Source: Aureimonas fodinaquatilis (GTDB taxonomy: Bacteria; Pseudomonadota; Alphaproteobacteria; Rhizobiales; Rhizobiaceae). Taken from it: a stretch of 64,000 nucleotides of DNA. This document shows, in pieces, positions 1 through 64,000 of this stretch (position 1 is its first letter; every line of letters begins with the position of its first letter). The stretch spans positions 62,001 to 126,000 of the forward strand of contig NZ_VTWH01000004.1 in NCBI RefSeq assembly GCF_008369445.1, read 5' to 3'. Under the pieces are notes generated by a model that saw only the letters and a list, made by a program, of their open reading frames with translations, was not told the origin of the DNA and searched no databases. Both the position numbers and the translations under genes were made by a program.

Positions 1-638
1 GCACTGACATTGAGATCACCTGTGTAAAACTCTCCATCCGCATAAGCATAGCCTTCTTCCGATGCCTCCTGACACAGTGTCAGCAAAGCTTCCACGTCGG
101 TTATGGTTTTGCGGGTGTGCGCAACGCGATCAGAACTTTGCAGAATGCTGCGCCGTTCATCCACCGGCAGGCAGGACAAATAGGCCCGGCCAGCCGAAGT
201 GCAGAAAATCGGCAGTCTTCGGCCCAAAGGCATGTGAACCGGTGTTGTCAGGCTGGTGGGGAACCGGCCGACATAAACCATTTCGGCACCGTCCGGCTCG
301 GAATAGTTCACCGTTTCGCGGCATGCCCGGTTCAGGTCCAGCAAAAACGGATTGGCCCGCTCAATCGTCCGGTTGACCAGAAGGTAGCGGTAGCCAAGCG
401 CCAAAGTGGCAACCGTCAGCGAATAGCGCTTGGTCGACGGATCCTTGTGCAGATAACCCAGTGTTTCCAGCGTGTGCGCAAAACGTTGCGCGGCACTTTT
501 GCTGATGCCCGCGCCAACCGCAATTTCCGAAAGGTTCATTGCTTCACGTTCGGGGCTGAACGCCAGAAGAACAGCAAGGCCTTTTTCCAGAGACTGGTTG
601 AAGAGACCGTCCACGTGATCCGTTTTGTTCTTTTGCAA
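1..638 (-). CDS. IclR-family transcriptional regulator (3' end beyond window)
   Basis: Reading the minus strand from a TTG codon at 638 gives 212 uninterrupted codons to the window edge. The first ~75 residues form an IclR-type winged helix (LEKGLAVLLAF, LSEIAVGAGISKSAAQRF, LETLGYLHKD), followed by the start of the IclR effector domain (ERANPFLLDLNRACRETVNY, then MPLGRRLPIFCTSAGRAYLS). An AAGGTGA ribosome-binding site 8 bases upstream of the TTG supports this start; no ATG is better placed. It follows hyuB in the same direction after ~96 bases, so it is probably the co-transcribed regulator of the hydantoinase-like genes and perhaps of the divergent oxidase. The C-terminus lies outside the window. 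Confidence 0.88.
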   Translation of the reverse strand, partial: MQKNKTDHVDGLFNQSLEKGLAVLLAFSPEREAMNLSEIAVGAGISKSAAQRFAHTLETLGYLHKDPSTKRYSLTVATLALGYRYLLVNRTIERANPFLLDLNRACRETVNYSEPDGAEMVYVGRFPTSLTTPVHMPLGRRLPIFCTSAGRAYLSCLPVDERRSILQSSDRVAHTRKTITDVEALLTLCQEASEEGYAYADGEFYTGDLNVS

Positions 639-734
639 ATTCGTATCACCTTGCCTGCTGTGGGAAAGGGTGACAGTGCCACCCCCACTGAATTGGTTCG
701 CGTCCCGTTGTGCGGCGGCGATCGGGCCTTTGCC

Positions 735-2429
735 TCATGCCGCCGCCACAACCTTTTTGTCAACAGCATACAGGCTTTCGGCGGCTTGCGAACTGACCTT
801 GCCGTTGGCAACATCCTCCTGCAAGGCTGCCGGATCGCGCAGGGCCGGATCACCAAAACCGCCACCGCCCGCGGTCTCCACCACAATTCTGTCGCCGCGC
901 GCCAGCTGAGTTACGATTTTGGAAGGCACTGTCTCAACCGAGCCATCCTGCCGGTAAATGACTGTGCGCGCGCATTGCCCGGAAGAGCCACCTTCTCCAC
1001 CTGAGGCAGCAACAAAATGCCGTTCGCCGCGATGCGTGAACGTAACGTCATCGCCGAGAATTTCATATTCGCGCACAATGCCCAGACCACCCCGATGCGT
1101 GCCTGCGCCACCCGAATCCTGGCGCAACGAACAGCGATGCATGCGAATCGGAGCATCCATCTCAATCGCTTCCACCGGCAGGTTCATGCAGTTGGTGGCA
1201 TCTGTCTCGATCACATCCACGCCGTCGCTTTCCGGCCCGGCACCGCTGCCACCGGCAATCAACTCACCCACAACATATGGCTTGCCATCTTCCTGCGCTC
1301 CGCCAAACATCAACAGCAGCATTTCACCCGCGGCATCGGCGCCAATAACTTCCGGCATGGCCTCCCGCATGGCACCCAGCATGGCCCCGGTCACGCGTTT
1401 GATGGTGGCTGATCGGGCGTTAACCGGGGCGGGCTCCACCGGGTCCAGAATGCTCCCTTTTGGAATTTCCATCGTAACCGGCCGGAGGCAACCACCATTT
1501 GTCGGAATATCTGCGCCCGTAATCGCCCGCACCACAAAAAACGCTGCGGCCAGAGAGCCGGACCTGACGACATTGAAAGGGCCACGGACCTGCGGGTTGC
1601 TGCCCGTAAAGTCACAGTGGAATGTTCCGTCTTTTATGGTTATGGCCACTTCGATCCGAATGCGCTTGTCCAGATCAAGACCATCATTGTCGTTGTAGTC
1701 AACGTAACGATAGGTGCCATCTGGAATAGCCTTCAGAGCATCCCGCGTCATGATTTCCGAACGGTCCAGAAGCGTGGCAAATATTGTCCGTGCCTGTGCC
1801 GCTCCATAAGTCCTGGCCAGTTCACCGATCCGGTTGGCGCCAACCACACAGGAAGATATCTGCGCATGGATATCGCCCATGAAAATTGTGGGTATACGGC
1901 TGTTAAGTTTGAGAATCTTGATAAGGCCTTCGTCAAACTTGTCGCCATCGCGCAGTTTCAGCGGCGGCAGACGCAATCCTTCCTGGTAAATGCTGGTGGC
2001 ATTGGTTGGCACCGAACCCGCAACCATGCCGCCGACATCCTGATGGTGGGTCATGGAAGAACTGAAGGCGACCAGTTCCCCTTCAGCAAAAATCGGCATG
2101 ACAATGCCGATATCCGGAAGATGCGTTCCACCAAGATAGGGGTCATTCATCAGGTAGAGGTCGCCCTCCTTCATCGTTTCACGCGGAAACTCCTTGATGA
2201 TGGCCTCAAGCACCGGGATCATCGTGGAAAGATGGATGGGTATGGCAATGGCCTGCGCCAGCGTTTCACCCTCAACGGTGAAAAGCCCGGCAGAAGCGTC
2301 GAGCCCCTCGCGCACAATGGGAGAGAAGGACGCTCGCAGCAAAGTGGATTGCATCTCGTTGGCGATGCCCTCCAGCTTGTTGCGCACGACTTCCACGGTA
2401 ATAGGGTCAAGCTTGGCAGATTGTGTCAT
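735..2429 (-). CDS. hyuB: Hydantoinase B / oxoprolinase family protein
   Basis: A 564-residue protein of normal length for the HyuB family. It starts with the typical PITVEVVRNKLEGIANEM segment and holds NDPYLGGTHLPDIGIVMPIF, EGLRLPPLKL and a glycine-rich C-terminal part (SGGEGGSSGQ, ETAGGGGFGDP). HyuB is the partner of HyuA in ATP-dependent opening of hydantoin, N-methylhydantoin or 5-oxoproline rings; related pairs act as acetone or acetophenone carboxylases. It starts 9 bases after the hyuA stop, so the two are surely one transcript. The substrate cannot be read from sequence; the neighbouring amine oxidase favours a cyclic amide or amino-acid derivative, which is inference. Confidence 0.93.
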   Translation of the reverse strand: MTQSAKLDPITVEVVRNKLEGIANEMQSTLLRASFSPIVREGLDASAGLFTVEGETLAQAIAIPIHLSTMIPVLEAIIKEFPRETMKEGDLYLMNDPYLGGTHLPDIGIVMPIFAEGELVAFSSSMTHHQDVGGMVAGSVPTNATSIYQEGLRLPPLKLRDGDKFDEGLIKILKLNSRIPTIFMGDIHAQISSCVVGANRIGELARTYGAAQARTIFATLLDRSEIMTRDALKAIPDGTYRYVDYNDNDGLDLDKRIRIEVAITIKDGTFHCDFTGSNPQVRGPFNVVRSGSLAAAFFVVRAITGADIPTNGGCLRPVTMEIPKGSILDPVEPAPVNARSATIKRVTGAMLGAMREAMPEVIGADAAGEMLLLMFGGAQEDGKPYVVGELIAGGSGAGPESDGVDVIETDATNCMNLPVEAIEMDAPIRMHRCSLRQDSGGAGTHRGGLGIVREYEILGDDVTFTHRGERHFVAASGGEGGSSGQCARTVIYRQDGSVETVPSKIVTQLARGDRIVVETAGGGGFGDPALRDPAALQEDVANGKVSSQAAESLYAVDKKVVAAA

Positions 2430-2438
2430 GGGAGCTTC

Positions 2439-4472
2439 TCAATCGCGTGTGAGGAGGATGTTGCCGCTTTCAAGCACGTCAATCGACCAGTCGGGATAAA
2501 CCACTGTGGTCGAGTCAGATTGCTCGATGATTGCGGGGCCGTGCAGCTTTTGCCCGGGTTCAAGATGGTCGCGATTGTAAACATCGGCCATTTGCGGGTC
2601 CGGGTAGCCAATCAGGGAGATTTCGCGCCGGGCAGCCTTTGCGGCGTTGCCTGGCTGGCGGGCTGGCGGCGCAACGTCCTTTTCCGGCAGGCTGCGGCGA
2701 ATAACCCGCAAATTGACAATGCGGGCCGGCGAGTCGGTGCTGTGGCCCAGCACACGTTCATGCTCGCTGCGAAAGTCGCGATACAGCGCATCGGCAACAG
2801 CGCCATCCAGCGCAAATGGCACTTCAAGATAGTGCGACTGCCCCATATAGCAGATGTCGGCATAATAGCTCACATCGGTCTCAGCCGCGCCTAGCTGCTC
2901 CTGCCGCATCAGTTCCATACAGCGTGCATCAAGCTCGCTCACAACCGTGCCAAGATCGTCAACCGACAGCTTGTCCAGCGGCGCACCATAGGCTGTGGAA
3001 ACTGCGTGCTCGGTCTGGGCGGACAACAGCCCGATGGCAGAGAGAACGCCGGGATGGCGCGCCAGAAGAACCCGGCCGATGCTCAGCTCTGCTGCAAGGG
3101 CGCAGGCATGAATACCGCCATTGCCACCAAGTGGCAGAAGCGTGAATTCGCGCGGATCAAAGCCCTGACGAATGGAGACGAGACGAATGCCCTCTGCCAT
3201 TTGTGCGCTGACAACCCGGTGTATTCCCAAGGCGGCTTCCCGCGTGGATATCCCGAGCGGAAGGGCAATTTTTTCCTCAATCGCCGCATGTGCAAGTGCA
3301 GGGTTCAGGCTGAAGCGCCCACCGGCAAAATAAGCCGGGTCTATGTAACCCAGAACAACCGAAGCATCTGAAACCGTGGGCTGTGTGCCGCCTCTGCCAT
3401 AGCAGGCGGGGCCGGGCTCGGAGCCTGCTGAATGCGGGCCGACACGCAACCCGCCTGCACCATCCAGCCAGGCAAGGCTGCCACCGCCGGCGCCAATGGC
3501 GTTCACGTCCACCATCGGCACTCGCACCTGATACCCCGCCACCAGCCCTTCCGGGCGTACAAGCGGGCGTCCCTGGCGGATCAGGGAAATGTCAGAGCTG
3601 GTGCCGCCGATATCAACGCTGATCAGGTCGGAAATTCCATCCATCGAGCCGGTGTTCTGCGCACCAATGACACCCGCCGCCGGGCCGGACAGAAACAGCC
3701 GCACCGGCGTTTGCTGCGCAACATGGCTCATGGCAATGCCGCCGCGCGATTGCATGATGCGCAATGGCGCTTCCACGCCGCCGACCTTCAACCCATCACG
3801 CAGATGGGTCAGATAGTCATCCACCACCGGCTTGATATAGGCGTCCAGCGCGGTCACCACCGTGCGTTCATATTCGCGGAAAGCCGGGTCAACCTGGCTG
3901 GAAAGCGACAGATGCAGGTCCGGATAACGCTGGCGTATCAACTCTGCGGCCCGCTCTTCATGCCGTGAGTCCAGAAAGGAAAACAGAAAACAGATCGCAA
4001 TGCCGCGCACGCCTTTTTCGACCAGTTCGTCTGCTGCGGCCAGCACTGCGGCCTCATCCAGCGGGGTCACAACCTCACCTTGCGCCGAAATGCGCTCTGG
4101 CACTTCCATGCGCAGCGCACCCGGAGACAGAAACACCGGTTCTTCCGGCTGCAAAAGCACCTTGTAAACGGTGGAGCGAACCTGCCTGCCGATCTCAAGA
4201 ATATCGCGGAAACCGCTGGTGGTGATCAGTCCGGTTTTAGGGCCGCGCCTTTCCAGCACCGCATTGGTAGCAACGGTTGTACCGTGAACGAAACGGGCAA
4301 TGTCTTGCGGTGCAACCGCCCACTCGTCGCGAAGCTGCGCCACTGCAGCCAGAACTGCCAAACTCGGGTCCGCCCGGCTGGTCGGCACTTTCATAACATT
4401 CAGGGTGCCATTTGCATGTCGGCAGACGACATCGGTGAACGTGCCGCCGATATCCACACCAATTTCGACCAT
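2439..4472 (-). CDS. hyuA: Hydantoinase A / oxoprolinase family protein
   Basis: A 677-residue protein with the HyuA signature at its start: DIGGTFTD at residues 7-14 (phosphate-binding loop of the actin/Hsp70-like fold), then FVHGTTVATNAVLERRG and a second nucleotide-binding element, SVDIGGTSSDISLI. The length fits stand-alone HyuA. The family uses ATP with HyuB to hydrolyse cyclic amides, or in relatives to carboxylate ketones. AAGAGG and AAAGGTC lie just upstream of the ATG. It heads the hyuA-hyuB-iclR unit and is divergent from the FAD oxidase at 4694, sharing a 221-base promoter region with a palindromic candidate operator. Confidence 0.94.
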   Translation of the reverse strand: MVEIGVDIGGTFTDVVCRHANGTLNVMKVPTSRADPSLAVLAAVAQLRDEWAVAPQDIARFVHGTTVATNAVLERRGPKTGLITTSGFRDILEIGRQVRSTVYKVLLQPEEPVFLSPGALRMEVPERISAQGEVVTPLDEAAVLAAADELVEKGVRGIAICFLFSFLDSRHEERAAELIRQRYPDLHLSLSSQVDPAFREYERTVVTALDAYIKPVVDDYLTHLRDGLKVGGVEAPLRIMQSRGGIAMSHVAQQTPVRLFLSGPAAGVIGAQNTGSMDGISDLISVDIGGTSSDISLIRQGRPLVRPEGLVAGYQVRVPMVDVNAIGAGGGSLAWLDGAGGLRVGPHSAGSEPGPACYGRGGTQPTVSDASVVLGYIDPAYFAGGRFSLNPALAHAAIEEKIALPLGISTREAALGIHRVVSAQMAEGIRLVSIRQGFDPREFTLLPLGGNGGIHACALAAELSIGRVLLARHPGVLSAIGLLSAQTEHAVSTAYGAPLDKLSVDDLGTVVSELDARCMELMRQEQLGAAETDVSYYADICYMGQSHYLEVPFALDGAVADALYRDFRSEHERVLGHSTDSPARIVNLRVIRRSLPEKDVAPPARQPGNAAKAARREISLIGYPDPQMADVYNRDHLEPGQKLHGPAIIEQSDSTTVVYPDWSIDVLESGNILLTRD

Positions 4473-4582
4473 GACCTTTGCCTCTTAACTCCAACGCTGC
4501 GTTGTGCAGTCGCCACCGTTCCAACTGTCTGCCGGCGCACCAACCTTACAGCACTTGCGACGACACGAACAATGTGACACGT

Positions 4583-4618
4583 TATCGATGTCCGACGCAA
4601 TGCTATCGATATTCGATA
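4583..4618. promoter_or_regulatory. Candidate operator between hyuA and the oxidase gene
   Basis: The divergent intergenic region contains the inverted repeat TATCGA-TAT-TCGATA at 4604-4618. A further TATCGAT lies at 4583-4589, exactly 21 bases (two helical turns) from the one at 4604. Such spacing suits a dimer- or tetramer-binding repressor. The IclR-family protein encoded at the end of the hyu unit is the obvious candidate to bind; this link is inferred. Confidence 0.5.
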
Positions 4619-4693
4619 CACGGATGGTTTCATCGTCACCGGGATCAACACCGGACATTGTGAAACGGACATTGAAAAAGGCGGGAGTAATCA

Positions 4694-6019
4694 GTGGCAG
4701 CAATGCGTGTGTCAGAATCAGACAATCCCGCTTTCCAGCATCCACAATCTGTCTGGACTGCAACCGGGACAGAAGTGCCAGCACTTCCAACGCTGCAGCG
4801 CCGTGTCCAAACCGATGCGGTTATTATCGGTGCGGGCTTTACCGGTCTGAATGCGGCGTGGGAACTGTCGCAGCGTGGCGTATCCTGCGTGGTGCTGGAG
4901 GCCAGCGATCTTGGATGGGGCGCCAGCGGGCGCAATGGCGGCATGGCGGTGCTGCGCTACAAGAAACCATGGTCAACTCTCAGTTCCAGTCTGGGCGAAG
5001 AAAAGGCACGGCGACTTTACAAACTGATTCACGAAGCGGTTGATACGCTGGAGGAGAATGTCCAGACCCTGCAACTAGAATGCGGGTTTCAGCGCTGCGG
5101 ACATATAACCGCCGCAACCAACGCCAAGGCCACTCAAACACTGCAGAAAGACATTGAGTGGCTGTCATCCTCGGTTCAGGACAACAGCCCCCGCATGTTG
5201 AGTGCGGATGAAATGCGCGAACACACTGGTTCAAGCATCTACACCGGCAGCTATCTCGACAAGAGGTCGGCCGGGGTGCATCCGCTGGACTACAGCCGCC
5301 AGTTTGGTCAGGCATTGCTGGCAAAAGGCGTTGAAATTTATGGCGGTTCCGCCGCAACTTCCCTGACCAGTGAGGGTGACTGGATACGGGTGGACACGCC
5401 AGGCGGCAGCGTCCAGGCCCGAAAGGTGCTGATCTGTAACAATGCCTATCCCGGCACGCTGGAACAGAGCAACGCGCTCATCCGCCGGGTGCTGCCGATG
5501 ACGGTTGCCGTTATTGCCACCGCGCCGCTGCCGGATGATTTAAGCCCGGCCATATTGCCGAACGGCGAGCTGGTGACGGATATGCGCAATCTGGTGAACT
5601 ACTATCGGCGCACACCCGATGGCGGACTTCTGTTCGGCGGGCGCGGTTCCTTCACCGGCACCGACAGCCCCAAATTCTTTAACCTCCTTCACTCCCAGCT
5701 TGGCGAAACATTTCCTCAGTTGCGCGATATTGAAATTCGCCATCACTGGACCGGCCACATTGCCATGACGCTGGACCATTTTCCGCATATGGGCGCATTG
5801 GGCAACAAAGTGTTTTATGCGCTTGGCTATGGTGGCCGCGGGGTGGCCTTGTCCAACCTGCTTGGCAAACACCTTGCGCGGTTGGCACTGGGGGAAAAAA
5901 ACGAAATGGTCACCATGTCCGATGACCATTTCGAGCCTATACCGCTGCGTGGTCTGCATTTGCCCATCATGCAGACGGCCGCCTTCTACTATCGGTTCCG
6001 CGACAAATTCGGAATCTAG
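4694..6019 (+). CDS. FAD-dependent amine / D-amino-acid oxidase (DAO family)
   Basis: A 441-residue DAO-family flavoprotein. The dinucleotide-binding Rossmann motif GAGFTG lies at residues 46-51, preceded by DAVII and followed by an acidic strand end (VVLEASDLGWGASGRNGGM), as in PuuB/OrdL gamma-glutamylputrescine oxidases and other N-substituted amino-acid oxidases. The C-terminal part has HHWTGHIAMTLDHFPHMGAL and GYGGRGVALSN, the usual FAD-contacting end of the family. The GTG at 4694 has a GGGAG ribosome-binding site 6 bases upstream; the ATG at 4703 would be too far from it. It is divergent from hyuA and followed after 46 bases by an alpha/beta hydrolase. The substrate is unknown. Confidence 0.88.
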   Translation: MAAMRVSESDNPAFQHPQSVWTATGTEVPALPTLQRRVQTDAVIIGAGFTGLNAAWELSQRGVSCVVLEASDLGWGASGRNGGMAVLRYKKPWSTLSSSLGEEKARRLYKLIHEAVDTLEENVQTLQLECGFQRCGHITAATNAKATQTLQKDIEWLSSSVQDNSPRMLSADEMREHTGSSIYTGSYLDKRSAGVHPLDYSRQFGQALLAKGVEIYGGSAATSLTSEGDWIRVDTPGGSVQARKVLICNNAYPGTLEQSNALIRRVLPMTVAVIATAPLPDDLSPAILPNGELVTDMRNLVNYYRRTPDGGLLFGGRGSFTGTDSPKFFNLLHSQLGETFPQLRDIEIRHHWTGHIAMTLDHFPHMGALGNKVFYALGYGGRGVALSNLLGKHLARLALGEKNEMVTMSDDHFEPIPLRGLHLPIMQTAAFYYRFRDKFGI

Positions 6020-6065
6020 TTCAAACCCGCCTTAAAGTTTCATTCAACCAAGCAAGAGGGTCCCT

Positions 6066-6926
6066 ATGCCAACGATTACAACGGACGATGGAATCAACAT
6101 CGATTATGTTCTCGATGATTTCACCGACCCGTGGGAAGATGGAAAAGAGGTCATCGGGCTTCTCCACGGCTCGACATTGAACAAAAAATTCTATGGTCCG
6201 ATGGTGCCCTATCTTGGCCGCCGTTTCAAAGTGCTGCGCTGGGACCAGCGCGGACGGGGTTTGTCCAGCGCACCGCCTCCTGGCAGCACGCTTTCGGGCG
6301 AGGCGGAAGATGATGGCGTCAATGTTGGCCGTCGTTATGCCAAAGATGCCCTGTCGTTGATGGACCAGCTTGGAATTGAAAAAATTCACTGGGTTGGAGA
6401 TTCCAGCGGCGGCATCACCGGTGCCAATTTCGCCTATCTTTTTCCGGATCGTATCAAGACACTGACCTGCATCCAGTCGCCTCTGGTCAAAATTCCGGAA
6501 GATTTTGCCAAGGCCTGGGCCGCGGGTGAAGAGACGCCAGCGGCAGCCATCGCCAAATATGGCATGGCAAAATACTACGAAATCATCGGCACAGACTGGG
6601 TGACCGACCCGGGCAAGGGAAGCGAAAACTTCCATGCCTGGCAGCGCGCGGAGCGCAAGAAGATTGAAACCCACACCTATGTCGGACACTGGATCTGGCA
6701 GTTGGATGCCGATCTGACAAAGGAGTTGCCGCACATCCAAACCCCGACACAGCTTCTGTGCGGTGACAAGGGTGGCATCTGCCCGATTGAGCAGCAGGAG
6801 CGTATCCAGAAACTGATGCCGAACTGCACGCTGAAGATTTACGAGAACACCGGCCACGGCATAGCATTTCAGGAGCCGCAGAAAGCCGCTGAAGATGTTA
6901 TGGAGTTCATCGACAAAAATCGGTGA
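6066..6926 (+). CDS. Alpha/beta-fold hydrolase
   Basis: A 286-residue protein with the alpha/beta hydrolase plan: an oxyanion-hole strand GLLHGSTLNKKFY near residue 31, the DQRGRGLS turn near 60, the nucleophile elbow G-D-S113-S-G, an acidic turn in LLCGDKGG, and the catalytic histidine in ENTGHGIAFQEP close to the C-terminus. There is no signal peptide, so it is cytoplasmic. GAGGG precedes the ATG. It follows the FAD oxidase in the same direction and is closed by a terminator, so the two probably form an operon that processes the products of the hyu genes. The exact reaction (ester, lactone or amide hydrolysis) cannot be told. Confidence 0.88.
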   Translation: MPTITTDDGINIDYVLDDFTDPWEDGKEVIGLLHGSTLNKKFYGPMVPYLGRRFKVLRWDQRGRGLSSAPPPGSTLSGEAEDDGVNVGRRYAKDALSLMDQLGIEKIHWVGDSSGGITGANFAYLFPDRIKTLTCIQSPLVKIPEDFAKAWAAGEETPAAAIAKYGMAKYYEIIGTDWVTDPGKGSENFHAWQRAERKKIETHTYVGHWIWQLDADLTKELPHIQTPTQLLCGDKGGICPIEQQERIQKLMPNCTLKIYENTGHGIAFQEPQKAAEDVMEFIDKNR

Positions 6927-6954
6927 AATTGGCGGTCAGCCGTGCGGTGGCTAT

Positions 6955-6977
6955 GCCGGTCACCGCCCGGCTTTTTT
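6955..6977 (+). terminator. Rho-independent terminator after the hydrolase gene
   Basis: GCCGG at 6955-6959 pairs with CCGGC at 6967-6971 around a seven-base loop and is followed at once by six T. It lies 29 bases after the hydrolase stop codon and separates that operon from the sulfatase operon. Confidence 0.7.
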
Positions 6978-7113
6978 GCGGCGAATTTACGTAACGAAAC
7001 AGTGCATTTACAGTTGCGTACTTCCGCAACAATGCACAAAGTTCAACTGTCTCCCTTGCTCAGTGAAAAAGGGAGACTGAAAGCATGGACGCTCGAATTT
7101 CGAGGAGGCGGCC

Positions 7114-8748
7114 ATGAAGCCCCTTCCTCATAGAAAACTTCTCTGCGCAACCATTGCGCTCGCTACGGCGCTTTCGGCATCCACGTTTCTCTCACCGGCC
7201 AGTGCCCAACAGCCCGCAACGCCCCCCGCCACACCAGCGCAAACCGCACCGCCGAATATTCTCGTCATTTTTGGCGATGATATCGGCCAGACCAATATTA
7301 GCGCCTATTCCATGGGCCTGGTTGGGTATCGAACGCCCAATATTGACCGCATTGCAAATGAGGGAATAATTTTTACCGATTATTACGGTGAAAATTCCTG
7401 CACAGCCGGGCGCTCAACCTTCATAACCGGGCAGACATGTTTGCGAACCGGCCTTTGCAAGGTTGGTGCACCTGGCGCACCAGTGGGTTTGCAGGCGGGC
7501 GATATTACCATTGCGCAAGCGCTGAAACCGCTTGGCTACGCCACCGGCCAATTCGGCAAGAACCATCTTGGGGACAAGGATGAGTATTTGCCAACCAACC
7601 ACGGCTTTGATGAATTTTTCGGTAATCTTTATCACCTGAACGCCGAAGAAGAGCCGGAAGCACCGGCATGGCCAAAGGATGATGCGGAGTTTCTGAAAGT
7701 CTATTCGCCACGCGGCGTGGTGAAAGCATCCGCAGATGGGCAGATTGAAGACACCGGACCGCTGACAATCAAGCGCATGGAAACAATCGATGACGAAACC
7801 ACCAACGCCGCGATTGATTTCATCAAGCGACAGGTGGAGCAGGACAAGCCGTTTTTCACCTGGATGAACACAACACGAATGCACGCATTCACCCATGTTC
7901 GCCCCGAACATCGCGGGCAGAGCGGCGTGCCTTACAATGAATATGCCGATGGCATGATTGAGCATGATGGCCATGTCGGCCAGCTTCTGAAAACACTGGA
8001 TGATCTGAACATAGCGGATAACACCATCGTCATTTACACCACAGACAACGGGCCCAACCAATGGTCATGGCCAGACGCTGCCACCACGCCATTTCGCAGC
8101 GAAAAAGACACCAACTGGGAAGGTGCTTTTCGCGTACCTGCCATGATACGCTGGCCGGGTCATATCGAAGCGGATCAGATTTCAAACGAAATGATTTCGG
8201 GTCTGGACTGGTTTCCCACATTGCTGGCCGCAGCGGGTGATGCGGATGTGAAGGAAAGGTTGCTCACCGGATGGCAACCGGATGGCAGCACAACAACATT
8301 CAAGAACCACCTGGATGGCTATAACCAGCTGGATTACCTGACTGGCAAGACCGACAAAAGCGCGCGCAATCAGTTCTTCTACTTTGATGATGACGGTGAT
8401 CTGGTGGCAACGCGCTATGATGACTGGAAGGTGGTGTTCAGCGAACAGCCGGCTCCCGGCGGGTTTGCAGTCTGGCAAACACCGCTGGTAACCTGGCGCA
8501 TTCCGAAACTGTTCAACTTGCGTATGGACCCTTATGAGCGGGCCGACATAGTGTCCGATCAATATAATGACTGGTTGGTGCGCAATGACTTTTTGCTGGT
8601 CAAAGGCCAGTTGAAAGCCACAGAATTTCTCGAAACTTTCGTCGAATATCCGCCCAGCCAACGCAATGCCAGCTTCAACATTCAAGGCGTTCGTGAGCAG
8701 GTGGACAAGGCGATCGATCAATCCTTCAAGGATCGCGGGATCGAGTAG
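7114..8748 (+). CDS. Secreted formylglycine-dependent sulfatase
   Basis: A 544-residue sulfatase with a clear signal peptide (hydrophobic stretch at residues ~10-27, likely cut after SPASA), so it should be periplasmic or secreted. The mature part starts with the alkaline-phosphatase-superfamily metal site NILVIFGDDIG (Asp55, Asp56). The catalytic segment is ENSCTAGRSTFITGQ: Cys96 would be oxidised to formylglycine, but the motif is C-T-A-G-R rather than the classical C-x-P-x-R. YTTDNGPN supplies further metal and sulfate ligands. A GAGGAGG ribosome-binding site precedes the ATG. A moxR/Bat operon follows, then an intact FGE gene that could mature Cys96. The sulfate ester cleaved is unknown. 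Confidence 0.92.
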   Translation: MKPLPHRKLLCATIALATALSASTFLSPASAQQPATPPATPAQTAPPNILVIFGDDIGQTNISAYSMGLVGYRTPNIDRIANEGIIFTDYYGENSCTAGRSTFITGQTCLRTGLCKVGAPGAPVGLQAGDITIAQALKPLGYATGQFGKNHLGDKDEYLPTNHGFDEFFGNLYHLNAEEEPEAPAWPKDDAEFLKVYSPRGVVKASADGQIEDTGPLTIKRMETIDDETTNAAIDFIKRQVEQDKPFFTWMNTTRMHAFTHVRPEHRGQSGVPYNEYADGMIEHDGHVGQLLKTLDDLNIADNTIVIYTTDNGPNQWSWPDAATTPFRSEKDTNWEGAFRVPAMIRWPGHIEADQISNEMISGLDWFPTLLAAAGDADVKERLLTGWQPDGSTTTFKNHLDGYNQLDYLTGKTDKSARNQFFYFDDDGDLVATRYDDWKVVFSEQPAPGGFAVWQTPLVTWRIPKLFNLRMDPYERADIVSDQYNDWLVRNDFLLVKGQLKATEFLETFVEYPPSQRNASFNIQGVREQVDKAIDQSFKDRGIE

Positions 8749-8761
8749 TTGCGCCTCGCTT

Positions 8762-8783
8762 GAAGGCGCCATCCGGCGCCTTC
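8762..8783 (+). terminator. Perfect 9-bp hairpin between sulfatase and moxR
   Basis: GAAGGCGCC (8762-8770) pairs with GGCGCCTTC (8775-8783) around the loop ATCC, 13 bases after the sulfatase stop. There is no T-run behind it, so it may be a Rho-dependent or partial terminator, or an mRNA-stabilising element that keeps sulfatase transcript above that of moxR. Confidence 0.5.
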
Positions 8784-8808
8784 ACTTCCCCTGCCTGAAA
8801 GCAGAGTC

Positions 8809-9786
8809 ATGACAGCACGAGACGCTATTCTTGCCCTTGGCCAGCGCATTGGCCAATCCATCATTGGTCAGGACACCATGGTGGAGCGGCTGCTGCTGGG
8901 CCTCATGGCCAATGGCCATTTGCTGGTGGAGGGCCTGCCCGGCCTTGCCAAAACACGGGCGATCAAAAGTCTGGCCAAGAATCTGGATTCCAGCTTGTCA
9001 CGCGTGCAGTTTACGCCAGACCTGCTGCCGGCAGATATCACCGGGTCGGATATCTATGTTTCAGATGGGAGCAAGAGCGCGTTCCAGTTTCAGCAGGGGC
9101 CGATATTTGCCAATCTGATCCTGGCGGATGAAATCAACCGTGCACCAGCCAAGGTTCAATCGGCCTTGCTGGAAGCCATGGAAGAGCGGCAGGTCACTGT
9201 CGGCGGCAAAAGCTACAAACTGCCAGAGCTTTTCATGGTTATGGCAACGCAAAACCCGATTGAGCAGGAAGGCACATACCAACTGCCAGAGGCGCAGCTT
9301 GACCGGTTTCTTATGCATATCGAGGTCGGCTACCCGGATGAAGCGTCCGAGGCAGCCATTATGCGTTTGAACCGGGACGAGGAAAATGCATCGCAGCAGC
9401 CCGAAAAACCAGACCCGCAGGAGCGATTGAACCCGCAGGTGATCTTTGAAGCACGCGCGCAAATCGGCAATGTTTCAATGGCCGAACCGGTGGAAAAATA
9501 CATTGTGGCTCTGGTCTTTGCCACGCGGTATCCGGCGCGTTACGACAAGGAACTGGCCAGCTTGCTGCAGGTCGGGGTCAGTCCGCGGGGGGTGATTGGG
9601 CTGGACCGGGTGTCGCGTGCACATGCTTGGCTTCAGGGCCGGGATTATGTCACGCCGGATGATGTTAAAGCCGTGGTGCACGACGTTTTCCGCCATCGCC
9701 TGATTTTGTCTTATGAGGCGCATGCTGCCAACACAACGGCCAACCAGGTGATTGACCGCGTGGTTGAACTGGTTGCGGTGTCATGA
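8809..9786 (+). CDS. MoxR-family AAA+ ATPase
   Basis: A 325-residue AAA+ ATPase of the MoxR family. Walker A is GLPGLAKT (residues 42-49), Walker B is LADE (105-108), and sensor 1 lies in MATQNPIEQEGTYQLPEAQ. The C-terminal lid domain has SPRGVIGLDRVSRAHAW, typical of MoxR. MoxR proteins act as chaperone-like ATPases with VWA-domain partners in metal-cofactor insertion, envelope-protein maturation and stress tolerance. It is the first gene of a tight operon: its last four bases (ATGA) overlap the start of the DUF58 gene. Confidence 0.94.
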   Translation: MTARDAILALGQRIGQSIIGQDTMVERLLLGLMANGHLLVEGLPGLAKTRAIKSLAKNLDSSLSRVQFTPDLLPADITGSDIYVSDGSKSAFQFQQGPIFANLILADEINRAPAKVQSALLEAMEERQVTVGGKSYKLPELFMVMATQNPIEQEGTYQLPEAQLDRFLMHIEVGYPDEASEAAIMRLNRDEENASQQPEKPDPQERLNPQVIFEARAQIGNVSMAEPVEKYIVALVFATRYPARYDKELASLLQVGVSPRGVIGLDRVSRAHAWLQGRDYVTPDDVKAVVHDVFRHRLILSYEAHAANTTANQVIDRVVELVAVS

Positions 9787-10736
9787 AACCCGCAGCCACG
9801 CCAGAGATTGGCATTTACACCAGCACCCAGCAGCTTGTGGCTCTGGAGGCGCAAGCCCGCGACTTGTCTTTTGTGCAGAAGAACCGAAGCCACCAGCAGC
9901 TTGCGGGCCAAATGTCATCCGCCATGCGCGGTCGCGGGCTGACATTTGAAGAACTGCGAAATTATCTGCCGGGAGATGATATCCGCTCCATCGACTGGCG
10001 TGTCACGGCGCGAACCGGCAAGCCTTTTGTGCGGGTCTATGATGAGGAAAAGGAACGCCCCGCCCTCATTCTGGTAGACCAGCGCATCAACATGTTCTTT
10101 GGCAGCCGCCGCTGCATGAAGTCGGTCACTGCGGCAGAAGCTGCGATGCTGTGTGCCTGGCGTATTTTCGGCTCCGGTGATCGCATAGGTGGTTTCGTGT
10201 TTGGCGACGGAGATATCACCGAGTTACGGCCGCACCGAAGTCGGAGTGCGGTTATTGCCCTTGCCGACAGGATAGCGGAAAAAAACATCGCGCTTTCGGC
10301 TGCCTATATGGCCCCACCCGCGGCTGATCTGCTGAACGACGTGCTGCGCAAGGCTGTTGCTATGGCCCATCACGACCATCTGATTGTGGTCGTCAGTGAT
10401 CTGGATGGCCATGACACAGCAACACGCGATCTGCTGTTGCAGCTTTCCACAAGCAATGACCTCATCTGCCTGCTGATTTACGACCCGTTTCTGCTGCAGC
10501 TGCCGCTGTCGGGTGATCTGGTGGTCAGCGGTGGAGGCCTTCAGGCAGAGCTCCGGCTTGAACAGCGCGGCGTTCGCACTGGCGTGAACAGTTTTGCACA
10601 GCAAAGAGGCCGCGAATTCCAGGCATGGCAAAAGAAACTGGGCCTGCCAATGCTGCCGGTTTCTGCGGCAGAGGAAACCGCGCCCCAGTTGCGCCGTCTG
10701 CTGCAGCAAACCGCCTGGCGGCAGCGGAGGCGCTGA
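9783..10736 (+). CDS. DUF58 domain protein of the MoxR/Bat operon
   Basis: A 317-residue protein of the DUF58 family, the usual companion of MoxR. The signature is FEELRNYLPGDDIRSIDW near residues 57-74, followed by RTGKPFVRVYDEEKERP. The C-terminal half has a degenerate VWA-like fold (LILVDQRINMFFGS, LIVVVSDLDGHD). I see no signal peptide or membrane segment, so it is probably cytosolic. It overlaps moxR by four bases and the next gene by one (TGATG), which implies translational coupling. Confidence 0.92.
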   Translation: MKPAATPEIGIYTSTQQLVALEAQARDLSFVQKNRSHQQLAGQMSSAMRGRGLTFEELRNYLPGDDIRSIDWRVTARTGKPFVRVYDEEKERPALILVDQRINMFFGSRRCMKSVTAAEAAMLCAWRIFGSGDRIGGFVFGDGDITELRPHRSRSAVIALADRIAEKNIALSAAYMAPPAADLLNDVLRKAVAMAHHDHLIVVVSDLDGHDTATRDLLLQLSTSNDLICLLIYDPFLLQLPLSGDLVVSGGGLQAELRLEQRGVRTGVNSFAQQRGREFQAWQKKLGLPMLPVSAAEETAPQLRRLLQQTAWRQRRR

Positions 10737-11251
10737 TGGAGCCGGGGCTTGATCCGCTAACGCAAACCGCCCTGCGCTCCATGCATGATATCATAGTGCC
10801 TGAACCGGTCTCGTGGATGCCGCAAACCTGGGGCTGGGCTGTTGTTGCCGTTTGCCTGTTCATTGCGGTGTTGATCGCGGTTGCCGCCTATGTGCGGCAC
10901 TACCGCAAAAATGCCTATCGTCGCGAGGCTTTGCGGTTGTTGGACGAGATTTGCACGGATATGCAGGCATCGGCCGCCCTAAGCGCTGACGCTTTCAGGC
11001 TGGCGGAACTTGTCAAACGCACGGCGCTGGCAGCATGGCCACGTGCCGATGTTGCCTCGTTATCCGGTGATGACTGGATTGCCTTCCTGAACCACACATC
11101 CAAAGACAGTGCTGGCGACGCGCTGAAAGACGTTTTGAAAGATCTGGAGTATCAGAAAGCCGACAGCGCTCCGCCGCTGCCCGCCAAAATGGCGGAAGAT
11201 CTGACCGCCGCCACACGCCGGTGGATAGAGACACACCATGTATCAGCTTGA
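10736..11251 (+). CDS. DUF4381 membrane protein of the MoxR/Bat operon
   Basis: A 171-residue protein starting at the ATG that overlaps the DUF58 stop codon (TGATG). After a short N-terminus (LDPLTQTALRSMHDIIVPEP) it has one membrane segment at about residues 30-52 (WGWAVVAVCLFIAVLIAVAA), then a basic YVRHYRKNAYRREALRLLDE helix and a soluble helical domain. This is the DUF4381 pattern found between DUF58 and the first VWA gene in proteobacterial Bat operons. Its precise role is unknown; it may tether the complex to the membrane. Its end overlaps the next gene by 14 bases. Confidence 0.85.
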   Translation: MEPGLDPLTQTALRSMHDIIVPEPVSWMPQTWGWAVVAVCLFIAVLIAVAAYVRHYRKNAYRREALRLLDEICTDMQASAALSADAFRLAELVKRTALAAWPRADVASLSGDDWIAFLNHTSKDSAGDALKDVLKDLEYQKADSAPPLPAKMAEDLTAATRRWIETHHVSA

Positions 11252-12224
11252 ACTGCCATGGTTTCTGTTGCTGCTTCCCCTGCCTTTGCTGGTCTGGTGG
11301 CTGTTGCCCGCCAGTCGCCAGCCTTCTGCCTCCATCCGCCTGCCATTCTTCAACCAGGTCGCCGCTGCGGCAGGCGTGCAGCCGGGTGAAGGCGCAATAG
11401 TTGCCAAAGCTCCGTTGAGGCAGGTTGTTGTGCTGGGGCTGGCATGGTGTCTGGTGGTGCTGGCACTTGCCCGCCCGCAACTTGTGGAGCCGCCGATTGA
11501 GAAGTCCGAGCCGCAGCGAGATATTCTGCTGGCGCTCGATTTGTCGCAATCCATGGACACCAAAGACTTCCCGGCCCCAAGCGGTGAGCCAGAGGCGCGT
11601 GTAGAAGCGGTGAAGCAGGTTGTTTCAGACTTTATCGCAAAACGCACCGGCGACAGGATAGCGCTGATTGCGTTTGGTGACGCGCCCTATCCTCTGGCAC
11701 CGTTCACAATGGACCATGGTCTAGTTCAGTCCATGGTTGCAGATCTTCTGCCCGGCATTGCCGGCCCCAGAACCGCCCTGGGCGACACTCTGGGTCTTGC
11801 CATTCGCATGTTTGAAAAAACCAACGTTCCAGAGAAAGTGCTGATCCTGCTGACGGATGGCAATGACACTGTCAGCAAAATGCCGCCGTTAAAGGCGGCA
11901 GAAACCGCTCATGCGAAGAATATCGTTGTTCACACCGTGGCAATTGGTGACCCGCAGGCATCGGGTGAAAACAAGGTGGATGTTGCAACGCTTCAGCAGA
12001 TCGCCAGCAGCACAGGCGGCCAGTATTTTTTCGGAGCCGATCAGACCGCGCTGGCCGCGATCTACACCGAGCTTGACCGCATTACGCCGGAAAACCAGAA
12101 GGTGCTTTCCTGGCGTCCGCGCATTGACCTTTTCCAGTGGCCGCTCGCGGCGGCATTTCTTCTGATGGCAGGTTATTATTTCCTTTCCGCCGCATGGTCC
12201 TCCTTCCAACGGAGAGCGGCATAA
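11238..12224 (+). CDS. VWA-domain membrane protein (BatA-like)
   Basis: A 328-residue protein. Two N-terminal membrane segments (LPWFLLLLPLPLLVWWLLPA and a second near residues 70-85), a VWA domain at ~95-275, and a C-terminal membrane segment (WPLAAAFLLMAGYYFL) give the BatA topology, with the VWA domain on the periplasmic or cytosolic face held by the ends. The metal site is complete: D101-x-S103-x-S105 in LALDLSQSMD, and LLTDGND further on. It overlaps the upstream gene by 14 bases and the next by one. It should act with MoxR in envelope quality control or sulfatase export and maturation; the latter is inference. Confidence 0.92.
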   Translation: MYQLELPWFLLLLPLPLLVWWLLPASRQPSASIRLPFFNQVAAAAGVQPGEGAIVAKAPLRQVVVLGLAWCLVVLALARPQLVEPPIEKSEPQRDILLALDLSQSMDTKDFPAPSGEPEARVEAVKQVVSDFIAKRTGDRIALIAFGDAPYPLAPFTMDHGLVQSMVADLLPGIAGPRTALGDTLGLAIRMFEKTNVPEKVLILLTDGNDTVSKMPPLKAAETAHAKNIVVHTVAIGDPQASGENKVDVATLQQIASSTGGQYFFGADQTALAAIYTELDRITPENQKVLSWRPRIDLFQWPLAAAFLLMAGYYFLSAAWSSFQRRAA

Positions 12225-13693
12225 TGGCGGATTTCCACTTTTTACGGCCATGGTGGCTGCTCGCGCTTTTTGGTCCTCCAGCCTTCATCTGGCTTGCGTC
12301 CCACGCCGGCGATATTCGCAATCAATGGAAGGGCCTGATAGCGCCGCATCTTCTGAACCGGCTGGTGGTGGAGCCGCCAAAGCGCCGCCGCATGCTGCCT
12401 GCATGGTGCATGGCCGCTGTTCTGGCTCTTGCCGCTGTTGGGTTGGCAGGACCGGCCTGGCATCGCGAGCCACCGCCTTTTGTCTCGGACACGGCCTCTC
12501 TGGTTATCCTGATCGACCTTTCGGCAGATATGGACAGCAAAGATGTCAGCCCCAGCAGGCTGGAACGCGCCAAGCTGAAAATTCACGACATATTGGACAA
12601 CAGGCCCGGCTCTAGAACGGCGGTCATTGCCTATGCTGGAACCGCCCATCTGGTCGTGCCGCTGACGGATGATGCGGACCTGATTCAATCCTACACCGAT
12701 GCTCTGGCAACCAGGCTCATGCCGCGCCCCGGCAAGGACACGGCTGCAGCGCTAAAAATGGCCAGAGCGCTTTTGCAGGCAGATGGCGCGCCGGGCACGG
12801 TGCTTATGCTGACTGACGGGGTGGAAGCTGCTGCCACGCAGGCACTGGACAGCAGCACTGTAATTCTAGGCTTTGGCACTGTTTCCGGCGGGCTGGATGT
12901 GGATGCGCTCAAGGGGTTGAGTTCCACCGGTGCCGCCGTGGCCACCATGACGGATGATGGGCAGGATGTGCGCTGGATCACCCAGCAGGTGCAGACAAAT
13001 TTTGCCAGCGCCGCGGCCTCGGATGGTGACCGCTGGCGAGATGAGGGCTGGTATCTGTTGTTGCCGCTGGCGGCGCTTCTGGCGCTGTCTTTCCGGCGTG
13101 GGTGGGTGGTCCGGATCACGGCTCTGCTCCTGGCCGCGCAACTGTTTCTGCCCGCGCAAAGCCACGCGTCGGAGTGGCGGAATATCTGGCTGACACCGGA
13201 CCAGCAGGGCAGGCTGGCATTCGAGCGCGAAGACTTCACTTCAGCGGCCCAACTGTTTCATGACCCCTTGTGGAAAGCCGTTGCGCTGTATCGTGCCGGT
13301 AATTTCGCCCTGGCGGCAGATACCTTTCCCACAAATACGCCTGCGGGCTGGTTCAACAAGGGCGACGCGCTGCTGCGCGCTGGCAGGTTTGATGACAGCG
13401 TTTCTGCGTTTGAAACAGCGCTTGCAGGGCGGCAGAACTGGCCGGAAGCCGAGGCAAATCTGGCGCTGGCCAAACGCCTTTTGCAGCAACAACAGGATGA
13501 TGAGGATCAGCCATCCGACCCGAATGAAAAGCCGGACAATGTGCAGTTCGATGACAAGGGCAAACAGGGCAAGGCTGGCACTGTGGATATGGCCGAGCAG
13601 ACCACTGATATGTGGATGAAGAATATCGAGGTAAGCCCTGCTGACCTGATGGCTCGCAAATTCGCGATCGAAGCGCGAAAGGCAGGCCAATGA
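12224..13693 (+). CDS. VWA + TPR membrane protein (BatB/BatC-like fusion)
   Basis: A 489-residue protein starting at the ATG that overlaps the previous stop (TAATG). It combines a BatB-like half (two N-terminal membrane segments, VWA domain at ~90-260) with a membrane segment near 275-310 and a BatC-like C-terminal half holding TPR-like helices (AGWFNKGDALLRAGRFDDSV, ALAGRQNWPEAEANLALAKR). A polar, glutamine- and aspartate-rich tail follows. In the metal site the usual D-x-S-x-S reads D98-L-S100-A-D102, so the third ligand is Asp, which may alter or abolish metal binding. It overlaps the BatD gene by four bases. Confidence 0.9.
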   Translation: MADFHFLRPWWLLALFGPPAFIWLASHAGDIRNQWKGLIAPHLLNRLVVEPPKRRRMLPAWCMAAVLALAAVGLAGPAWHREPPPFVSDTASLVILIDLSADMDSKDVSPSRLERAKLKIHDILDNRPGSRTAVIAYAGTAHLVVPLTDDADLIQSYTDALATRLMPRPGKDTAAALKMARALLQADGAPGTVLMLTDGVEAAATQALDSSTVILGFGTVSGGLDVDALKGLSSTGAAVATMTDDGQDVRWITQQVQTNFASAAASDGDRWRDEGWYLLLPLAALLALSFRRGWVVRITALLLAAQLFLPAQSHASEWRNIWLTPDQQGRLAFEREDFTSAAQLFHDPLWKAVALYRAGNFALAADTFPTNTPAGWFNKGDALLRAGRFDDSVSAFETALAGRQNWPEAEANLALAKRLLQQQQDDEDQPSDPNEKPDNVQFDDKGKQGKAGTVDMAEQTTDMWMKNIEVSPADLMARKFAIEARKAGQ

Positions 13694-14988
13694 GGGCGAT
13701 CTGGACACTGTTGGCCCTGCTCACAGGTATGAGCTCGCTGGCGGCTGAGCCTTTTGCAAAAATGTCAGTGGATGCGGGCAAGTCCATTGTGCCCGGGCAG
13801 CAGATCCACCTTGTCGTGGAGGTTTATGCGCCGGGCTTTTTCACTTCACCCCCGGACTTTCCACTGTTCAACATTGCCGGGGCGCTGGTGACATTGCCCG
13901 CAGAGCGGGCGCAGAACACCGTTGAAACTGTTGATGGCGCGCAATATTCCGGCATTGCGCGGCGCTATGCGGTGGTGCCGCAACAGTCCGGCTCCTTCGC
14001 AATACCGCCTGTTCATATTCCTTTCGCCTATTCCAGCGATGGCACACCAACAAAGGCCGAAGTCATCACTGCTCCTGCCAGTTTCACCGTGGAAGATGCT
14101 GGCGGCTTAATGGTGTTTTCTGCCCGGGACCTCACGCTCACCCAGTCTTTCGACCATGACCCGGCAACCCTTCATGCAGGTGACGCCCTGGTGCGAACCA
14201 TCACCGTCACGGCAAAAGAAACGCAGTCAATGCTGATGCCGCCGGTTATAACAGGCACGGCGACAGGGTTGGACCAATACAATCAACCACCGACCATTGC
14301 AGACGGCATTGCATCCGGGCGTGGCGAGACAGCCAGCCAGCGCACAGAAACCATGTCTTACATTGCACCCCACAGTGGCCAGTTCACCCTGCCTGAAATT
14401 CGCTATGCATGGTTTGATGAGGCTGCCGGGGTCAGCAAAGAGGCCACATTGCCTGCAACGTTGATCGGCGTGGCTCCCGCGTCAGCACAAGCGGGCATTG
14501 CGCCAGCCACCTCACCCAACCAGGCAGGCAGTTTCGAACACCGGCGACAAGTTGCGCTATGGATAGGGGTTGCACTTGCAATTGCCGGTGCCTGCTGGTG
14601 GCTGCGAACTGTTCCCACGGCTGCCATGCACGGGCTTCAGCGTGTGAAAGCTCATATTCGATCGTCCAGATGGAGCCGCCTGCGACAGGTTCGCCACGCC
14701 ATTCTGCATAAGGATTTGCCATCGGCTTACAACGCTCTGCACCAGCTTGCAGCGTTTTCAGGTTACCAGACCCTCAAGGGTTACGTAGACAGTGAGAACC
14801 CGGCCCTTGCCGAGCCGGTGCAGCAACTGGAAAGCATCGTGTTCAACCAAAGCGAGGAGCCGTTTGACAGGCGGCGCGTGGCAAGGCTGATCACACGGCC
14901 CAGGATAGCGAATGCCGCAGTGGCAGGCACCAGCATTCTGCCCGAATTGAACCCATCCGCCACACAGCGCTCGCCGACATTGCACTGA
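13690..14988 (+). CDS. BatD-like membrane protein of the MoxR/Bat operon
   Basis: A 432-residue protein with an N-terminal signal peptide (IWTLLALLTGMSSLAA), a beta-rich periplasmic part with two similar Ig-like modules (VDAGKSIVPGQQIHLVVEVY; later TLHAGDALVRTITVTAKE), and one membrane segment near residues 290-308 (ALWIGVALAIAGACWWLRTV) before a cytosolic helical tail. This is the BatD layout. It overlaps the VWA-TPR gene by four bases (ATGA) and precedes the FGE gene by 70 bases, closing the MoxR/Bat block. Confidence 0.87.
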   Translation: MRAIWTLLALLTGMSSLAAEPFAKMSVDAGKSIVPGQQIHLVVEVYAPGFFTSPPDFPLFNIAGALVTLPAERAQNTVETVDGAQYSGIARRYAVVPQQSGSFAIPPVHIPFAYSSDGTPTKAEVITAPASFTVEDAGGLMVFSARDLTLTQSFDHDPATLHAGDALVRTITVTAKETQSMLMPPVITGTATGLDQYNQPPTIADGIASGRGETASQRTETMSYIAPHSGQFTLPEIRYAWFDEAAGVSKEATLPATLIGVAPASAQAGIAPATSPNQAGSFEHRRQVALWIGVALAIAGACWWLRTVPTAAMHGLQRVKAHIRSSRWSRLRQVRHAILHKDLPSAYNALHQLAAFSGYQTLKGYVDSENPALAEPVQQLESIVFNQSEEPFDRRRVARLITRPRIANAAVAGTSILPELNPSATQRSPTLH

Positions 14989-15058
14989 AATTTAGAGTTG
15001 CGCACTGACCAAGATTCTGTGTTTCCTGAAACCTCCGGCTCTGTATCGGGAGTAGACA

Positions 15059-16027
15059 ATGGGCCTAGCAGCCAACGAACCGCAGATTGGCACAAATCGC
15101 GTCGAGGGCATGCGCTGGATAGAAGCGGGCACCTTCGTCATGGGATCGGACGCACATTATCCGGAAGAAGCTCCAGCCCACCCGGTCACGGTGGATGGTT
15201 TCTGGATAGATGAGACACCGGTCACCAACCGGAAATTTGCCGATTTTGTTAAAAATACCGGCCATGTCACCATGGCTGAAAAGGCGCCGGACCCAACAGA
15301 CTACCCCGGCGCCCTGCCGGAAATGCTGCGCGCCGGCTCGCTGCTGTTCGTGCAGCCCAAAGCGGTGTCCGGCACAGATATTGCGCAATGGTGGACGTTC
15401 AAATTCGGCGCCAACTGGAAAAGGCCGCTGGGTGGCCTCAGCGATCTGCGCGGCAGGCTGGACCACCCCGTGGTGCATATTGCGTGGTCGGATGCCAAAG
15501 CCTATGCAGACTGGGCTGGGTTGGAGCTGCCCACAGAGGCGGAGTGGGAGTTTGCCGCCCGAGGCGGGCAGGATACGGAATTTGCCTGGGGAGATGAACT
15601 GACACCGCAGGGCCGTATCATGGCCAACACCTGGCAAGGCACGTTTCCAATCCATTCAACAAAGCCAAAAGGACAGGAAAGAACCACTCCGGTTAAATCT
15701 TTCTCGCCGAACGGTTATGGTCTTTATGACATGATCGGAAATGTGTGGGAGTGGACAAGCGACTATTGGTCCATGAAGCACCCGCAACCGGCCAGCCATT
15801 CCTGCTGTATCCCGGTGAATCCCCGGACAAGCAGCGCTGAGCAGAGTTATGATCCGCGTCAGCCTTCCATCAGAATTCCCCGCCGCGTTCTCAAGGGCGG
15901 CTCTCACCTGTGCGCACCAAACTACTGCCGGCGCTATCGGCCAGCGGCCCGCCACGCCGAGCCGGAAGACACATCAACCAGCCATGTCGGGTTTCGTTGT
16001 GTCAAACGTGCTGCTGCGCAAGGATAA
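15059..16027 (+). CDS. Formylglycine-generating enzyme (SUMF1 family)
   Basis: A 322-residue FGE-sulfatase domain protein. It has the N-terminal RWIEAGTFVMGSD segment, LPTEAEWEFAARGG, GLYDMIGNVWEWTSDYW and the C-terminal active site KGGSHLCAPNYCRRYRPAAR. Cys285 and Cys290 match in spacing the redox and copper-binding pair of aerobic FGE (Cys336/Cys341 in human SUMF1), so this looks like a true maturase rather than a redox-dead SUMF1 homologue. There is no signal peptide; it would act in the cytosol on the nascent sulfatase. GGGAG precedes the ATG. The sulfatase at 7114 is the obvious client, and no other sulfatase is in the window. Confidence 0.93.
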   Translation: MGLAANEPQIGTNRVEGMRWIEAGTFVMGSDAHYPEEAPAHPVTVDGFWIDETPVTNRKFADFVKNTGHVTMAEKAPDPTDYPGALPEMLRAGSLLFVQPKAVSGTDIAQWWTFKFGANWKRPLGGLSDLRGRLDHPVVHIAWSDAKAYADWAGLELPTEAEWEFAARGGQDTEFAWGDELTPQGRIMANTWQGTFPIHSTKPKGQERTTPVKSFSPNGYGLYDMIGNVWEWTSDYWSMKHPQPASHSCCIPVNPRTSSAEQSYDPRQPSIRIPRRVLKGGSHLCAPNYCRRYRPAARHAEPEDTSTSHVGFRCVKRAAAQG

Positions 16028-16048
16028 TCGGGATGAAATGCTTTTCAG

Positions 16049-17686
16049 TCAGGGCTTGATGCTGGCCAGTCTGCCAAAACCTGCACCCGCTTTGGTCAGC
16101 CCTACTTCCAGCCCCTCAACCAGAGCCGGAGGCAGGCCGGCAGTTGCCAGGACGTTGCGAACGCTGCTTTCAAAATCGGGAATATCGGCCTGGGCGGCCT
16201 GCAAACGGGATGGCGCATCGTCTGCCTCCATCTGACCAAGGGCAGCCACGCGAAGCGCACGCAAAAGTACGCTGCCGCTGCCAGCCCTCTCGGCAAGCAA
16301 CGAAGCTTCCGACCAGCGTCCGGTGCGATAGGCTTCCAGCGCCAGCACCAGAATTGCCTCCGGCGCTGGCCCGTCGGCCATGGATGCGGCCTTGCGCGCC
16401 AGATCAGACGCTGCCTGCCAATGACCGCCTGAAAACAGCACAAAGCTCAATGCTGCAAGGTTGTCCGGGTTTTCCGGGTTCAGAGCCATGGCTCTGGTGC
16501 CGGTTTCCACCGCTGCATGCGTTTCGCCCGCAGCAAATTGCGCCGCCATCATGGCGGCTTGCGCGCGGTCGGAAAGCGGGGCAAGCATTATGGCACGGCG
16601 CGCCGCCTCCATTGCCGCCAGGTTGCTCCCGGCGCTGGAACTGTACAGTCCGGTGCGCGCACTCAGTGCAAGATTGTCGGCATCATCGGCATTTTCAGCC
16701 AATGTGCGATCAATACAGCGCGTCGCCGAGGCTACCTCGCTGGCAAGCCCGCCGGCCAACGCCTGCTCTGCTCGCAGAACGCAGGCATTCCCCAGCGCAT
16801 CGGGCAGCGCCTGTTGAACTTCGTTCAGGTTGATCGCGCTCTGACGATAGGCAATTTCGCGTGCCAACTGGCCAGCCAGCCTTGCTCGTATGGCGGCAGG
16901 CGCAAGCCCCTCCACCTCAACCCGCTCCATGCCCGATTTCAGAAGCTCGCCACTCGCAGCATCCACAGCCTGCCACCAGACGCCTCTCTCGCTCCCCTCA
17001 TCGTAATATTTCAATTCGATTTCATAGGTGCGGGCATTTTCGCGGGGCGCAGCGCCAGCTCTGGAAACCACCACCGTCTGAAAACCGGTGAGCGCGGTCA
17101 GCAGCATGTCTCTGGTCTGGCTGGCCTCTCCAGCAAGTTTCGGGTCTTGCGAGGACATGGAAATGATCACAGACGGTTTTTCGGTCATGACAGGACGGTT
17201 CGCCGCGCTCCAAAAAGCGCCAGTCGAGCCTGCCAGTGCCAGAACAAGCAATGCTGCCGGAGCAAACCTGCGGCGCTGGCTTTTAACCGCCGCGGCTTCA
17301 GCGACTTCAACCTGAGCGGCGGGTGGCTGCGCCGCAAACTGCGCAATGTAGCTGCCCTTCGGCACAACAATGGAAATGCCCAACTCGCGACCAAACACCG
17401 AATAATAGCTGCTCAATGCCGTGCGCAAGCGGCTCACTTCAATTCGCACGATCGGATCAAGAGATGCGTCAAACGTGTTTGCCCGCCCAAGAACATCCAG
17501 CGCAATGGCATAGGCCTTGACGCTGTCGCGGTGGCCCGCCATTTGCCGCTGCGCAAGATATTTGAGAATATCACGCTGCCGGTCCGAAACCCGAAATCTC
17601 GGATCGGAAAGCAATCGCTGCAATTCTGCTTTTGCCTGATCTGCAGAAACTTCATAGGCCATTTCATCGTACACTTCAGCACTCAT
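16049..17686 (-). CDS. Winged-helix transmembrane regulator with TPR-like tail
   Basis: A 545-residue protein. Residues ~15-115 form an OmpR-type winged helix without a receiver domain (FRVSDRQRDILKYLAQRQ, SLDPIVRIEVSRLRTALSSYY, GISIVVPKGSYIAQF). One membrane segment follows at ~145-165 (FAPAALLVLALAGSTGAFW), then ~380 residues of mostly helical, alanine-rich sequence with TPR-like repeats. This arrangement resembles the CadC/ToxR style of membrane-bound regulator and occurs widely in rhizobia. It is convergent with the FGE gene (21 bases between stops) and divergent from ku. Its target genes and signal are unknown. Confidence 0.82.
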   Translation of the reverse strand: MSAEVYDEMAYEVSADQAKAELQRLLSDPRFRVSDRQRDILKYLAQRQMAGHRDSVKAYAIALDVLGRANTFDASLDPIVRIEVSRLRTALSSYYSVFGRELGISIVVPKGSYIAQFAAQPPAAQVEVAEAAAVKSQRRRFAPAALLVLALAGSTGAFWSAANRPVMTEKPSVIISMSSQDPKLAGEASQTRDMLLTALTGFQTVVVSRAGAAPRENARTYEIELKYYDEGSERGVWWQAVDAASGELLKSGMERVEVEGLAPAAIRARLAGQLAREIAYRQSAINLNEVQQALPDALGNACVLRAEQALAGGLASEVASATRCIDRTLAENADDADNLALSARTGLYSSSAGSNLAAMEAARRAIMLAPLSDRAQAAMMAAQFAAGETHAAVETGTRAMALNPENPDNLAALSFVLFSGGHWQAASDLARKAASMADGPAPEAILVLALEAYRTGRWSEASLLAERAGSGSVLLRALRVAALGQMEADDAPSRLQAAQADIPDFESSVRNVLATAGLPPALVEGLEVGLTKAGAGFGRLASIKP

Positions 17687-17740
17687 GGCCGCCCTCGCAC
17701 GAACTGGTCACTAAAGTATAACTGGCTGATTTATCGATCA

Positions 17741-17757
17741 TGCAACGTTAAGTTGCA
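17741..17757. promoter_or_regulatory. Palindrome upstream of the first ku gene
   Basis: TGCAAC (17741-17746) and GTTGCA (17752-17757) form a perfect inverted repeat with a five-base spacer in the 157-base region between the winged-helix regulator and ku. It may be the operator for one or both divergent genes; the binding protein is unknown. Confidence 0.4.
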
Positions 17758-17842
17758 ATATACTCATTTCAGGTTGCGGAACCCTGCCGCAGCACCTGAC
17801 GTTGTTCCCGCAGCAATTTTGCCGGAAAAAGCGAGGTGCACG

Positions 17843-18664
17843 GTGGCTCCACGGGCAAACTGGAAAGGCTTTTTGAAAATTGCCGAGGTCACGTGTCCGG
17901 TGGCTCTGTACACGGCGGCATCCACATCAGAGCGTATTTCCTTTCACACAATCAACCGGGCAACCGGCAACCGCGTCAAACGGCAATTTGTGGACAGCGA
18001 AACGGGCAAACCCGTAGCAGCAGAAGACCAGACAAAGGGATATGAAGCCCACAAGGGCGATTACATCATCCTGTCTGATGAGGAAATTGCCGCAACCGTC
18101 CCAGACTCCGACAAGACGCTTGCGGTGTCCGAATTCGTCGAATGCGCAAATATCGATACGCTGTTTCTGGATAAACCCTACTATCTGGCCCCTGCTGACA
18201 AGGCGGCGGGCGAAACATTTGCGCTGATCCGCGAAGGCTTGCGGAAAAAGAATGTGGCCGCAATTGCCAGCACAGTGCTTTTTCGGCGGTTGCGCCGACT
18301 GCTCATTCGGCCAGCAGGCTCCGGACTGATCGCTACAACGCTGAATTTTGACTACGAAATCCGCTCGGAGCAGCAGAATTTCAGCACCATGGGCAACAAG
18401 GCAATTGAGCCGGAAATGCTCGACCTGGCCAAACACATCATCAAGACCAAGGCCGGGCAATTTGATGCCGCAAAATTCGATGATCGATATGAGGCAGCGT
18501 TGGCAGAACTGGTCAAAGCCAAGCTGGAAGGGCGCAAGATCAAGCCCGCGGGCAAGCGCCCGGAGGCCAAGGTGATTGATCTGATGGCCGCCTTGCGGGA
18601 AAGCGCTGCGCAAGCAGGTGGTGGCAGGAAAAAACCCGCTGCATCGCGCAGAAAGGCGGGCTGA
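17843..18664 (+). CDS. ku: Ku protein for non-homologous end joining (first copy)
   Basis: A 273-residue bacterial Ku. The core begins APRANWKGFLKIAEVTCPVALY and carries SFHTINRATGNRVKRQFVDSETG, KPYYLAPADKAAGETFALIREGL and the C-terminal KVIDLMAALRES segment that in bacterial Ku contacts LigD. The GTG start at 17843 has GAGGTG five bases upstream; the reading frame stays open far upstream, but that part is antisense to the regulator gene and not coding. Ku forms a homodimer ring on broken DNA ends and recruits LigD, whose gene starts two bases after this stop codon. A second ku lies just beyond ligD in opposite direction, allowing heterodimers. Confidence 0.93.
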   Translation: MAPRANWKGFLKIAEVTCPVALYTAASTSERISFHTINRATGNRVKRQFVDSETGKPVAAEDQTKGYEAHKGDYIILSDEEIAATVPDSDKTLAVSEFVECANIDTLFLDKPYYLAPADKAAGETFALIREGLRKKNVAAIASTVLFRRLRRLLIRPAGSGLIATTLNFDYEIRSEQQNFSTMGNKAIEPEMLDLAKHIIKTKAGQFDAAKFDDRYEAALAELVKAKLEGRKIKPAGKRPEAKVIDLMAALRESAAQAGGGRKKPAASRRKAG

Positions 18665-18666
18665 CC

Positions 18667-21120
18667 ATGGCATTGGACACCTATCGCAAGAAGCGAAATT
18701 TTTCCGGCACGTCTGAACCGCGCGGTCGAAAAGGCCGGAAGTCGGGAGACAGTTTCGTTATCCAGAAGCATGACGCAACCCGCCTGCATTATGATCTGCG
18801 GCTGGAGATGGATGGCGTGCTGAAAAGCTGGGCCGTGACAAAAGGCCCGTCGCTGATTGCCGGTGAAAAGCGGCTTGCTGTCCATGTGGAGGACCATCCA
18901 CTTGACTATGGCGATTTTGAAGGGACAATTCCCAAGGGTCATTACGGCGCCGGTGATGTCATTGTCTGGGATAACGGCAAGTGGATACCCGTTGGCGATG
19001 CCGGGAAGGGCCTGGCGAAAGGCCATCTTGAATTTGAATTGCAGGGTCAGAAGCTGCACGGACGCTGGCACCTTGTGCGCATGAACAAGCCGGATGAAAA
19101 ACGCGAAAACTGGCTTCTGATCAAAAGCGATGATGAATTCGCCCGCCCTAAAAGCGGCAAGGATATTTTGCGAGAGCGGCCAGAATCGATCAAGACCGGC
19201 CGCGATATCAAGGACCTGTCACCGGAAACGGCCAAAAGGAAAAAGCCGCAGGCAGCCAAACCCACTGTGCCAAAAGCTCGAAAAGCTCCCCTGCCCGACT
19301 TCATACCCCCCATGCTGGCGGCATCAGGCAATCCGACGCCCTCTGGAGCGGAGTGGCTGCATGAAATCAAATTTGACGGCTATCGACTGCAGGCGCGGAT
19401 TGATGGCGGCAATGTCAGCCTCATGACCCGCAGCGGCTTGGACTGGACATCAAAATTTGGCCCGGGCATCGTCAATGCGATCAAAAGCCTGGAAGCGGAC
19501 AACGCAATTCTGGATGGCGAGCTGGTGGTTGAAACCGGCGCTGGAACATCGGATTTTTCTGCCCTGCAGTCCGACATTTCCGACGGCCGCGATGACCGGT
19601 TTGTTTTTTATGCTTTCGACCTGATGCATCTGAATGGGCTTGACCTTTGCCAGACCCCGTTGACCGACCGCAAGTCATTGCTGGAGAGCCTTCTGGCCGG
19701 CGCTCCGGACCGTTTGCGTTACAGCCAGCATTATGACGAAAGCGGGGCCATGGTGCTGCAACATGCTTGCAGGCTCAGCCTTGAAGGCATCATCTCCAAA
19801 CAACGCAGCTCTCGCTATCTGGCCGGGCGTGGCAAAAACTGGCGCAAATCCAAGTGCTCCGCACGGCAGGAATTTGTCATCGGCGGATACACGCCCTCAA
19901 CAACCTATGCCAAGGCCATCGGCTCGCTTGTCATGGGCGTGTTTGAAGACGGGAAGCTGCGACATCTGGGAAGGGTCGGAACCGGATTCACCCGCAAGGT
20001 GGCAGAGCAACTTTTCCGGGACCTGGCAAAGCTGGGCACCAGCAAGAGCCCGTTTTCCGAAAAGTTGAGCAGTGACGCCGCCTCGCGGGTGGAATTTGTG
20101 AAGCCGGAACTGGTCGCGGAGGTGGAATTCAGGGCGTGGACGGCCGACGGCCACCTGCGCCACGCGGCGTTTCGCGGATTGCGGGAAGATAAGCCGGCAA
20201 AAGACATTGTGCGCGAAACATTGCCCGCTTCAAAAGAAGCCAAGCCACCGCGCCGCACGATCAAACTCACCCATCCTGACAGACTCTACTGGCCAGATGA
20301 CGGCGTGACCAAAGAGGGTCTGGCAGATTATTACAGCCAGATCTGGCAGCATATCGCGCCTTACGTATCCGGGCGGCCATTGGCATTGCTGCGCTGTCCG
20401 AATGGCATAGGAGGCGAGAAATTTTTTCAGAAACATGCATGGAAAGGGATCAGCAGCCACATAACTCTGGTCAACGACCCGGCCGAGCCCGGCGGCAACC
20501 CGTTCATTGCCATTTCCAATCTGGATGGGCTGTTGGCGCTGGTTCAATCCGCCGTGCTGGAAATACATCCGTGGGGCGCGCCGATAACGGATTGGGACCA
20601 CCCTGACATGCTGACAATGGACATTGACCCCGGTGACAACGTGTCATGGCCTGCGGTGATGGATGCCGCAAAGGAAATTCAGCAACGACTTGAGGCCAGT
20701 GGTCTTTCAGCCTTTGTCAAAACCTCCGGTGGTAAAGGCTTGCACGTTGTAGCACCGCTGGCAAAAAAGAACGACTGGCAGGAGGTCAAGACATTTGCAA
20801 AGGGGCTGGCCGATGCAATGGCCGCAGACAGCCCGGACCGGTACATCTCGACCATCAGCAAGGCAAAGCGGCGGGGAAAAGTGTTCATTGATTATCTGCG
20901 CAACCAGCGGGGCTCCACCGCCGTTGCCGCATATTCCACCCGCGCAAGGCCCGGCGCTGCCGTTTCCACTCCAATCAACTGGGAAGAGCTTTCCAGCGAT
21001 ATCGGCCCGGATTATTTCACCGTACTGACACTGCCGGTCCGCCTGGATGGTCTGACGGCAGACCCATGGCAAGACTTCTGGGCGGCCGCTGCACCGCTCG
21101 GCAAACGCAAAGCCCGATAG
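18667..21120 (+). CDS. ligD: Multifunctional DNA ligase D (PE-ligase-polymerase)
   Basis: An 817-residue LigD with three modules in the order phosphoesterase, ligase, polymerase. The 3'-phosphoesterase domain (~20-175) has KHDATRLHYDLRLEMDG with His35 and His41. The ATP-dependent ligase domain (~210-520) has the adenylated lysine Lys235 in EIKFDGYRL. The primase-like polymerase domain (~530-817) has the catalytic pair Asp652 and Asp654 in TMDIDPGD and FVKTSGGKGLHV. The order differs from the mycobacterial one (polymerase first) and is the usual one in rhizobia and pseudomonads. It repairs double-strand breaks with Ku. The gene follows ku after two bases and is convergent with the second ku. 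Confidence 0.96.
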   Translation: MALDTYRKKRNFSGTSEPRGRKGRKSGDSFVIQKHDATRLHYDLRLEMDGVLKSWAVTKGPSLIAGEKRLAVHVEDHPLDYGDFEGTIPKGHYGAGDVIVWDNGKWIPVGDAGKGLAKGHLEFELQGQKLHGRWHLVRMNKPDEKRENWLLIKSDDEFARPKSGKDILRERPESIKTGRDIKDLSPETAKRKKPQAAKPTVPKARKAPLPDFIPPMLAASGNPTPSGAEWLHEIKFDGYRLQARIDGGNVSLMTRSGLDWTSKFGPGIVNAIKSLEADNAILDGELVVETGAGTSDFSALQSDISDGRDDRFVFYAFDLMHLNGLDLCQTPLTDRKSLLESLLAGAPDRLRYSQHYDESGAMVLQHACRLSLEGIISKQRSSRYLAGRGKNWRKSKCSARQEFVIGGYTPSTTYAKAIGSLVMGVFEDGKLRHLGRVGTGFTRKVAEQLFRDLAKLGTSKSPFSEKLSSDAASRVEFVKPELVAEVEFRAWTADGHLRHAAFRGLREDKPAKDIVRETLPASKEAKPPRRTIKLTHPDRLYWPDDGVTKEGLADYYSQIWQHIAPYVSGRPLALLRCPNGIGGEKFFQKHAWKGISSHITLVNDPAEPGGNPFIAISNLDGLLALVQSAVLEIHPWGAPITDWDHPDMLTMDIDPGDNVSWPAVMDAAKEIQQRLEASGLSAFVKTSGGKGLHVVAPLAKKNDWQEVKTFAKGLADAMAADSPDRYISTISKAKRRGKVFIDYLRNQRGSTAVAAYSTRARPGAAVSTPINWEELSSDIGPDYFTVLTLPVRLDGLTADPWQDFWAAAAPLGKRKAR

Positions 21121-21142
21121 ACCGTTCAACCCGGCAACGGTC
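21120..21142. terminator. Hairpin between convergent ligD and second ku
   Basis: GACCGTT (21120-21126) pairs with AACGGTC (21136-21142) around a nine-base loop in the 27 bases separating the two convergent genes. No T-run follows on either strand, so it is only a probable bidirectional terminator. Confidence 0.45.
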
Positions 21143-21147
21143 CAGAC

Positions 21148-21954
21148 TTACTTGCTGCCTTTGCGTTCGTTGGCCAGGCTCTTTTTCAACGCGTCCATAA
21201 TATTCACCACATTACCAGCCGGTGCGTCGTGAGGCGCTTCAGGCTTGGTTGTGGTTGGTTTGCGCTTTTTCTTGCGGCTGGTGATCAGCTTCAGAAGATT
21301 TTTCTGCACGGGGTCATCCAGCGTGGCGGGGTCCCAGGGTGCGGTTCGTTCATCTATCAATCGCCCCACCAGTTTCATCAAAGCCGGGTCCAGCTTCTCC
21401 TTGCCGACATCGGCGAAATAATTGCTTTCATCCCGAACCTCATCGCCATAATGCAACGTCCATAAAACAATGCCCTTTTCCCGCGGTTCCAGCATGACAG
21501 CGCGCTCTCGCCGGTACAGCACCAGCCTTGCAACTCCCACTGTGCCGGTGGCCTGCATCGCCTCGCGGATAACGGCAAAGGCTTCCTCGCCAAGCTTGTC
21601 ATCGGGAGCCAGAAAATGCGGCTTGTCATACCAGATCCAGCCAATGCTGTCGGCGGGTACGAACATGTCTATGTCGATTGTGCGAGTGCTTTCCAGCGCC
21701 ACCGCGTCCAGCTCCTCATCCTCCAGCAGCACATAGTCGTCATCGCCGCGTGGATAGCCCTTTGCCTCATCATTGTCTTTAACGGCCTTACCCGTCACCG
21801 CGTCCACATACTGGCTGGCGACGCGATTGCCAGTTTTGGCATTCAGCGTGTGAAACCTCACCTTTTCGGTCTCACTGGTCGCGGGCGTCATCACGACGCG
21901 GCATGTCACCAGAGAAAGTTTCAGATAACCCTTCCAGAAAGCTCGCGAAACCAT
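21148..21954 (-). CDS. ku: Ku protein for non-homologous end joining (second copy)
   Basis: A 268-residue Ku counted from the ATG at 21954 (SRAFWKGYLKLSLVTCRVVM); an in-frame TTG at 21972 would add six residues but leaves almost no room for a ribosome-binding site. It keeps the Ku core (VRFHTLNAKTGNRVASQYVD, KPHFLAPDDKLGEEAFAVIREAM), a lysine-rich stretch (SRKKKRKP) and the C-terminal NVVNIMDALKKSL, the presumed LigD contact. It is clearly different from the copy at 17843, so it is an old paralogue rather than a recent duplication. It is convergent with ligD and follows a stress-type SDR gene after 24 bases on the same strand. Confidence 0.92.
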   Translation of the reverse strand: MVSRAFWKGYLKLSLVTCRVVMTPATSETEKVRFHTLNAKTGNRVASQYVDAVTGKAVKDNDEAKGYPRGDDDYVLLEDEELDAVALESTRTIDIDMFVPADSIGWIWYDKPHFLAPDDKLGEEAFAVIREAMQATGTVGVARLVLYRRERAVMLEPREKGIVLWTLHYGDEVRDESNYFADVGKEKLDPALMKLVGRLIDERTAPWDPATLDDPVQKNLLKLITSRKKKRKPTTTKPEAPHDAPAGNVVNIMDALKKSLANERKGSK

Positions 21955-21978
21955 AACACCACCCGCAACCAAACAGGA

Positions 21979-22872
21979 TCAGGCCACGCCTTTTCCACCG
22001 GTTAACCCATAGACTTCGCCATTGATGAAGCTGCCATCCTGAGAGGCAAGCAATACATAGACCGGAGCCAGCTCAACCGGCTGTCCAGGCCGGCCAAAAT
22101 CACTGTCCTTGCCAAAATTCTCAACCTTCTCATCAGGTTGACCGCCGCTTGGTTGCAGCACAGTCCACACTGGCCCGGGCGCCACAACATTTGCCCTGAT
22201 GCCTTTTTCAATCAACTGCTTGGCCAAGGCTTTGGTATAGGCAACAATTCCCGCCTTCGTCGTGGCATAGTCCAGCAGAATATCGGAGGGCTGGTAGGCC
22301 TGAATGGATGCGGTTGTGATGACGGAGGCGCCGGCAGGCATATGCGGCACTGCCGCCTGCGCAATCCAGTGCATGGCATAAAGATTTGTTTTCATCGTCC
22401 TGTCGAAATCCTCGGTAGAGAGTTCCGAAATGTCATTTCGGTACTGTTGACGACCGGCATTGATGACAAGAATGTCCAGTCCACCCAGTTCTTCAACAGT
22501 GGTTTCCACCAGTTTCCGGCACCAGGCTTCCTCCTGTATGTCACCCGGCAGAGCTACAGCCTTGTGGCCTGCCGCTTCAATCAACTCGATGACTTCCCGC
22601 GCATCCGCTTCCTCTTCCGGAAGGTAGGATATGGCAACGTCCGCACCCTCTCTGGCAAAGGCAATTGCCGCGGCACGCCCAATTCCGGAATCTCCACCGG
22701 TGATCAACGCTTTGCGACCTGCAAGCTTGCCTGATCCAACATAGCTGTCTTCTCCATGGTCAGGCCTGGGCTTCATTTCCCCAGCCACGCCCGGCATCTG
22801 TTGGCGCTGCCTGGCAAAAGGCGGTGCCGGATATTGCGTGCGTGGATCCTGCATTGAAGGGCGCTCAGCCAT
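21979..22872 (-). CDS. SDR-family oxidoreductase (YghA/YhdF type)
   Basis: A 297-residue short-chain dehydrogenase with the long N-terminal extension (DPRTQYPAPPFARQRQ) typical of the stress-associated YghA/YhdF subgroup. The cofactor motif is TGGDSGIGRA, the substrate part has VINAGRQQ, and the catalytic residues are Ser in TTASIQAYQP and YATTK. GSFINGEVYGLTGGKGVA is the family C-terminus. It lies directly upstream of, and in the same direction as, the second ku gene, suggesting joint expression under stress or in stationary phase; this is inference from gene order. The physiological substrate is unknown. Confidence 0.88.
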   Translation of the reverse strand: MAERPSMQDPRTQYPAPPFARQRQQMPGVAGEMKPRPDHGEDSYVGSGKLAGRKALITGGDSGIGRAAAIAFAREGADVAISYLPEEEADAREVIELIEAAGHKAVALPGDIQEEAWCRKLVETTVEELGGLDILVINAGRQQYRNDISELSTEDFDRTMKTNLYAMHWIAQAAVPHMPAGASVITTASIQAYQPSDILLDYATTKAGIVAYTKALAKQLIEKGIRANVVAPGPVWTVLQPSGGQPDEKVENFGKDSDFGRPGQPVELAPVYVLLASQDGSFINGEVYGLTGGKGVA

Positions 22873-23074
22873 TTGGAAGCCTTTATGGTTTGCGGAAAGT
22901 GCAAAAACCTAACGTGAGAGGCAAACCTTGGTTCCGGGAGCAAGACTCCCCGCCCAGACCAGGCCCGAAGTGAAAGTCAGTCGAACCGGTTGCGTTCAAC
23001 ACCAAAACCAGTGAAATCCGGCTGGATCTGCGTATAGTTCTCAGAACAAACTGCATCATCGCGTCAGGATGGCC

Positions 23075-23578
23075 ATGCAAAATCTGGTGGTTTCAGTATT
23101 TCTCCTGTTGTTCAGCGTCACTGCACAAGCGCAGCAACCGCTTCCTGCCGCGGCGGACTTTCCAGTGGCCAGTGTTTTTGAGGGCAAATCCGCCATGCCC
23201 GACTTCAAAACACGCGACAAAGACTTTGTGGATTTCAGAACCCGCATTCGCGAGGGAATGGAAGAAGGACCAAACTTCGCCGGCGAATACAGCTTCGTAT
23301 CGGCCGGATGTGGCACCGGTTGCTCAATGTCTTTTGTGGCGAACAACCGCACTGGTCAGGTGTTCGCCTTTCCACTGAGTGGCGAGGACTATTCCTATCT
23401 GCAAACAGTGTTTCAGCTGGATAGCCGGCTTCTGATCGCTCAATATGCAAGCTTCGACACGAACGAGTGCCTGCAGGTTCACTACGATTTTCAGAACGGA
23501 ACGTGGGAGCAACTTGGCAAGTCAAGCATTGGCAATATTGAGATCTGCTACAACACCATCGAAGAGAACCTGCGTTAA
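23075..23578 (+). CDS. Small secreted protein of unknown function
   Basis: A 167-residue protein starting at the ATG at 23075, which has AGGA five bases upstream. It has a signal peptide (LVVSVFLLLFSVTAQA, cut before QQPLP), so it is exported. The mature part contains GPNFAGEYSFVSAGCGTGCS, with a C-x3-C pair, and two further cysteines (TNECLQVHY, EICYNTI), suggesting disulfides. I do not recognise the family with certainty. It is convergent with the GntR regulator, eight bases apart. Confidence 0.7.
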   Translation: MQNLVVSVFLLLFSVTAQAQQPLPAAADFPVASVFEGKSAMPDFKTRDKDFVDFRTRIREGMEEGPNFAGEYSFVSAGCGTGCSMSFVANNRTGQVFAFPLSGEDYSYLQTVFQLDSRLLIAQYASFDTNECLQVHYDFQNGTWEQLGKSSIGNIEICYNTIEENLR

Positions 23579-23586
23579 AGCCTTCA

Positions 23587-24312
23587 TCAATGCTCTGCCA
23601 GATAGTGAACACCATCCGTCAGGCAGAAGCTCAGTCTTGTTTCCACCGGCACATTGTCAACCGAATATGCCAGGCGACGCATGGCCAGAAGCGGATGGCC
23701 CACCGCCACGTTCAATTCACCCGCCTCGCGCGCGCCGGCCGCCACCGCTTTCAGTCGTTCCTGCGAGCGAGCAACGGAAACACTGAATTTCGCGGCATAG
23801 AAACCATAAATATTGTCTGGCAAATTCATATCGGCAAGGCCCGGAAACAGTAAGGCAGGCACGGATATAGTCTCGTAGATAACAGGCCTGTGCAGCATCC
23901 AGCGCACACGGGCAATGCGCATGACATAGCTGGCATCTGTCAGATGCAGCAGGTCGCGTTCCTCCGGCGTGGCCCTGTGCCGGGTAATGGAATTGACAAC
24001 ACAGCGCGGAATTGTTCTTGGCCCTGCGTCCGGCACCACTTTGAAAAACTGAAACATGCCATGTTCTTCATCGTGGCTGGCAACAAAAGTGCCCCGCCCT
24101 TGCCTTCGCACCACCATTTTTTCGCTGGCCAAAACGTCCAGCGCTTTGCGAATGGTACCCTGACTGACACCCAGCTCTGCGGCAAGGTGCACCTCACTCG
24201 GCAAAATATCACCCGGCGCCCAAACGCCATCAGCCAGTTGGCGGATAAGCTTGTCGCGGACCTGCCGATAGAGTGGGCGAAATTCAAACCTGCCAAGGTC
24301 TTCGCTGTCCAT
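23587..24312 (-). CDS. GntR-family regulator with UTRA domain (HutC type)
   Basis: A 241-residue regulator. The N-terminal winged helix (LYRQVRDKLIRQLADGVWAP, LPSEVHLAAELGVSQGTIRK, VVRRQGRGTFV) is followed by a UTRA effector domain ending in RRLAYSVDNVPVETR and the usual C-terminal tyrosine segment (DGVHYLAEH). AGAGAGGT lies eight bases before the ATG at 24312, which makes that start better than the GTG at 24348. Upstream is an unusually AT-rich stretch that probably holds its promoter and operator. No adjacent catabolic gene set makes its target clear. Confidence 0.9.
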   Translation of the reverse strand: MDSEDLGRFEFRPLYRQVRDKLIRQLADGVWAPGDILPSEVHLAAELGVSQGTIRKALDVLASEKMVVRRQGRGTFVASHDEEHGMFQFFKVVPDAGPRTIPRCVVNSITRHRATPEERDLLHLTDASYVMRIARVRWMLHRPVIYETISVPALLFPGLADMNLPDNIYGFYAAKFSVSVARSQERLKAVAAGAREAGELNVAVGHPLLAMRRLAYSVDNVPVETRLSFCLTDGVHYLAEH

Positions 24313-24356
24313 GAACGCGACCTCTCTGAAAATGCTATGCTTTTTCACGATAAAAA

Positions 24357-24400
24357 CTGATATAAACTATAACTTATATTTATATATATATCACATATTT
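24357..24400. promoter_or_regulatory. AT-rich promoter region of the GntR gene
   Basis: About 44 bases are almost pure A and T, including a TA-repeat run near 24380-24390, in otherwise GC-rich DNA. It lies directly upstream of the gntR gene and after the end of the LprI-like gene. It probably holds the gntR promoter and may bind the regulator itself. Confidence 0.4.
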
Positions 24401-24438
24401 GAATTCTGGCAAGCTTGTCTGTCTGGTGTGCGTTACGG

Positions 24439-24846
24439 CTAGCCCGCTGGCGGCACCGGGCAGGAAAGGTCACCTTCCTCACACGTGAGATAGGTGTTGA
24501 AATCATCTATGCGACTGCGGGTGATTGTTTCCAGACAATTGGCTTGAACGGTTGGAAATATGCTTCCGCCTGCCACGCCAGCAGTGGCGAAATCGCATTC
24601 GGCATCCCGGAAGGCAATCCAGTTGCGCTGTGCTGTTGTCAGCCGGCCCAAGCCTTCCTTATCTCCACTCAGGCGCTGGCGAAGTTCCCGATATTGCGCG
24701 TTCAGTTCACTATCGGCTTTTGCATATGATTCACCAGCGCACTGGTTCATACCGGCCTGATCCAGCGAAGAACAATCCTGCGCCAGCACAGGCTGCGTCA
24801 CGCCTGCAAAACCAATTGCCAGAATGAAAAAGGTTTGAAATCGCAT
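24439..24846 (-). CDS. Secreted LprI-like (DUF1311) protein
   Basis: A 135-residue protein counted from the ATG at 24846, with a signal peptide (FQTFFILAIGFAGVTQPVLA) and a mature domain of the lysozyme-inhibitor LprI N-terminal type (formerly DUF1311): four to six cysteines (QDCSSLDQAGMNQC, ECDFA, NCLETI), LNAQYRELRQRL and TAQRNWIAFRDAEC. Members are periplasmic or outer-surface proteins; some inhibit lysozyme, most are uncharacterised. The C-terminus adds a small cysteine pair (TCEEGDLSC). It precedes gntR on the same strand with the AT-rich region between them. Confidence 0.83.
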   Translation of the reverse strand: MRFQTFFILAIGFAGVTQPVLAQDCSSLDQAGMNQCAGESYAKADSELNAQYRELRQRLSGDKEGLGRLTTAQRNWIAFRDAECDFATAGVAGGSIFPTVQANCLETITRSRIDDFNTYLTCEEGDLSCPVPPAG

Positions 24847-25024
24847 GAGATAGCGGCCCCGATTGTATCGATTGCTTAAGTCCAGAGCCAATTCTGTAAC
24901 ACAATTGCGACCTGCATTGCCAAATTACCCTCTTGCCAAGCCATAAAATGCCACATTATGTTAAATGATATATTTTGTTATTTATTGGGATAACTGATCC
25001 TATCCGGCAATTTTTGAGGACTTC

Positions 25025-26128
25025 ATGAACCAGACTTCCGTAAGCGCAGAACAGAAATTCAAGGTCATTTTGCCGGGCGATCCTGCTCCGCTTTTCAAGC
25101 AGAACTCCAGCTTGATGGATGGATTCAACTTCGACAAGGCGGCCGGGCGCTACATTGTCATGTGCTTTTACGGCACATCTGAGCAAGCCGAGTCCGCCGC
25201 CGCACTGGACTTTATCGACAGAAATCGTGCGCTTCTCGACAGCGGAGACATTTGTCTCTTTGCCGTTTCCATCGACCCGGAAGACAAGCAGCGGTCAGTC
25301 TTTGCACGGCGCGATATCAGGCAGTTCTGGGACTTTGATCGTCGCGTCAGCGGACTGTACGGGGTTGTGCCGTTGGAAGGCGAACTTTCCCTGCGCCCGC
25401 ACTGGTTTGTGCTGGACCCGACTTTGCGCATCATGAAAGTCTTGCCTTTCCAGCCTGACGGCTCAGAGCGCGAAGAGCTGGCCAGATTTGTGCGCAACCT
25501 ACCCCCGAGCACACATTTTGCCGGCATTGAGGTACCGGTGCCGGTTCTGGTCATTCCCAACGTATTTGAGGCTGAATTCTGCCGGCATCTGATCAGCCTC
25601 TATGACAATAATGGCGGCGAGGAATCCGGCGTCATGCGTGACATTGAGGGCCGCACGGTGCCGGTTATGGATTTCAACTACAAGCGCCGCTCGGATTACA
25701 ATCTGGAAAATGAAGACGACGTTAAAATGGCCAAGGCCAGAATTGCCCGCCGCGTCGTGCCGGAAATTCAGAAAGTGCATCAGTTCAACGTCACGCGGAT
25801 GGAGCGCTATCTCGTCGGTTGTTATGACTCGGTAACCGGCGGGCATTTCACCCCCCACCGCGACAACACGACAAAAGGCACCGCGCATCGGCGCTTTGCC
25901 ATATCCATCAACCTGAATGCCGACTTTGAGGGGGGAGAGGTCAGCTTCCCCGAATATGGTCCACGCGGTTTCAAAGCGCCGCCCGGCACAGCGGTGGTGT
26001 TTTCGTGTTCATTGCTTCACGCGGTTTCCAAAGTCACCAGCGGCCGCCGTTATGCATTCCTGCCATTTGTCTATGACGAGGCTGCGGCAAAAATCCGTGA
26101 TGCAAACCGATCATTCCTCGCCAGTTGA
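25025..26128 (+). CDS. Fusion of a thioredoxin-like domain and a 2OG-Fe(II) oxygenase
   Basis: A 367-residue two-domain protein. Residues ~10-155 look like an AhpC/redoxin fold (VILPGDPAPLFKQN, YIVMCFYGTSEQAES, FAVSIDPEDKQRS, WFVLDPTLRIMKVLPF), but no cysteine stands where the peroxidatic one should be, so it is unlikely to be a peroxidase. Residues ~175-360 form a prolyl-4-hydroxylase-like 2OG-Fe(II) oxygenase with His278 and Asp280 (FTPHRDN), His332 (LLHAV) and the 2-oxoglutarate arginine Arg342 (GRRYAFLPF), all intact. TGAGGA precedes the ATG. It stands alone, convergent with the GMC gene. The substrate is unknown; hydroxylation of a protein or small molecule is possible. Confidence 0.85.
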   Translation: MNQTSVSAEQKFKVILPGDPAPLFKQNSSLMDGFNFDKAAGRYIVMCFYGTSEQAESAAALDFIDRNRALLDSGDICLFAVSIDPEDKQRSVFARRDIRQFWDFDRRVSGLYGVVPLEGELSLRPHWFVLDPTLRIMKVLPFQPDGSEREELARFVRNLPPSTHFAGIEVPVPVLVIPNVFEAEFCRHLISLYDNNGGEESGVMRDIEGRTVPVMDFNYKRRSDYNLENEDDVKMAKARIARRVVPEIQKVHQFNVTRMERYLVGCYDSVTGGHFTPHRDNTTKGTAHRRFAISINLNADFEGGEVSFPEYGPRGFKAPPGTAVVFSCSLLHAVSKVTSGRRYAFLPFVYDEAAAKIRDANRSFLAS

Positions 26129-26139
26129 TTGCATGCAGA

Positions 26140-27741
26140 TCAGGCCGCACCACTGGCCAGCATCATCCGGGCGGCCTTTTCTGCAATCATGATTGTTGGC
26201 GAATTTGTATTGCCGGAGGTGATGGTCGGCATGATGGATGCGTCGGCCACACGCAGGCCTTTTATGCCACGCACCCGCAATTGCGGATCGACGACAGACC
26301 CAAGGTCTGCCCCCATCCGGCAGGTGCCAACCGGATGGAAAATCGTTGTGCCGATATCTCCTGCAACGCGCTCCAGTTCTTCCTGTGTCTGAAAAGATGG
26401 CCCCGGCTTGAACTCCTCCGGCAAGTAACGTGCAAGTGCCGGTTGCGCTACAATGTTGCGGGTGATGCGAATGGCATCCGCTGCAACGCGGCGATCCGCC
26501 TCTGCGGATAGATAGTTGGGCCGAATGGCGGGTGCATCGTGGAAATGGGGCGAGCGCACATGCACATTGCCCCGACTTTCCGGCCGCAAATTGCACACGC
26601 TGGCGGTGAAGGCCGGGAATGCATGCACCTTTTCGCCGAACCTTTCCAAACTCAGTGGCTGTACGTGATATTGCAAATTTGCGGTTGCATAAGCCGGGTC
26701 AGACCGGGTGAACAGGCCAAGCTGGCTTGGCGCCATGGACATAGGACCGGAGCGGGAAAGGAAATATTCAAGCCCGATCATCGCCTTGCCAGTTAGAGAG
26801 TTGGCCCTTTCGTTCAGCGTCCTGATGCCATTGACCTTATAGGCGCACCGCAACTGCAGGTGATCCTGCAGATTTTCACCCACCTCCGGCCGCTCCAGCA
26901 CAAGATCAATGCCCGCATCCTGCAACACCGAACCGCGACCAATGCCGGACAGCTCCAGAATTTGTGGCGACCCAATGGCCCCTGCACTCAATACCACCTC
27001 GCCCCGGCATCGAACTGTCTGCAAACGGCCTTCCGCCTGAAACTCAACGCCGGTTACACGCCCTTCTTCAACAATCAGCCGCTTTACATGCGCTTCTGTT
27101 CGCACCGTCAGGTTGCGGCGCGCCAATGCAGGTTTCAAAAACGCCTTCACCGTGTTCCAGCGCACACCGCGTTTCTGGTTCACCTTGAAATAGGATGACC
27201 CTTCATTGTCGCCGCGATTGAAATCTTCAATTCTGGCAATACCGTATTGCTCGGCAGCATCGCGAAAAGCATCCAGAATGTCCCAGCGCAAGCGGGCCAC
27301 TTCCACCCGCCACTCGCCGCCGGCTCCGTGCATTTCGTCGGCCCCGGCGTAATAGTCTTCGCTGGCGCGAAACAGCGGCAGCACATCATCCCAGCCCCAG
27401 CCGTCACAGCCCATCTGCTGCCACATGTCATAATCCTGCGCCTGCCCGCGCATGTAGATCATGCCGTTGATGGAAGAGCACCCGCCCAGAACCTTGCCCC
27501 TGGGGTAGCCCAGCGACCGCCCGTTCAACCCCGGTTCCGGTTCGGTTGTAAAGCACCAGTCCGTTCGCGGATTGCCGATACAGTAGAGATAGCCAACGGG
27601 TATGTGGACCCACGGATAATTGTCGCGCTTGCCTGCTTCGAGCAGCAAAACCCTTTTGTCAGCCGATACGGAAAGCCGATTTGCCAGCGTACACCCAGCG
27701 GTTCCACCGCCAATGACGATGTAATCAAACTCATCAACCAT
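26140..27741 (-). CDS. GMC-family FAD oxidoreductase (choline/alcohol dehydrogenase-like)
   Basis: A 533-residue GMC flavoprotein. It begins FDYIVIGGGTAGCTLANRL (FAD-binding GxGxxG), has the two family signatures GKVLGGCSSINGMIYMRGQ and GAIGSPQILELSGIG, and the C-terminal HPVGTCRMG and GNTNSPTIMIAEKAA carrying the catalytic histidine and asparagine. Length and motifs match the AlkJ/choline-dehydrogenase branch, which oxidises primary alcohols and passes electrons to quinones. The ATG at 27741 is preferred over a TTG at 27744. It is divergent from a LysR-type regulator that probably controls it. The alcohol substrate is unknown. Confidence 0.92.
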   Translation of the reverse strand: MVDEFDYIVIGGGTAGCTLANRLSVSADKRVLLLEAGKRDNYPWVHIPVGYLYCIGNPRTDWCFTTEPEPGLNGRSLGYPRGKVLGGCSSINGMIYMRGQAQDYDMWQQMGCDGWGWDDVLPLFRASEDYYAGADEMHGAGGEWRVEVARLRWDILDAFRDAAEQYGIARIEDFNRGDNEGSSYFKVNQKRGVRWNTVKAFLKPALARRNLTVRTEAHVKRLIVEEGRVTGVEFQAEGRLQTVRCRGEVVLSAGAIGSPQILELSGIGRGSVLQDAGIDLVLERPEVGENLQDHLQLRCAYKVNGIRTLNERANSLTGKAMIGLEYFLSRSGPMSMAPSQLGLFTRSDPAYATANLQYHVQPLSLERFGEKVHAFPAFTASVCNLRPESRGNVHVRSPHFHDAPAIRPNYLSAEADRRVAADAIRITRNIVAQPALARYLPEEFKPGPSFQTQEELERVAGDIGTTIFHPVGTCRMGADLGSVVDPQLRVRGIKGLRVADASIMPTITSGNTNSPTIMIAEKAARMMLASGAA

Positions 27742-27824
27742 CAAGATGCCGCCCGTTTTGCTCCGTTGTCTTGAACGCTAACATTCGACAGATACACGAC
27801 AAACAGCATTTTGCGGACATTGCC

Positions 27825-27851
27825 TGTACAAATACGTACAATAACCTGTAC
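27825..27851. promoter_or_regulatory. Three GTAC half-sites between GMC and LysR genes
   Basis: The 142-base divergent region contains TGTAC (27825), GTACA (27836) and TGTAC (27847), each separated by six bases, so GTAC cores recur about every helical turn with alternating orientation. The first two form the inverted repeat TGTAC-N6-GTACA. This is a credible operator for the adjacent LysR-type regulator. Confidence 0.5.
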
Positions 27852-27883
27852 CAATCTGTTTCGATCAGCATTGAAGAAGACCG

Positions 27884-28789
27884 ATGGCCGAGTTTGATTG
27901 GGATGATCTGCAATATTTTCTGGCAGTTGCGCGTACCGGCCAGTTGTCCGCCGCTGCGCGCAGGCTTCGAACCAACCATGTCACGGTTTCACGGCGCATA
28001 GACCGGCTGGAGCAGGCCCTTGCCATGCGCCTGTTTGAGCGTTCGCCGCGTGGTTACAATCTGACGAGCCTTGGCGCCCGGCTGCTGGCCAGCGCTGGGG
28101 AGATGGAAACTTGCGCTGAAAATCTGTTGCAAGCGGTCTCCGGCAGCCGATCAATGCTTCGCGGTGTCGTGCGGCTTTCCACACCGGAAGGTTTTGGCAG
28201 CTTTTTCCTGTCTCCATTGCTGCCAGAGCTTGCCACCCGGCATCCGGGCCTGCTTCTGGAATTCATGACGTTGCAACAGATCGTTTCCCTTTCGCGCCGG
28301 GAGGCAGACATTTCCGTGGCTCTTCATGCGCCGGCCAGTGGACCCTATGCCTGCGAGAAACTGGTCAGTTACAAATTGCAGATCTATGCCTCGCGCGACT
28401 ATCTGGTGCGCCACCCTCGCATAAAAACGATTGACGACCTGAAGGCTCATCCGCTGGCTGGCTACATTGATGATATGATCTTCGCGCCCGGTCTGGACTA
28501 CCTGAGTGAAATCCTGCCCGGCAGAAAGGCAAGCTACCAGAGCTCCAGCCTGATTGCGCAAATTGCCGCCGTGCGAGCCGGCTACGGTATCGCGGTGCTG
28601 CCTCACTACATTGCCCGGCGCGACGATGCGCTGGTTGCACTGCTGCCGGATGAGTTGAACATCCAGCGCGATTACTGGATGATCTGCCATGAACAAATGG
28701 CAGATGCTCCCCGCATTCGGGTGGTGCAGGAGTTTCTGCGCCGCGAAACGCAGGCGCAGCAGGCGTTGTTTCTGGGCCAGGCTGGCTGA
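27884..28789 (+). CDS. LysR-family transcriptional regulator
   Basis: A 301-residue LysR-type regulator. The N-terminal winged helix (DWDDLQYFLAVARTGQLSAA, RRIDRLEQALAMRLFERSPR, YNLTSLGARLL) is followed by a substrate-binding domain from ~90 (LRGVVRLSTPEGFGSFFLSP, VRAGYGIAVLPHYIARR). It is divergent from the GMC oxidoreductase, the classic LysR arrangement, and probably both regulates that gene and represses itself through the half-sites at 27825-27851. The lrg genes downstream have their own frame of reference and need not be its targets. Confidence 0.92.
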   Translation: MAEFDWDDLQYFLAVARTGQLSAAARRLRTNHVTVSRRIDRLEQALAMRLFERSPRGYNLTSLGARLLASAGEMETCAENLLQAVSGSRSMLRGVVRLSTPEGFGSFFLSPLLPELATRHPGLLLEFMTLQQIVSLSRREADISVALHAPASGPYACEKLVSYKLQIYASRDYLVRHPRIKTIDDLKAHPLAGYIDDMIFAPGLDYLSEILPGRKASYQSSSLIAQIAAVRAGYGIAVLPHYIARRDDALVALLPDELNIQRDYWMICHEQMADAPRIRVVQEFLRRETQAQQALFLGQAG

Positions 28790-28919
28790 GGCTTTCGGTC
28801 CCTGACACCAGGCTTTGCTTTCACGCGAACAACGGCCTAGACATATCAGATCAGACCAGTGAAACCGGTCGATGGCCAACTGGCAATATTTCAAGTTTTT
28901 CCCCTCGCGGTGCCTGCCG

Positions 28920-29306
28920 ATGCTCAAACCAATTGCCGTTCTTTTGTCTTGCCAACTTGTTGGCGAAGCCATCAGCCGTGGGCTGAACCTGCCACTTCCC
29001 GGCCCTGTGCTGGGTCTGGCACTGCTGTTTCTGCTGCTTCTCTGGCGCGGCGAAAGAGAAACAAGCGTGTTGGCAGCCAGCGAACGCGGCGCAATCGGGG
29101 GTATCGCTGATCGGATTCTTGCCATTCTGGGGCTGCTTTTTGTGCCAGCCGGTGTGGGGATGATCGATCACCTGGGCATATTGTCCACCAACGCGCCGGG
29201 CTTTGTTTCCGTGCTCGTTGCGTCGGTTTTCCTGACCTTGCTGGTCACAGTTCTGGTGTTCCTGGGTGTAGAGCGCCTGACGGGTAAAAGCGGGGAAAGC
29301 CAGTGA
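28920..29306 (+). CDS. CidA/LrgA-family membrane protein
   Basis: A 128-residue protein with four membrane segments (KPIAVLLSCQLVGEAI, LPLPGPVLGLALLFLLLLW, ILAILGLLFVPAGVGMI, VSVLVASVFLTLLVTVLVF). The LPGPVLGLALLF element is characteristic of CidA/LrgA. The ATG at 28920 gives the usual length; an in-frame ATG at 28872 would add 16 residues. Such proteins form holin-like pores and, in other bacteria, export pyruvate or glycolate together with LrgB, encoded next with a four-base overlap (GTGA). Confidence 0.85.
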   Translation: MLKPIAVLLSCQLVGEAISRGLNLPLPGPVLGLALLFLLLLWRGERETSVLAASERGAIGGIADRILAILGLLFVPAGVGMIDHLGILSTNAPGFVSVLVASVFLTLLVTVLVFLGVERLTGKSGESQ

Positions 29307-30031
29307 CTGAGGTCAACACTCCTTTCCAGCTATGGGCCTATCTTTCGACGTCACCCTTGCTCTGGTTAACGGTGACCGTACTGGCATGGCTGGCAGCGGA
29401 TGCCATCGCCGTTAAAACCGGGCGGCACCCTCTTGCCAATCCGGTGCTGCTGTCCATCATCATCATCGGCACTGTGCTTCATCTAACCGCGACAGATTAC
29501 CGCACATATTTTACCGGTGCTCAGTTCGTGCATTTTCTGCTGGGTCCCGCCACTGTCGCGCTGGCCATCCCGCTCTACCGCGCACGCCACCTCATCCTGC
29601 GCAATCTTCTGCCTTTGGGCGTTTCACTCATCGCCGGCTCCATTGTGGCCATAGCGTCAACCGTCATTATCGCTGGCTGGTTCGACCTGCCGCAAACTGC
29701 CATTCTGTCGCTTGCGCCCAAATCCGCAACTGCCCCCGTTGCCATGGGCATTTCGCAGCAGATAGGCGGGCAGCCGGCATTGACTGCTGCATTCTGCGTG
29801 CTGACCGGCGTCATCGGCGCATTGATGATTACGCCTATGATGAATGCGATGCGGATTAAAAACTACGCGGCGCGAGGCTTTGCCGTTGGCCTTGCCGCGC
29901 ATGGCATCGGCACGGCCCGCGCCTTTACGGTCAATTCCGTGGCAGGTGCTTTCGCCGGCATCGCAATGGGCCTCAACGCTCTGATCACGGCGGTTATTCT
30001 GCCACCTCTGATTGGCTGGCTGATGAACTGA
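29303..30031 (+). CDS. CidB/LrgB-family membrane protein
   Basis: A 242-residue polytopic membrane protein of the LrgB family, starting at a GTG that overlaps the lrgA stop; GGGGAAAG is its ribosome-binding site. About seven or eight hydrophobic segments are visible, with the family motifs LGPATVALAIPLYR and LAPKSATAPVAMGISQQIGG and HGIGTARAFTVN. LrgA and LrgB act together, modulating murein hydrolase activity or exporting small organic acids such as glycolate. Its TGA is directly followed by the stop codon of the convergent lipoprotein gene, with no base between. Confidence 0.9.
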   Translation: MTEVNTPFQLWAYLSTSPLLWLTVTVLAWLAADAIAVKTGRHPLANPVLLSIIIIGTVLHLTATDYRTYFTGAQFVHFLLGPATVALAIPLYRARHLILRNLLPLGVSLIAGSIVAIASTVIIAGWFDLPQTAILSLAPKSATAPVAMGISQQIGGQPALTAAFCVLTGVIGALMITPMMNAMRIKNYAARGFAVGLAAHGIGTARAFTVNSVAGAFAGIAMGLNALITAVILPPLIGWLMN

Positions 30032-30304
30032 TCAATTCAGCCTGCCTTGCAGGCAGCGTTGATAGGCAATATCCGCCGCACGCTGTGCGCCAGGTTCGTT
30101 CATTGCAGAGGAAAGAAAGCCGTCTTCCGGGTCGTAGCGATCTTCCATGGCATTCCAGTATGTCTGCCGGGCATAATTGTCGCAGCGGCTTTCGCCCGGT
30201 AGCGGGCCGGTGGAGAAAGCTCCGTTGTAAACGGTCGCTCCGCCGCCTGCCGTACAGGCAGTTAGAGAAAGGGCTATCAACGTCACCGCTATCAATGTGC
30301 GCAT
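30032..30304 (-). CDS. Small putative lipoprotein
   Basis: A 90-residue protein from the ATG at 30304, with AGAGGA seven bases upstream. It starts with a lipoprotein signal (RTLIAVTLIALSLTAC), so Cys17 would be lipidated. The short mature part has two further cysteines (SRCDNYARQTYW, AYQRCLQGRLN) and no domain I recognise. It ends exactly where lrgB ends on the other strand. Confidence 0.65.
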   Translation of the reverse strand: MRTLIAVTLIALSLTACTAGGGATVYNGAFSTGPLPGESRCDNYARQTYWNAMEDRYDPEDGFLSSAMNEPGAQRAADIAYQRCLQGRLN

Positions 30305-30402
30305 TTTATTTTCCTCTGTTACGAAGGCTTTTCGGAACATTTTGGCTGGCGCAAGCTTCAAGGGTAAAATAGCGCACAATCACAGCGGGGCGAGAGAGCT
30401 TA

Positions 30403-30678
30403 ATGACCAACGCAATTACCAGCGAAACACTTGTGACAACCCGGTTTCGCACGCTCGGTTATGTGGGGGCGTTGCTGTTCACGTTCTGCCCGCCGGTGTT
30501 TCTCTACGAACTTTACCAGCTTTTTTACACCACTGCCGTGGAAGGAAACCCCCTTATCGGGTTGTTCACCGCCGGCTCGCTGGTGCTGTCTTTTGCCAGC
30601 GTGCCGCTGATGATCATCGGCAGACGGCAGCAATATCGTCTTGTCTCCACTCCGGCGCATCCGACCGCAGGTCATTGA
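30403..30678 (+). CDS. Small membrane protein of unknown function
   Basis: A 91-residue protein with two hydrophobic segments (LGYVGALLFTFCPPVFLYELY and IGLFTAGSLVLSFASVPLMII) and a basic, polar C-terminus (GRRQQYRLVSTPAHPTAGH). A GAGAG element precedes the ATG. It ends one base before the start of the META-domain gene and is probably co-transcribed with it. I do not recognise the family. Confidence 0.55.
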   Translation: MTNAITSETLVTTRFRTLGYVGALLFTFCPPVFLYELYQLFYTTAVEGNPLIGLFTAGSLVLSFASVPLMIIGRRQQYRLVSTPAHPTAGH

Positions 30679-30679
30679 T

Positions 30680-31096
30680 ATGAAACGCACCGTTGCAACA
30701 CTGACCCTGCTTGGCACTCTTCTGGCCCTTCCAGCCTTTTCTGACGAACCATTTGCCGCACCTTATGGCACATGGCTCGCAGAGGATATTGGTACGGCGG
30801 GAGTGGTGGACACTGTCCAGACCACACTGAACCTGTCGGATGATGGCAGGGCCACCGGCTCTGGTGGCTGCAATCGCTTTACCGGTACTGTTACAGTAAC
30901 GGAAACCACGATCGAATTCGGTCCTCTGGCGGGCACAAAAATGGCCTGTCCCGAAGCGGTGATGAATCAGGAAAACAAGTTCCACAATGCGCTGTCTCAA
31001 GCCGCTGGCTGGCAACTGACCGCTGCGGACAAGCTGGAACTGACAGATGAAACGGGCAAAACACTTGTGGTTTTTGCCCGTCACACATCGCAATAG
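30680..31096 (+). CDS. Secreted META-domain (HslJ-like) protein
   Basis: A 138-residue protein with a signal peptide (RTVATLTLLGTLLALPAFS) and one META domain: GTWLAEDIG, LNLSDDGRATGSGGCNRFTG, IEFGPLAGTKMACPEAVMNQ. The two cysteines at SGGCNRF and MACPE are the conserved pair of the family. E. coli HslJ is a heat-inducible outer-membrane protein linked to novobiocin tolerance; most relatives are uncharacterised envelope proteins. The ATG at 30680 follows the stop of the upstream membrane protein by one base. Confidence 0.82.
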   Translation: MKRTVATLTLLGTLLALPAFSDEPFAAPYGTWLAEDIGTAGVVDTVQTTLNLSDDGRATGSGGCNRFTGTVTVTETTIEFGPLAGTKMACPEAVMNQENKFHNALSQAAGWQLTAADKLELTDETGKTLVVFARHTSQ

Positions 31097-31169
31097 TTTT
31101 CCTTAGTCCGTCTCACGCGATTCTATGACCGTCTGAAACATCGGAAAATGTCAGACTGTCTTGAATATC

Positions 31170-31217
31170 GCATTGTCCTGTCGTTGAAACGTGACCGTTT
31201 CAACGACAGGGCAATGC
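31170..31217. terminator. Very long hairpin between convergent META and phaB genes
   Basis: A 22-base-pair stem with a single G-U wobble and the loop TGAC: bases 31170-31191 pair with 31196-31217. It starts one base beyond the phaB stop codon and lies 73 bases after the META-gene stop. There is no long T-run, but its position and strength suit a bidirectional terminator or 3'-end stabiliser of the phaB messenger. Confidence 0.65.
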
Positions 31218-31218
31218 T

Positions 31219-31944
31219 TTACCCAAAATATTGTCCCCCATTCAGGCTCAGCGTTGATCCGGTAACGAACCCGGCTTCCTCTGACGCAAGAAACACAACT
31301 GCACGAGCAACCTCTTCGGGCTGGCCCAGCCGCCCAACGGGAATTTGCGGCAGAATATGCTTCTGCAGAACATCCTCTGCAATGGCTTGCACCATTTCGG
31401 TGGCAATATAACCCGGGCAAATCGCGTTTACGGTGATGCCCTTTTTGGCACCCTCCTGCGCCAACGCACGCGTGAAACCCAGATCCCCGGCTTTCGCGGC
31501 AGAATAGTTCACCTGCCCCGCCTGCCCTTTCTGGCCGTTGATGGAAGATATATTGATGATCCGGCCAAAGCCGCGCTCACGCATGCCTTCCCACACCAGC
31601 CTGCTCATGTTGAAAACACCTGTCAGATTGGTGGAAATCACATCGTTCCACTGCTCTGGAGTCATCTTGTGAAACATGACGTCCCGGGTAATTCCCGCAT
31701 TGTTGACCAGAATATCAACCGGCCCCAAGGCCTCTGACACTGCAGCAATTCCCTGCGCACATGCCTCGTAATTGCCCACGTCCCATCGAAACACGGGAAT
31801 TCCCGTTTCATCACGAAATTCCTGCGCGGCCTTATCGTTTCCGGCATAGCTTGCCGCAACCCTGTAGCCAGCGTCAGCAAGCGCCCTGGAAATGGCCGCT
31901 CCAATTCCGCGTGAACCCCCGGTTACGATTGCAGTTCTTTGCAT
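31219..31944 (-). CDS. phaB: Acetoacetyl-CoA reductase
   Basis: A 241-residue SDR enzyme that reduces acetoacetyl-CoA to (R)-3-hydroxybutyryl-CoA with NADPH for polyhydroxybutyrate synthesis. The cofactor site is VTGGSRGIGAAI, then VNNAGITRD, the catalytic serine in NISSINGQKGQ and Y-S-A-A-K. GQKGQAGQVNYSAAKAG and FVTGSTLSLNGGQYF are diagnostic of PhaB. A GGGAGGGG ribosome-binding site precedes the ATG. It lies downstream of phaA on the same strand, forming the normal phaA-phaB operon; the polymerase gene phaC is not in this window. Confidence 0.95.
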   Translation of the reverse strand: MQRTAIVTGGSRGIGAAISRALADAGYRVAASYAGNDKAAQEFRDETGIPVFRWDVGNYEACAQGIAAVSEALGPVDILVNNAGITRDVMFHKMTPEQWNDVISTNLTGVFNMSRLVWEGMRERGFGRIINISSINGQKGQAGQVNYSAAKAGDLGFTRALAQEGAKKGITVNAICPGYIATEMVQAIAEDVLQKHILPQIPVGRLGQPEEVARAVVFLASEEAGFVTGSTLSLNGGQYFG

Positions 31945-32094
31945 GGCACCCCTCCCATTAGCAGTAGCTGTCTTTGCTAGAAGACTTTTCTCAGAGCTTT
32001 AGCTCATTTCCGTGAATGCGGTATGCCTGTTTGTGCAAATATGCGGCATTTTGAGAGGCGACCCGAAAGGCCGCCTCACTCTTCGCTGAGCTGG

Positions 32095-33279
32095 TTACAG
32101 CGTTTCAAAACACATGGCGACGCCCATGCCACCGCCAATGCACAAAGTGGCCAGACCTTTTTTCGCCTGCCTGCGGCGCATTTCAAACAACAGAGTGTTG
32201 GCAATGCGTGCACCGGACGCGCCGACGGGGTGGCCGATGGCAATTGCGCCACCGTTCACATTGACGATGTCCGGGTTCCAGCCCAAATCCTTGTTCACCG
32301 CACAGGCCTGTGCGGCAAAGGCTTCATTGGCTTCCACCAGATCCAGATCATCGATGGTCCAACCGGCTTTTTCCAGCGCCTTGCGAGAAGCTGGAATGGG
32401 CCCGGAGCCCATGAGCGCCGGATCAACACCCGCAGTTGCCCATGAGGCGATACGCGCAATTGGCGTCAATCCCCTTCGATTGGCTTCAGCCTCTGTCATC
32501 AAGACAAGCGCAGCCGCACCGTCATTGATGCCGCTGGCATTGGCTGCGGTGACCGAGCCTTCCTTGTCGAAAGCCGGACGCAGCTTCTGCACCTTATCCA
32601 GCGTTGTGCCGGCTTTGATATATTCGTCATCGGCAACCACAATGTCACCCTTGCGGCTCGACACGGTGAAAGGCACGATTTCGTCTTTGAAACGTCCCGC
32701 TGTCTGCGCAGCTTCTGCCTTGTTTTGCGATGCAACGGCAAAAGCGTCCTGCTCCTCACGGCTGATCTGCCAGTGGCGGGCAACGTTTTCTGCGGTGATG
32801 CCCATGTGGTAACCATGGAAAGCGTCTGTAAGACCATCCTTGATCATCGTGTCGATGAACTTCAGATCGCCCATCTTCTGACCGGCTCTCAGATGCGCGG
32901 CATGCGGTGCCATGGACATCGACTCCTGTCCACCAGCAACAATAATCTTTGCATCACCTGAGGCAATTTGCTGCATGCCCAGCGCCACGGCCCGCAAGCC
33001 AGAGCCGCAAAGCTGGTTCAATGCCCATGCGGTTGATTCTTTGGTACAGCCTGCTTTGATTGCAGCCTGCCTGGCCGGGTTCTGCCCCTCACCTGCTTGC
33101 AGAATCTGCCCCAGAATCACTTCGTCCACTTCTGCGGCATCCACGCCCGCGCGTGAAAGCGCCGCAGCAATGGCAACAGCTCCCAGTTCATGCGCCGCAA
33201 CATTTGCAAACGCACCATTGAATGAGCCAACCGGCGTGCGCGCCGCCCCCACAATGACGATAGAGTGACCAGAACTCAT
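32095..33279 (-). CDS. phaA: Acetyl-CoA acetyltransferase (beta-ketothiolase)
   Basis: A 394-residue thiolase that condenses two acetyl-CoA into acetoacetyl-CoA, the first step of polyhydroxybutyrate synthesis. The acyl-accepting Cys91 lies in [10 protein letters not shown], the catalytic histidine in [18 protein letters not shown], and the second cysteine (Cys380) in [10 protein letters not shown]. Length is exactly that of the family. The ATG at 33279 has GGAGG seven bases upstream and is better than the TTG at 33282. It heads phaA-phaB and is divergent from the repressor gene phaR. Confidence 0.96.
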
Positions 33280-33477
33280 CAAAATTCCTCCTCAAGGGCC
33301 AGAAGATGGCCTTAATATAACTCCCATACACCCATCAAACCCGGGATGTAGGCATTTGTGAAGGTCTTGAACGATAAATCGTACCGTTAGACGTTCAAAG
33401 GTTTGGATCGCGGGCGTTTCCGTGTTTATGATTGTTATGAGGCAGTGCAGCATCCGCTCGCAGAGGTGGAGCGCATA

Positions 33478-33492
33478 TTGCCATTTTTGCAA
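33478..33492. promoter_or_regulatory. TTGC-N7-GCAA motif upstream of phaR
   Basis: The inverted repeat TTGC (33478-33481) and GCAA (33489-33492) lies 18 bases before the phaR start. PhaR proteins bind TGC/GCA-rich sites and repress their own gene, so this is a candidate autoregulatory site. The motif is short and could be chance. Confidence 0.3.
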
Positions 33493-33509
33493 GGCTTGGG
33501 AGAGGTGAA

Positions 33510-34091
33510 ATGGCACGCAAAAGCGAAACAACCGTTATCAAGAAATACGCCAACCGGCGTCTTTATAATACGGGCACCAGCATGTACGTCACGCTGGAAA
33601 ATCTGGCGGCCATGGTAAAGGGCAATGAAGATTTTGTGGTGCAGGACGCCAAGACCGGCGAAGACATCACCCATTCCGTGCTGACGCAGATCATTTTCGA
33701 GCAGGAAAACAAAAACGGCCAGAACCTGATGCCGATAACATTTCTGCGGCAGTTGATCCGGTTTTACGGCGACCAGATGCAAATGGTCATTCCCGCCTAT
33801 CTGGAACAATCCATGACGGCGTTTGCGCAGGAGCAGGAAAACTTCCGCAACCCTGCGACAGCAGTGGCGCAAACCACGCGGCTGATGGAAGAGCAGGTGC
33901 GCCGTAATACCGAACTGTTCCGGAAAGCCATGGGTGCATTCAACCCGTTTCTGGCCAACGCCATGGGCGAGATGCCAACAGCCAGCAGCAAACCCGCCAG
34001 TGCAAACTCTGCCGATGATCTGGCGGCAATGCGCGAGCAACTGGCAGAAATGCAGAAACGCCTTGAAGAACTGGGCGCACGGAAGCCCTGA
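33510..34091 (+). CDS. phaR: Polyhydroxyalkanoate synthesis repressor
   Basis: A 193-residue PhaR/PhbF-type regulator. The N-terminal PHB_acc_N domain reads IKKYANRRLYNTGTSMYVTL, followed by the accumulation-regulator domain (SVLTQIIFEQENKNGQNLMP, FLRQLIRFYGDQMQMVIPAY). The C-terminus is a likely coiled coil (LAAMREQLAEMQKRLEELG). PhaR binds both DNA and polyhydroxybutyrate and represses phasin and its own gene until polymer appears. GAGAGG precedes the ATG. It is divergent from phaA and shares a bidirectional terminator with rpmF. Confidence 0.94.
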   Translation: MARKSETTVIKKYANRRLYNTGTSMYVTLENLAAMVKGNEDFVVQDAKTGEDITHSVLTQIIFEQENKNGQNLMPITFLRQLIRFYGDQMQMVIPAYLEQSMTAFAQEQENFRNPATAVAQTTRLMEEQVRRNTELFRKAMGAFNPFLANAMGEMPTASSKPASANSADDLAAMREQLAEMQKRLEELGARKP

Positions 34092-34161
34092 ATTTCATCC
34101 ATCGATCGGAGGATTTTCGTGATTCTCCGATCGACGCATGTCCAGCACCTTTCCCGCAACA

Positions 34162-34193
34162 AAAAAGCCGGCTCAAATCTGAACCGGCTTTTT
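34162..34193. terminator. Bidirectional terminator between phaR and rpmF
   Basis: AAAAAGCCGG (34162-34171) pairs with CCGGCTTTTT (34184-34193) around a 12-base loop. The A-run and T-run flanking a GC core give a functional Rho-independent terminator on both strands, between the convergent phaR and rpmF genes. Confidence 0.85.
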
Positions 34194-34229
34194 CATTTCA
34201 AGACATGACTGCCTTGCAAATCTGACGAA

Positions 34230-34409
34230 TTAGTCTTGTGCCTTCAAAACCTGACGACCGCGGTAAACACCGGTCTTGAGGTCGATATGGTGCGGACGAC
34301 GCAATTCACCGGAATTCTTGTCCGTAACATATGTCGGGGCGCTCAATGCGTCTGCCGAACGGCGCATACCGCGCTTGGAAGGCGACGTCTTTCTTTTGGG
34401 TACGGCCAT
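34230..34409 (-). CDS. rpmF: 50S ribosomal protein L32
   Basis: A 59-residue protein of standard alphaproteobacterial L32 length: it starts [20 protein letters not shown] and continues through [20 protein letters not shown] to a short VYRGRQVL end. GGAGC precedes the ATG by six bases. It is a structural protein of the large ribosomal subunit. It lies 219 bases downstream of mtgA on the same strand, an order common in Hyphomicrobiales, and probably has its own promoter in that gap. Confidence 0.95.
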
Positions 34410-34628
34410 GTTCTGCTCCGTCGCGACGGTGAACTCTGCCCCATCGCTCTCTATTCAAGTTGTTCGGTTGAAGCTTCAACAGGGCTGGCCCGCTGTTACT
34501 TCCTCCACGTCACGAGGTCGGAGATTGCCGATGGCAACCTGTCGCACCGCGCTGAAACGGGGAAATCATGATTGCCCATAGCAAAACTCCAAACGCTTTT
34601 AAAGCCCCCATTCGGATTCTTCGCGTTT

Positions 34629-35330
34629 TCACCCGCCATTGTTCACACATGCGGTGTAGTCGCCGGCCCCGCGCGCGCGCGCCTGAATTCGATCGGCAAG
34701 CCTGGAAAGCCCGGCAGTCGGATTGGCCGGGTCCCGCTCCAGTGGCGCAGGCAGGGTTACTGTCAACAGGGCGGCCTGGCGGGCAGAGAGGTCTGCAGCA
34801 GGGCGGTTGTAATAATACCGCGCCGCAGACTCTATTCCATATATGCCCGGTCCCCATTCAGCGATGTTCAGATAAATTTCCATCATGCGATGTTTGGGCC
34901 AGACTGCGTCGGCGTATATTGCCAGTGGCAGTTCCAGCACCTTTCGCACATAGGATCGGCCATTCCACAGAAACAGGTTTTTCACAGTCTGCATGGGAAT
35001 GGTGGAGGCACCACGACTGGGCCCGCCCCGGGCAAATGCCTGATCCAGCACCGCCGACATTTCGGCCCAATCCACCCCGTCATGTGAGCAGAACTGGCCG
35101 TCTTCCGACATGATGACAGAGCGGATCATCACGGGCGCAATATTTTCCAGCGGCACCCATTGCCTGTCATAGGGCTGAAAAGAAAAATGCTCTGCCAACA
35201 TCAGGGTTGATATCGGACGTACGGCTTCCGAGCGATAGATCAGAACAAGCAGCACCGGCAGCAGGACCAGAAGCCCAATGACAACCGCGGCAAGGCGAAC
35301 AACGATTCGGGTCAGCGACCTTGCTTGCAA
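34629..35330 (-). CDS. mtgA: Monofunctional peptidoglycan glycosyltransferase
   Basis: A 233-residue GT51 enzyme that polymerises lipid II into glycan strands at the inner membrane. One N-terminal membrane anchor (RLAAVVIGLLVLLPVLLVLI) is followed by the transglycosylase domain: IRSVIMSEDGQFCSHDGVDW with the catalytic Glu, then RGASTIPMQTVKNLFLW, RKVLELPLAIYADAVWPKHR and EIYLNIAEWGPGIYGIESAA. No transpeptidase domain follows, which separates it from class A penicillin-binding proteins. The start is a TTG at 35330 with GGGAGG nine bases upstream; no ATG is available near the anchor. It is divergent from the polyprenyl synthase gene. Confidence 0.94.
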   Translation of the reverse strand: MQARSLTRIVVRLAAVVIGLLVLLPVLLVLIYRSEAVRPISTLMLAEHFSFQPYDRQWVPLENIAPVMIRSVIMSEDGQFCSHDGVDWAEMSAVLDQAFARGGPSRGASTIPMQTVKNLFLWNGRSYVRKVLELPLAIYADAVWPKHRMMEIYLNIAEWGPGIYGIESAARYYYNRPAADLSARQAALLTVTLPAPLERDPANPTAGLSRLADRIQARARGAGDYTACVNNGG

Positions 35331-35496
35331 TCGCTTAAGCCTCCCTGTCGTTAACCGGCTTCGATTCTGATCATTTAATGACTTTTGTGCTTAGCGGCAA
35401 AATAACCAAATCGTCAAATACAGCATTTCCACTTGCCGGCTGGCGTATCGTTCGGCACACAGCAACTGGCAAACAGTTTTGTAAGGATGCCGCTTC

Positions 35497-36405
35497 GTGA
35501 CCAGCGCGATTTTGAATTTCGGTGAACAGCTCGATATCGCCGCACATGAGACAGAGGCGCATCTGGTGCAGAGCTTGTCCACCAGCAATCCGATGTTGGC
35601 CAAAATGCCCGATCGTCTTGGCAAGGCCATGCAACATGGCTGCCTGGCTGGCGGCAAAAGATTACGGCCCTTTCTGGTGTTTCAATCCGCCGCGCTGTTT
35701 GGCAGCCCACCGGCAGACATGATTCGAATAGCCGCCGCGCTTGAATTCGTACACTGTTATTCCCTCATCCATGATGATCTGCCTGCCATGGACGATGACG
35801 ACATGCGCCGTGGCCGCCCAACCGTTCATGTGGCGTTTGATGAGGCCAGCGCGATACTTGCCGGTGATGCACTGCTGACATTGGCCTTTGGTCACATTGC
35901 CGATGCCGATGGCATTTCAGCCGCTGCTCGGCTGGAATTGATCAGCAAATTGTCGCGGGATGCCGGTGCGGGTGGCATGGCCGGTGGGCAGGCGCTGGAT
36001 CTGGCGGCCGAATCCACCAGCCTGTCGGAGTCAGAGATTGCCCGTATGCAAAGCCTGAAAACCGGCGCGCTGATTGCTTATGCCTGCGAGGCAGGCGCGA
36101 TACTGATGGACGCGCCGGAAGCAGACCGGAAACGCTTGCGCCAATATGGCGAAATTGTCGGGCTGGCTTTTCAGTTGGCAGATGATCTTCTGGATGAAAC
36201 GGCCGATGCGGCGGTTCTAGGCAAGGCGGCTGGCAAGGATCGCGAGCGGGGCAAGAAAACGCTGCCCGCACTGTATGGCCAGGACTGGACGCGCCAGCGT
36301 TTGCAAGAACTGGTAGCTGAGGCAAGTGCGGTTCTGGCAGACTATGAAGACCGGTCGGCGATGCTGGTTGAGGCCGCCAGATTCATTGCCAACCGCGAAA
36401 AATAG
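35497..36405 (+). CDS. ispA: Polyprenyl synthetase (probable farnesyl diphosphate synthase)
   Basis: A 302-residue trans-prenyltransferase. The first aspartate-rich motif lies in LIHDDLPAMDDDDMRRGRP, with two extra residues between the aspartates as in bacterial farnesyl synthases; the second is in AFQLADDLLDETAD. GGKRLRPFLVFQ binds the diphosphate. It should condense isopentenyl and dimethylallyl diphosphate to farnesyl diphosphate for quinones, undecaprenyl carrier and hopanoids; geranylgeranyl activity cannot be excluded. The GTG start has AGGA upstream. It is convergent with the lytic transglycosylase gene, and ispG of the same isoprenoid pathway lies 0.9 kb further. Confidence 0.92.
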   Translation: MTSAILNFGEQLDIAAHETEAHLVQSLSTSNPMLAKMPDRLGKAMQHGCLAGGKRLRPFLVFQSAALFGSPPADMIRIAAALEFVHCYSLIHDDLPAMDDDDMRRGRPTVHVAFDEASAILAGDALLTLAFGHIADADGISAAARLELISKLSRDAGAGGMAGGQALDLAAESTSLSESEIARMQSLKTGALIAYACEAGAILMDAPEADRKRLRQYGEIVGLAFQLADDLLDETADAAVLGKAAGKDRERGKKTLPALYGQDWTRQRLQELVAEASAVLADYEDRSAMLVEAARFIANREK

Positions 36406-36416
36406 CCATGGCCGGA

Positions 36417-37280
36417 TCAGTTTCTTAAGACCACACAGGCCCCGCCATCAGCGCGAAACCGGCGGCAGAAGGCATCAGCCTCGCCTCGCGTCTGCGCGCC
36501 AATGCGCACCGCCACAATGCGCCTTGGGCCGGATGCCGGCCGCGCCCGCATCACAATCGGCTCTACACCGCCCAATATGGCAGGGTGCACATCCTGCAGG
36601 CGGCGATACATCCGCACGGCAACGGCCTCATTCACATGGCCCGCGACCTGCGCACCCCATGGCTGCATGGGAGCGCTTTCCGCAAGCGCGAAAATTGCCC
36701 TCGTTGCCATGACTGGAAGATTGCGGCAGGCTTCATCAAAGCTCAAACCCGCATCCAGTGGGCGAACTTCGGCTTCACGTTGCTCCTGCCGAAACCAGCT
36801 TGCCGGGTGCGCGGTTATCGACAGAACGTAGTCTTCGGTTTCGTAAGGCAGTCGGCCGCCGCTTACCATCCAGCGTTTGACCCGGTTTATGCCGCCATTA
36901 TAAGCAGCGGCCGCAAGGCCCCAGGAGCCAAGTTCACGCCGCAAATCCTGCAAATACAAAGCCGAATGGCGAATAGCCTCCACCGGATCAAACGGATCTT
37001 CCAGCCCGCGCTCCGCGGCGGTGTAGGGCATAAACTGGGCAATACCCCGCGCGCCCACAGGCGATACCGCCTGGCTGTCGAAGCGGCTTTCTTTCCAGAT
37101 CAGGCGCGCAAAAAAATCCGGGGGCATGTCGGTCAGCGCGGCATTTTCAGCAATCAGATCACAAATCGGGCCGCTATCCGCCAGTGCCGGCTTGGCTGGC
37201 ATGGCCAAGCCGATGCACAGGGCAAAAGCTGCCAGCAGCCACTGTCCGCGCAGCTTATTCTGCCGCGGCCGAATGGCCAA
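36417..37280 (-). CDS. Lytic murein transglycosylase (SLT domain)
   Basis: A protein of about 287 residues with a signal sequence ([23 protein letters not shown]) and an SLT/GH23 catalytic domain: [19 protein letters not shown] with the catalytic Glu, [18 protein letters not shown] and [17 protein letters not shown]. It cleaves glycan strands of peptidoglycan in the periplasm. The last ~40 residues ([20 protein letters not shown]) resemble a SPOR-like repeat. The start is uncertain: no ATG precedes the signal peptide, and TTG codons at 37280 or 37292 are the best candidates, overlapping the ispG end by 26 or more bases. The frame continues far upstream but that part is antisense-like noise inside ispG. 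Confidence 0.85.
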
Positions 37281-38511
37281 ACCGGCGTTCAATATAGTCT
37301 GCCACCATGGTTTGGAATTCCTGCGCAATATGCGCTCCCCGCAATGTCGCGACTTTCTGTCCCTCAATATAGACCGGTGCAGATGGTACCTCGGCAGTTC
37401 CCGGCAGTGAAATGCCAATGTCGGCATGTTTGGATTCGCCCGGCCCGTTGACGATGCACCCCATGACCGCAACCGACAGCGCTTCAACACCTGGGTAACG
37501 CTCGCGCCAGACCGGCATATTGGTGCGGATATCGGACTGAATGGTTTCAGCAAGCTCCTGAAACAAAGTAGAGGTTGTGCGTCCGCAACCGGGGCACGCC
37601 GCAACAATGGGGATGAACTGCCGGAACCCCATGGTCTGAAGAATTTCCTGTGCCACCTGCACTTCACGCGTGCGATCGCCGCCAGGCTCCGGCGTCAGCG
37701 AAACACGAATTGTGTCGCCAATACCCTCTTGCAAAAGAATGCCCATGGCAGCAGCGGAAGCAACAATGCCTTTTGAGCCCATGCCTGCCTCTGTCAGGCC
37801 AAGATGAATGGCATGGTCCGTGCGGCGGGAAAGGTCACGGTAAACGGCTATCAGATCCTGCACATTGGAAACCTTGGCGGATAGAATGATCCGCTCGCGC
37901 CCAAGGCCGGTTTCCTCCGCCAGAGCGGCAGAATGCAGGGCCGATTGAATAATCGCCTCTCGCATGACGGAGCGAGCGGGCCTGGGCGATGCCAACGCGT
38001 TGTTGGCATCCATCAACCGGGTCAGCAGCTCCTGATCCAGAGAACCCCAGTTCACGCCAATGCGAACGGGCTTGTCATGGCGTATCGCCATTTCAACGAT
38101 GTCGATGAATTGCCGGTCTTTCTTGTCTTTAAAGCCGACATTGCCAGGATTGATGCGGTATTTTGCCAGGGCAGCGGCGCAATCTGGAAAATCTGCCAGC
38201 AATTTGTGACCGATATAGTGGAAATCGCCGACAAGCGGCACATCAATTCCCAACAATTCCAGTCGCTCTCGAATGCGCGGCACTGCGGCAGCCGATTCCG
38301 GCCGGTCCACGGTTATGCGCACGATTTCCGAGCCCGCCTTGGCCAGTTGCGCCACCTGTGCAACGGTTGCATCAACATCCGCCGTGTCGGTGTTCGTCAT
38401 GGACTGCACAACAACTGGCGCACCGCCACCAACAACCACACCGCCTACATTAACGCCAACGGTGGCGCGGCGTGGAAGCGGATCGGCAATAATGTCTTCC
38501 ATGATCGTCAT
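37255..38511 (-). CDS. ispG: 4-hydroxy-3-methylbut-2-enyl diphosphate synthase
   Basis: A 418-residue IspG (GcpE) that reductively opens methylerythritol cyclodiphosphate in the non-mevalonate isoprenoid pathway. The TIM-barrel part has [48 protein letters not shown] and [17 protein letters not shown]. The [4Fe-4S] ligands are the cysteines in ACPGCGRTT and [10 protein letters not shown], with the nearby glutamate. AGGA lies nine bases before the ATG at 38511. Its 3' end overlaps the start of the lytic transglycosylase gene, suggesting co-transcription. Confidence 0.96.
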
Positions 38512-38631
38512 TCGTAACAATCCTGCCCGGGAGCAAACCTGGCGGGCGCATAACCCGCATCAGCGCCACATATAATGCATTGCGGGCAAAAGTGGGAACG
38601 CCTTTTGCCACATCTATGCTTTAGGGCTTGA

Positions 38632-38838
38632 TTGGCTGCCAGCCAATTGCTTAAAGCGGCCAAAATCATGGAGCTCGCCATGCCGCTCGGCGCCGTCATC
38701 AATCTCATTGCCCTTACTGTGTTTGTCGGCCTCTGGCCTATCTGGCCGTGGAGCCGACATCTGGGTGCCAGACCAGCCATTCTGGGCGGTGTTGCACTGA
38801 CCATCACGGTTTTGTTGTGGGTCACCCAGATTATTTAA
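38632..38838 (+). CDS. Tiny putative membrane protein
   Basis: Up to 68 residues with two hydrophobic segments (LGAVINLIALTVFVGLWPIW and ILGGVALTITVLLWVTQII) joined by a short basic loop. A TTG at 38632 has AGGG upstream; the ATG at 38668 would give 56 residues. I do not recognise a family. It is transcribed divergently from ispG. Confidence 0.4.
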   Translation: MAASQLLKAAKIMELAMPLGAVINLIALTVFVGLWPIWPWSRHLGARPAILGGVALTITVLLWVTQII

Positions 38839-38916
38839 AACACAATCCCGCCATTTTTCGGGAACTTTCCACTTTGTCGTGGGTTGTACGCTCAATGTTC
38901 CATTGGAGACGCGTAC

Positions 38917-39075
38917 ATGTCGCTCGGCACAATTCTTCTTATCATTCTTATTCTTCTGTTGATCGGTGCCTTCCCAGGTTGGGGTTATTCCGCAAATTGG
39001 GGCTACGGCCCAAGCGGAATTCTAGGCTTTCTTCTGGTCGTAGTGGTTATCCTCCTGCTACTTGGCAGAATATAA
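38917..39075 (+). CDS. DUF3309 small membrane protein
   Basis: A 52-residue protein from the ATG at 38917, with GGAGA seven bases upstream. Two hydrophobic stretches (GTILLIILILLLIGAFPGW and GILGFLLVVVVILLLLGRI) flank the small-residue and aromatic loop WGYSANWGYGPSG. This is the DUF3309 pattern, common and usually very small in proteobacteria; function unknown, often linked to envelope stress by context. A strong hairpin follows the stop codon. Confidence 0.8.
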   Translation: MSLGTILLIILILLLIGAFPGWGYSANWGYGPSGILGFLLVVVVILLLLGRI

Positions 39076-39081
39076 AGAACA

Positions 39082-39110
39082 GGGCCTGCCGCATGTGCTG
39101 CGGCAGGCCC
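39082..39110. terminator. 12-bp hairpin between the DUF3309 and lrp-like genes
   Basis: GGGCCTGCCGCA (39082-39093) pairs perfectly with TGCGGCAGGCCC (39099-39110) around a five-base loop, in the gap between convergent genes. A weak T-rich stretch follows on the plus strand. It probably stops transcription from both sides. Confidence 0.7.
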
Positions 39111-39120
39111 TCATACTTTA

Positions 39121-39582
39121 CTAAACCGGAATTGGCCGGTTTTCTGCAATGGCTTCCATTGCAAAATAAGATGTCACAGCTTCCAGTTCCAACTTTTCAA
39201 TCAGCAGTTGGTACACCCGGTCATAGCTTGCCATGTCTCTCGTGACGATTTTCAAAAGATAGTCATAGTCGCCGCCAATCCGGTAAAAATCGATGACATC
39301 AGGAATCGATGTCACATGGGCGCGGAACAGTTTGAGCCACTCGGCTGAATGCCGGCGTGTGCGCACCATGGCAAAAACCACCAGTCCATAGCCCAGCTCT
39401 GCGCGGTCAACCCGCACGCTCTGGCCTTTGATGATGCCGCGTTCCTGCAATTGATGCACACGCCGCCACGCCGCATTTTGCGAGAGTCCCACTTTATCCG
39501 CCAGATCGCGTTGTGACTGACTGGCGTTACGCTGCAGTTCACGCAGTATATGGGCGTCAATTCGATCGATTTCTTTCTTCAT
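39121..39582 (-). CDS. Lrp/AsnC-family transcriptional regulator
   Basis: A 153-residue regulator with an N-terminal helix-turn-helix (IDRIDAHILRELQRNASQSQ, DLADKVGLSQNAAWRRVHQL) and a C-terminal RAM ligand-binding domain (VVFAMVRTRRHSAEWLKLF, IDFYRIGGDYDYLLKIVTRD). Members bind amino acids and commonly control adjacent genes. It is divergent from the cysteine-desulfurase-like gene, so sulfur amino-acid metabolism is a likely target; that is inference from position. The promoter gap is AT-rich, as Lrp sites usually are. Confidence 0.92.
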   Translation of the reverse strand: MKKEIDRIDAHILRELQRNASQSQRDLADKVGLSQNAAWRRVHQLQERGIIKGQSVRVDRAELGYGLVVFAMVRTRRHSAEWLKLFRAHVTSIPDVIDFYRIGGDYDYLLKIVTRDMASYDRVYQLLIEKLELEAVTSYFAMEAIAENRPIPV

Positions 39583-39691
39583 TTGTCTATCAAAATCACA
39601 AAAATTCAGCTTTGCAACCGTAATTTTGAGAGAAAATTTCGAATAATTTCGCGCAAACTCCGGTCAGGACCATTCAAACGCCGGTGCGCCC

Positions 39692-41128
39692 ATGAGCAAG
39701 CTTTATGAATTCCGCAACTCTTTAGCCAAACCAGACACAATTGGCAGCCTGCGAGCTGGGCTGATTGGCAATGGCCTGGAGTTCGCAACGCCTTTCGGAG
39801 TTCAGAAGCTGCTCTATGCGGACTATGTGGCGTCCGGACGCGCTTTGCGGCAGGTGGAAGAGTTCGTGATGAACGAGGTTCTGCCCTACTATGCCAACAG
39901 CCACACGCAGGCATCGTTCTGTGGCGGCGTCATGACCCGCATGCGGGAAGAAGCGCGTGGCGTCATCGCCGAAATCACGCAGGCGGGGCCGGATTGCCAC
40001 GTTGTCTTCACCGGATCGGGTGCGACAAGCGGCATCAACCGGCTGGTCGGGCTGCTCGGTATTACAGCGCTGGTGCAGGCTGGCAAAAAAGTTGTGGTTC
40101 TCATCGGCCCGTATGAGCACCATTCCAATATTCTGCCATGGCGTGAAAGCGGCGCGCAGATTGTTGAATTGCCGGAATCGGCAGAAGGCGGCCCGCAATT
40201 GGAGGCGCTGGAGACAGCACTGAGTGAGGCAGCCGGGTCGGCACTGGTTGTCGGCAGTTTCTCCGCCGCATCCAACGTCACGGGCATCATCACCAATCCT
40301 GTGCCCGTAACACAGTTGATGAGGGCCTATGGTGGCATCTGCATCTGGGACTACGCAGCAGGCGCGCCCTATCTGCCGATGGCCATGGGCAGCGCTGCCG
40401 ACGGTCCGGATGCGATTGTCTTTTCCCCACACAAATTCCCTGGCGGGCCAGGCGCATCCGGCGTGCTGATTTTGCGCGACACGGTTGTGCGCCGACAGAC
40501 ACCCACTTTGCCCGGTGGCGGCACGGTGTCTTTCGTGTCGCCATGGCATCACGAATACAGCCAGAATGTCGAAACGCGGGAGGAAGCAGGCACACCCAAC
40601 GTTGTTGGGGATATTCGCGCCGCCCTGGCACTGCTGGTCAAGGATGCCGTGGGGCTGGACGCCATAGCCAGGCGCGAAGCGGAATTGCGCAATCGTGCTC
40701 TGGCTGCGTGGGCAGACCAACCGCAAATTCGACTGCTCGGCCAAAGCCCGCACGCCCACGCCTTGCCCATATTCTCATTTCAGGTTACCGATGATGCGGG
40801 CAACCCGGTCCACCACCAGCTATTCACCCGGATGCTGAGTGACCATTACGGTGTTCAGGCCCGCGGTGGCTGCGCCTGTGCGGGTCCTTATGCGCATCGT
40901 TTGCTGCAGATTGACGAAACCGCATCAGCCAGCCTGATGCAGCGGCTGAACCTTCAGCATGAAATTGAAAAGCCGGGTTGGGTGCGCTTGAACCTGAGCT
41001 ACATGCACACAGATGAAGAAGTGGACATCATTCTTTCCGCCGTTGTCAGTCTGGCCAATAACTGTTCGCGCCTGACACCACTTTATGAAGCTGATGCGGC
41101 TCATGCCCGTTTCCGTCCAGCCGCGTAA
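39692..41128 (+). CDS. Class V PLP-dependent enzyme (cysteine-desulfurase-like)
   Basis: A 478-residue fold-type I PLP enzyme of the class V aminotransferase family. The PLP lysine lies in VFSPHKFPGGPGASG; the cofactor aspartate is in ICIWDYAAGAP and EHHSNILPWRE is the usual substrate-side segment. ETREEAGTPNVVGDIRA and RGGCACAGPYAHR follow; the latter contains cysteines near the position of the persulfide-forming cysteine of desulfurases. Length exceeds IscS (~400) because of N- and C-terminal additions. It precedes a persulfide-dioxygenase-like MBL gene by 14 bases, which points to sulfur release from cysteine or a related substrate, not to Fe-S assembly. Confidence 0.88.
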   Translation: MSKLYEFRNSLAKPDTIGSLRAGLIGNGLEFATPFGVQKLLYADYVASGRALRQVEEFVMNEVLPYYANSHTQASFCGGVMTRMREEARGVIAEITQAGPDCHVVFTGSGATSGINRLVGLLGITALVQAGKKVVVLIGPYEHHSNILPWRESGAQIVELPESAEGGPQLEALETALSEAAGSALVVGSFSAASNVTGIITNPVPVTQLMRAYGGICIWDYAAGAPYLPMAMGSAADGPDAIVFSPHKFPGGPGASGVLILRDTVVRRQTPTLPGGGTVSFVSPWHHEYSQNVETREEAGTPNVVGDIRAALALLVKDAVGLDAIARREAELRNRALAAWADQPQIRLLGQSPHAHALPIFSFQVTDDAGNPVHHQLFTRMLSDHYGVQARGGCACAGPYAHRLLQIDETASASLMQRLNLQHEIEKPGWVRLNLSYMHTDEEVDIILSAVVSLANNCSRLTPLYEADAAHARFRPAA

Positions 41129-41142
41129 GAAAGCCTGGCTCC

Positions 41143-42027
41143 ATGTCCCATATTGTTGACCTTGCTTGCCAACCAGAGGTTACAGCGTTTTTCGACGGTG
41201 AAACCAATACGATCTCCTACGTGGTCAAGGATCCGGCATCCTCGGCCTGCGCGGTCATCGATTCCGTTCTGGATATTGACTATGCGGCCGGCCGCACCTC
41301 GACCTTGCAGGCAGACAAGATCATTGCCTTTGTGGAAAAAGCCCGTTTGCAGGTTGAGTGGTTGATTGAAACCCACGCTCATGCGGACCATCTGTCTGCC
41401 GCGCCCTATCTTCAGGAACGGCTGGGCGGCAAGCTGGGCATTGGTGAGCAGATCACTGTTGTTCAGGAAACATTTGGCAAGATTTTCAACGAAGGCACCG
41501 AGTTTCAGCGTGATGGCAGTCAGTTCGACCGGCTGTTCACCGATGGTGACAGCTACACAATCGGCGGCATGAGCGTTTTTACAATGCACACTCCGGGGCA
41601 CACTCCAGCCTGCATGACGCATGTTATTGGCAATGCGGCCTTTGTCGGTGACACTTTGTTTATGCCGGACAGCGGTTCGGCAAGGGCGGATTTTCCAGGC
41701 GGCGATGCCGGAATTCTATTTGATTCCATTCAGAAGCTGCTGACCTTGCCGCCGCAGATGCGCCTGTTCATGTGCCATGATTACGGACCCAATGGCCGTG
41801 AAATTCAGTGGGAAACCACTGTGGCTGATGAGTTGGCGCATAATATCCACGTGGGCGGTGGCCGCAGTCGCGAAGACTTCATCCGCTTTCGGACAGAGCG
41901 GGACGCCACGCTGGCCATGCCACGGCTGATCATTCCATCCATTCAGGTCAATATCCGTGCCGGTGATCTGCCAGAACCGGATGACAGCGGCACCCGATTC
42001 ATCAAGGTGCCGCTGAACAAGCTTTAA
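41143..42027 (+). CDS. MBL-fold hydrolase, persulfide-dioxygenase-like
   Basis: A 294-residue metallo-beta-lactamase-fold protein. The metal site is THAHADHLSAAPYL, with HTPGHTPACMTHV, GDTLFMPDSGSARADFPGGD and a final histidine in FMCHDYGPNGR. The ADFPGGDA and CHDY elements match the ETHE1/Blh persulfide-dioxygenase branch rather than glyoxalase II. Such enzymes oxidise glutathione persulfide to sulfite with a single Fe(II). It is co-directional with the desulfurase-like gene 14 bases upstream, so the pair may remove sulfur from thiols and detoxify the persulfide. Confidence 0.87.
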   Translation: MSHIVDLACQPEVTAFFDGETNTISYVVKDPASSACAVIDSVLDIDYAAGRTSTLQADKIIAFVEKARLQVEWLIETHAHADHLSAAPYLQERLGGKLGIGEQITVVQETFGKIFNEGTEFQRDGSQFDRLFTDGDSYTIGGMSVFTMHTPGHTPACMTHVIGNAAFVGDTLFMPDSGSARADFPGGDAGILFDSIQKLLTLPPQMRLFMCHDYGPNGREIQWETTVADELAHNIHVGGGRSREDFIRFRTERDATLAMPRLIIPSIQVNIRAGDLPEPDDSGTRFIKVPLNKL

Positions 42028-42048
42028 AGCGCATCATCGACTGAACAC

Positions 42049-42066
42049 CGCTTTACGCTGAAAGCG
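42049..42066. terminator. Weak hairpin between the MBL and pyc genes
   Basis: CGCTTT (42049-42054) pairs with AAAGCG (42061-42066) around a six-base loop in the 49-base gap between the convergent genes. There is no T-run. It is a possible terminator only. Confidence 0.25.
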
Positions 42067-42076
42067 TCAGACCCGT

Positions 42077-45000
42077 TCAGGCAAAAACCACCAGAAGATC
42101 TTTGGCATCAATCTGGTCACCGGCCCGCACATTGACGCTTTGCACCACGCCGTCACGCTCTGCGTGCAAGGCGGTTTCCATTTTCATTGCTTCAATGGAA
42201 AGCAGAACGTCTCCGGCTTTGACCGTCTGCCCGACCGACACCGCAAGCGTGGAAACCACACCCGGCATTGGCGCACCGACATGGTTGGGATTGTCTCCTT
42301 CAGCTTTGGCGCGCAAAACAGCCATATCAGCTCGGGAGCGATCTGGAACCTTGATACGCCGCGGCTGACCGTTCAGTTCAAAAAACACGGTGCGCATTCC
42401 CTTGTCGTCGGTTTCGCTAATTCCAAGACAGCGAATGACAAGGGTCTTGCCGCGCTCCAGATCCACCAGAACTTCGTCTTCCTGTTCTACCCCGTAAAAA
42501 TAGTTCAGCGTTGGCAGGCCGGAAACCGGACCATAGCGGTCGGCAGCCAGCATAAAATCCGTGAACACCTTGGGATACATCAGATAGGACGCGAAGGACT
42601 GGTCATCGATTGCCGTACCAAGCTTTTCCTCAATTGCCTTGCGCTCGGCCTCAAGGTCGGCAGGCGGTATCAATTCTCCCGGGCGCACGGTAATCGGCTC
42701 GCCGCCTTTCAGCGCTTTTTTCTGCAGGGCCGCTGGCCAGCCAGAGGGCGGCTGGCCAAGGTCGCCACGCAGCATCTGCACAACCGAATCCGGGAAGGCT
42801 ATTTCGCGCGCCGGATCTTCCACATCGGCCACGGTCAGTTCCTGACTCACCATCATCAGCGCCATATCGCCAACCACTTTCGATGAAGGGGTTACTTTGA
42901 CGATATCGCCAAACATACGGTTCACATCGGCATAGGTCTGGGCCACCTGGTGCCAGCGCGTATCCAGCCCAAGGGATCGGGCCTGCTCTTTCAGGTTGGT
43001 GAACTGGCCACCGGGCATTTCATGCAAATAAACCTCGGATGCAGGGCCTTTCAGATCGCTTTCAAAAGCCGCGTACTGGTTGCGCACAGCCTCCCAGTAA
43101 AATGAAATGCGGCGGATGGCATCAGAGGAAAGACCGGGATCTCGCTCCGTTCCGGCCAGCGATTCCACGATAGAACCAAGGCAGGGCTGCGAAGTATTGC
43201 CCGAAATTGCATCCATGGCAGCATCAATTGCATCCACACCGCTTTCCACCGCAGCCAGCACCGTTGCCGCTCCTATGCCGGATGTGTCGTGGGTGTGGAA
43301 ATGCACCGGCAGGCCCACCTCTTCTTTCAGCGCCTTGAACAGGGCTCTGGCGGCAGCAGGCTTCAGCAATCCGGCCATGTCCTTGACGCCGAGAATATGC
43401 ACTCCGGCGGCCTCGAGTTCCTTGGCCAGTTTGACATAGTATTTCAGATCATATGTTGGGCGGCTGGAGTTGAAAATGTCCGATGTGTAGCAGATTGCGC
43501 CCTCGCACAATTTGCCGGACTCCAGCACGGCATCCAGCGAAACGCGCATGTTTTCAACCCAGTTCAGGCAGTCGAAAACGCGGAACAGGTCAATGCCGCC
43601 ACGCGCGGCCTGCGCAACGAAATATTTGACAACATTGTCGGGATAGTTGGTGTAACCCACCCCGTTGGAGCCGCGCAGCAACATTTGCAGCAGAATGTTG
43701 GGCGCTCCGGCGCGCACCTGGGCCAGCCTCTCCCACGGGTCCTCGGTCAGGAAGCGCATGGAAACGTCAAAGGTTGCCCCGCCCCAGCATTCCAGGCTGA
43801 AAAGCTGCGGCAAGCCGCGGGCATAGGCATCTGCTGCGGCGGCAATGTCATAAGTGCGCATGCGCGTTGCCAGCAAAGACTGGTGGCCGTCACGCATTGT
43901 GGTGTCGGTTACCAGCACCTGCTTTTGTGCCAGCATCCAGTCGGCAAAACCGCGTGCGCCCAGTTCGTCCAGCTTCTGGCGGGTTCCGGGCACAATTTCA
44001 TTGCGGAAAAGTGGCGCTTGCGGGGTGCGGAAATCCGGCGAGGGCTTCACGCGATTGCGGGTTTCCGGATGGCCATTCACTGTGACATCGGCCAGATAGG
44101 TCAACAGTTTTGTGGCGCGGTCGCGGCGGCGCACCTGCGCAAACAGCTCGGGTGTGTTGTCAATGAACCGGGTTGTGTAGCTGCAATCCCTGAATTGCGG
44201 ATGGCTGATAATTGCTTCCAGAAAGGTCAGATTGGTTGCCACGCCGCGAATGCGGAATTCGCGCAAGGCACGATCCATGCGGGCAATCGCCTCTTCAGGA
44301 GAAGGCGCCCACGCGGTGACTTTCTCCAGAAGTGGATCGTAAAATCTTGTGATCACCGCACCGGAATAGGCGGTGCCACCATCCAGCCTTATGCCAAAGC
44401 CGGTTGCACCACGATATGCAGTTATGCGGCCATAGTCCGGTATGAAGCTCTGTTCCGGGTCTTCAGTCGTGATCCGGCACTGAAGGGCATGGCCGTTGAG
44501 GCGAATATCCTCCTGCCGCGGCACCCCGGATTCCGGTGTGCCGATGGCATGGCCGTTCAGGATGTGAATCTGCGCTTTGACAATATCAATGCCCGTAACC
44601 TCTTCGGTTACTGTGTGCTCCACCTGAATGCGCGGGTTCACTTCAATGAAATAGAACGAACCGCTATCGACATCCATCAGGAACTCGACCGTGCCGGCGC
44701 CGATATAATCGGTCGCCTCCGCAATCTTGCGGGCATATAATGCAAGTTCCCGGCGCTGAGCGTCCGACAAATAAGGCGCTGGCGCGCGCTCTACCACTTT
44801 CTGGTTGCGCCGTTGGATCGAGCAGTCGCGTTCATACAGGTCCACCACGGTGCCATGCGTATCGCCCAGCACCTGTACTTCCACGTGGCGGGCGCGTTCT
44901 ATCAGTTTTTCAAGATAGACCTCGTCCTTGCCAAAAGCGGCGCGAGCTTCGCGCTTTCCTTCAGTAACCTCGCGGGCAAGCTGTGATTCATCGCGGATCA

Positions 45001-45532
45001 CCCGCATGCCGCGTCCGCCGCCACCCCAGGAAGCTTTCAGCATCAGCGGATAGCCAATCGAGGCGGCAAGCTCTTTCACCGCCTCCATGTCTTCGCTCAG
45101 CGGTTCGGTTGCGGGGATAACGGGCACGCCAACTTCAATAGCCAGGTTTCGCGCGGCCACCTTATTGCCAAGGCGGCGCATCGTATCCGGCTTGGGGCCG
45201 ATAAAAATCAGCCCCGCCGCGGCGCAGGCGTCAGCAAATTCCGGACTTTCAGACAACAGCCCGTAGCCGGGGTGAATGGCATCCGCGCCCGACAGCAGCG
45301 CCACGCGAACAACTTCATCAATTGAAAGATAGCTTTCAATTGGCCCCATATCACGAGAGAGGTGCGGCCCCCGACCAATCTGGTAGGATTCGTCCGCCTT
45401 GAAGCGGTGCAAAGCATACTTATCTTCCTCCGCCCAGATGGCCACGGTTTTCAAACCCAGCTCGTTGGCGGCGCGAAAGACCCGGATGGCAATTTCAGAG
45501 CGGTTGGCAACAAGAATCTTTGTTATGGGCAT
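42077..45532 (-). CDS. pyc: Pyruvate carboxylase
   Basis: A 1151-residue single-chain pyruvate carboxylase of standard length. The biotin carboxylase part (1-~450) has KILVANRSEIAIRVFRAANE, KASWGGGGRGMRVI and EVNPRIQVEHTVTEEVTGID; the carboxyltransferase part (~535-830) starts VTDTTMRDGHQSLLATRMRT and has the metal-binding FHTHDTSG; the C-terminal biotinyl domain carries the lysine in SIEAMKMETALHAE. It makes oxaloacetate from pyruvate with bicarbonate and ATP to refill the citric acid cycle, needed for growth on sugars. It is convergent with the MBL gene and appears monocistronic. Confidence 0.97.
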   Translation of the reverse strand: MPITKILVANRSEIAIRVFRAANELGLKTVAIWAEEDKYALHRFKADESYQIGRGPHLSRDMGPIESYLSIDEVVRVALLSGADAIHPGYGLLSESPEFADACAAAGLIFIGPKPDTMRRLGNKVAARNLAIEVGVPVIPATEPLSEDMEAVKELAASIGYPLMLKASWGGGGRGMRVIRDESQLAREVTEGKREARAAFGKDEVYLEKLIERARHVEVQVLGDTHGTVVDLYERDCSIQRRNQKVVERAPAPYLSDAQRRELALYARKIAEATDYIGAGTVEFLMDVDSGSFYFIEVNPRIQVEHTVTEEVTGIDIVKAQIHILNGHAIGTPESGVPRQEDIRLNGHALQCRITTEDPEQSFIPDYGRITAYRGATGFGIRLDGGTAYSGAVITRFYDPLLEKVTAWAPSPEEAIARMDRALREFRIRGVATNLTFLEAIISHPQFRDCSYTTRFIDNTPELFAQVRRRDRATKLLTYLADVTVNGHPETRNRVKPSPDFRTPQAPLFRNEIVPGTRQKLDELGARGFADWMLAQKQVLVTDTTMRDGHQSLLATRMRTYDIAAAADAYARGLPQLFSLECWGGATFDVSMRFLTEDPWERLAQVRAGAPNILLQMLLRGSNGVGYTNYPDNVVKYFVAQAARGGIDLFRVFDCLNWVENMRVSLDAVLESGKLCEGAICYTSDIFNSSRPTYDLKYYVKLAKELEAAGVHILGVKDMAGLLKPAAARALFKALKEEVGLPVHFHTHDTSGIGAATVLAAVESGVDAIDAAMDAISGNTSQPCLGSIVESLAGTERDPGLSSDAIRRISFYWEAVRNQYAAFESDLKGPASEVYLHEMPGGQFTNLKEQARSLGLDTRWHQVAQTYADVNRMFGDIVKVTPSSKVVGDMALMMVSQELTVADVEDPAREIAFPDSVVQMLRGDLGQPPSGWPAALQKKALKGGEPITVRPGELIPPADLEAERKAIEEKLGTAIDDQSFASYLMYPKVFTDFMLAADRYGPVSGLPTLNYFYGVEQEDEVLVDLERGKTLVIRCLGISETDDKGMRTVFFELNGQPRRIKVPDRSRADMAVLRAKAEGDNPNHVGAPMPGVVSTLAVSVGQTVKAGDVLLSIEAMKMETALHAERDGVVQSVNVRAGDQIDAKDLLVVFA

Positions 45533-45643
45533 GCGGTTTTATCCCTCCCTTGCGCATTCTTGTGATGCTGGAGCAAGTTGTGCTGTGCGCAGATTGGAAC
45601 CGCTTTAGCCCATTTTGCAAGTGCGAACTGAAAAAACGAACGT

Positions 45644-48322
45644 TCAGTTTGCATCATCGCAAAGCAACAGACGCATCGGAATTTTCCCTGTAAATGCAGG
45701 CACTTCCGCCCCTGCTTCACTAAGCCCGCCCCCCGTCACCAGAGCGTCATAAATTTTTTTGCGGCGCATCATTTCCGGCAGTTTTACGAAGGTTTTGCAG
45801 GTCTTCTGCAGCCACGGTTCTTCATGTCCACCGAGCAGATCATAGGTCAGGCGCGGGGCAATAGTGATGGCAAAACGGCCCTGATTGTCGTGGCGGGCAA
45901 AGGCAACAAAATTCTCCGCATTTTCACCGGTCACCTCCAAAGGCCTATAGCTCCCGTAGGTGAAGAGTTCCGGCGTGGCGGCACGCGCGGCCATCATGCG
46001 TCGAAGCAACCATGCTTTAACGGCACCGCTGCGCCAATCATCCGGCACGGAGTCACTCGCGGCTGCCATACGATGCGCATAGTCCACCTGACGTCGATTG
46101 TCCGGATCCACCAGGCTGTTGTCGAAAAATTCGGTGCCCTGGTAAATATCCGGAACGCCGGGCGCCGTCATGCGGATGAGGCTCTGCGACAGGCTGGTCA
46201 GTGCCCCGGCGGCAACGAAAGGCTGTGCCTTTTGCCAGAACCGACCCATGAATGTCGCATCGTTCAGCGCCCGCCCGGCAAAATCCTGCAGCGCCTGCTC
46301 ATATTCGGCGTCAGGCGCTGTCCAACTGGTAAATTCCTTTGCCTCCCTCGCCGCCTTTTCCAGAAACACGCCTATCCGGGACAGAATTTGCGCCCGCTCT
46401 TCCCGGCTGGCGGGGTCAAAATCCGCCGGCAGCACTCCCAACAACGACTGATAGAAGGCCCATTCCATCGCGCCGTCAGGAAAACTGTGGCCAGAACGGT
46501 TGTCACCCCTTAGGTCGCGTGCGCATTCTTCAACGATGCCGGCCCATTTTTCCGGTGCCTCGCTCAATGCGTACAGGCGCGCCCTGGCGTCTTCGCCGCG
46601 TTTGGTATCATGGGTGGAAAGTGCCATCAGGCCAAGCGGCTGATCTTCAAGCCGGATTCGCATGTCCTCATGGAAGGCTTGTGCTCCTCCGCCGTAATGT
46701 CCCGGCTCACCACCAACCTCATTCAAGGCCAGAAGCCGGTTCCAGCGGTAAAACACTGTGTCTTCCACCGCCTTGGCCATAATGGCGCCCGTGGTCTGCT
46801 GGAACCGCCGGGTGAAATTCAGCGCTCCGGCAACATCCTTGCCGTCCTCAAAATCCAGTTTCAGCAACCGGCCGATGAAGGCCACCGGCTCGTCCGCTTC
46901 TATTTTTCGCGCGGCCTGAACCTGCGTCACCGCTGCGTCAATCAGCCTGCGGTCCTCATCCGGCACCCCGGCAATACCGGAATAGGTGCGATAGACCGGC
47001 AGGGCAGTTGCCATTTCCAATATGGCGCGTGACAGCGTGTCGGCCCCGAAATCGCGGGTGGACAAGCCGCGCTGCGCAACAGCCAACGCCTCATCACCTA
47101 GAACGGCCATTTCTCCGGCCAGATTGTGGCTGAAAATATAGCGCTTCTGCTTGTCTATCAGCGCATGCAAATCTTCCGGACCACCGGTAAAGTCATCATA
47201 GGCAGCGCTCATTGCCGCTTCTTTGCTGCCATCGACATACAGACCGGCCAGAGCGGTTATGAATTCGTAACCCGTTGTCCCTTCCACCTGCCAGTCTTTG
47301 CGCAAACGCTCTGGCCCGGTCAGGATTTTTTCAACGTGAAGCGTTGCTTTGGGGGCTCCCGCTGCAACAAGTCCCTGACGCAGTTCTGCCAGATAGGCTT
47401 TTGGGTCGGCCACGCCATCCACATGGTCAATGCGCAAACCATCCAGGCGGCCGCTGCGGGCCAGTGAAAACACCAGCCGGTGGCTATCGCGGAAAACCCG
47501 GCGTATCTCCTGTCGAACACCAATCAGATCGGCAATCTCGAAAAACCGGCGGTACGAAAGCTTTTCGCGAGCCAGCCGCCACCACGCCAGCCGCCAGTTC
47601 TGCGCCTCATGCAGATTGTGAAGGGCAGCCTTATCCGCATTCAAGGCAGCGATCGCCTGATGCAGCGCATCGACAAACTGGGGATCACGCATAAAATCGG
47701 CGAGTTGTTCGGCCAGGTCGGCGACGTCTGCCGGCGTAGCGCCCGCATACAGCCGCACCATCTGGTCCTTGTCTGCGTGTTGCATCAAGCCGAAAATATC
47801 CGGCAGAGTTCGCGGGTCTAGAGGCAGCGTGTAATCCGAGGCAGAAAACCGGATGTCTTGCCGCTCGTCATCCAGAACGATGCTCAGATCACCGGCCTCC
47901 AAAGCATCGCCATAAGGCTGTGCCAGAACTGGAATGAGGATCTTCTGTGCATTGGCAGAAATATCGAATGCTTCGGCGTGGCGGCTGTCTGCTCCCCAGC
48001 GCAGAACATCCTCCCACCAGGCATTGGCAGCGGATACGCCCATGTGATTGGGCACAAAATCCAGAATCAGCCCAAGCCCCGCCTCAATCAGCGCATCGCT
48101 GAAGCGCAGAAACCCGTCATCACCGCCCAGCTCCGGATCAAAGCGGTTGTAATCCACCACATCATAACCATGAGTGGAGCCTGGCGTGGCCGCAAACAGC
48201 GGCGAGGCATAGACATGACTGACGCCAAGTGCCTTGAGGTAAGGCACGATTGCTACTGCCTCATCAAAGCCGAACCCTTCACGGAACTGCAATCGATAGG
48301 TGGCGCTCAAAGCTCTGGTCAC
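45644..48322 (-). CDS. treY: Malto-oligosyltrehalose synthase
   Basis: An 892-residue GH13 enzyme that turns the reducing-end alpha-1,4 linkage of malto-oligosaccharides into an alpha,alpha-1,1 linkage. It starts ALSATYRLQFREGFGFDEAV, has the TreY markers HVYASPLFAATPGSTHGYD and LILDFVPNHMGVS, the catalytic region LDGLRIDHVDGVADPKAY and LHVEKILTGPERLR, and LSTHDTKRGEDARARLY. The GTG start overlaps the malQ stop by four bases (GTGA). With treZ it forms the two-step route from glycogen or maltodextrin to trehalose, an osmolyte and stress protectant. Confidence 0.95.
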   Translation of the reverse strand: MTRALSATYRLQFREGFGFDEAVAIVPYLKALGVSHVYASPLFAATPGSTHGYDVVDYNRFDPELGGDDGFLRFSDALIEAGLGLILDFVPNHMGVSAANAWWEDVLRWGADSRHAEAFDISANAQKILIPVLAQPYGDALEAGDLSIVLDDERQDIRFSASDYTLPLDPRTLPDIFGLMQHADKDQMVRLYAGATPADVADLAEQLADFMRDPQFVDALHQAIAALNADKAALHNLHEAQNWRLAWWRLAREKLSYRRFFEIADLIGVRQEIRRVFRDSHRLVFSLARSGRLDGLRIDHVDGVADPKAYLAELRQGLVAAGAPKATLHVEKILTGPERLRKDWQVEGTTGYEFITALAGLYVDGSKEAAMSAAYDDFTGGPEDLHALIDKQKRYIFSHNLAGEMAVLGDEALAVAQRGLSTRDFGADTLSRAILEMATALPVYRTYSGIAGVPDEDRRLIDAAVTQVQAARKIEADEPVAFIGRLLKLDFEDGKDVAGALNFTRRFQQTTGAIMAKAVEDTVFYRWNRLLALNEVGGEPGHYGGGAQAFHEDMRIRLEDQPLGLMALSTHDTKRGEDARARLYALSEAPEKWAGIVEECARDLRGDNRSGHSFPDGAMEWAFYQSLLGVLPADFDPASREERAQILSRIGVFLEKAAREAKEFTSWTAPDAEYEQALQDFAGRALNDATFMGRFWQKAQPFVAAGALTSLSQSLIRMTAPGVPDIYQGTEFFDNSLVDPDNRRQVDYAHRMAAASDSVPDDWRSGAVKAWLLRRMMAARAATPELFTYGSYRPLEVTGENAENFVAFARHDNQGRFAITIAPRLTYDLLGGHEEPWLQKTCKTFVKLPEMMRRKKIYDALVTGGGLSEAGAEVPAFTGKIPMRLLLCDDAN

Positions 48323-50154
48323 AGGGGTCGTTCCTCACGCATTGCAGCGGCTATCGCGGTGAATTCCGGATTTCTCTCTAACTCGTCCACCGGCACGCGG
48401 TTGCGAATGCGCCAGTTTGGATAGGCATCTGTGGTGCCGGGCAGATTGGCTTGCCGCTGCTCCAGAACCAGATCGTCCAGTTGTACGGCCACAAGGCAGG
48501 ACGCCGTGCGTGCCATAAAGCGATGCACAGCAATTGCCAGATCCGGCGGCAGTTGCTCCGGCAGGCCGCTGCCATCATTCAAAGGGGCGTGCAGTGCTTC
48601 CGGCAGCAAGCCCTCAACCCGCAGGGCGTGCAGCAAAGCGCGGCGGTCATTGTCCCGCTCGGCCCAGTCACGCTTTGTGGCCTCTTCATCCTGACGGCCG
48701 GTGTCAAACCGAAGCTCAACGTCCCGGCCCTGCCACCAGCCAGCCAGTGTTGCCAGATCATGAGTGGAAATGCAGGCCAGCGAGGCAGTCGGGTAATGGT
48801 CCGGCGGGAAAAACCCTTCCCACATGCGCTTTTCAAAATACAAAACACGATAGGACAGGATGTTCACATCCGCCATGACCTCACGAAACCCGTCAGGCAC
48901 GGTGCCAAGGTCTTCGCCAATCACCATGCAGCCATGCGTCTGCGATGCGCGGGCAACAGCATCCACCATGTCTCCCAGCGGGTAGCGCACATAGCCACCA
49001 TCGGCAGCGAAATAGCCCTCCGCCACCCACCACAACCGTGAAAGGCCCATGACGTGATCTATGCGAACCGCACCAGCATGGCGCATCAATGCATTGCACA
49101 TCTGTTCAAGCGGCTGAAATTGCCGAGCTGCCAGCGCTTCGGGCGACAGCGGAGCAAGACCCCAGTCCTGTCCCAAAGTGTTGAACATATCGGGTGGGGA
49201 GCCGACGCGAGCGGTCGGCACAGTCACCTCCGGGTCAGCCCATGTTTCTGCCCCATCGGGTGATACGCCTACGGCAATGTCGAGATAAAGGCCGATTGGC
49301 ATGCCTGCCGCCAAAGCCCGCTGCTGTGCCGCCTTCAATTGCGCATCAGCCACAAATTGCAGCCAGCAGTGAAACTGCACCGCGTTTGCGTGGTCCTGAG
49401 CAAAGGTTGCAACCACCGCGCTGCGCGAGTGTTGCAACGGCTCGGGCCAGCCGTGCCACCCTGCGGAACCACCAGCGGCGACGGAGTAGGCCGAAATTGC
49501 CTCAAAAAGTGCAAAATCGGCCAGCGCGTCGCCGCCTGCATCATAGAAGGCGTCATATGCCGGGCCTTGCGGATTTGTCTGATCAAAGATTGTCTGCAGA
49601 ACTTGCAGTTTCGCGCGCCCGGTTCTGGTGTAATCGATCAATTCACTGTCCAGATCGTCCAGCGCGGCCGGGTCGTCCGCGCGAAGCTTGCGCAGTGCCT
49701 CTTCCCAACCGGGCAATTGATCGATGGCAATATACATCGGGTTCAAAAAGCGGCGGGTAGAGGGTGAATACGGGCTGTAATGGCCGGGATTGGCAAAAAA
49801 CAAGGCGTGCAATGGGCTGACACCCAGAAACCCCGCACCCGCGTGCGCAGCAATCTCAGCCAGCCTGGCAAGATCCTCGAAGTCTCCGACGCCAATGCTG
49901 CGGGCAGATCGCAGCGCGTAAATCTGGCAGGAAATGCCCCAGTATCTTTTCGCTTCCGGGGCAATGCAGCTCACCTCTGGCACCTGGCGAAGGCGTGAAC
50001 TTTCACCCCATTCCGGCGCATCCCCGTTCACCCCCATGGCCTTGAGCAAAGATCGCATGGCCATTTCGCCCAGCACCCGCTCTTCCCCCGTTTCCGAACG
50101 ATAGCGCGTTTGAATGCCGTGGCTGACTGCAAGTGCCTCAAGATCAGAGTTCAT
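48319..50154 (-). CDS. malQ: 4-alpha-glucanotransferase (amylomaltase)
   Basis: A 611-residue GH77 enzyme. Visible family elements are YWGISCQIYALRSARSIGVG, DFEDLARLAEIAAHAGAGFL, the nucleophile region AGAVRIDHVMGLSRLWWV, the acid/base segment CMVIGEDLGTVPDGFREVM and ISTHDLATLAGWWQG. It transfers glucan segments between malto-oligosaccharides, recycling short chains that TreY and TreZ cannot use. It overlaps treZ and treY by four bases on each side, so the three genes are translated as a coupled unit. Confidence 0.94.
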   Translation of the reverse strand: MNSDLEALAVSHGIQTRYRSETGEERVLGEMAMRSLLKAMGVNGDAPEWGESSRLRQVPEVSCIAPEAKRYWGISCQIYALRSARSIGVGDFEDLARLAEIAAHAGAGFLGVSPLHALFFANPGHYSPYSPSTRRFLNPMYIAIDQLPGWEEALRKLRADDPAALDDLDSELIDYTRTGRAKLQVLQTIFDQTNPQGPAYDAFYDAGGDALADFALFEAISAYSVAAGGSAGWHGWPEPLQHSRSAVVATFAQDHANAVQFHCWLQFVADAQLKAAQQRALAAGMPIGLYLDIAVGVSPDGAETWADPEVTVPTARVGSPPDMFNTLGQDWGLAPLSPEALAARQFQPLEQMCNALMRHAGAVRIDHVMGLSRLWWVAEGYFAADGGYVRYPLGDMVDAVARASQTHGCMVIGEDLGTVPDGFREVMADVNILSYRVLYFEKRMWEGFFPPDHYPTASLACISTHDLATLAGWWQGRDVELRFDTGRQDEEATKRDWAERDNDRRALLHALRVEGLLPEALHAPLNDGSGLPEQLPPDLAIAVHRFMARTASCLVAVQLDDLVLEQRQANLPGTTDAYPNWRIRNRVPVDELERNPEFTAIAAAMREERPL

Positions 50155-52016
50155 TCCGGCAGCCCCTCGGTCAAATCATGCTTGCTGAGTATGAAAGCAA
50201 CACTGTAGCCCTGCACAAGGCCCAGTTGTAGATTGTCAATCGTTTCGCGATGGCTGCCATAGACCGGGGTGGAATCGGCAACCAGATGCGCCTGAAACTC
50301 TTGTCCGATTTCCCAGTCATCGTCTGAAAGATTGGCAAAGCAATGGTAGAAGACGTCCTTGCTCAATTGCCAGGAAACAACAAAGGATCTGCCCTGAACC
50401 AGTGCGGCACCGCAGTTTCCTGGCGCTTCGGCAAGCAGGTCAAACAGAAATTCGCGCCGCGCTGCCAGAAGTTCCTGCGTAACCTGCATGCGTCGGCGAT
50501 TGACAGCACGGTCCAGCAACGACCAGTCAAGCCGCGAAGCCAGAAATGTTGTTTCGGAATTGGGGTCGGGAAAAACATCCTGAGCCCGAGGGTCCTCAAA
50601 GGCTTTGAAATATTTGAATTCGGCCTTGCGACCGCGTGAAACTGCAGCACCCAGTTCACCATCCAGATTGGTGAAGTAGCAGAACGGATTGCACTCGCCA
50701 AATTCATCACCTTGAAACATCAAAGGAATTTGCGGCGAAAGCAGCAAAATGGCTTGCAGGCAATCATAGGCGCGAGCCGATGCAAGATCGCGCAATCTTT
50801 CACCGAAAGCCCGATTGCCGATCTGGTCATGGTTCTGCAAAAAATTGACAAAGGCTGTCGGCGGCAGGTGTTCGGAAGTTTCGCCGACCAGGCGTCCGCG
50901 ATGCTGCGAATGCTCGCCTTGATACACAAAGCCGCTGGCCAGCGCTTTTGCCAGTTGCTCAACACCCACAGGATCATAGTCCTGATAGTAGCCCTCCTGC
51001 TCATAAGTGGTCAGCACATGGGCAGCATGGTGAAAATCATCGTTCCACTCGCCGCTGACCAGAGGAATAGGTGCCTGGCCCTTTCGCTCGATAAAGCGCG
51101 TGATATTGCGGGCATCCTCGGATGTCAGATGCACATGCCGGTCGGTTATGGTGGCGCGAACCCGGGCTGCCAGTTCCTCCACCAAAGGCAGTTCGCTGGC
51201 GTCGATGATGGAATCGATGGCATCCAGCCGCAGGCCATCCAGCCTGAATTCCTCCAGCCAGTATAGCGCATTATCGATCATGAAATTGCGCACCGGCTGC
51301 TCATCATAGGCAATGGCCGGCCCCCATGGGGTGTGCACTTCTTCGTGGAAAAAGTCCGGCAAATAAGTGGGAATGTAGTTTCCGTCGGGGCCAAAGTGAT
51401 TGTACACGACGTCCAGAAACACCGTAAGGCCGCGCTCATGCGCTGCATCCACCAACCGCTTCAAACCATCATAACCACCATAAATGCCGTGCGGACAATA
51501 CAGCAGCACGCCATCATAACCCCAGCCACGATGTCCACCAAACTCTGCCACCGGCATCAGCTCGATGGCGGTTATGCCGCAATCCCGCAGATGATCGAGA
51601 TGGCTTATCGCAGCATCAAATGTGCCTTCCCGGGTGAAGGTGCCGACATGCATTTCATAGAACACGCATTCATGCCAAGGACGCCCGCGCCAGTCCGTTT
51701 TTCGCCATTCATAGGCATGTGGGTCAACCAGTCTGGAGCGGCCATGCACGTCAAACATCTGACGGCGAGATGCCGGGTCCGGCACTGTTCTGCCGCCATT
51801 CACGGAAAAGCCATAGGCTCCACCCAAAGGCACAGAATCGGTCGTCAGACGCCACCAGCCGGCATCATCACGCGTCATCGGCAGGCGCAGAGCGTCTTCG
51901 ATCTCGCCTGCCATCAGTTCTACCTGTTCGGCATGTGGCGCCCAAAGCCTGAACTGCGCGCCGCCATCAACGACTTCCGGTCCCCAACTGGTCGGAAAAC
52001 TGAAACGGTTTTGCAT
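50151..52016 (-). CDS. treZ: Malto-oligosyltrehalose trehalohydrolase
   Basis: A 621-residue GH13 enzyme from the ATG at 52016, which has AGGA five bases upstream; the frame is open for 20 more codons but without support. The N-terminal carbohydrate-binding E-set domain (GAQFRLWAPHAEQVELMAGE) precedes the barrel: FLDVVYNHFGPDGNYIPTY, LRLDAIDSIIDASELPLVEE with the nucleophile Asp, PLVSGEWNDDFHHAAH with the acid/base Glu, and FLQNHDQIGNRAFGERL. It releases free trehalose from maltooligosyl-trehalose made by TreY. It is the first gene of treZ-malQ-treY; the zinc-peptidase gene ends 10 bases upstream, so transcription may begin there. Confidence 0.95.
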   Translation of the reverse strand: MQNRFSFPTSWGPEVVDGGAQFRLWAPHAEQVELMAGEIEDALRLPMTRDDAGWWRLTTDSVPLGGAYGFSVNGGRTVPDPASRRQMFDVHGRSRLVDPHAYEWRKTDWRGRPWHECVFYEMHVGTFTREGTFDAAISHLDHLRDCGITAIELMPVAEFGGHRGWGYDGVLLYCPHGIYGGYDGLKRLVDAAHERGLTVFLDVVYNHFGPDGNYIPTYLPDFFHEEVHTPWGPAIAYDEQPVRNFMIDNALYWLEEFRLDGLRLDAIDSIIDASELPLVEELAARVRATITDRHVHLTSEDARNITRFIERKGQAPIPLVSGEWNDDFHHAAHVLTTYEQEGYYQDYDPVGVEQLAKALASGFVYQGEHSQHRGRLVGETSEHLPPTAFVNFLQNHDQIGNRAFGERLRDLASARAYDCLQAILLLSPQIPLMFQGDEFGECNPFCYFTNLDGELGAAVSRGRKAEFKYFKAFEDPRAQDVFPDPNSETTFLASRLDWSLLDRAVNRRRMQVTQELLAARREFLFDLLAEAPGNCGAALVQGRSFVVSWQLSKDVFYHCFANLSDDDWEIGQEFQAHLVADSTPVYGSHRETIDNLQLGLVQGYSVAFILSKHDLTEGLPE

Positions 52017-52026
52017 GAAATCCTGC

Positions 52027-53112
52027 CTAATTTGCGATTTGATTCTGGTTACCGACACGGCCGTGGACGAGGTCATGGATAAAACCCAGCTTGCCGATCA
52101 CAACGGGCGACAGCACAAATGGATAGAGATCCTGCAAACCCATTGAACGATTGAAGGTGTTGAGCGCCGCAGAAAGCGCCAGCCACGCTTCCAGAATCTG
52201 ATCGATCGTTGTGCTTTCTGCGAACACGTTGAAATTCAGTTCCGTGGTTAAAAGCTTTTCCCGGTCCAGATGAGGTGAAAGCGTCATTCCCCACGCGCCG
52301 CCCGTTTCCAGCGTGTCGACGATGTGAAGATAATGCGCGAAACTTTCGGCAAAATCTTCCCACGGGTGTGCACCGGCATAGGATGAAACAAAATGGTCCT
52401 GCCAATCCATGTCAGGCCCATTGGCATAGTGGTTCTGCAACGCCTCGCCATAGTCCAGTGTGTCGTCACCAAACACCGCCCGGCACTGTGACAACAGGTC
52501 CTTGTCCCGCACCAGCCTGTCCCAGTACCAATGGCCGATTTCATGGCGGAAATGGCCCAGCAGTGTTCGATAGGGCTCACCCATTGCCGCACGGCGGCTC
52601 TCGCGCTCAGCATCATCAGCCTCGGCCAGCGCAATAGTGATGAGGCCGCTGTTATGGCCAGTCATCACAGGCTCATCCTCCACCATGTCATCCTGCAGAA
52701 AGTCAAAAGCCAGCCCCTCCGGCCCATCGGACCAGGCGTAAAGCGGCAGTCGCAAACGCAACAGCGTGTAGATCAGACGCTGTTTGGCAAATTCAAGCTT
52801 TTGCCACGGTGCCATATTTTCCGGCACCGAAAGGTTTGGCACGATGCGGTTGAACTTTGAGGCAAGCGAAAGGATTTCCGGGCTTTGAGCAGGAATGAGC
52901 CAATTGCACACGCCATAGCGATAGTTATCGCAATATTTCCAATGATCAGGAGCAGTGTACCGCCCGACTGATACGAAATATTCGCCGTCCGGCTCAAGTG
53001 CCAGAATGCGGTTTGACTGCGGTTCATAACCCAGTGCGTGGCCGCAACGCTCGCAGACTACGTTCTGGAAATACACAACCTGATTGCAGGATGGACAGGA
53101 AAAAAGCTTCAT
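52027..53112 (-). CDS. Zinc-ribbon plus putative zinc metallopeptidase
   Basis: A 361-residue protein with an N-terminal zinc ribbon ([20 protein letters not shown] and CGHALGY, two C-x2-C pairs) followed by a peptidase-like domain whose metal site is [15 protein letters not shown] (HExxH); the third ligand may be in [19 protein letters not shown]. This matches the zinc-ribbon/Peptidase_Mx family. No signal peptide is seen. It is divergent from the transglutaminase-DUF2126 gene with 119 bases between and belongs to the same conserved neighbourhood in my judgement. Its substrate is unknown; it may process what the transglutaminase and ATP-grasp genes make. Confidence 0.85.
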
Positions 53113-53231
53113 TCACCGGAACTCCAATTCCGCAAAACCGTATTCGCTGCATTGCAAATGCTTGTGACGCTGAATTGTTCAGTTATGTTTGCAGAAGATT
53201 TTTCTCCGATCTGAAGGTGGTTGTCGCGCCT

Positions 53232-56200
53232 ATGTCCATTCTTGCCGCTCTCCACCATGTTACGCATTACAAATACGACAGGCCGGTGTCGCTTGGGCCC
53301 CAAACCATCAAGCTGCGCCCGGCCCCGCACTCACGCACACGGGTCAGCGCCTACAGTCTGAAGATTCTGCCGGAAAACCATTTCATCAACTGGCAGCAGG
53401 ATCCGTTTGGAAATTATGTTGCCCGGCTGGTTTTTCCGGAAAAAACAACAGAATTTCGGGTGGAAGTGGATCTTCTGGCCGATATGACGGTGTACAATCC
53501 GTTTGATTTTTTCACCGAAGCCTATGCGGAAAAATGGCCCTTTGCCTACGATGCAACGCTGGCGGACGAGCTTGCCCCGTATCTGGCGGCGGAACCAGCG
53601 GGGCCATTGTTCCAGGCGCTGGTGGATGAGACCGACAGAGCGCCCGTTCCGATTATCGATTTTCTGGTGAACACCAACCGCAGGATTGAACAACGGGTCG
53701 ACTACCTCATCCGAATGCAGCCGGGAGTGCAGACGCCGGAAGAAACCTTGCAGGCTGGTTCCGGTTCATGCCGCGATTCTTCCTGGCTGCTGGTGCAGTT
53801 GATGCGACATCTGGGCCTGGCGGCTCGCTTCGTGTCGGGCTATCTCATTCAGCTTAAGCCGGACAAGGTGGCTCTGGATGGCCCGGCTGGCACAGACCAT
53901 GATTTCACCGACCTGCATGCCTGGGCAGAAGTCTACATACCGGGCGCTGGCTGGATCGGGCTGGACCCGACATCGGGTCTGTTGACAGGCGAAAGCCATG
54001 TGCCTTTGGCGGCAACGCCGCATTTCAGTTCGGCCGCTCCGATCAGCGGCGGCGTCGATTTTGCCAATGTCGAATTCGAGTTCGACATGCGCGTTTCGCG
54101 CGTGGCTGAGCGCCCTCGCGTATCCATGCCATTTTCACAGGAAAGCTGGGAAGAACTGGACCGGCTGGGCGATGCGGTTGACCGGGAGTTAAAGGCGCAG
54201 GATGTGCGCCTGACCATGGGCGGCGAGCCAACCTTCGTGTCGATTGACGATTTCCAGTCAGCAGAATGGAATGCCGAGGCTACCGGTCCGCAGAAGCAGG
54301 CGCTGGCGGAAGAGCTGATATTGAAGCTGCAGAAGCGGTTTGCCCCTCAGGGCTTCCTGCATTTCGGACAGGGCAAGTGGTATCCCGGTGAAACATTGCC
54401 ACGCTGGACCTATTCGCTCTACTGGCGCAAGGACGGCAGGCCGATCTGGCGCAATGCCGCTCTGATTGCCCGCACGGAAGACCAGGCAAAGCCTGAAATT
54501 GCGCAGGCTGAAGCGCTGATAACAACCATTGCCGCCGGACTGGGAGTGGACCCCGGCAATGCGGTACCCGCATATGAAGACCCGGCCTATTGGCTGGTGC
54601 AGGAGGCGCGACTGCCGGAAAATGTCAGCCCGCAGGACTCCCGGCTGGACGACAAGGAGGCGCGCGCCCGCATGGCGCGGGTGTTCGACAAGGGGCTTGG
54701 GCAACCATCGGGCATGGTCCTTCCGGTTCAGGCCTGGCAAGGGGCCGATATTGCCGGCGGACGGCGCTGGATGTCCGAGCGTTGGCAGACACGGCGTGAA
54801 AAGCTGTTTCTCGCACCCGGCGACAGTGCCGTGGGTTATCGCCTTCCTCTCACCTCATTGTCGCACATCCCGGCCGGGCAGTTTCCCTATGTTCACCCGG
54901 CGGATCCGATGCAGGATTTTGCGGACCTGCCGGAACCGGCAGCACCGGCGCAACGGCAAAAGCAGTTCACTGCCGAAAATCCGCAGGTCTGGACAGCGCC
55001 GGATTTTGCAGATGATGAAGTGTCCGGCGTTGTGCGTACCGCCTTGTCCATCGAACCACGAGATGGGGTTCTGTGCGTTTTCATGCCGCCCGTCAGCAGC
55101 ATGGAGGACTATCTGGATTTGCTGGCAGCGGTGGAAAACGCATCCGAAAAGCTTGACCTGCCGGTGCGGATTGAAGGTTATGCGCCCCCCTTTGACCCAC
55201 GCATCAACGTTATTCGCGTTGCACCCGATCCCGGCGTCATCGAGGTCAATGTTCACCCGGCATCCAGTTGGCGCGAGGCTGTGGATATCACCACCGGTGT
55301 TTATGAAGAAGCACGGCAGACGCGGCTGGGAACAGACAAGTTTCTGATTGATGGCAAACATGCCGGAACGGGCGGCGGCAACCATGTTGTCGTTGGCGGA
55401 GCAACGCCGCATGACAGCCCGTTTCTCCGCCGGCCAGACCTTTTAAAATCGCTGGTCCTTTACTGGCAGCGGCACCCCTCTCTCTCATACCTGTTTTCCG
55501 GCCTGTTCATCGGCCCGACCAGCCAGGCCCCCCGCATGGATGAGGCGCGGCATGACAGCCTTTATGAGCTGGAAATAGCCATGTCCCAGGTGCCACAACC
55601 GGGCACTGGCCCCGCCCCGGCACCATGGCTGGTGGACAGGCTGTTCCGCAATCTGCTGGTGGATGTCACGGGCAATACCCATCGGGCGGAAATCTGCATC
55701 GACAAGCTTTATTCGCCAGATGGCCCCACCGGGCGGCTTGGGCTGGTGGAGTTTCGCGGTTTTGAAATGCCGCCAGACCCGCAAATGTCGCTGGCACAGC
55801 AATTGCTGATCCGCGCTTTGATCTCCTGGTTCTGGAAACAGCCGCAGGAAGGCAAATTTGCCCGCTGGGGCACGACATTGCATGACCGCTTCATGCTGCC
55901 CGCTTTTGTCTGGGAAGATTTCCTGTCAGTGCTGAGCGACCTTCAACAGGCAGGTTACCCGCTGAGGCCCGAGTGGTTTGAGGCACAGGCAGAATTCCGC
56001 TTTCCATTCTGCGGCCGGGTTGAGGCCGACGGAGTGGCGCTGGAACTGCGGCAGGCGCTTGAGCCATGGCATGTCATGGGCGAAACCGGAGCGATTGGCG
56101 GCACAGTCAGGTTCGTCGATTCATCGGTCGAGCGGCTGCAGGTCAAACTTTCCGGCCATGATGCGACCCGCCATGCAGTGGCATGCAACGGCAGGCTGGT

Positions 56201-56555
56201 GCCGCTGACACAGACCCGGGTTGCTGGCGAGTCTGTGGCGGGGGTGCGCTTCAAGGCATGGCAACCGGCCAGCGGCATGCATCCAACCATTCCTGCACAC
56301 GCGCCGCTGCGTTTCGACATTTATGACCTGTGGTCCCGTCGCTCGGTTGGCGGCTGCACCTATCATGTCGCGCATCCGGGCGGGCGCAATTACGACAGTT
56401 TTCCGGTCAATGCCTATGAAGCTGAGGCGCGGCGGCTGTCGCGTTTCGAAAATATTGGCCATACGCCGGGCCATTTTGCACCAAGCCGCGACCTGCCGGA
56501 TCCGGAATTTCCGCTGACGCTGGATTTGCGGCGTCCAGCTTGGCTGGGCGGTTGA
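53232..56555 (+). CDS. Large transglutaminase-like protein with DUF2126 domain
   Basis: A 1107-residue protein from the ATG at 53232; the open frame extends further upstream but no start there fits. Residues ~1-80 are the bacterial transglutaminase N-terminal domain ([20 protein letters not shown]). The transglutaminase core has a complete triad: Cys180 in [12 protein letters not shown], His229 in [12 protein letters not shown] and Asp245 in GLDPTSGL. Residues ~320-1100 form the DUF2126 region ([40 protein letters not shown]). Function is unproven; gene context with ATP-grasp and alpha-E proteins suggests amide-bond formation or cleavage. Two genes follow on the same strand, spaced 1 base and -4 bases. 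Confidence 0.92.
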
Positions 56556-56556
56556 G

Positions 56557-58821
56557 ATGAATGGCTTGTCGTCTGCGGTGTCACCGGCGGAAATGCTGCG
56601 GCATTACCGTCCGGATGGCCATGATGAAATGCTGGCGGCCAATGGTGATCTGAAGCCGCATTACCGGCGGCTGTTCGACCAGCTTTCGGCAATGCAGGCC
56701 GGTGAACTGCCAGGCCGGGTTGCCAGTGCCGCACAATATTTGCAGGAAGCCGGGGTTTACTACCGGGATGTCGCCGCCAATGGTGAAGCCGTGGCTGCCG
56801 AACACAGCTGGCCGCTGGCATTTCCGCCTTTGATTCTCGACCCGGCAGAATGGACGAAGCTTGAAACCGGCCTGTTGCAACGGGCAACTTTCCTGGAGCG
56901 ACTGCTGGCGGACGTCTATTCCCGCCGCCAGCTCGTGCAGCAGGGCGTTATTCCCGGCAGGATGATTGCCGGCAATAAAGAATTCATGCACCCGCTGGCA
57001 GAACAGGGAACTGGCAAAAATCCGCTTCTGTCCTTCATTGCCATTGACCTTGGCCGCATGACCGATGGACGCTGGCACGTGCTGTCAGACCGCACACAGG
57101 CTCCATCGGGTGCAGGCTTTGCGCTGGAAAACCGGGTGGCCAGCGGCAAGGCATTTCCAGAGCTTGTGCATGGCGGCTATGTGCAGCGGCTGGCCGAGTT
57201 TTTCATCGGCTTTCGCGATGAGCTGCAGCGTGTAAATCAGGCCATGGGTGGGGAAAGCATTGGCGTTCTGACACCGGGGCCAATGAGCGAAACCTATTTC
57301 GAGCACTCCTATCTGGCGCGCTACCTAGCCTTTCAACTGGTGGAAGGCGGCGACCTGTTTGTTCAAAACGACGCCCTTCATGTGCGCACGGTGGAAGGCG
57401 CACGACCGATCTGCGTGTTGTGGCGCAGGCTGGACGCGGACTATGCAGACCCGCTTGAGCTATATTCCGGCTCGCGCATTGGAACGCCGGGCCTGCTGCG
57501 GGCCGTTCGGTCTGGCAGAGTGCACTTTGCCAACGCGCTGGGTGCAGGCATTCTTGAAACGCCGGAACTGCGGGCGTTTCAGCCAGCAATGGCCCGGGCT
57601 CTTCTGGGCGAAGAGCTTCAACTTCCGGTGCGCCATGTCCGAATGGAAGCAGACGGAACAGAGGCGGCGCAGGAGGTTCAACTTTCCACCGCACCAATTT
57701 TTGCCGATGGGCGGCTGGAGCCGCACCCCGTTACTTTGCGGGTGTTTCTGGCTCGGCACGCCGATGGATGGCGGGTCATGCCGGGCGGATTTGCCCGGAT
57801 TGCCGGGGGTCGCGGTCTGGAAGCGGCGGCCATTCGGGCGGGCGGGCATTCCGTTGATGTGTGGATACCGGCGCAGACTGTACAGCCGCCAATCAGCCTG
57901 CTGGCCCCGGTCCGTGATTTCAAGCGCCTGTTGTCCGGTGCCCTGCCCTCACGCGCGGCTGACAATCTGTTCTGGCTTGGGCGCTATACCGAGCGGATGG
58001 AGCAGGCTACCCGGTTGATTCGCCTGCTGCACAGCCGCGCCGCTGATGGCACTGCCGGGGCACTGGAAAGCGAGCTTCAAACGGTTCTTGCATCTTACGG
58101 GATGCAACCGCAAATGCCCGTGCCGGGGCTGCATCAGCTGGCACAGGCCGCCTATGACACAGCCTCCCGCATACGGGAACGGTTTTCGCCTGATGGCTGG
58201 CGGGTTCTCAGCGAAATTCTGTCGCTGCTGGATAAGGCATCGCCGGAAACGGATGCAGAAGATGCAGCCAGACTTGCCAGCCGGATTCTGACCCGGCTGG
58301 CGGGCTTTATCGGGCTGGTGGACGAAAACATGTACCGGCTGAATGGCTGGAAGTTTTTGCAGTGCGGGCGGCGGATAGAGCGAGGGATCACGTCTGCCCG
58401 AACACTGGCCACCCTGGCAGGGCCGGACTTCAGTTCCGGCGCGCTGGATGCAATTCTGGAGCTGGCGGACAGCCGGCTGACCTATCGTCGCCGTTACTCG
58501 GTCGAATTATCGCCACTGGCCGTGCTGGATCTGGCGGTACTGGACCCATTGAACCCACGCTCGATCATGGCAGCGGTGCAGGAACTGGCAGACATCGTGG
58601 AACTGCTGCCCGGTGTGCATGCCGGCGAAACCTTGTCACAGCCCTCGCGGCGCATTGCGCGGCTGGCGGTGCGGCTGCGCACCGCAGATGCCAGAGAGGT
58701 TGACCCGGCATTTCTGCAACGCATTGCAGGCGACCTTGCTGATCTTTCAGAGCTTCTGACCGAACGCTATTTCACGGCCACCAGCATGGGCAAGGCCGCG
58801 CAGGGGCGAATGGTTGAATGA
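56557..58821 (+). CDS. Circularly permuted ATP-grasp / alpha-E fusion protein
   Basis: A 754-residue fusion. Residues ~60-450 are the circularly permuted ATP-grasp domain (older DUF404/DUF407): SFIAIDLGRMTDGRWHVLSD, RTQAPSGAGFALENRVASGK, GVLTPGPMSETYFEHSYLAR, GTPGLLRAVRSGRVHFANAL. Residues ~460-750 are the helical alpha-E domain (DUF403), starting ALPSRAADNLFWLGRYTERM. In many bacteria these are two separate genes. ATP-grasp ligases activate a carboxylate and join it to an amine, so this is the likely ligase of the cluster. The substrate is unknown. It starts one base after the upstream stop and overlaps the next gene by four bases. Confidence 0.9.
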   Translation: MNGLSSAVSPAEMLRHYRPDGHDEMLAANGDLKPHYRRLFDQLSAMQAGELPGRVASAAQYLQEAGVYYRDVAANGEAVAAEHSWPLAFPPLILDPAEWTKLETGLLQRATFLERLLADVYSRRQLVQQGVIPGRMIAGNKEFMHPLAEQGTGKNPLLSFIAIDLGRMTDGRWHVLSDRTQAPSGAGFALENRVASGKAFPELVHGGYVQRLAEFFIGFRDELQRVNQAMGGESIGVLTPGPMSETYFEHSYLARYLAFQLVEGGDLFVQNDALHVRTVEGARPICVLWRRLDADYADPLELYSGSRIGTPGLLRAVRSGRVHFANALGAGILETPELRAFQPAMARALLGEELQLPVRHVRMEADGTEAAQEVQLSTAPIFADGRLEPHPVTLRVFLARHADGWRVMPGGFARIAGGRGLEAAAIRAGGHSVDVWIPAQTVQPPISLLAPVRDFKRLLSGALPSRAADNLFWLGRYTERMEQATRLIRLLHSRAADGTAGALESELQTVLASYGMQPQMPVPGLHQLAQAAYDTASRIRERFSPDGWRVLSEILSLLDKASPETDAEDAARLASRILTRLAGFIGLVDENMYRLNGWKFLQCGRRIERGITSARTLATLAGPDFSSGALDAILELADSRLTYRRRYSVELSPLAVLDLAVLDPLNPRSIMAAVQELADIVELLPGVHAGETLSQPSRRIARLAVRLRTADAREVDPAFLQRIAGDLADLSELLTERYFTATSMGKAAQGRMVE

Positions 58822-59723
58822 TGCGCTACGATATCCGCCTTGCGATCGATTATGATTACATCTTTGCTGTCAAAGACGCCCGGCATATTCTGCGTGTGGC
58901 CCCTCGTCAGGACAGGGGGCAGATGCTTCACAGCTTTGCCCTCAAACTCCAGCCGCATCCCACTGAACACGCGGTTGAAACATGCTTTTTCGACAACCGC
59001 ACAGAGCATCTGATGCTGCTGGGTGCGCATTCACAATTGTCGGTGGAAATGCTGGCACGGCTGACGGTCGATCGTTCTGTGCCGGACCTGAGCGACACGC
59101 CTGACCCGCTGGTCCTGGCCCGGACCGTACTTGATGTTCGGGAGACCGATGGCAACAGCCCTCTTCACTTCTTATCCGCCAGCCGCATGGTTGCTCCGTT
59201 TGAAAAGGCGGGCAAGTTTGTGCGTGACTGCGGGGAAAGTGGCACCACAGGTGATCTGGCGCTGGCGGTTGCACAACATATCCAGCGTGACTTTGCCTAT
59301 GAGCCGGGTTTCAGCACCATTCATACCTGCGTAGCTGAAACGCTGAGTACAAAACGCGGTGTATGTCAGGACTTTGCGCACCTGATGATTGCCGGTCTGC
59401 GGGAAGTTGGTATTCCGGCGGCCTATGTGTCCGGGTTCCTGCGCACGGACCCGCCGCCCGGCGCGGCGCGTATCGAGGGGGTGGACGCCATGCATGCCTG
59501 GGTAGAGGTGTGGCTTGGGCCACAGTTCGGCTGGGTTGGTTTCGACCCGACAAATGGCTGTCCGGCGGGCAATGGTCACATTGTGGTGGCCATTGGCCGT
59601 GACTATGCGGATGTTGCGCCGGTGGATGGTGTTCTCACCACCACAGGACCGCAAATCGCACGGCATGGTGTGGATGTTGTACCAGAAAACGAGCCTCAGG
59701 CAGCATGGCAGATGCAGCTTTGA
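58818..59723 (+). CDS. Transglutaminase-family protein (cysteine-peptidase-like)
   Basis: A 301-residue protein with the N-terminal bacterial transglutaminase domain and a transglutaminase-like core. The catalytic triad is intact: Cys183 in STKRGVCQDFAHLMIAGLRE, His226 in GVDAMHAWVEVWLG and Asp243 in GFDPTNGC. The conserved end (GRDYADVAPVDGV) is diagnostic of the family. It lacks a signal peptide, so it works in the cytosol. It overlaps the ATP-grasp/alpha-E gene by four bases (ATGA). Such proteins may hydrolyse or transfer amide bonds; no substrate is established from sequence. Confidence 0.91.
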   Translation: MMRYDIRLAIDYDYIFAVKDARHILRVAPRQDRGQMLHSFALKLQPHPTEHAVETCFFDNRTEHLMLLGAHSQLSVEMLARLTVDRSVPDLSDTPDPLVLARTVLDVRETDGNSPLHFLSASRMVAPFEKAGKFVRDCGESGTTGDLALAVAQHIQRDFAYEPGFSTIHTCVAETLSTKRGVCQDFAHLMIAGLREVGIPAAYVSGFLRTDPPPGAARIEGVDAMHAWVEVWLGPQFGWVGFDPTNGCPAGNGHIVVAIGRDYADVAPVDGVLTTTGPQIARHGVDVVPENEPQAAWQMQL

Positions 59724-59824
59724 TGAGTTCTCGACGCGTCATTCTCCAAAAATGCTCTAAAGGTTTGCTGGTTTAAGCCGAAAAGCAGTTTCAGTTTATT
59801 GCGCGATTGAATATATGCGGTGGC

Positions 59825-61636
59825 ATGAGCACGAAGATCGCCCTGACCCACATTCGCAATTTTTCCATTGTCGCCCATATCGACCATGGCAAATCCACCT
59901 TGGCCGACCGCCTGATTCAGTTCACCGGCGGGCTGGATACCCGTGAGATGAAGGATCAGGTCCTTGACTCGATGGATATCGAGCGGGAACGGGGAATCAC
60001 CATCAAGGCGCAGACGGTGCGCCTGCTTTACAAGGCGCATGATGGCGAAACCTATGTGCTGAACCTTATCGACACGCCGGGGCATGTGGATTTTGCCTAT
60101 GAGGTGTCGCGCTCGCTTTCAGCCTGCGAGGGCGCACTTCTGGTGGTGGATGCCGCACAGGGCGTTGAAGCACAAACCCTGGCCAATGTGTATCTTGCCC
60201 TCGACGCGGATCTGGAAATTGTGCCGGTGCTGAACAAGATCGATCTGCCCGCAGCCGAGCCCGACCGCGTTAAAGAGCAGATCGAGGAAGTTATAGGCCT
60301 CGACGCCTCGCAAGCCATCATGATTTCGGCCAAATCCGGCATCGGCATTGAAGATGTGCTGGAAGGCATTGTCACCCGCCTGCCCGCCCCCAAACAGGGC
60401 GACAGAACTGCCCCGTTGAAAGCAATGCTGGTGGATAGCTGGTATGATGCCTATCTGGGCGTCGTTGTGCTGGTGCGGGTGATTGATGGAGAGCTGAAAA
60501 AGGGCCAGACCATTCGCATGATGGGCACAGACGCCAAATATCCGGTGGACCGGGTTGGCGTGTTCACCCCGAAAATGGTTGCTGTTGAGACACTGGGCCC
60601 GGGCGAGCTGGGCTTTATCACTGCCTCCATCAAAGAGGTGGCTGACACTCGGGTTGGCGACACGATTACCGAAGACAAGAGGCCGACAGCGACTATGCTG
60701 CCCGGCTTCAAGCCTGCACAGCCGGTGGTGTTCTGCGGTCTGTTCCCGGTTGATGCGGCAGATTTTGATGATCTGCGCGCCGCCATGGGCAAGTTGCGGC
60801 TCAATGATGCGTCGTTCTCATTTGAAATGGAATCGTCCGCGGCTCTGGGCTTTGGTTTCCGTTGCGGCTTCCTTGGCCTTCTCCATCTGGAAATCATTCA
60901 GGAGCGGTTGAGCCGCGAGTTTGATCTCGATCTGATCGCAACTGCACCGTCCGTTGTGTACGACATCAAGCTGACGGATGGGCGCACAATCCAGCTTCAC
61001 AATCCGGCGGATATGCCCGATGTGGTGAAAATTGATTCCATTGAGGAGCCGTGGATCAAGGCGACAATTCTGACGCCGGATGACTATCTCGGCAATATTC
61101 TGCAGCTTTGCCAGGAACGCCGCGGCATCCAGATCGATCTTTCCTATGTCGGCAAACGAGCGATGGTGACATACGAGTTGCCGTTGAACGAAGTGGTGTT
61201 CGATTTTTACGACAGGTTGAAATCCATTTCCAAAGGCTATGCCTCGTTCGATTACCAGATGGTCGACTATCGCGAGGGCGATCTGGTCAAGATGGGCATT
61301 CTGGTCAATGCCGAGCCGGTGGATGCCTTGTCGATGCTGGTGCACCGGGCGCAGGCGGAAAAACGCGGCCGCGTCATGTGTGAAAAGCTGAAGGAACTGA
61401 TCCCGCAGCATCTTTTCAAGATTCCCATTCAAGCCGCCATTGGTGGCAAGGTCATTGCGCGTGAAACCATTTCTGCACTGCGCAAGGATGTGACTGCGAA
61501 ATGTTATGGTGGTGACGCCAGCCGCAAGCGCAAGCTGCTCGACAAGCAGAAAGAGGGCAAGAAGCGCATGCGCCAGTTCGGCAAGGTGGAAATTCCACAG
61601 GAAGCGTTCATTGCCGCATTGAAAATGGATAGTTAA
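59825..61636 (+). CDS. lepA: Elongation factor 4 (LepA)
   Basis: A 603-residue ribosomal GTPase from the ATG at 59825 (a TTG at 59807 is too far out). The G domain has [19 protein letters not shown] (G1), the G2 threonine in [22 protein letters not shown] (G3) and LNKIDLP (G4). The C-terminal part includes YKLNDG-type LepA-specific sequence ([20 protein letters not shown]) and ends in FIAALKMD. LepA helps ribosomes under ionic or cold stress and in 30S assembly. It is followed three bases later by the Hsp70-like gene. Confidence 0.97.
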
Positions 61637-61639
61637 GTT

Positions 61640-62896
61640 TTGTCAGGATATTTCGCCGGACTGGATTTCGGCACAACAAACTCCACGCTGGCGCTGGCTG
61701 CGCCCGGTGGCGCACCCCGGTTGTTGCCTGTTGAAGGCGACGCACTGACCATTCCGTCGGCGCTGTTTTTTAGCCTGGAAGACGGCGAAACCTATTTTGG
61801 CCGCAAGGCGGTAGCCGAATATGTCGATGGCGCAGAAGGCCGCTTCATGCGAGCGCTGAAAAGCATTCTCGGCACCAGCCTGATGCAGGAAACCACGCTG
61901 GTCGGCCGGGAACGATTGAGCTTTCAGGAGTTGATCGGCAGGTTCTTGCGGCATTTGCGCATTCGGCTGGAAGCGGAAGGGCACATGGCCGACGGAGTGG
62001 TGCTGGGGCGTCCAGTGCATTTTGTCGATGATGATGCCGTGGCAGACCGCGCCGCACAGGACCAGCTTGCCGCTGCCGCGAAAGCTGAGGGCTTCGGCAA
62101 CATCGAGTTTCAATATGAACCGGTGGCAGCAGCCTTGTATTATGAAGCATCGGTGCAGCGGGAAGAGCTGGCACTGGTGGTGGATATTGGCGGCGGCACG
62201 TCTGACTTCACGGTTGTCCGGCTGTCACCGGAGCGCGCATTAAAGGGCAGAAGGGACGAAGATATTCTGTCCTCTTCGGGCGTGCATGTTGGCGGCACGG
62301 ATTTTGATCGCAGGCTGAACATTGCGAAGGTGATGCCATATTTCGGGCTCGGCGTGCCGACCATTGACGGCAAACGGATGATGCCTGTCTGGTATTTCAA
62401 CGACATGGCAACATGGCACCGCATCAATCAGTTATACACGGCGGCTATTGCCCGTGACATTGCCGGCCTGGCAAAGCAGGCAGCCGAGCCGGAAAAGCTG
62501 GCGCGATTTTCGCATCTGCTTCGTCACCGCTCAGGGCATCGGCTGGCCGGTGCAGTCGAGGCTGCAAAAATCGACCTGACCGCGCGGGCCGAGACAGCTT
62601 TGACATTCAGCGAACCAGAGCTGACTATGACGACCACAATCTCCCGCCAGGAATTCGAAGAGGCAACTTCCGAACTCATCACCAGAATTTCCACGGCAAT
62701 TGACGAAGCGCTGTTGCAATCTTCCGTGACTGCTCAGGAAATTCAAACCGTCATTCTTACCGGCGGCGGCGCCGAAGTGCCTGCAGTCAAGGCTGTGGCC
62801 ACAAGTCGCTTTCCAGCAGCGCGCATTGTGCGTTCAGATGCGTTTGGCAGCGTTGGCCTTGGCCTTGCGCTGGATGCGGCAAGGCGTTTTGCCTGA
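61640..62896 (+). CDS. Hsp70-family protein (YegD-like)
   Basis: A 418-residue protein of the Hsp70/actin fold without a substrate-binding domain. It starts with the phosphate-1 motif GYFAGLDFGTTNSTLALA, has the phosphate-2 motif LALVVDIGGGTSDFTVVRLS and the adenosine motif VILTGGGAEVPAVKAVATSR; FQYEPVAAALYYEA corresponds to the connect region. It matches YegD-type chaperone homologues, whose role is unknown. The start is a TTG at 61640, three bases after the lepA stop with only a weak ribosome-binding site, so translation is probably coupled to lepA. Confidence 0.88.
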   Translation: MSGYFAGLDFGTTNSTLALAAPGGAPRLLPVEGDALTIPSALFFSLEDGETYFGRKAVAEYVDGAEGRFMRALKSILGTSLMQETTLVGRERLSFQELIGRFLRHLRIRLEAEGHMADGVVLGRPVHFVDDDAVADRAAQDQLAAAAKAEGFGNIEFQYEPVAAALYYEASVQREELALVVDIGGGTSDFTVVRLSPERALKGRRDEDILSSSGVHVGGTDFDRRLNIAKVMPYFGLGVPTIDGKRMMPVWYFNDMATWHRINQLYTAAIARDIAGLAKQAAEPEKLARFSHLLRHRSGHRLAGAVEAAKIDLTARAETALTFSEPELTMTTTISRQEFEEATSELITRISTAIDEALLQSSVTAQEIQTVILTGGGAEVPAVKAVATSRFPAARIVRSDAFGSVGLGLALDAARRFA

Positions 62897-62935
62897 CACC
62901 AAGATCTTCACTTCACACCAGCAAAAAGGTTCACC

Positions 62936-63361
62936 ATGACGCTGACACTTGAAATAGCTCGTAAAATCGTTGCTGCCGGCTTTGAACAGGCTGCAAAGTC
63001 TAACTTCAAGCCGTTGACCATTGCCGTTCTGGATGCTGGCGGCGCGCTGATTGCGCTGGAACGTCAGGATGGTTCTTCCAGAATGCGCCCGGAAATTGCA
63101 ATTGGTAAAGCCAATGGCGCAATTGCCATGGGTCTGGGTTCACGCGCATTGTTCAAGCGGGCGGAAGAACAACCCTATTTCATTCAGGCAATGAACGGCC
63201 TGGCCGGTGGTTCGCTGGTGCCGGTGCCGGGCGGGGTTCTCATCCGCCAGAACGGCCAGATCATCGGTGCGGTCGGTATTACGGGTGATACATCCGATAA
63301 TGACGAAGCTGCTGCCCTTGCTGGCATTGCGGCTGTTGGCCTGGTTGCAGACGCCGGCTAA
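62936..63361 (+). CDS. GlcG/HbpS-family protein
   Basis: A 141-residue protein of the GlcG/HbpS (DUF336) family: ARKIVAAGFEQAAKSNFKPL, VLDAGGALIALERQDGSSRM, RPEIAIGKANGAIAMGLGSR and LVPVPGGVLIRQNGQIIGAV. Members form octamers; some bind heme, others occur with glycolate or diol use genes. There is no signal peptide. AAAAAGG precedes the ATG. It sits between the Hsp70-like gene and an SDR gene; whether it works with the latter is unclear. Confidence 0.88.
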   Translation: MTLTLEIARKIVAAGFEQAAKSNFKPLTIAVLDAGGALIALERQDGSSRMRPEIAIGKANGAIAMGLGSRALFKRAEEQPYFIQAMNGLAGGSLVPVPGGVLIRQNGQIIGAVGITGDTSDNDEAAALAGIAAVGLVADAG

Positions 63362-63533
63362 TTGAACTCTAGCATATCTGGTTAAAGCAGAAATGTTTTA
63401 ACCGCCAGACAAGACGACAAAACAAGGAGTTAGACCATTTCGGGCGAATATTGCATCGCATGAAATGGTCTATCCAAAACTTGCCAAACACAGTACATAG
63501 TCGCCAAATCATTCTGGATGGAGATAAGTTGCA

Positions 63534-64000
63534 ATGGCAAGTTTGCAGGGCAAAACCGCATTGATTACGGCGGCCGCTCAAGGAATTGGGCGGTCCAGCG
63601 CGGAACTTTTCGCAAAAGCGGGTGCGCGCGTTATCGCAACCGATATCAATGAAGCCAAACTTGCTGAGCTTGCCGGAATTCCGGGTATCGAAACACGCGT
63701 TCTGAACGTGCTGGACAAACAGGCAATAGAAGCTGCCGTCGGCGAAATCGGCGCCGTGGATGTTCTGTTCAACTGTGCCGGCGTGGTTCATTCCGGTGAT
63801 GTGATGGCCTGCACGGATTCAGATCTGGATTTTGCCTTCAATCTCAATGTCCGGGCTCAAACCTATGCCATTCAGGCGGTTCTGCCGGGCATGCTGGAAC
63901 GCGGAGATGGCGCCATCATCAACATGGCGTCCGTGGCTTCAAGCGTTAAAGGCGTCCCAAATCGCTTTGCTTACAGCGTTACCAAAGCGGCGGTGATTGG
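63534..64000 (+). CDS. SDR oxidoreductase, DHRS6/BDH2-like (3' end beyond window)
   Basis: The first 155 residues of a short-chain dehydrogenase starting at the ATG at 63534. It has TAAAQGIGRSSAELFAKAGA (NAD site), ATDINEAKLAEL, the acidic residue choosing NAD, NCAGVV and the catalytic serine in NMASVASSVKGVPNRFAYS, ending just after the Y-x3-K motif. The ASVASSVKGV and TDINE elements closely resemble the DHRS6/BDH2 group (3-hydroxybutyrate dehydrogenase type 2, also 4-oxoproline reductase in animals) and bacterial 2-keto-3-deoxy-fuconate dehydrogenases. The gene is cut by the window edge. A 172-base gap upstream should hold its promoter. Confidence 0.88.
   Translation, partial: MASLQGKTALITAAAQGIGRSSAELFAKAGARVIATDINEAKLAELAGIPGIETRVLNVLDKQAIEAAVGEIGAVDVLFNCAGVVHSGDVMACTDSDLDFAFNLNVRAQTYAIQAVLPGMLERGDGAIINMASVASSVKGVPNRFAYSVTKAAVI

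What the first reader, a model, noticed from the sequence alone, without database searches (positions are those of the whole stretch)
52027..59723. Transglutaminase / ATP-grasp / alpha-E / zinc-peptidase locus of unknown product
Seen: three co-directional genes with gaps of 1 and -4 bases, two transglutaminases with intact triads, a ligase-type ATP-grasp fused to alpha-E, and a divergent zinc-ribbon peptidase. Known: similar gene sets have been predicted by comparative genomics to form amide-bond or peptide-tagging systems, but biochemical function is open. Inference: ligase, two cysteine hydrolases/transferases and a metalloprotease look like a complete make-and-break system for a peptide or protein modification.
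Basis: partly seen in the sequence, partly recalled or inferred. Interest (0 to 1): 0.6.

Follow-up and report, generated by a model that had tools for sequence, protein, structure and literature searches.

The report
Amide-ligase operon with dead ATP-grasp
A conserved bacterial gene set that probably joins and cuts amide bonds on a still unknown substrate contains a ligase-shaped protein that has lost its ATP-burning parts, next to a glutamine-synthetase-like enzyme, missed at first reading, that appears to have kept its own.

Summary
Two corrections. (1) Three quarters of gene 1 is DUF2126, a glutamine-synthetase-like amidoligase (1324 bits; best fold match Z 12.8); 17 of 21 tested motif positions are invariant in 127 proteins. 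(2) The "ligase-type" ATP-grasp fused to alpha-E keeps the fold (3N6X, Z 41.9) but not the chemistry: none of 155 fused copies has the ExN magnesium motif and 14 keep the lid lysine, whereas 49 standalone ATP-grasps keep both wherever not cut off. In this species and four congeners (one clade) the ATP lid is deleted, and once more independently, yet the gene is under purifying selection. So DUF2126 is the likelier ATP-driven maker and the fused protein a pseudo-ligase. Its partner is open: all 84 DUF2126 genomes of 299, and 10 with the fused protein but no DUF2126, also carry an intact-type ATP-grasp. The zinc peptidase co-occurs with that ATP-grasp (45 of 46 genomes) and is linked to DUF2126 in six families. 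The system is a known prediction (Iyer 2009, not readable here); my searches found no paper on the pseudo-ligase.

The parts
52027..53112 (-). Zinc-ribbon (CxxC..CxxC) + Peptidase_Mx zincin, HEIGH at residues 190-194, E252/E256 downstream; followed on the same strand by treZ
   Evidence: Pfam PF10005 89.6 bits, PF15887 339.8 bits; both His of HExxH in 36 of 36 and its Glu in 35 of 36 relatives
53113..53231 (.). Divergent intergenic region between the zinc peptidase and the amidoligase operon (119 bases here)
   Evidence: coordinates; regions extracted; promoter not tested
53232..56555 (+). Transglutaminase - DUF2126 fusion, 1107 aa from the ATG at 53232 (longest ORF begins GTG 52998)
   Evidence: Pfam PF08379, PF01841, PF09899; homology starts near the ATG in most congeners
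54060..56531 (+). DUF2126 glutamine-synthetase-like amidoligase domain; E332, K382, E387, E671, N673, H718, E820, E840, R842, E845 (numbered from 53232)
   Evidence: Pfam PF09899 1324 bits; predicted model (pLDDT 74.5) matches glutamine synthetases Z 12.8, YbdK 10.9, PafA 8.8; these residues invariant in 127 of 127
56557..58821 (+). Pseudo-ligase: circularly permuted ATP-grasp fused to Alpha-E, 754 aa
   Evidence: Pfam PF14403, PF04174, PF04168; predicted model pLDDT 86, 3N6X Z 41.9, rmsd 2.6 A over 396 residues
57085..57093 (+). S177-D178-R179 at the place of the E-x-N motif (E-D-N in intact homologues)
57628..57663 (+). Place of the deleted ATP lid (residues 358-369; 3N6X residues 340-406 have no counterpart); low-confidence join in the model (361-372)
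57943..58773 (+). Alpha-E helical domain
   Evidence: Pfam PF04168 192.6 bits, residues 463-739
58818..59723 (+). Second transglutaminase, 301 aa, overlapping the previous gene by 4 bases
   Evidence: Pfam PF01841 76.6 bits, PF08379; triad C183/H226/D243

Best explanation
The operon is a variant of the predicted Anbu / ATP-grasp / alpha-E / transglutaminase amide-bond system in which the ATP-driven step has moved. SHOWN by sequence: DUF2126 keeps an invariant set of acidic and basic motif residues of glutamine-synthetase kind; the fused ATP-grasp has lost the ExN motif, the Lys I take for the linker Lys, the lid Lys (nearly always) and the Gly-rich loop, and in this clade the lid itself; the gene is still under purifying selection; both transglutaminases and the zincin keep their catalytic residues. 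INFERRED: DUF2126 uses ATP to activate a carboxylate and join it to an amine; the pseudo-ATP-grasp/alpha-E protein binds or presents substrate, or scaffolds a ligase, without burning ATP; the transglutaminase attached to DUF2126 and the separate one hydrolyse or transfer the same amide bond; the zinc peptidase is an accessory trimming enzyme. The intact ATP-grasp/alpha-E/Anbu set elsewhere in the same genome probably works on the same or a related product. Product and substrate are unknown; a link to nitrogen supply rests on weak context only.
For: Motif census: fused type E..N in 0 of 140, N in 0 of 140, lid Lys in 12 of 140; standalone type E 43, N 44, Lys 43 of 44, the two misses being copies cut by the edge of the fetched stretch (earlier 101 v 18). 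Type was assigned by best match, not by motif. Five more fused copies from plasmid records, one Acidobacteriota, lack ExN (2 keep the lid Lys) and 4 more standalone copies have all motifs; ten more fused copies, from genomes without DUF2126, lack ExN and lid Lys, and one more standalone copy is intact. A Lys conserved in at least 95% of the standalone type and present in about 1% of the fused is probably the linker Lys. Lid segment: exactly 68 residues in 43 of 44 standalone (the other cut off), 7 to 77 in fused copies not cut, 7-18 in the five-species clade, 7 in one unrelated genome. Tree: the five deletion species are one clade, 96/93. dN/dS of the pseudo-ligase 0.10-0.15 in three deletion-clade pairs; in eight lid-bearing congener pairs the lid (37-56 codons, some dS near or over 1) runs at 0.29-0.60 against 0.07-0.24 for the N-terminal ATP-grasp part of the same pairs. 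DUF2126: 17 of 21 positions invariant in 127 of 127, fold match to glutamine synthetase. Which ATP-grasp residues matter: passages of PMC4431377 and PMC2845819.
Against: No activity of any of these proteins was tested. The fused protein is not tied to DUF2126: ten genomes of the 299 have it, mostly beside the second transglutaminase, with no DUF2126 match, and all ten carry an intact-type ATP-grasp. DUF2126 occurs without the fused protein in 3 of 80 named loci with 10 kb downstream, in L195, L196, L211 and L224 of the 43 stretches, and in the Acidithiobacillus plasmid. 14 of 155 fused copies keep the lid Lys, and L058, L153 and L154 keep a Lys one place off with a Gly-bearing loop, so loss was stepwise and some copies may still bind ATP. 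Divergent ATP-grasps can lose single hallmarks (R2K clade, PMC4431377 passages). Foldseek gave DUF2126 no match below E 0.001 (best YbdK, E 0.01); the fold claim rests on Pfam's name and the VIA second look, on a model with pLDDT 74.5 and poor stretches.
Confidence: 0.52

Rival explanations
1. The pseudo-ATP-grasp is a regulatory or scaffolding partner of the intact ATP-grasp encoded elsewhere (here with alpha-E and Anbu on contig C2), which remains the main ligase; DUF2126 does a separate step.
For: 84 of 84 DUF2126 genomes have an intact-type ATP-grasp by score, against 72 of 215 others (residues checked only where fetched). Ten genomes have the fused protein without DUF2126 and all ten have an intact-type ATP-grasp. 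In 24 of the 43 stretches both ATP-grasp types lie together, as in the Enterobacter roggenkampii plasmid and a Caballeronia plasmid. The C2 locus and ten congener copies have only about 120-305 bases between alpha-E and Anbu, no room for the usual transglutaminase; whether one lies elsewhere was not searched.
Against: Intact ATP-grasp occurs without DUF2126 in 72 of 156 genomes, and most of those show a single match, so it does not need the partner; co-occurrence partly reflects shared ancestry.
Confidence: 0.4
2. The system makes or salvages a small nitrogen compound (a gamma-glutamyl-type amide or peptide) rather than tagging proteins.
For: DUF2126 model also matches gamma-glutamylmethylamide synthetase GmaS, Z 12.2; marine metagenomes tie Bact_transglu_N, DUF403, DUF404 and DUF407 to urea metabolism (PMC3597751 passages); Anbu is up under nitrogen limitation in Pseudomonas putida (as told in PMC6376114 and PMC5666114 passages); ntrC-glnL, an aliphatic amidase and a permease near the Acidithiobacillus caldus set.
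Against: The GmaS match is one among many glutamine synthetases; the window neighbourhood is trehalose genes and lepA, not nitrogen genes.
Confidence: 0.35
3. One reading: the fused ATP-grasp protein is itself the active ligase, with unusual residues standing in for the lost ones.
For: Fold retained; 46 positions conserved in both types; divergent ATP-grasps with a compensating Lys are described (PMC4431377 passages); 14 of 155 keep the lid Lys.
Against: E and N together in 0 of 155; presumed linker Lys in about 1%; whole lid deleted in five species and once independently; lid dN/dS in congeners 1.5 to 4 times that of its flank.
Confidence: 0.08
4. The locus is decaying in this lineage and the lid deletion is a step towards a pseudogene.
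For: The lid segment was already loosely constrained in congeners.
Against: ORFs open; dN/dS 0.08-0.18 for the three operon genes in three deletion-clade pairs; members about 54-60% identical to the window protein, so the deletion is old, and single-origin; neighbours keep their catalytic residues.
Confidence: 0.03

Closest known systems
Anbu operon (Anbu, transglutaminase, circularly permuted ATP-grasp, alpha-E), predicted peptide-ligase system of Iyer et al. 2009
   Same: Same protein families; the window genome has ATP-grasp, alpha-E and Anbu genes on another contig; many DUF2126 stretches of other classes contain the intact ATP-grasp, some Anbu
   Different: Window locus has no Anbu, has DUF2126 and a second transglutaminase, and its ATP-grasp is fused to alpha-E and catalytically stripped
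Glutamine synthetase / glutamate-cysteine ligase fold amidoligases (GlnA, GmaS, YbdK, PafA)
   Same: DUF2126 model aligns, Z 12.8 to 8.8; invariant Glu/Arg/His/Asn set
   Different: About 12% identity; fused to a transglutaminase; extra beta-rich C-terminal part in the model; substrate unknown
3N6X, Methylobacillus flagellatus circularly permuted ATP-grasp (putative glutathionylspermidine synthase)
   Same: Fold, Z 41.9 over 396 residues
   Different: 3N6X has E-D-N and VVKEVQGSGGYGML; the window protein has S-D-R and no lid
Rim and Rlo operons of Pseudomonas (ATP-grasp ligase, aspartic protease, in Rlo an inactive membrane transglutaminase)
   Same: A ligase with proteases, one partner catalytically dead (PMC12239564 passages)
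   Different: Different families; there the transglutaminase is dead and the ATP-grasp the presumed maker, here the reverse
Pup-proteasome system (PafA)
   Same: GS-like ligase fold plus, in 51 of 84 genomes, a proteasome-like Anbu
   Different: No room for a small tag gene inside the locus; Anbu unlinked here; an AAA+ partner was not looked for

Membership tests
Active ATP-grasp ligase | ExN magnesium motif | tested here: not met
   S-D-R in the window; 0 of 155 fused copies have E and N
Active ATP-grasp ligase | Lys on RAGNYA strand 2 and glycine-rich lid loop | tested here: not met
   Lid absent in the window and four congeners; Lys in 14 of 155 fused copies
Active ATP-grasp ligase | ATP-grasp fold | tested here: met
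   3N6X Z 41.9, rmsd 2.6 A, 396 residues, of a predicted model without the lid
Active ATP-grasp ligase | ATP-dependent amide bond formation | not testable with these tools
   needs enzyme assay
GS-like amidoligase (DUF2126, PF09899) | Pfam profile over gathering score | tested here: met
   1324.1 bits against 27
GS-like amidoligase (DUF2126, PF09899) | GS/GCS fold | tested here: met
   VIA Z 12.8 to glutamine synthetases, YbdK 10.9, PafA 8.8; Foldseek best E only 0.01
GS-like amidoligase (DUF2126, PF09899) | conserved catalytic-type residues | tested here: met
   17 of 21 positions invariant in 127 of 127; their roles are inferred, not mapped one to one on a glutamine synthetase
Anbu-type peptide system (Iyer 2009) | ATP-grasp, alpha-E and transglutaminase together | tested here: met
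Anbu-type peptide system (Iyer 2009) | Anbu in the operon | tested here: not met
   absent from the window locus; on contig C2 with an intact ATP-grasp and alpha-E
Transglutaminase-like Cys enzymes | Cys-His-Asp triad | tested here: met
   127 of 127 for gene 1; 143, 143 and 141 of 143 for the best gene-3-like match per stretch
Peptidase_Mx zincin | HExxH plus zinc ribbon | tested here: met
   both His 36 of 36, Glu 35 of 36; ribbon Cys 36, 35, 36, 36 of 36
Pup-proteasome system | small protein tag encoded nearby | tested here: inconclusive
   gaps of 119, 1, -4 and 83 bases leave no room inside the locus; not searched elsewhere

The most novel reading that the evidence does not exclude
A bacterial tagging-and-proteolysis pathway parallel to pupylation: DUF2126 (PafA-fold relative) ligates a tag or amino acid to targets held by an ATP-less pseudo-ligase/alpha-E adaptor, the attached transglutaminase and the zinc peptidase edit the bond, and the separately encoded Anbu, with its own intact ATP-grasp/alpha-E, processes the tagged product; the ATP-burning role has been handed from one ligase superfamily to another while the old one survives as substrate receptor.
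Probability: 0.1. Interest if true: 0.85.

Novelty: new variant of a known kind. Interest (0 to 1): 0.55.

Why it matters
The Anbu/alpha-E/transglutaminase system has been a prediction since 2009; the passages read here report phosphate release from ATP by one Anbu-operon ATP-grasp and no peptidase activity for the Anbu proteins tested (PMC6376114). This work says which protein of the DUF2126 variant should be assayed for ligase activity and which probably should not, offers a natural ATP-dead ligase kept under selection as a handle on what alpha-E/ATP-grasp proteins bind, and ties the zinc peptidase to the set (45 of 46 genomes). It would be a clear case of one ligase fold becoming a pseudoenzyme beside an unrelated ligase fold.

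Tried and rejected
Pseudogene or decay: rejected by dN/dS and open frames. Chance lid loss by misassembly: rejected, five species share it as one clade, and an unrelated genome (L199) has its own. A lost lid encoded elsewhere was not searched for. Iyer 2009 (PMC3268129) could not be read, so whether it already noted inactive ATP-grasps is unknown; my searches found no paper that does. DUF2126 + transglutaminase in one paper: 0 hits. A search for human glutathione synthetase residues gave PMC2845819 only as a useful paper. A search on the zinc peptidase names gave 13 papers, one of use. Mycobacterial relatives recalled as Rv2566-Rv2569c were only looked up by name (one paper, listing seen, not opened); their sequences were not examined. 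NCBIfam gave no hit for the four proteins. A first gene map by longest ORFs was misleading in these GC-rich stretches and was replaced by tblastn. The divergent intergenic region was looked at by eye only. Foldseek is weak for DUF2126. Only Pseudomonadota were sampled evenly; one Acidobacteriota plasmid is the sole outside case. Fisher p-values ignore shared ancestry.

This weakens a strict DUF2126-adaptor role, so I lowered the best explanation from 0.6 to 0.52 and the novel case from 0.12 to 0.10, and raised the partner rival from 0.35 to 0.4.

In one search one of 25 gene-1 positions hit a wrong residue (I416) and is left out; of the 24 left, 3 are the transglutaminase triad and 21 lie in DUF2126; only matches of at least 600 bits entered. 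In one search weak hits (under 60 bits or starting beyond query residue 260) and the 100-base stub L223 were dropped. The window protein itself is one of the 140; one fused copy (L054) lies on a contig too short to show DUF2126.
Full report
WHAT IS THERE. The four genes stand at the stated coordinates: zinc peptidase 52027-53112 on -, then on + 52998-56555, 56557-58821 and 58818-59723. The gaps are +1 and -4. The long gene-1 ORF begins with a GTG inside the zinc peptidase (115-base overlap); most homologues align from about the ATG at 53232, so the real divergent gap is probably 119 bases. Pfam: gene 1 = Bact_transglu_N + Transglut_core + DUF2126 (1324 bits, 'putative amidoligase'); gene 2 = CP_ATPgrasp_2/1 + Alpha-E; gene 3 = Transglut_core + Bact_transglu_N; divergent gene = Zn_ribbon_DZR_6 + Peptidase_Mx. 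Neighbours are treZ, malQ and treY on one side and lepA and an Hsp70-like gene on the other. Aurantimonas and Mangrovicella are the nearest named genera in the gene-1 tree, with Methylopila next, so the host is probably Aureimonas or a like genus (inference; name recalled).

THE MISSED LIGASE. DUF2126 makes up residues 277-1100 or so of the 1107-aa protein. A predicted model (41 sequences, pLDDT 74.5) has no strong Foldseek match (best YbdK, E 0.01), but the VIA second look aligns it to glutamine synthetases (Z 12.8, 254 residues at 4.0 A), GmaS (12.2), YbdK (10.9), plant glutamate-cysteine ligase (9.6) and the Pup ligase PafA (8.8). Of 21 DUF2126 positions tested in 127 proteins 17 are invariant; the other four are N795 (126), E849 (126), H852 (94) and R1018 (121) in the long-ORF numbering. 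The transglutaminase triad of the same protein is invariant as well.

THE STRIPPED ATP-GRASP. The same genome has a second, standalone circularly permuted ATP-grasp on contig C2 (C2:103555-105048), followed by alpha-E and Anbu with no transglutaminase between them. Compared with it and with the solved homologue 3N6X, the window protein has S-D-R instead of E-D-N and lacks the stretch that holds VVKEVHGSGGYGML. PMC4431377 (passages read) lists two Lys, an Asp, the ExN motif and a small-residue loop as the usual ATP-grasp set; PMC2845819 (passages) describes the Lys pair, acidic magnesium ligands and G-loop lid in glutathione synthetases, which the model also resembles. I counted these positions in the copies I fetched: 20 congeners and other order-level genomes, the 80 loci kept by the capped scan of named genomes, 39 of the 84 DUF2126 genomes and plasmid records. 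Fused copies: E and N together in 0 of 140, N in 0 of 140, E in 2, lid Lys in 12 of 140. Standalone copies: E 43, N 44, Lys 43 of 44, both misses being copies cut by the edge of the stretch; 24 of the 44 have Anbu in the same stretch (my count). A Lys that I take for the linker Lys (standalone position 347) is also gone in about 99% of fused copies. Five further fused copies, one from the Acidobacteriota plasmid of Granulicella tundricola, lack ExN as well, two of them keeping the lid Lys; four further standalone copies are intact. Ten more fused copies come from genomes without DUF2126: ExN and lid Lys in none, E alone in one; one more standalone copy is intact. In all: 0 of 155 fused with ExN, 14 of 155 with lid Lys; 49 standalone with both unless cut. 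Of 127 positions conserved in at least 95% of the 44 standalone copies, 47 are lost (under 30%) and 46 kept (at least 90%) in the fused type, so the protein is not drifting freely.

FROM LOST TO DELETED. The lid segment is exactly 68 residues in 43 of 44 standalone copies (the 44th is cut off) but 7-77 in the fused ones that are not cut. It is 18 in the window species and 7 in four congeners (L035-L038), and 7 again in one genome of another class, L199. A gene-1 tree of 27 rows puts the five deletion species in one clade (96/93, 97% of bootstrap trees). In eight pairs of lid-bearing congeners the lid has dN/dS 0.29-0.60 against 0.07-0.24 for the N-terminal ATP-grasp part, 1.5 to 4 times as much, on few codons; after the deletion the whole protein runs at 0.10-0.15 in three pairs. 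A predicted model (44 sequences, pLDDT 86, pTM 0.84) keeps the rest of the fold: 3N6X Z 41.9, 2.6 A over 396 residues, with a low-confidence join at residues 361-372.

LINKAGE AND CO-OCCURRENCE. Of 80 named loci, 76 have the fused protein and 72 also the second transglutaminase downstream; L077 has only 548 bases downstream, while L078, L099 and L144 lack the fused protein despite 10 kb. Of the 43 stretches, 39 have the fused protein (not L195, L196, L211, L224). In the same 299 Pseudomonadota genomes DUF2126 is in 84, an ATP-grasp match in 156, Anbu in 101 and the zinc peptidase in 46. All 84 DUF2126 genomes have an ATP-grasp match with best E at most 2.4e-125, the score range of the intact type; residues were checked only where fetched. 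72 of the 215 others have one. 78 of the 84 have two or more ATP-grasp matches (not G076, G089, G104, G137, G252, G307), and so do ten genomes without DUF2126, in all of which the extra match is the stripped fused protein, beside the second transglutaminase in nine. Anbu is in 51 of 84. The zinc peptidase is in 34 of 84 DUF2126 genomes and 12 of 215 others, and 45 of its 46 genomes carry the ATP-grasp; three of the 46 (G240, G257, G327) are weak fragment matches. By my reading of the match tables it lies within 5 kb of DUF2126 in 10 of the 34 (G000, G068, G090, G135, G183, G191, G202, G207, G265, G311; six families) and next to ATP-grasp or Anbu in four more (G142, G226, G307, G328). In the genus it is divergent and adjacent in all 19 congeners whose contig reaches that far; in named loci in 9 of the 70 with at least 5 kb upstream. 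A Caballeronia plasmid shows the full set in one place: ATP-grasp, alpha-E, zinc peptidase (annotated as such), transglutaminase-DUF2126, fused ATP-grasp, transglutaminase (product names of the record, DUF2126 by my own match).

MECHANISM. Most likely DUF2126 makes the bond and the fused ATP-grasp/alpha-E protein is a pseudo-ligase that holds substrate or partners; transglutaminases and zincin break or transfer. Only the sequence facts are shown; the reactions are inference. That the stripped protein also lives without DUF2126, always with an intact-type ATP-grasp in the genomes seen, keeps open that its real partner is that ATP-grasp. The congeners' Anbu loci have no transglutaminase slot (about 120-305 bases between alpha-E and Anbu in eleven stretches), so the two loci may depend on each other.

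LITERATURE. The general system is a published prediction (Iyer et al. 2009, not held; described in passages of PMC6376114 and PMC5666114). PMC6376114 reports phosphate release from ATP by the Anbu-operon ATP-grasp and no Anbu peptidase activity on the substrates tried (passages). PMC3597751 (passages) ties the domains to urea metabolism in marine metagenomes. PMC3650047 (passages) already predicted the PF10005 family, as DUF2248, to be a zincin. PMC12239564 (passages) gives the Rim/Rlo parallels. PMC10318531 and PMC8407117 (passages) added nothing on DUF2126. No paper calling this ATP-grasp inactive turned up in searches, of which I saw listings and opened the papers named here; absence from this open-licence library is not absence from print.

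Noticed in passing
G000 contig C2, 101559-105048 (L003 7560-11049): Second locus with intact ATP-grasp, alpha-E and Anbu but no transglutaminase; ten congener stretches (L065-L074) show the same three-gene set.
   Followed up: partly
L262-L271 (ten genomes without DUF2126): The stripped fused ATP-grasp/alpha-E protein persists without DUF2126, beside the second transglutaminase in nine of ten stretches; in L271 an intact ATP-grasp and alpha-E are next to it.
   Followed up: partly
L234, Acidithiobacillus caldus plasmid NZ_CP005987.1: Two Anbu-like genes, DUF2126, intact ATP-grasp and alpha-E near ntrC-glnL, an aliphatic amidase and a permease; the transglutaminase part lies apart from DUF2126 with about 1.4 kb between. 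A nitrogen-regulation context.
   Followed up: partly
L225, Enterobacter roggenkampii plasmid NZ_CP116251.1: The set (both ATP-grasp types, alpha-E, transglutaminases, DUF2126) on a 90-kb IncFII plasmid with arsC and an IS6 transposase gene nearby; suggests horizontal acquisition.
   Followed up: no
window 45644-52076: treY, malQ and treZ trehalose-synthesis genes lie directly behind the zinc peptidase on the same strand; treZ and malQ stay beside it in most congeners.
   Followed up: no
window 53113-53231 and congener intergenic regions: A GGTTCC-like string recurs in the divergent intergenic regions of many congeners; possible operator, untested.
   Followed up: no
window 61640-62896: Hsp70-like chaperone of the PRK11678 type after lepA; 257 bits, below the NCBIfam cut-off of 331.
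   Followed up: no
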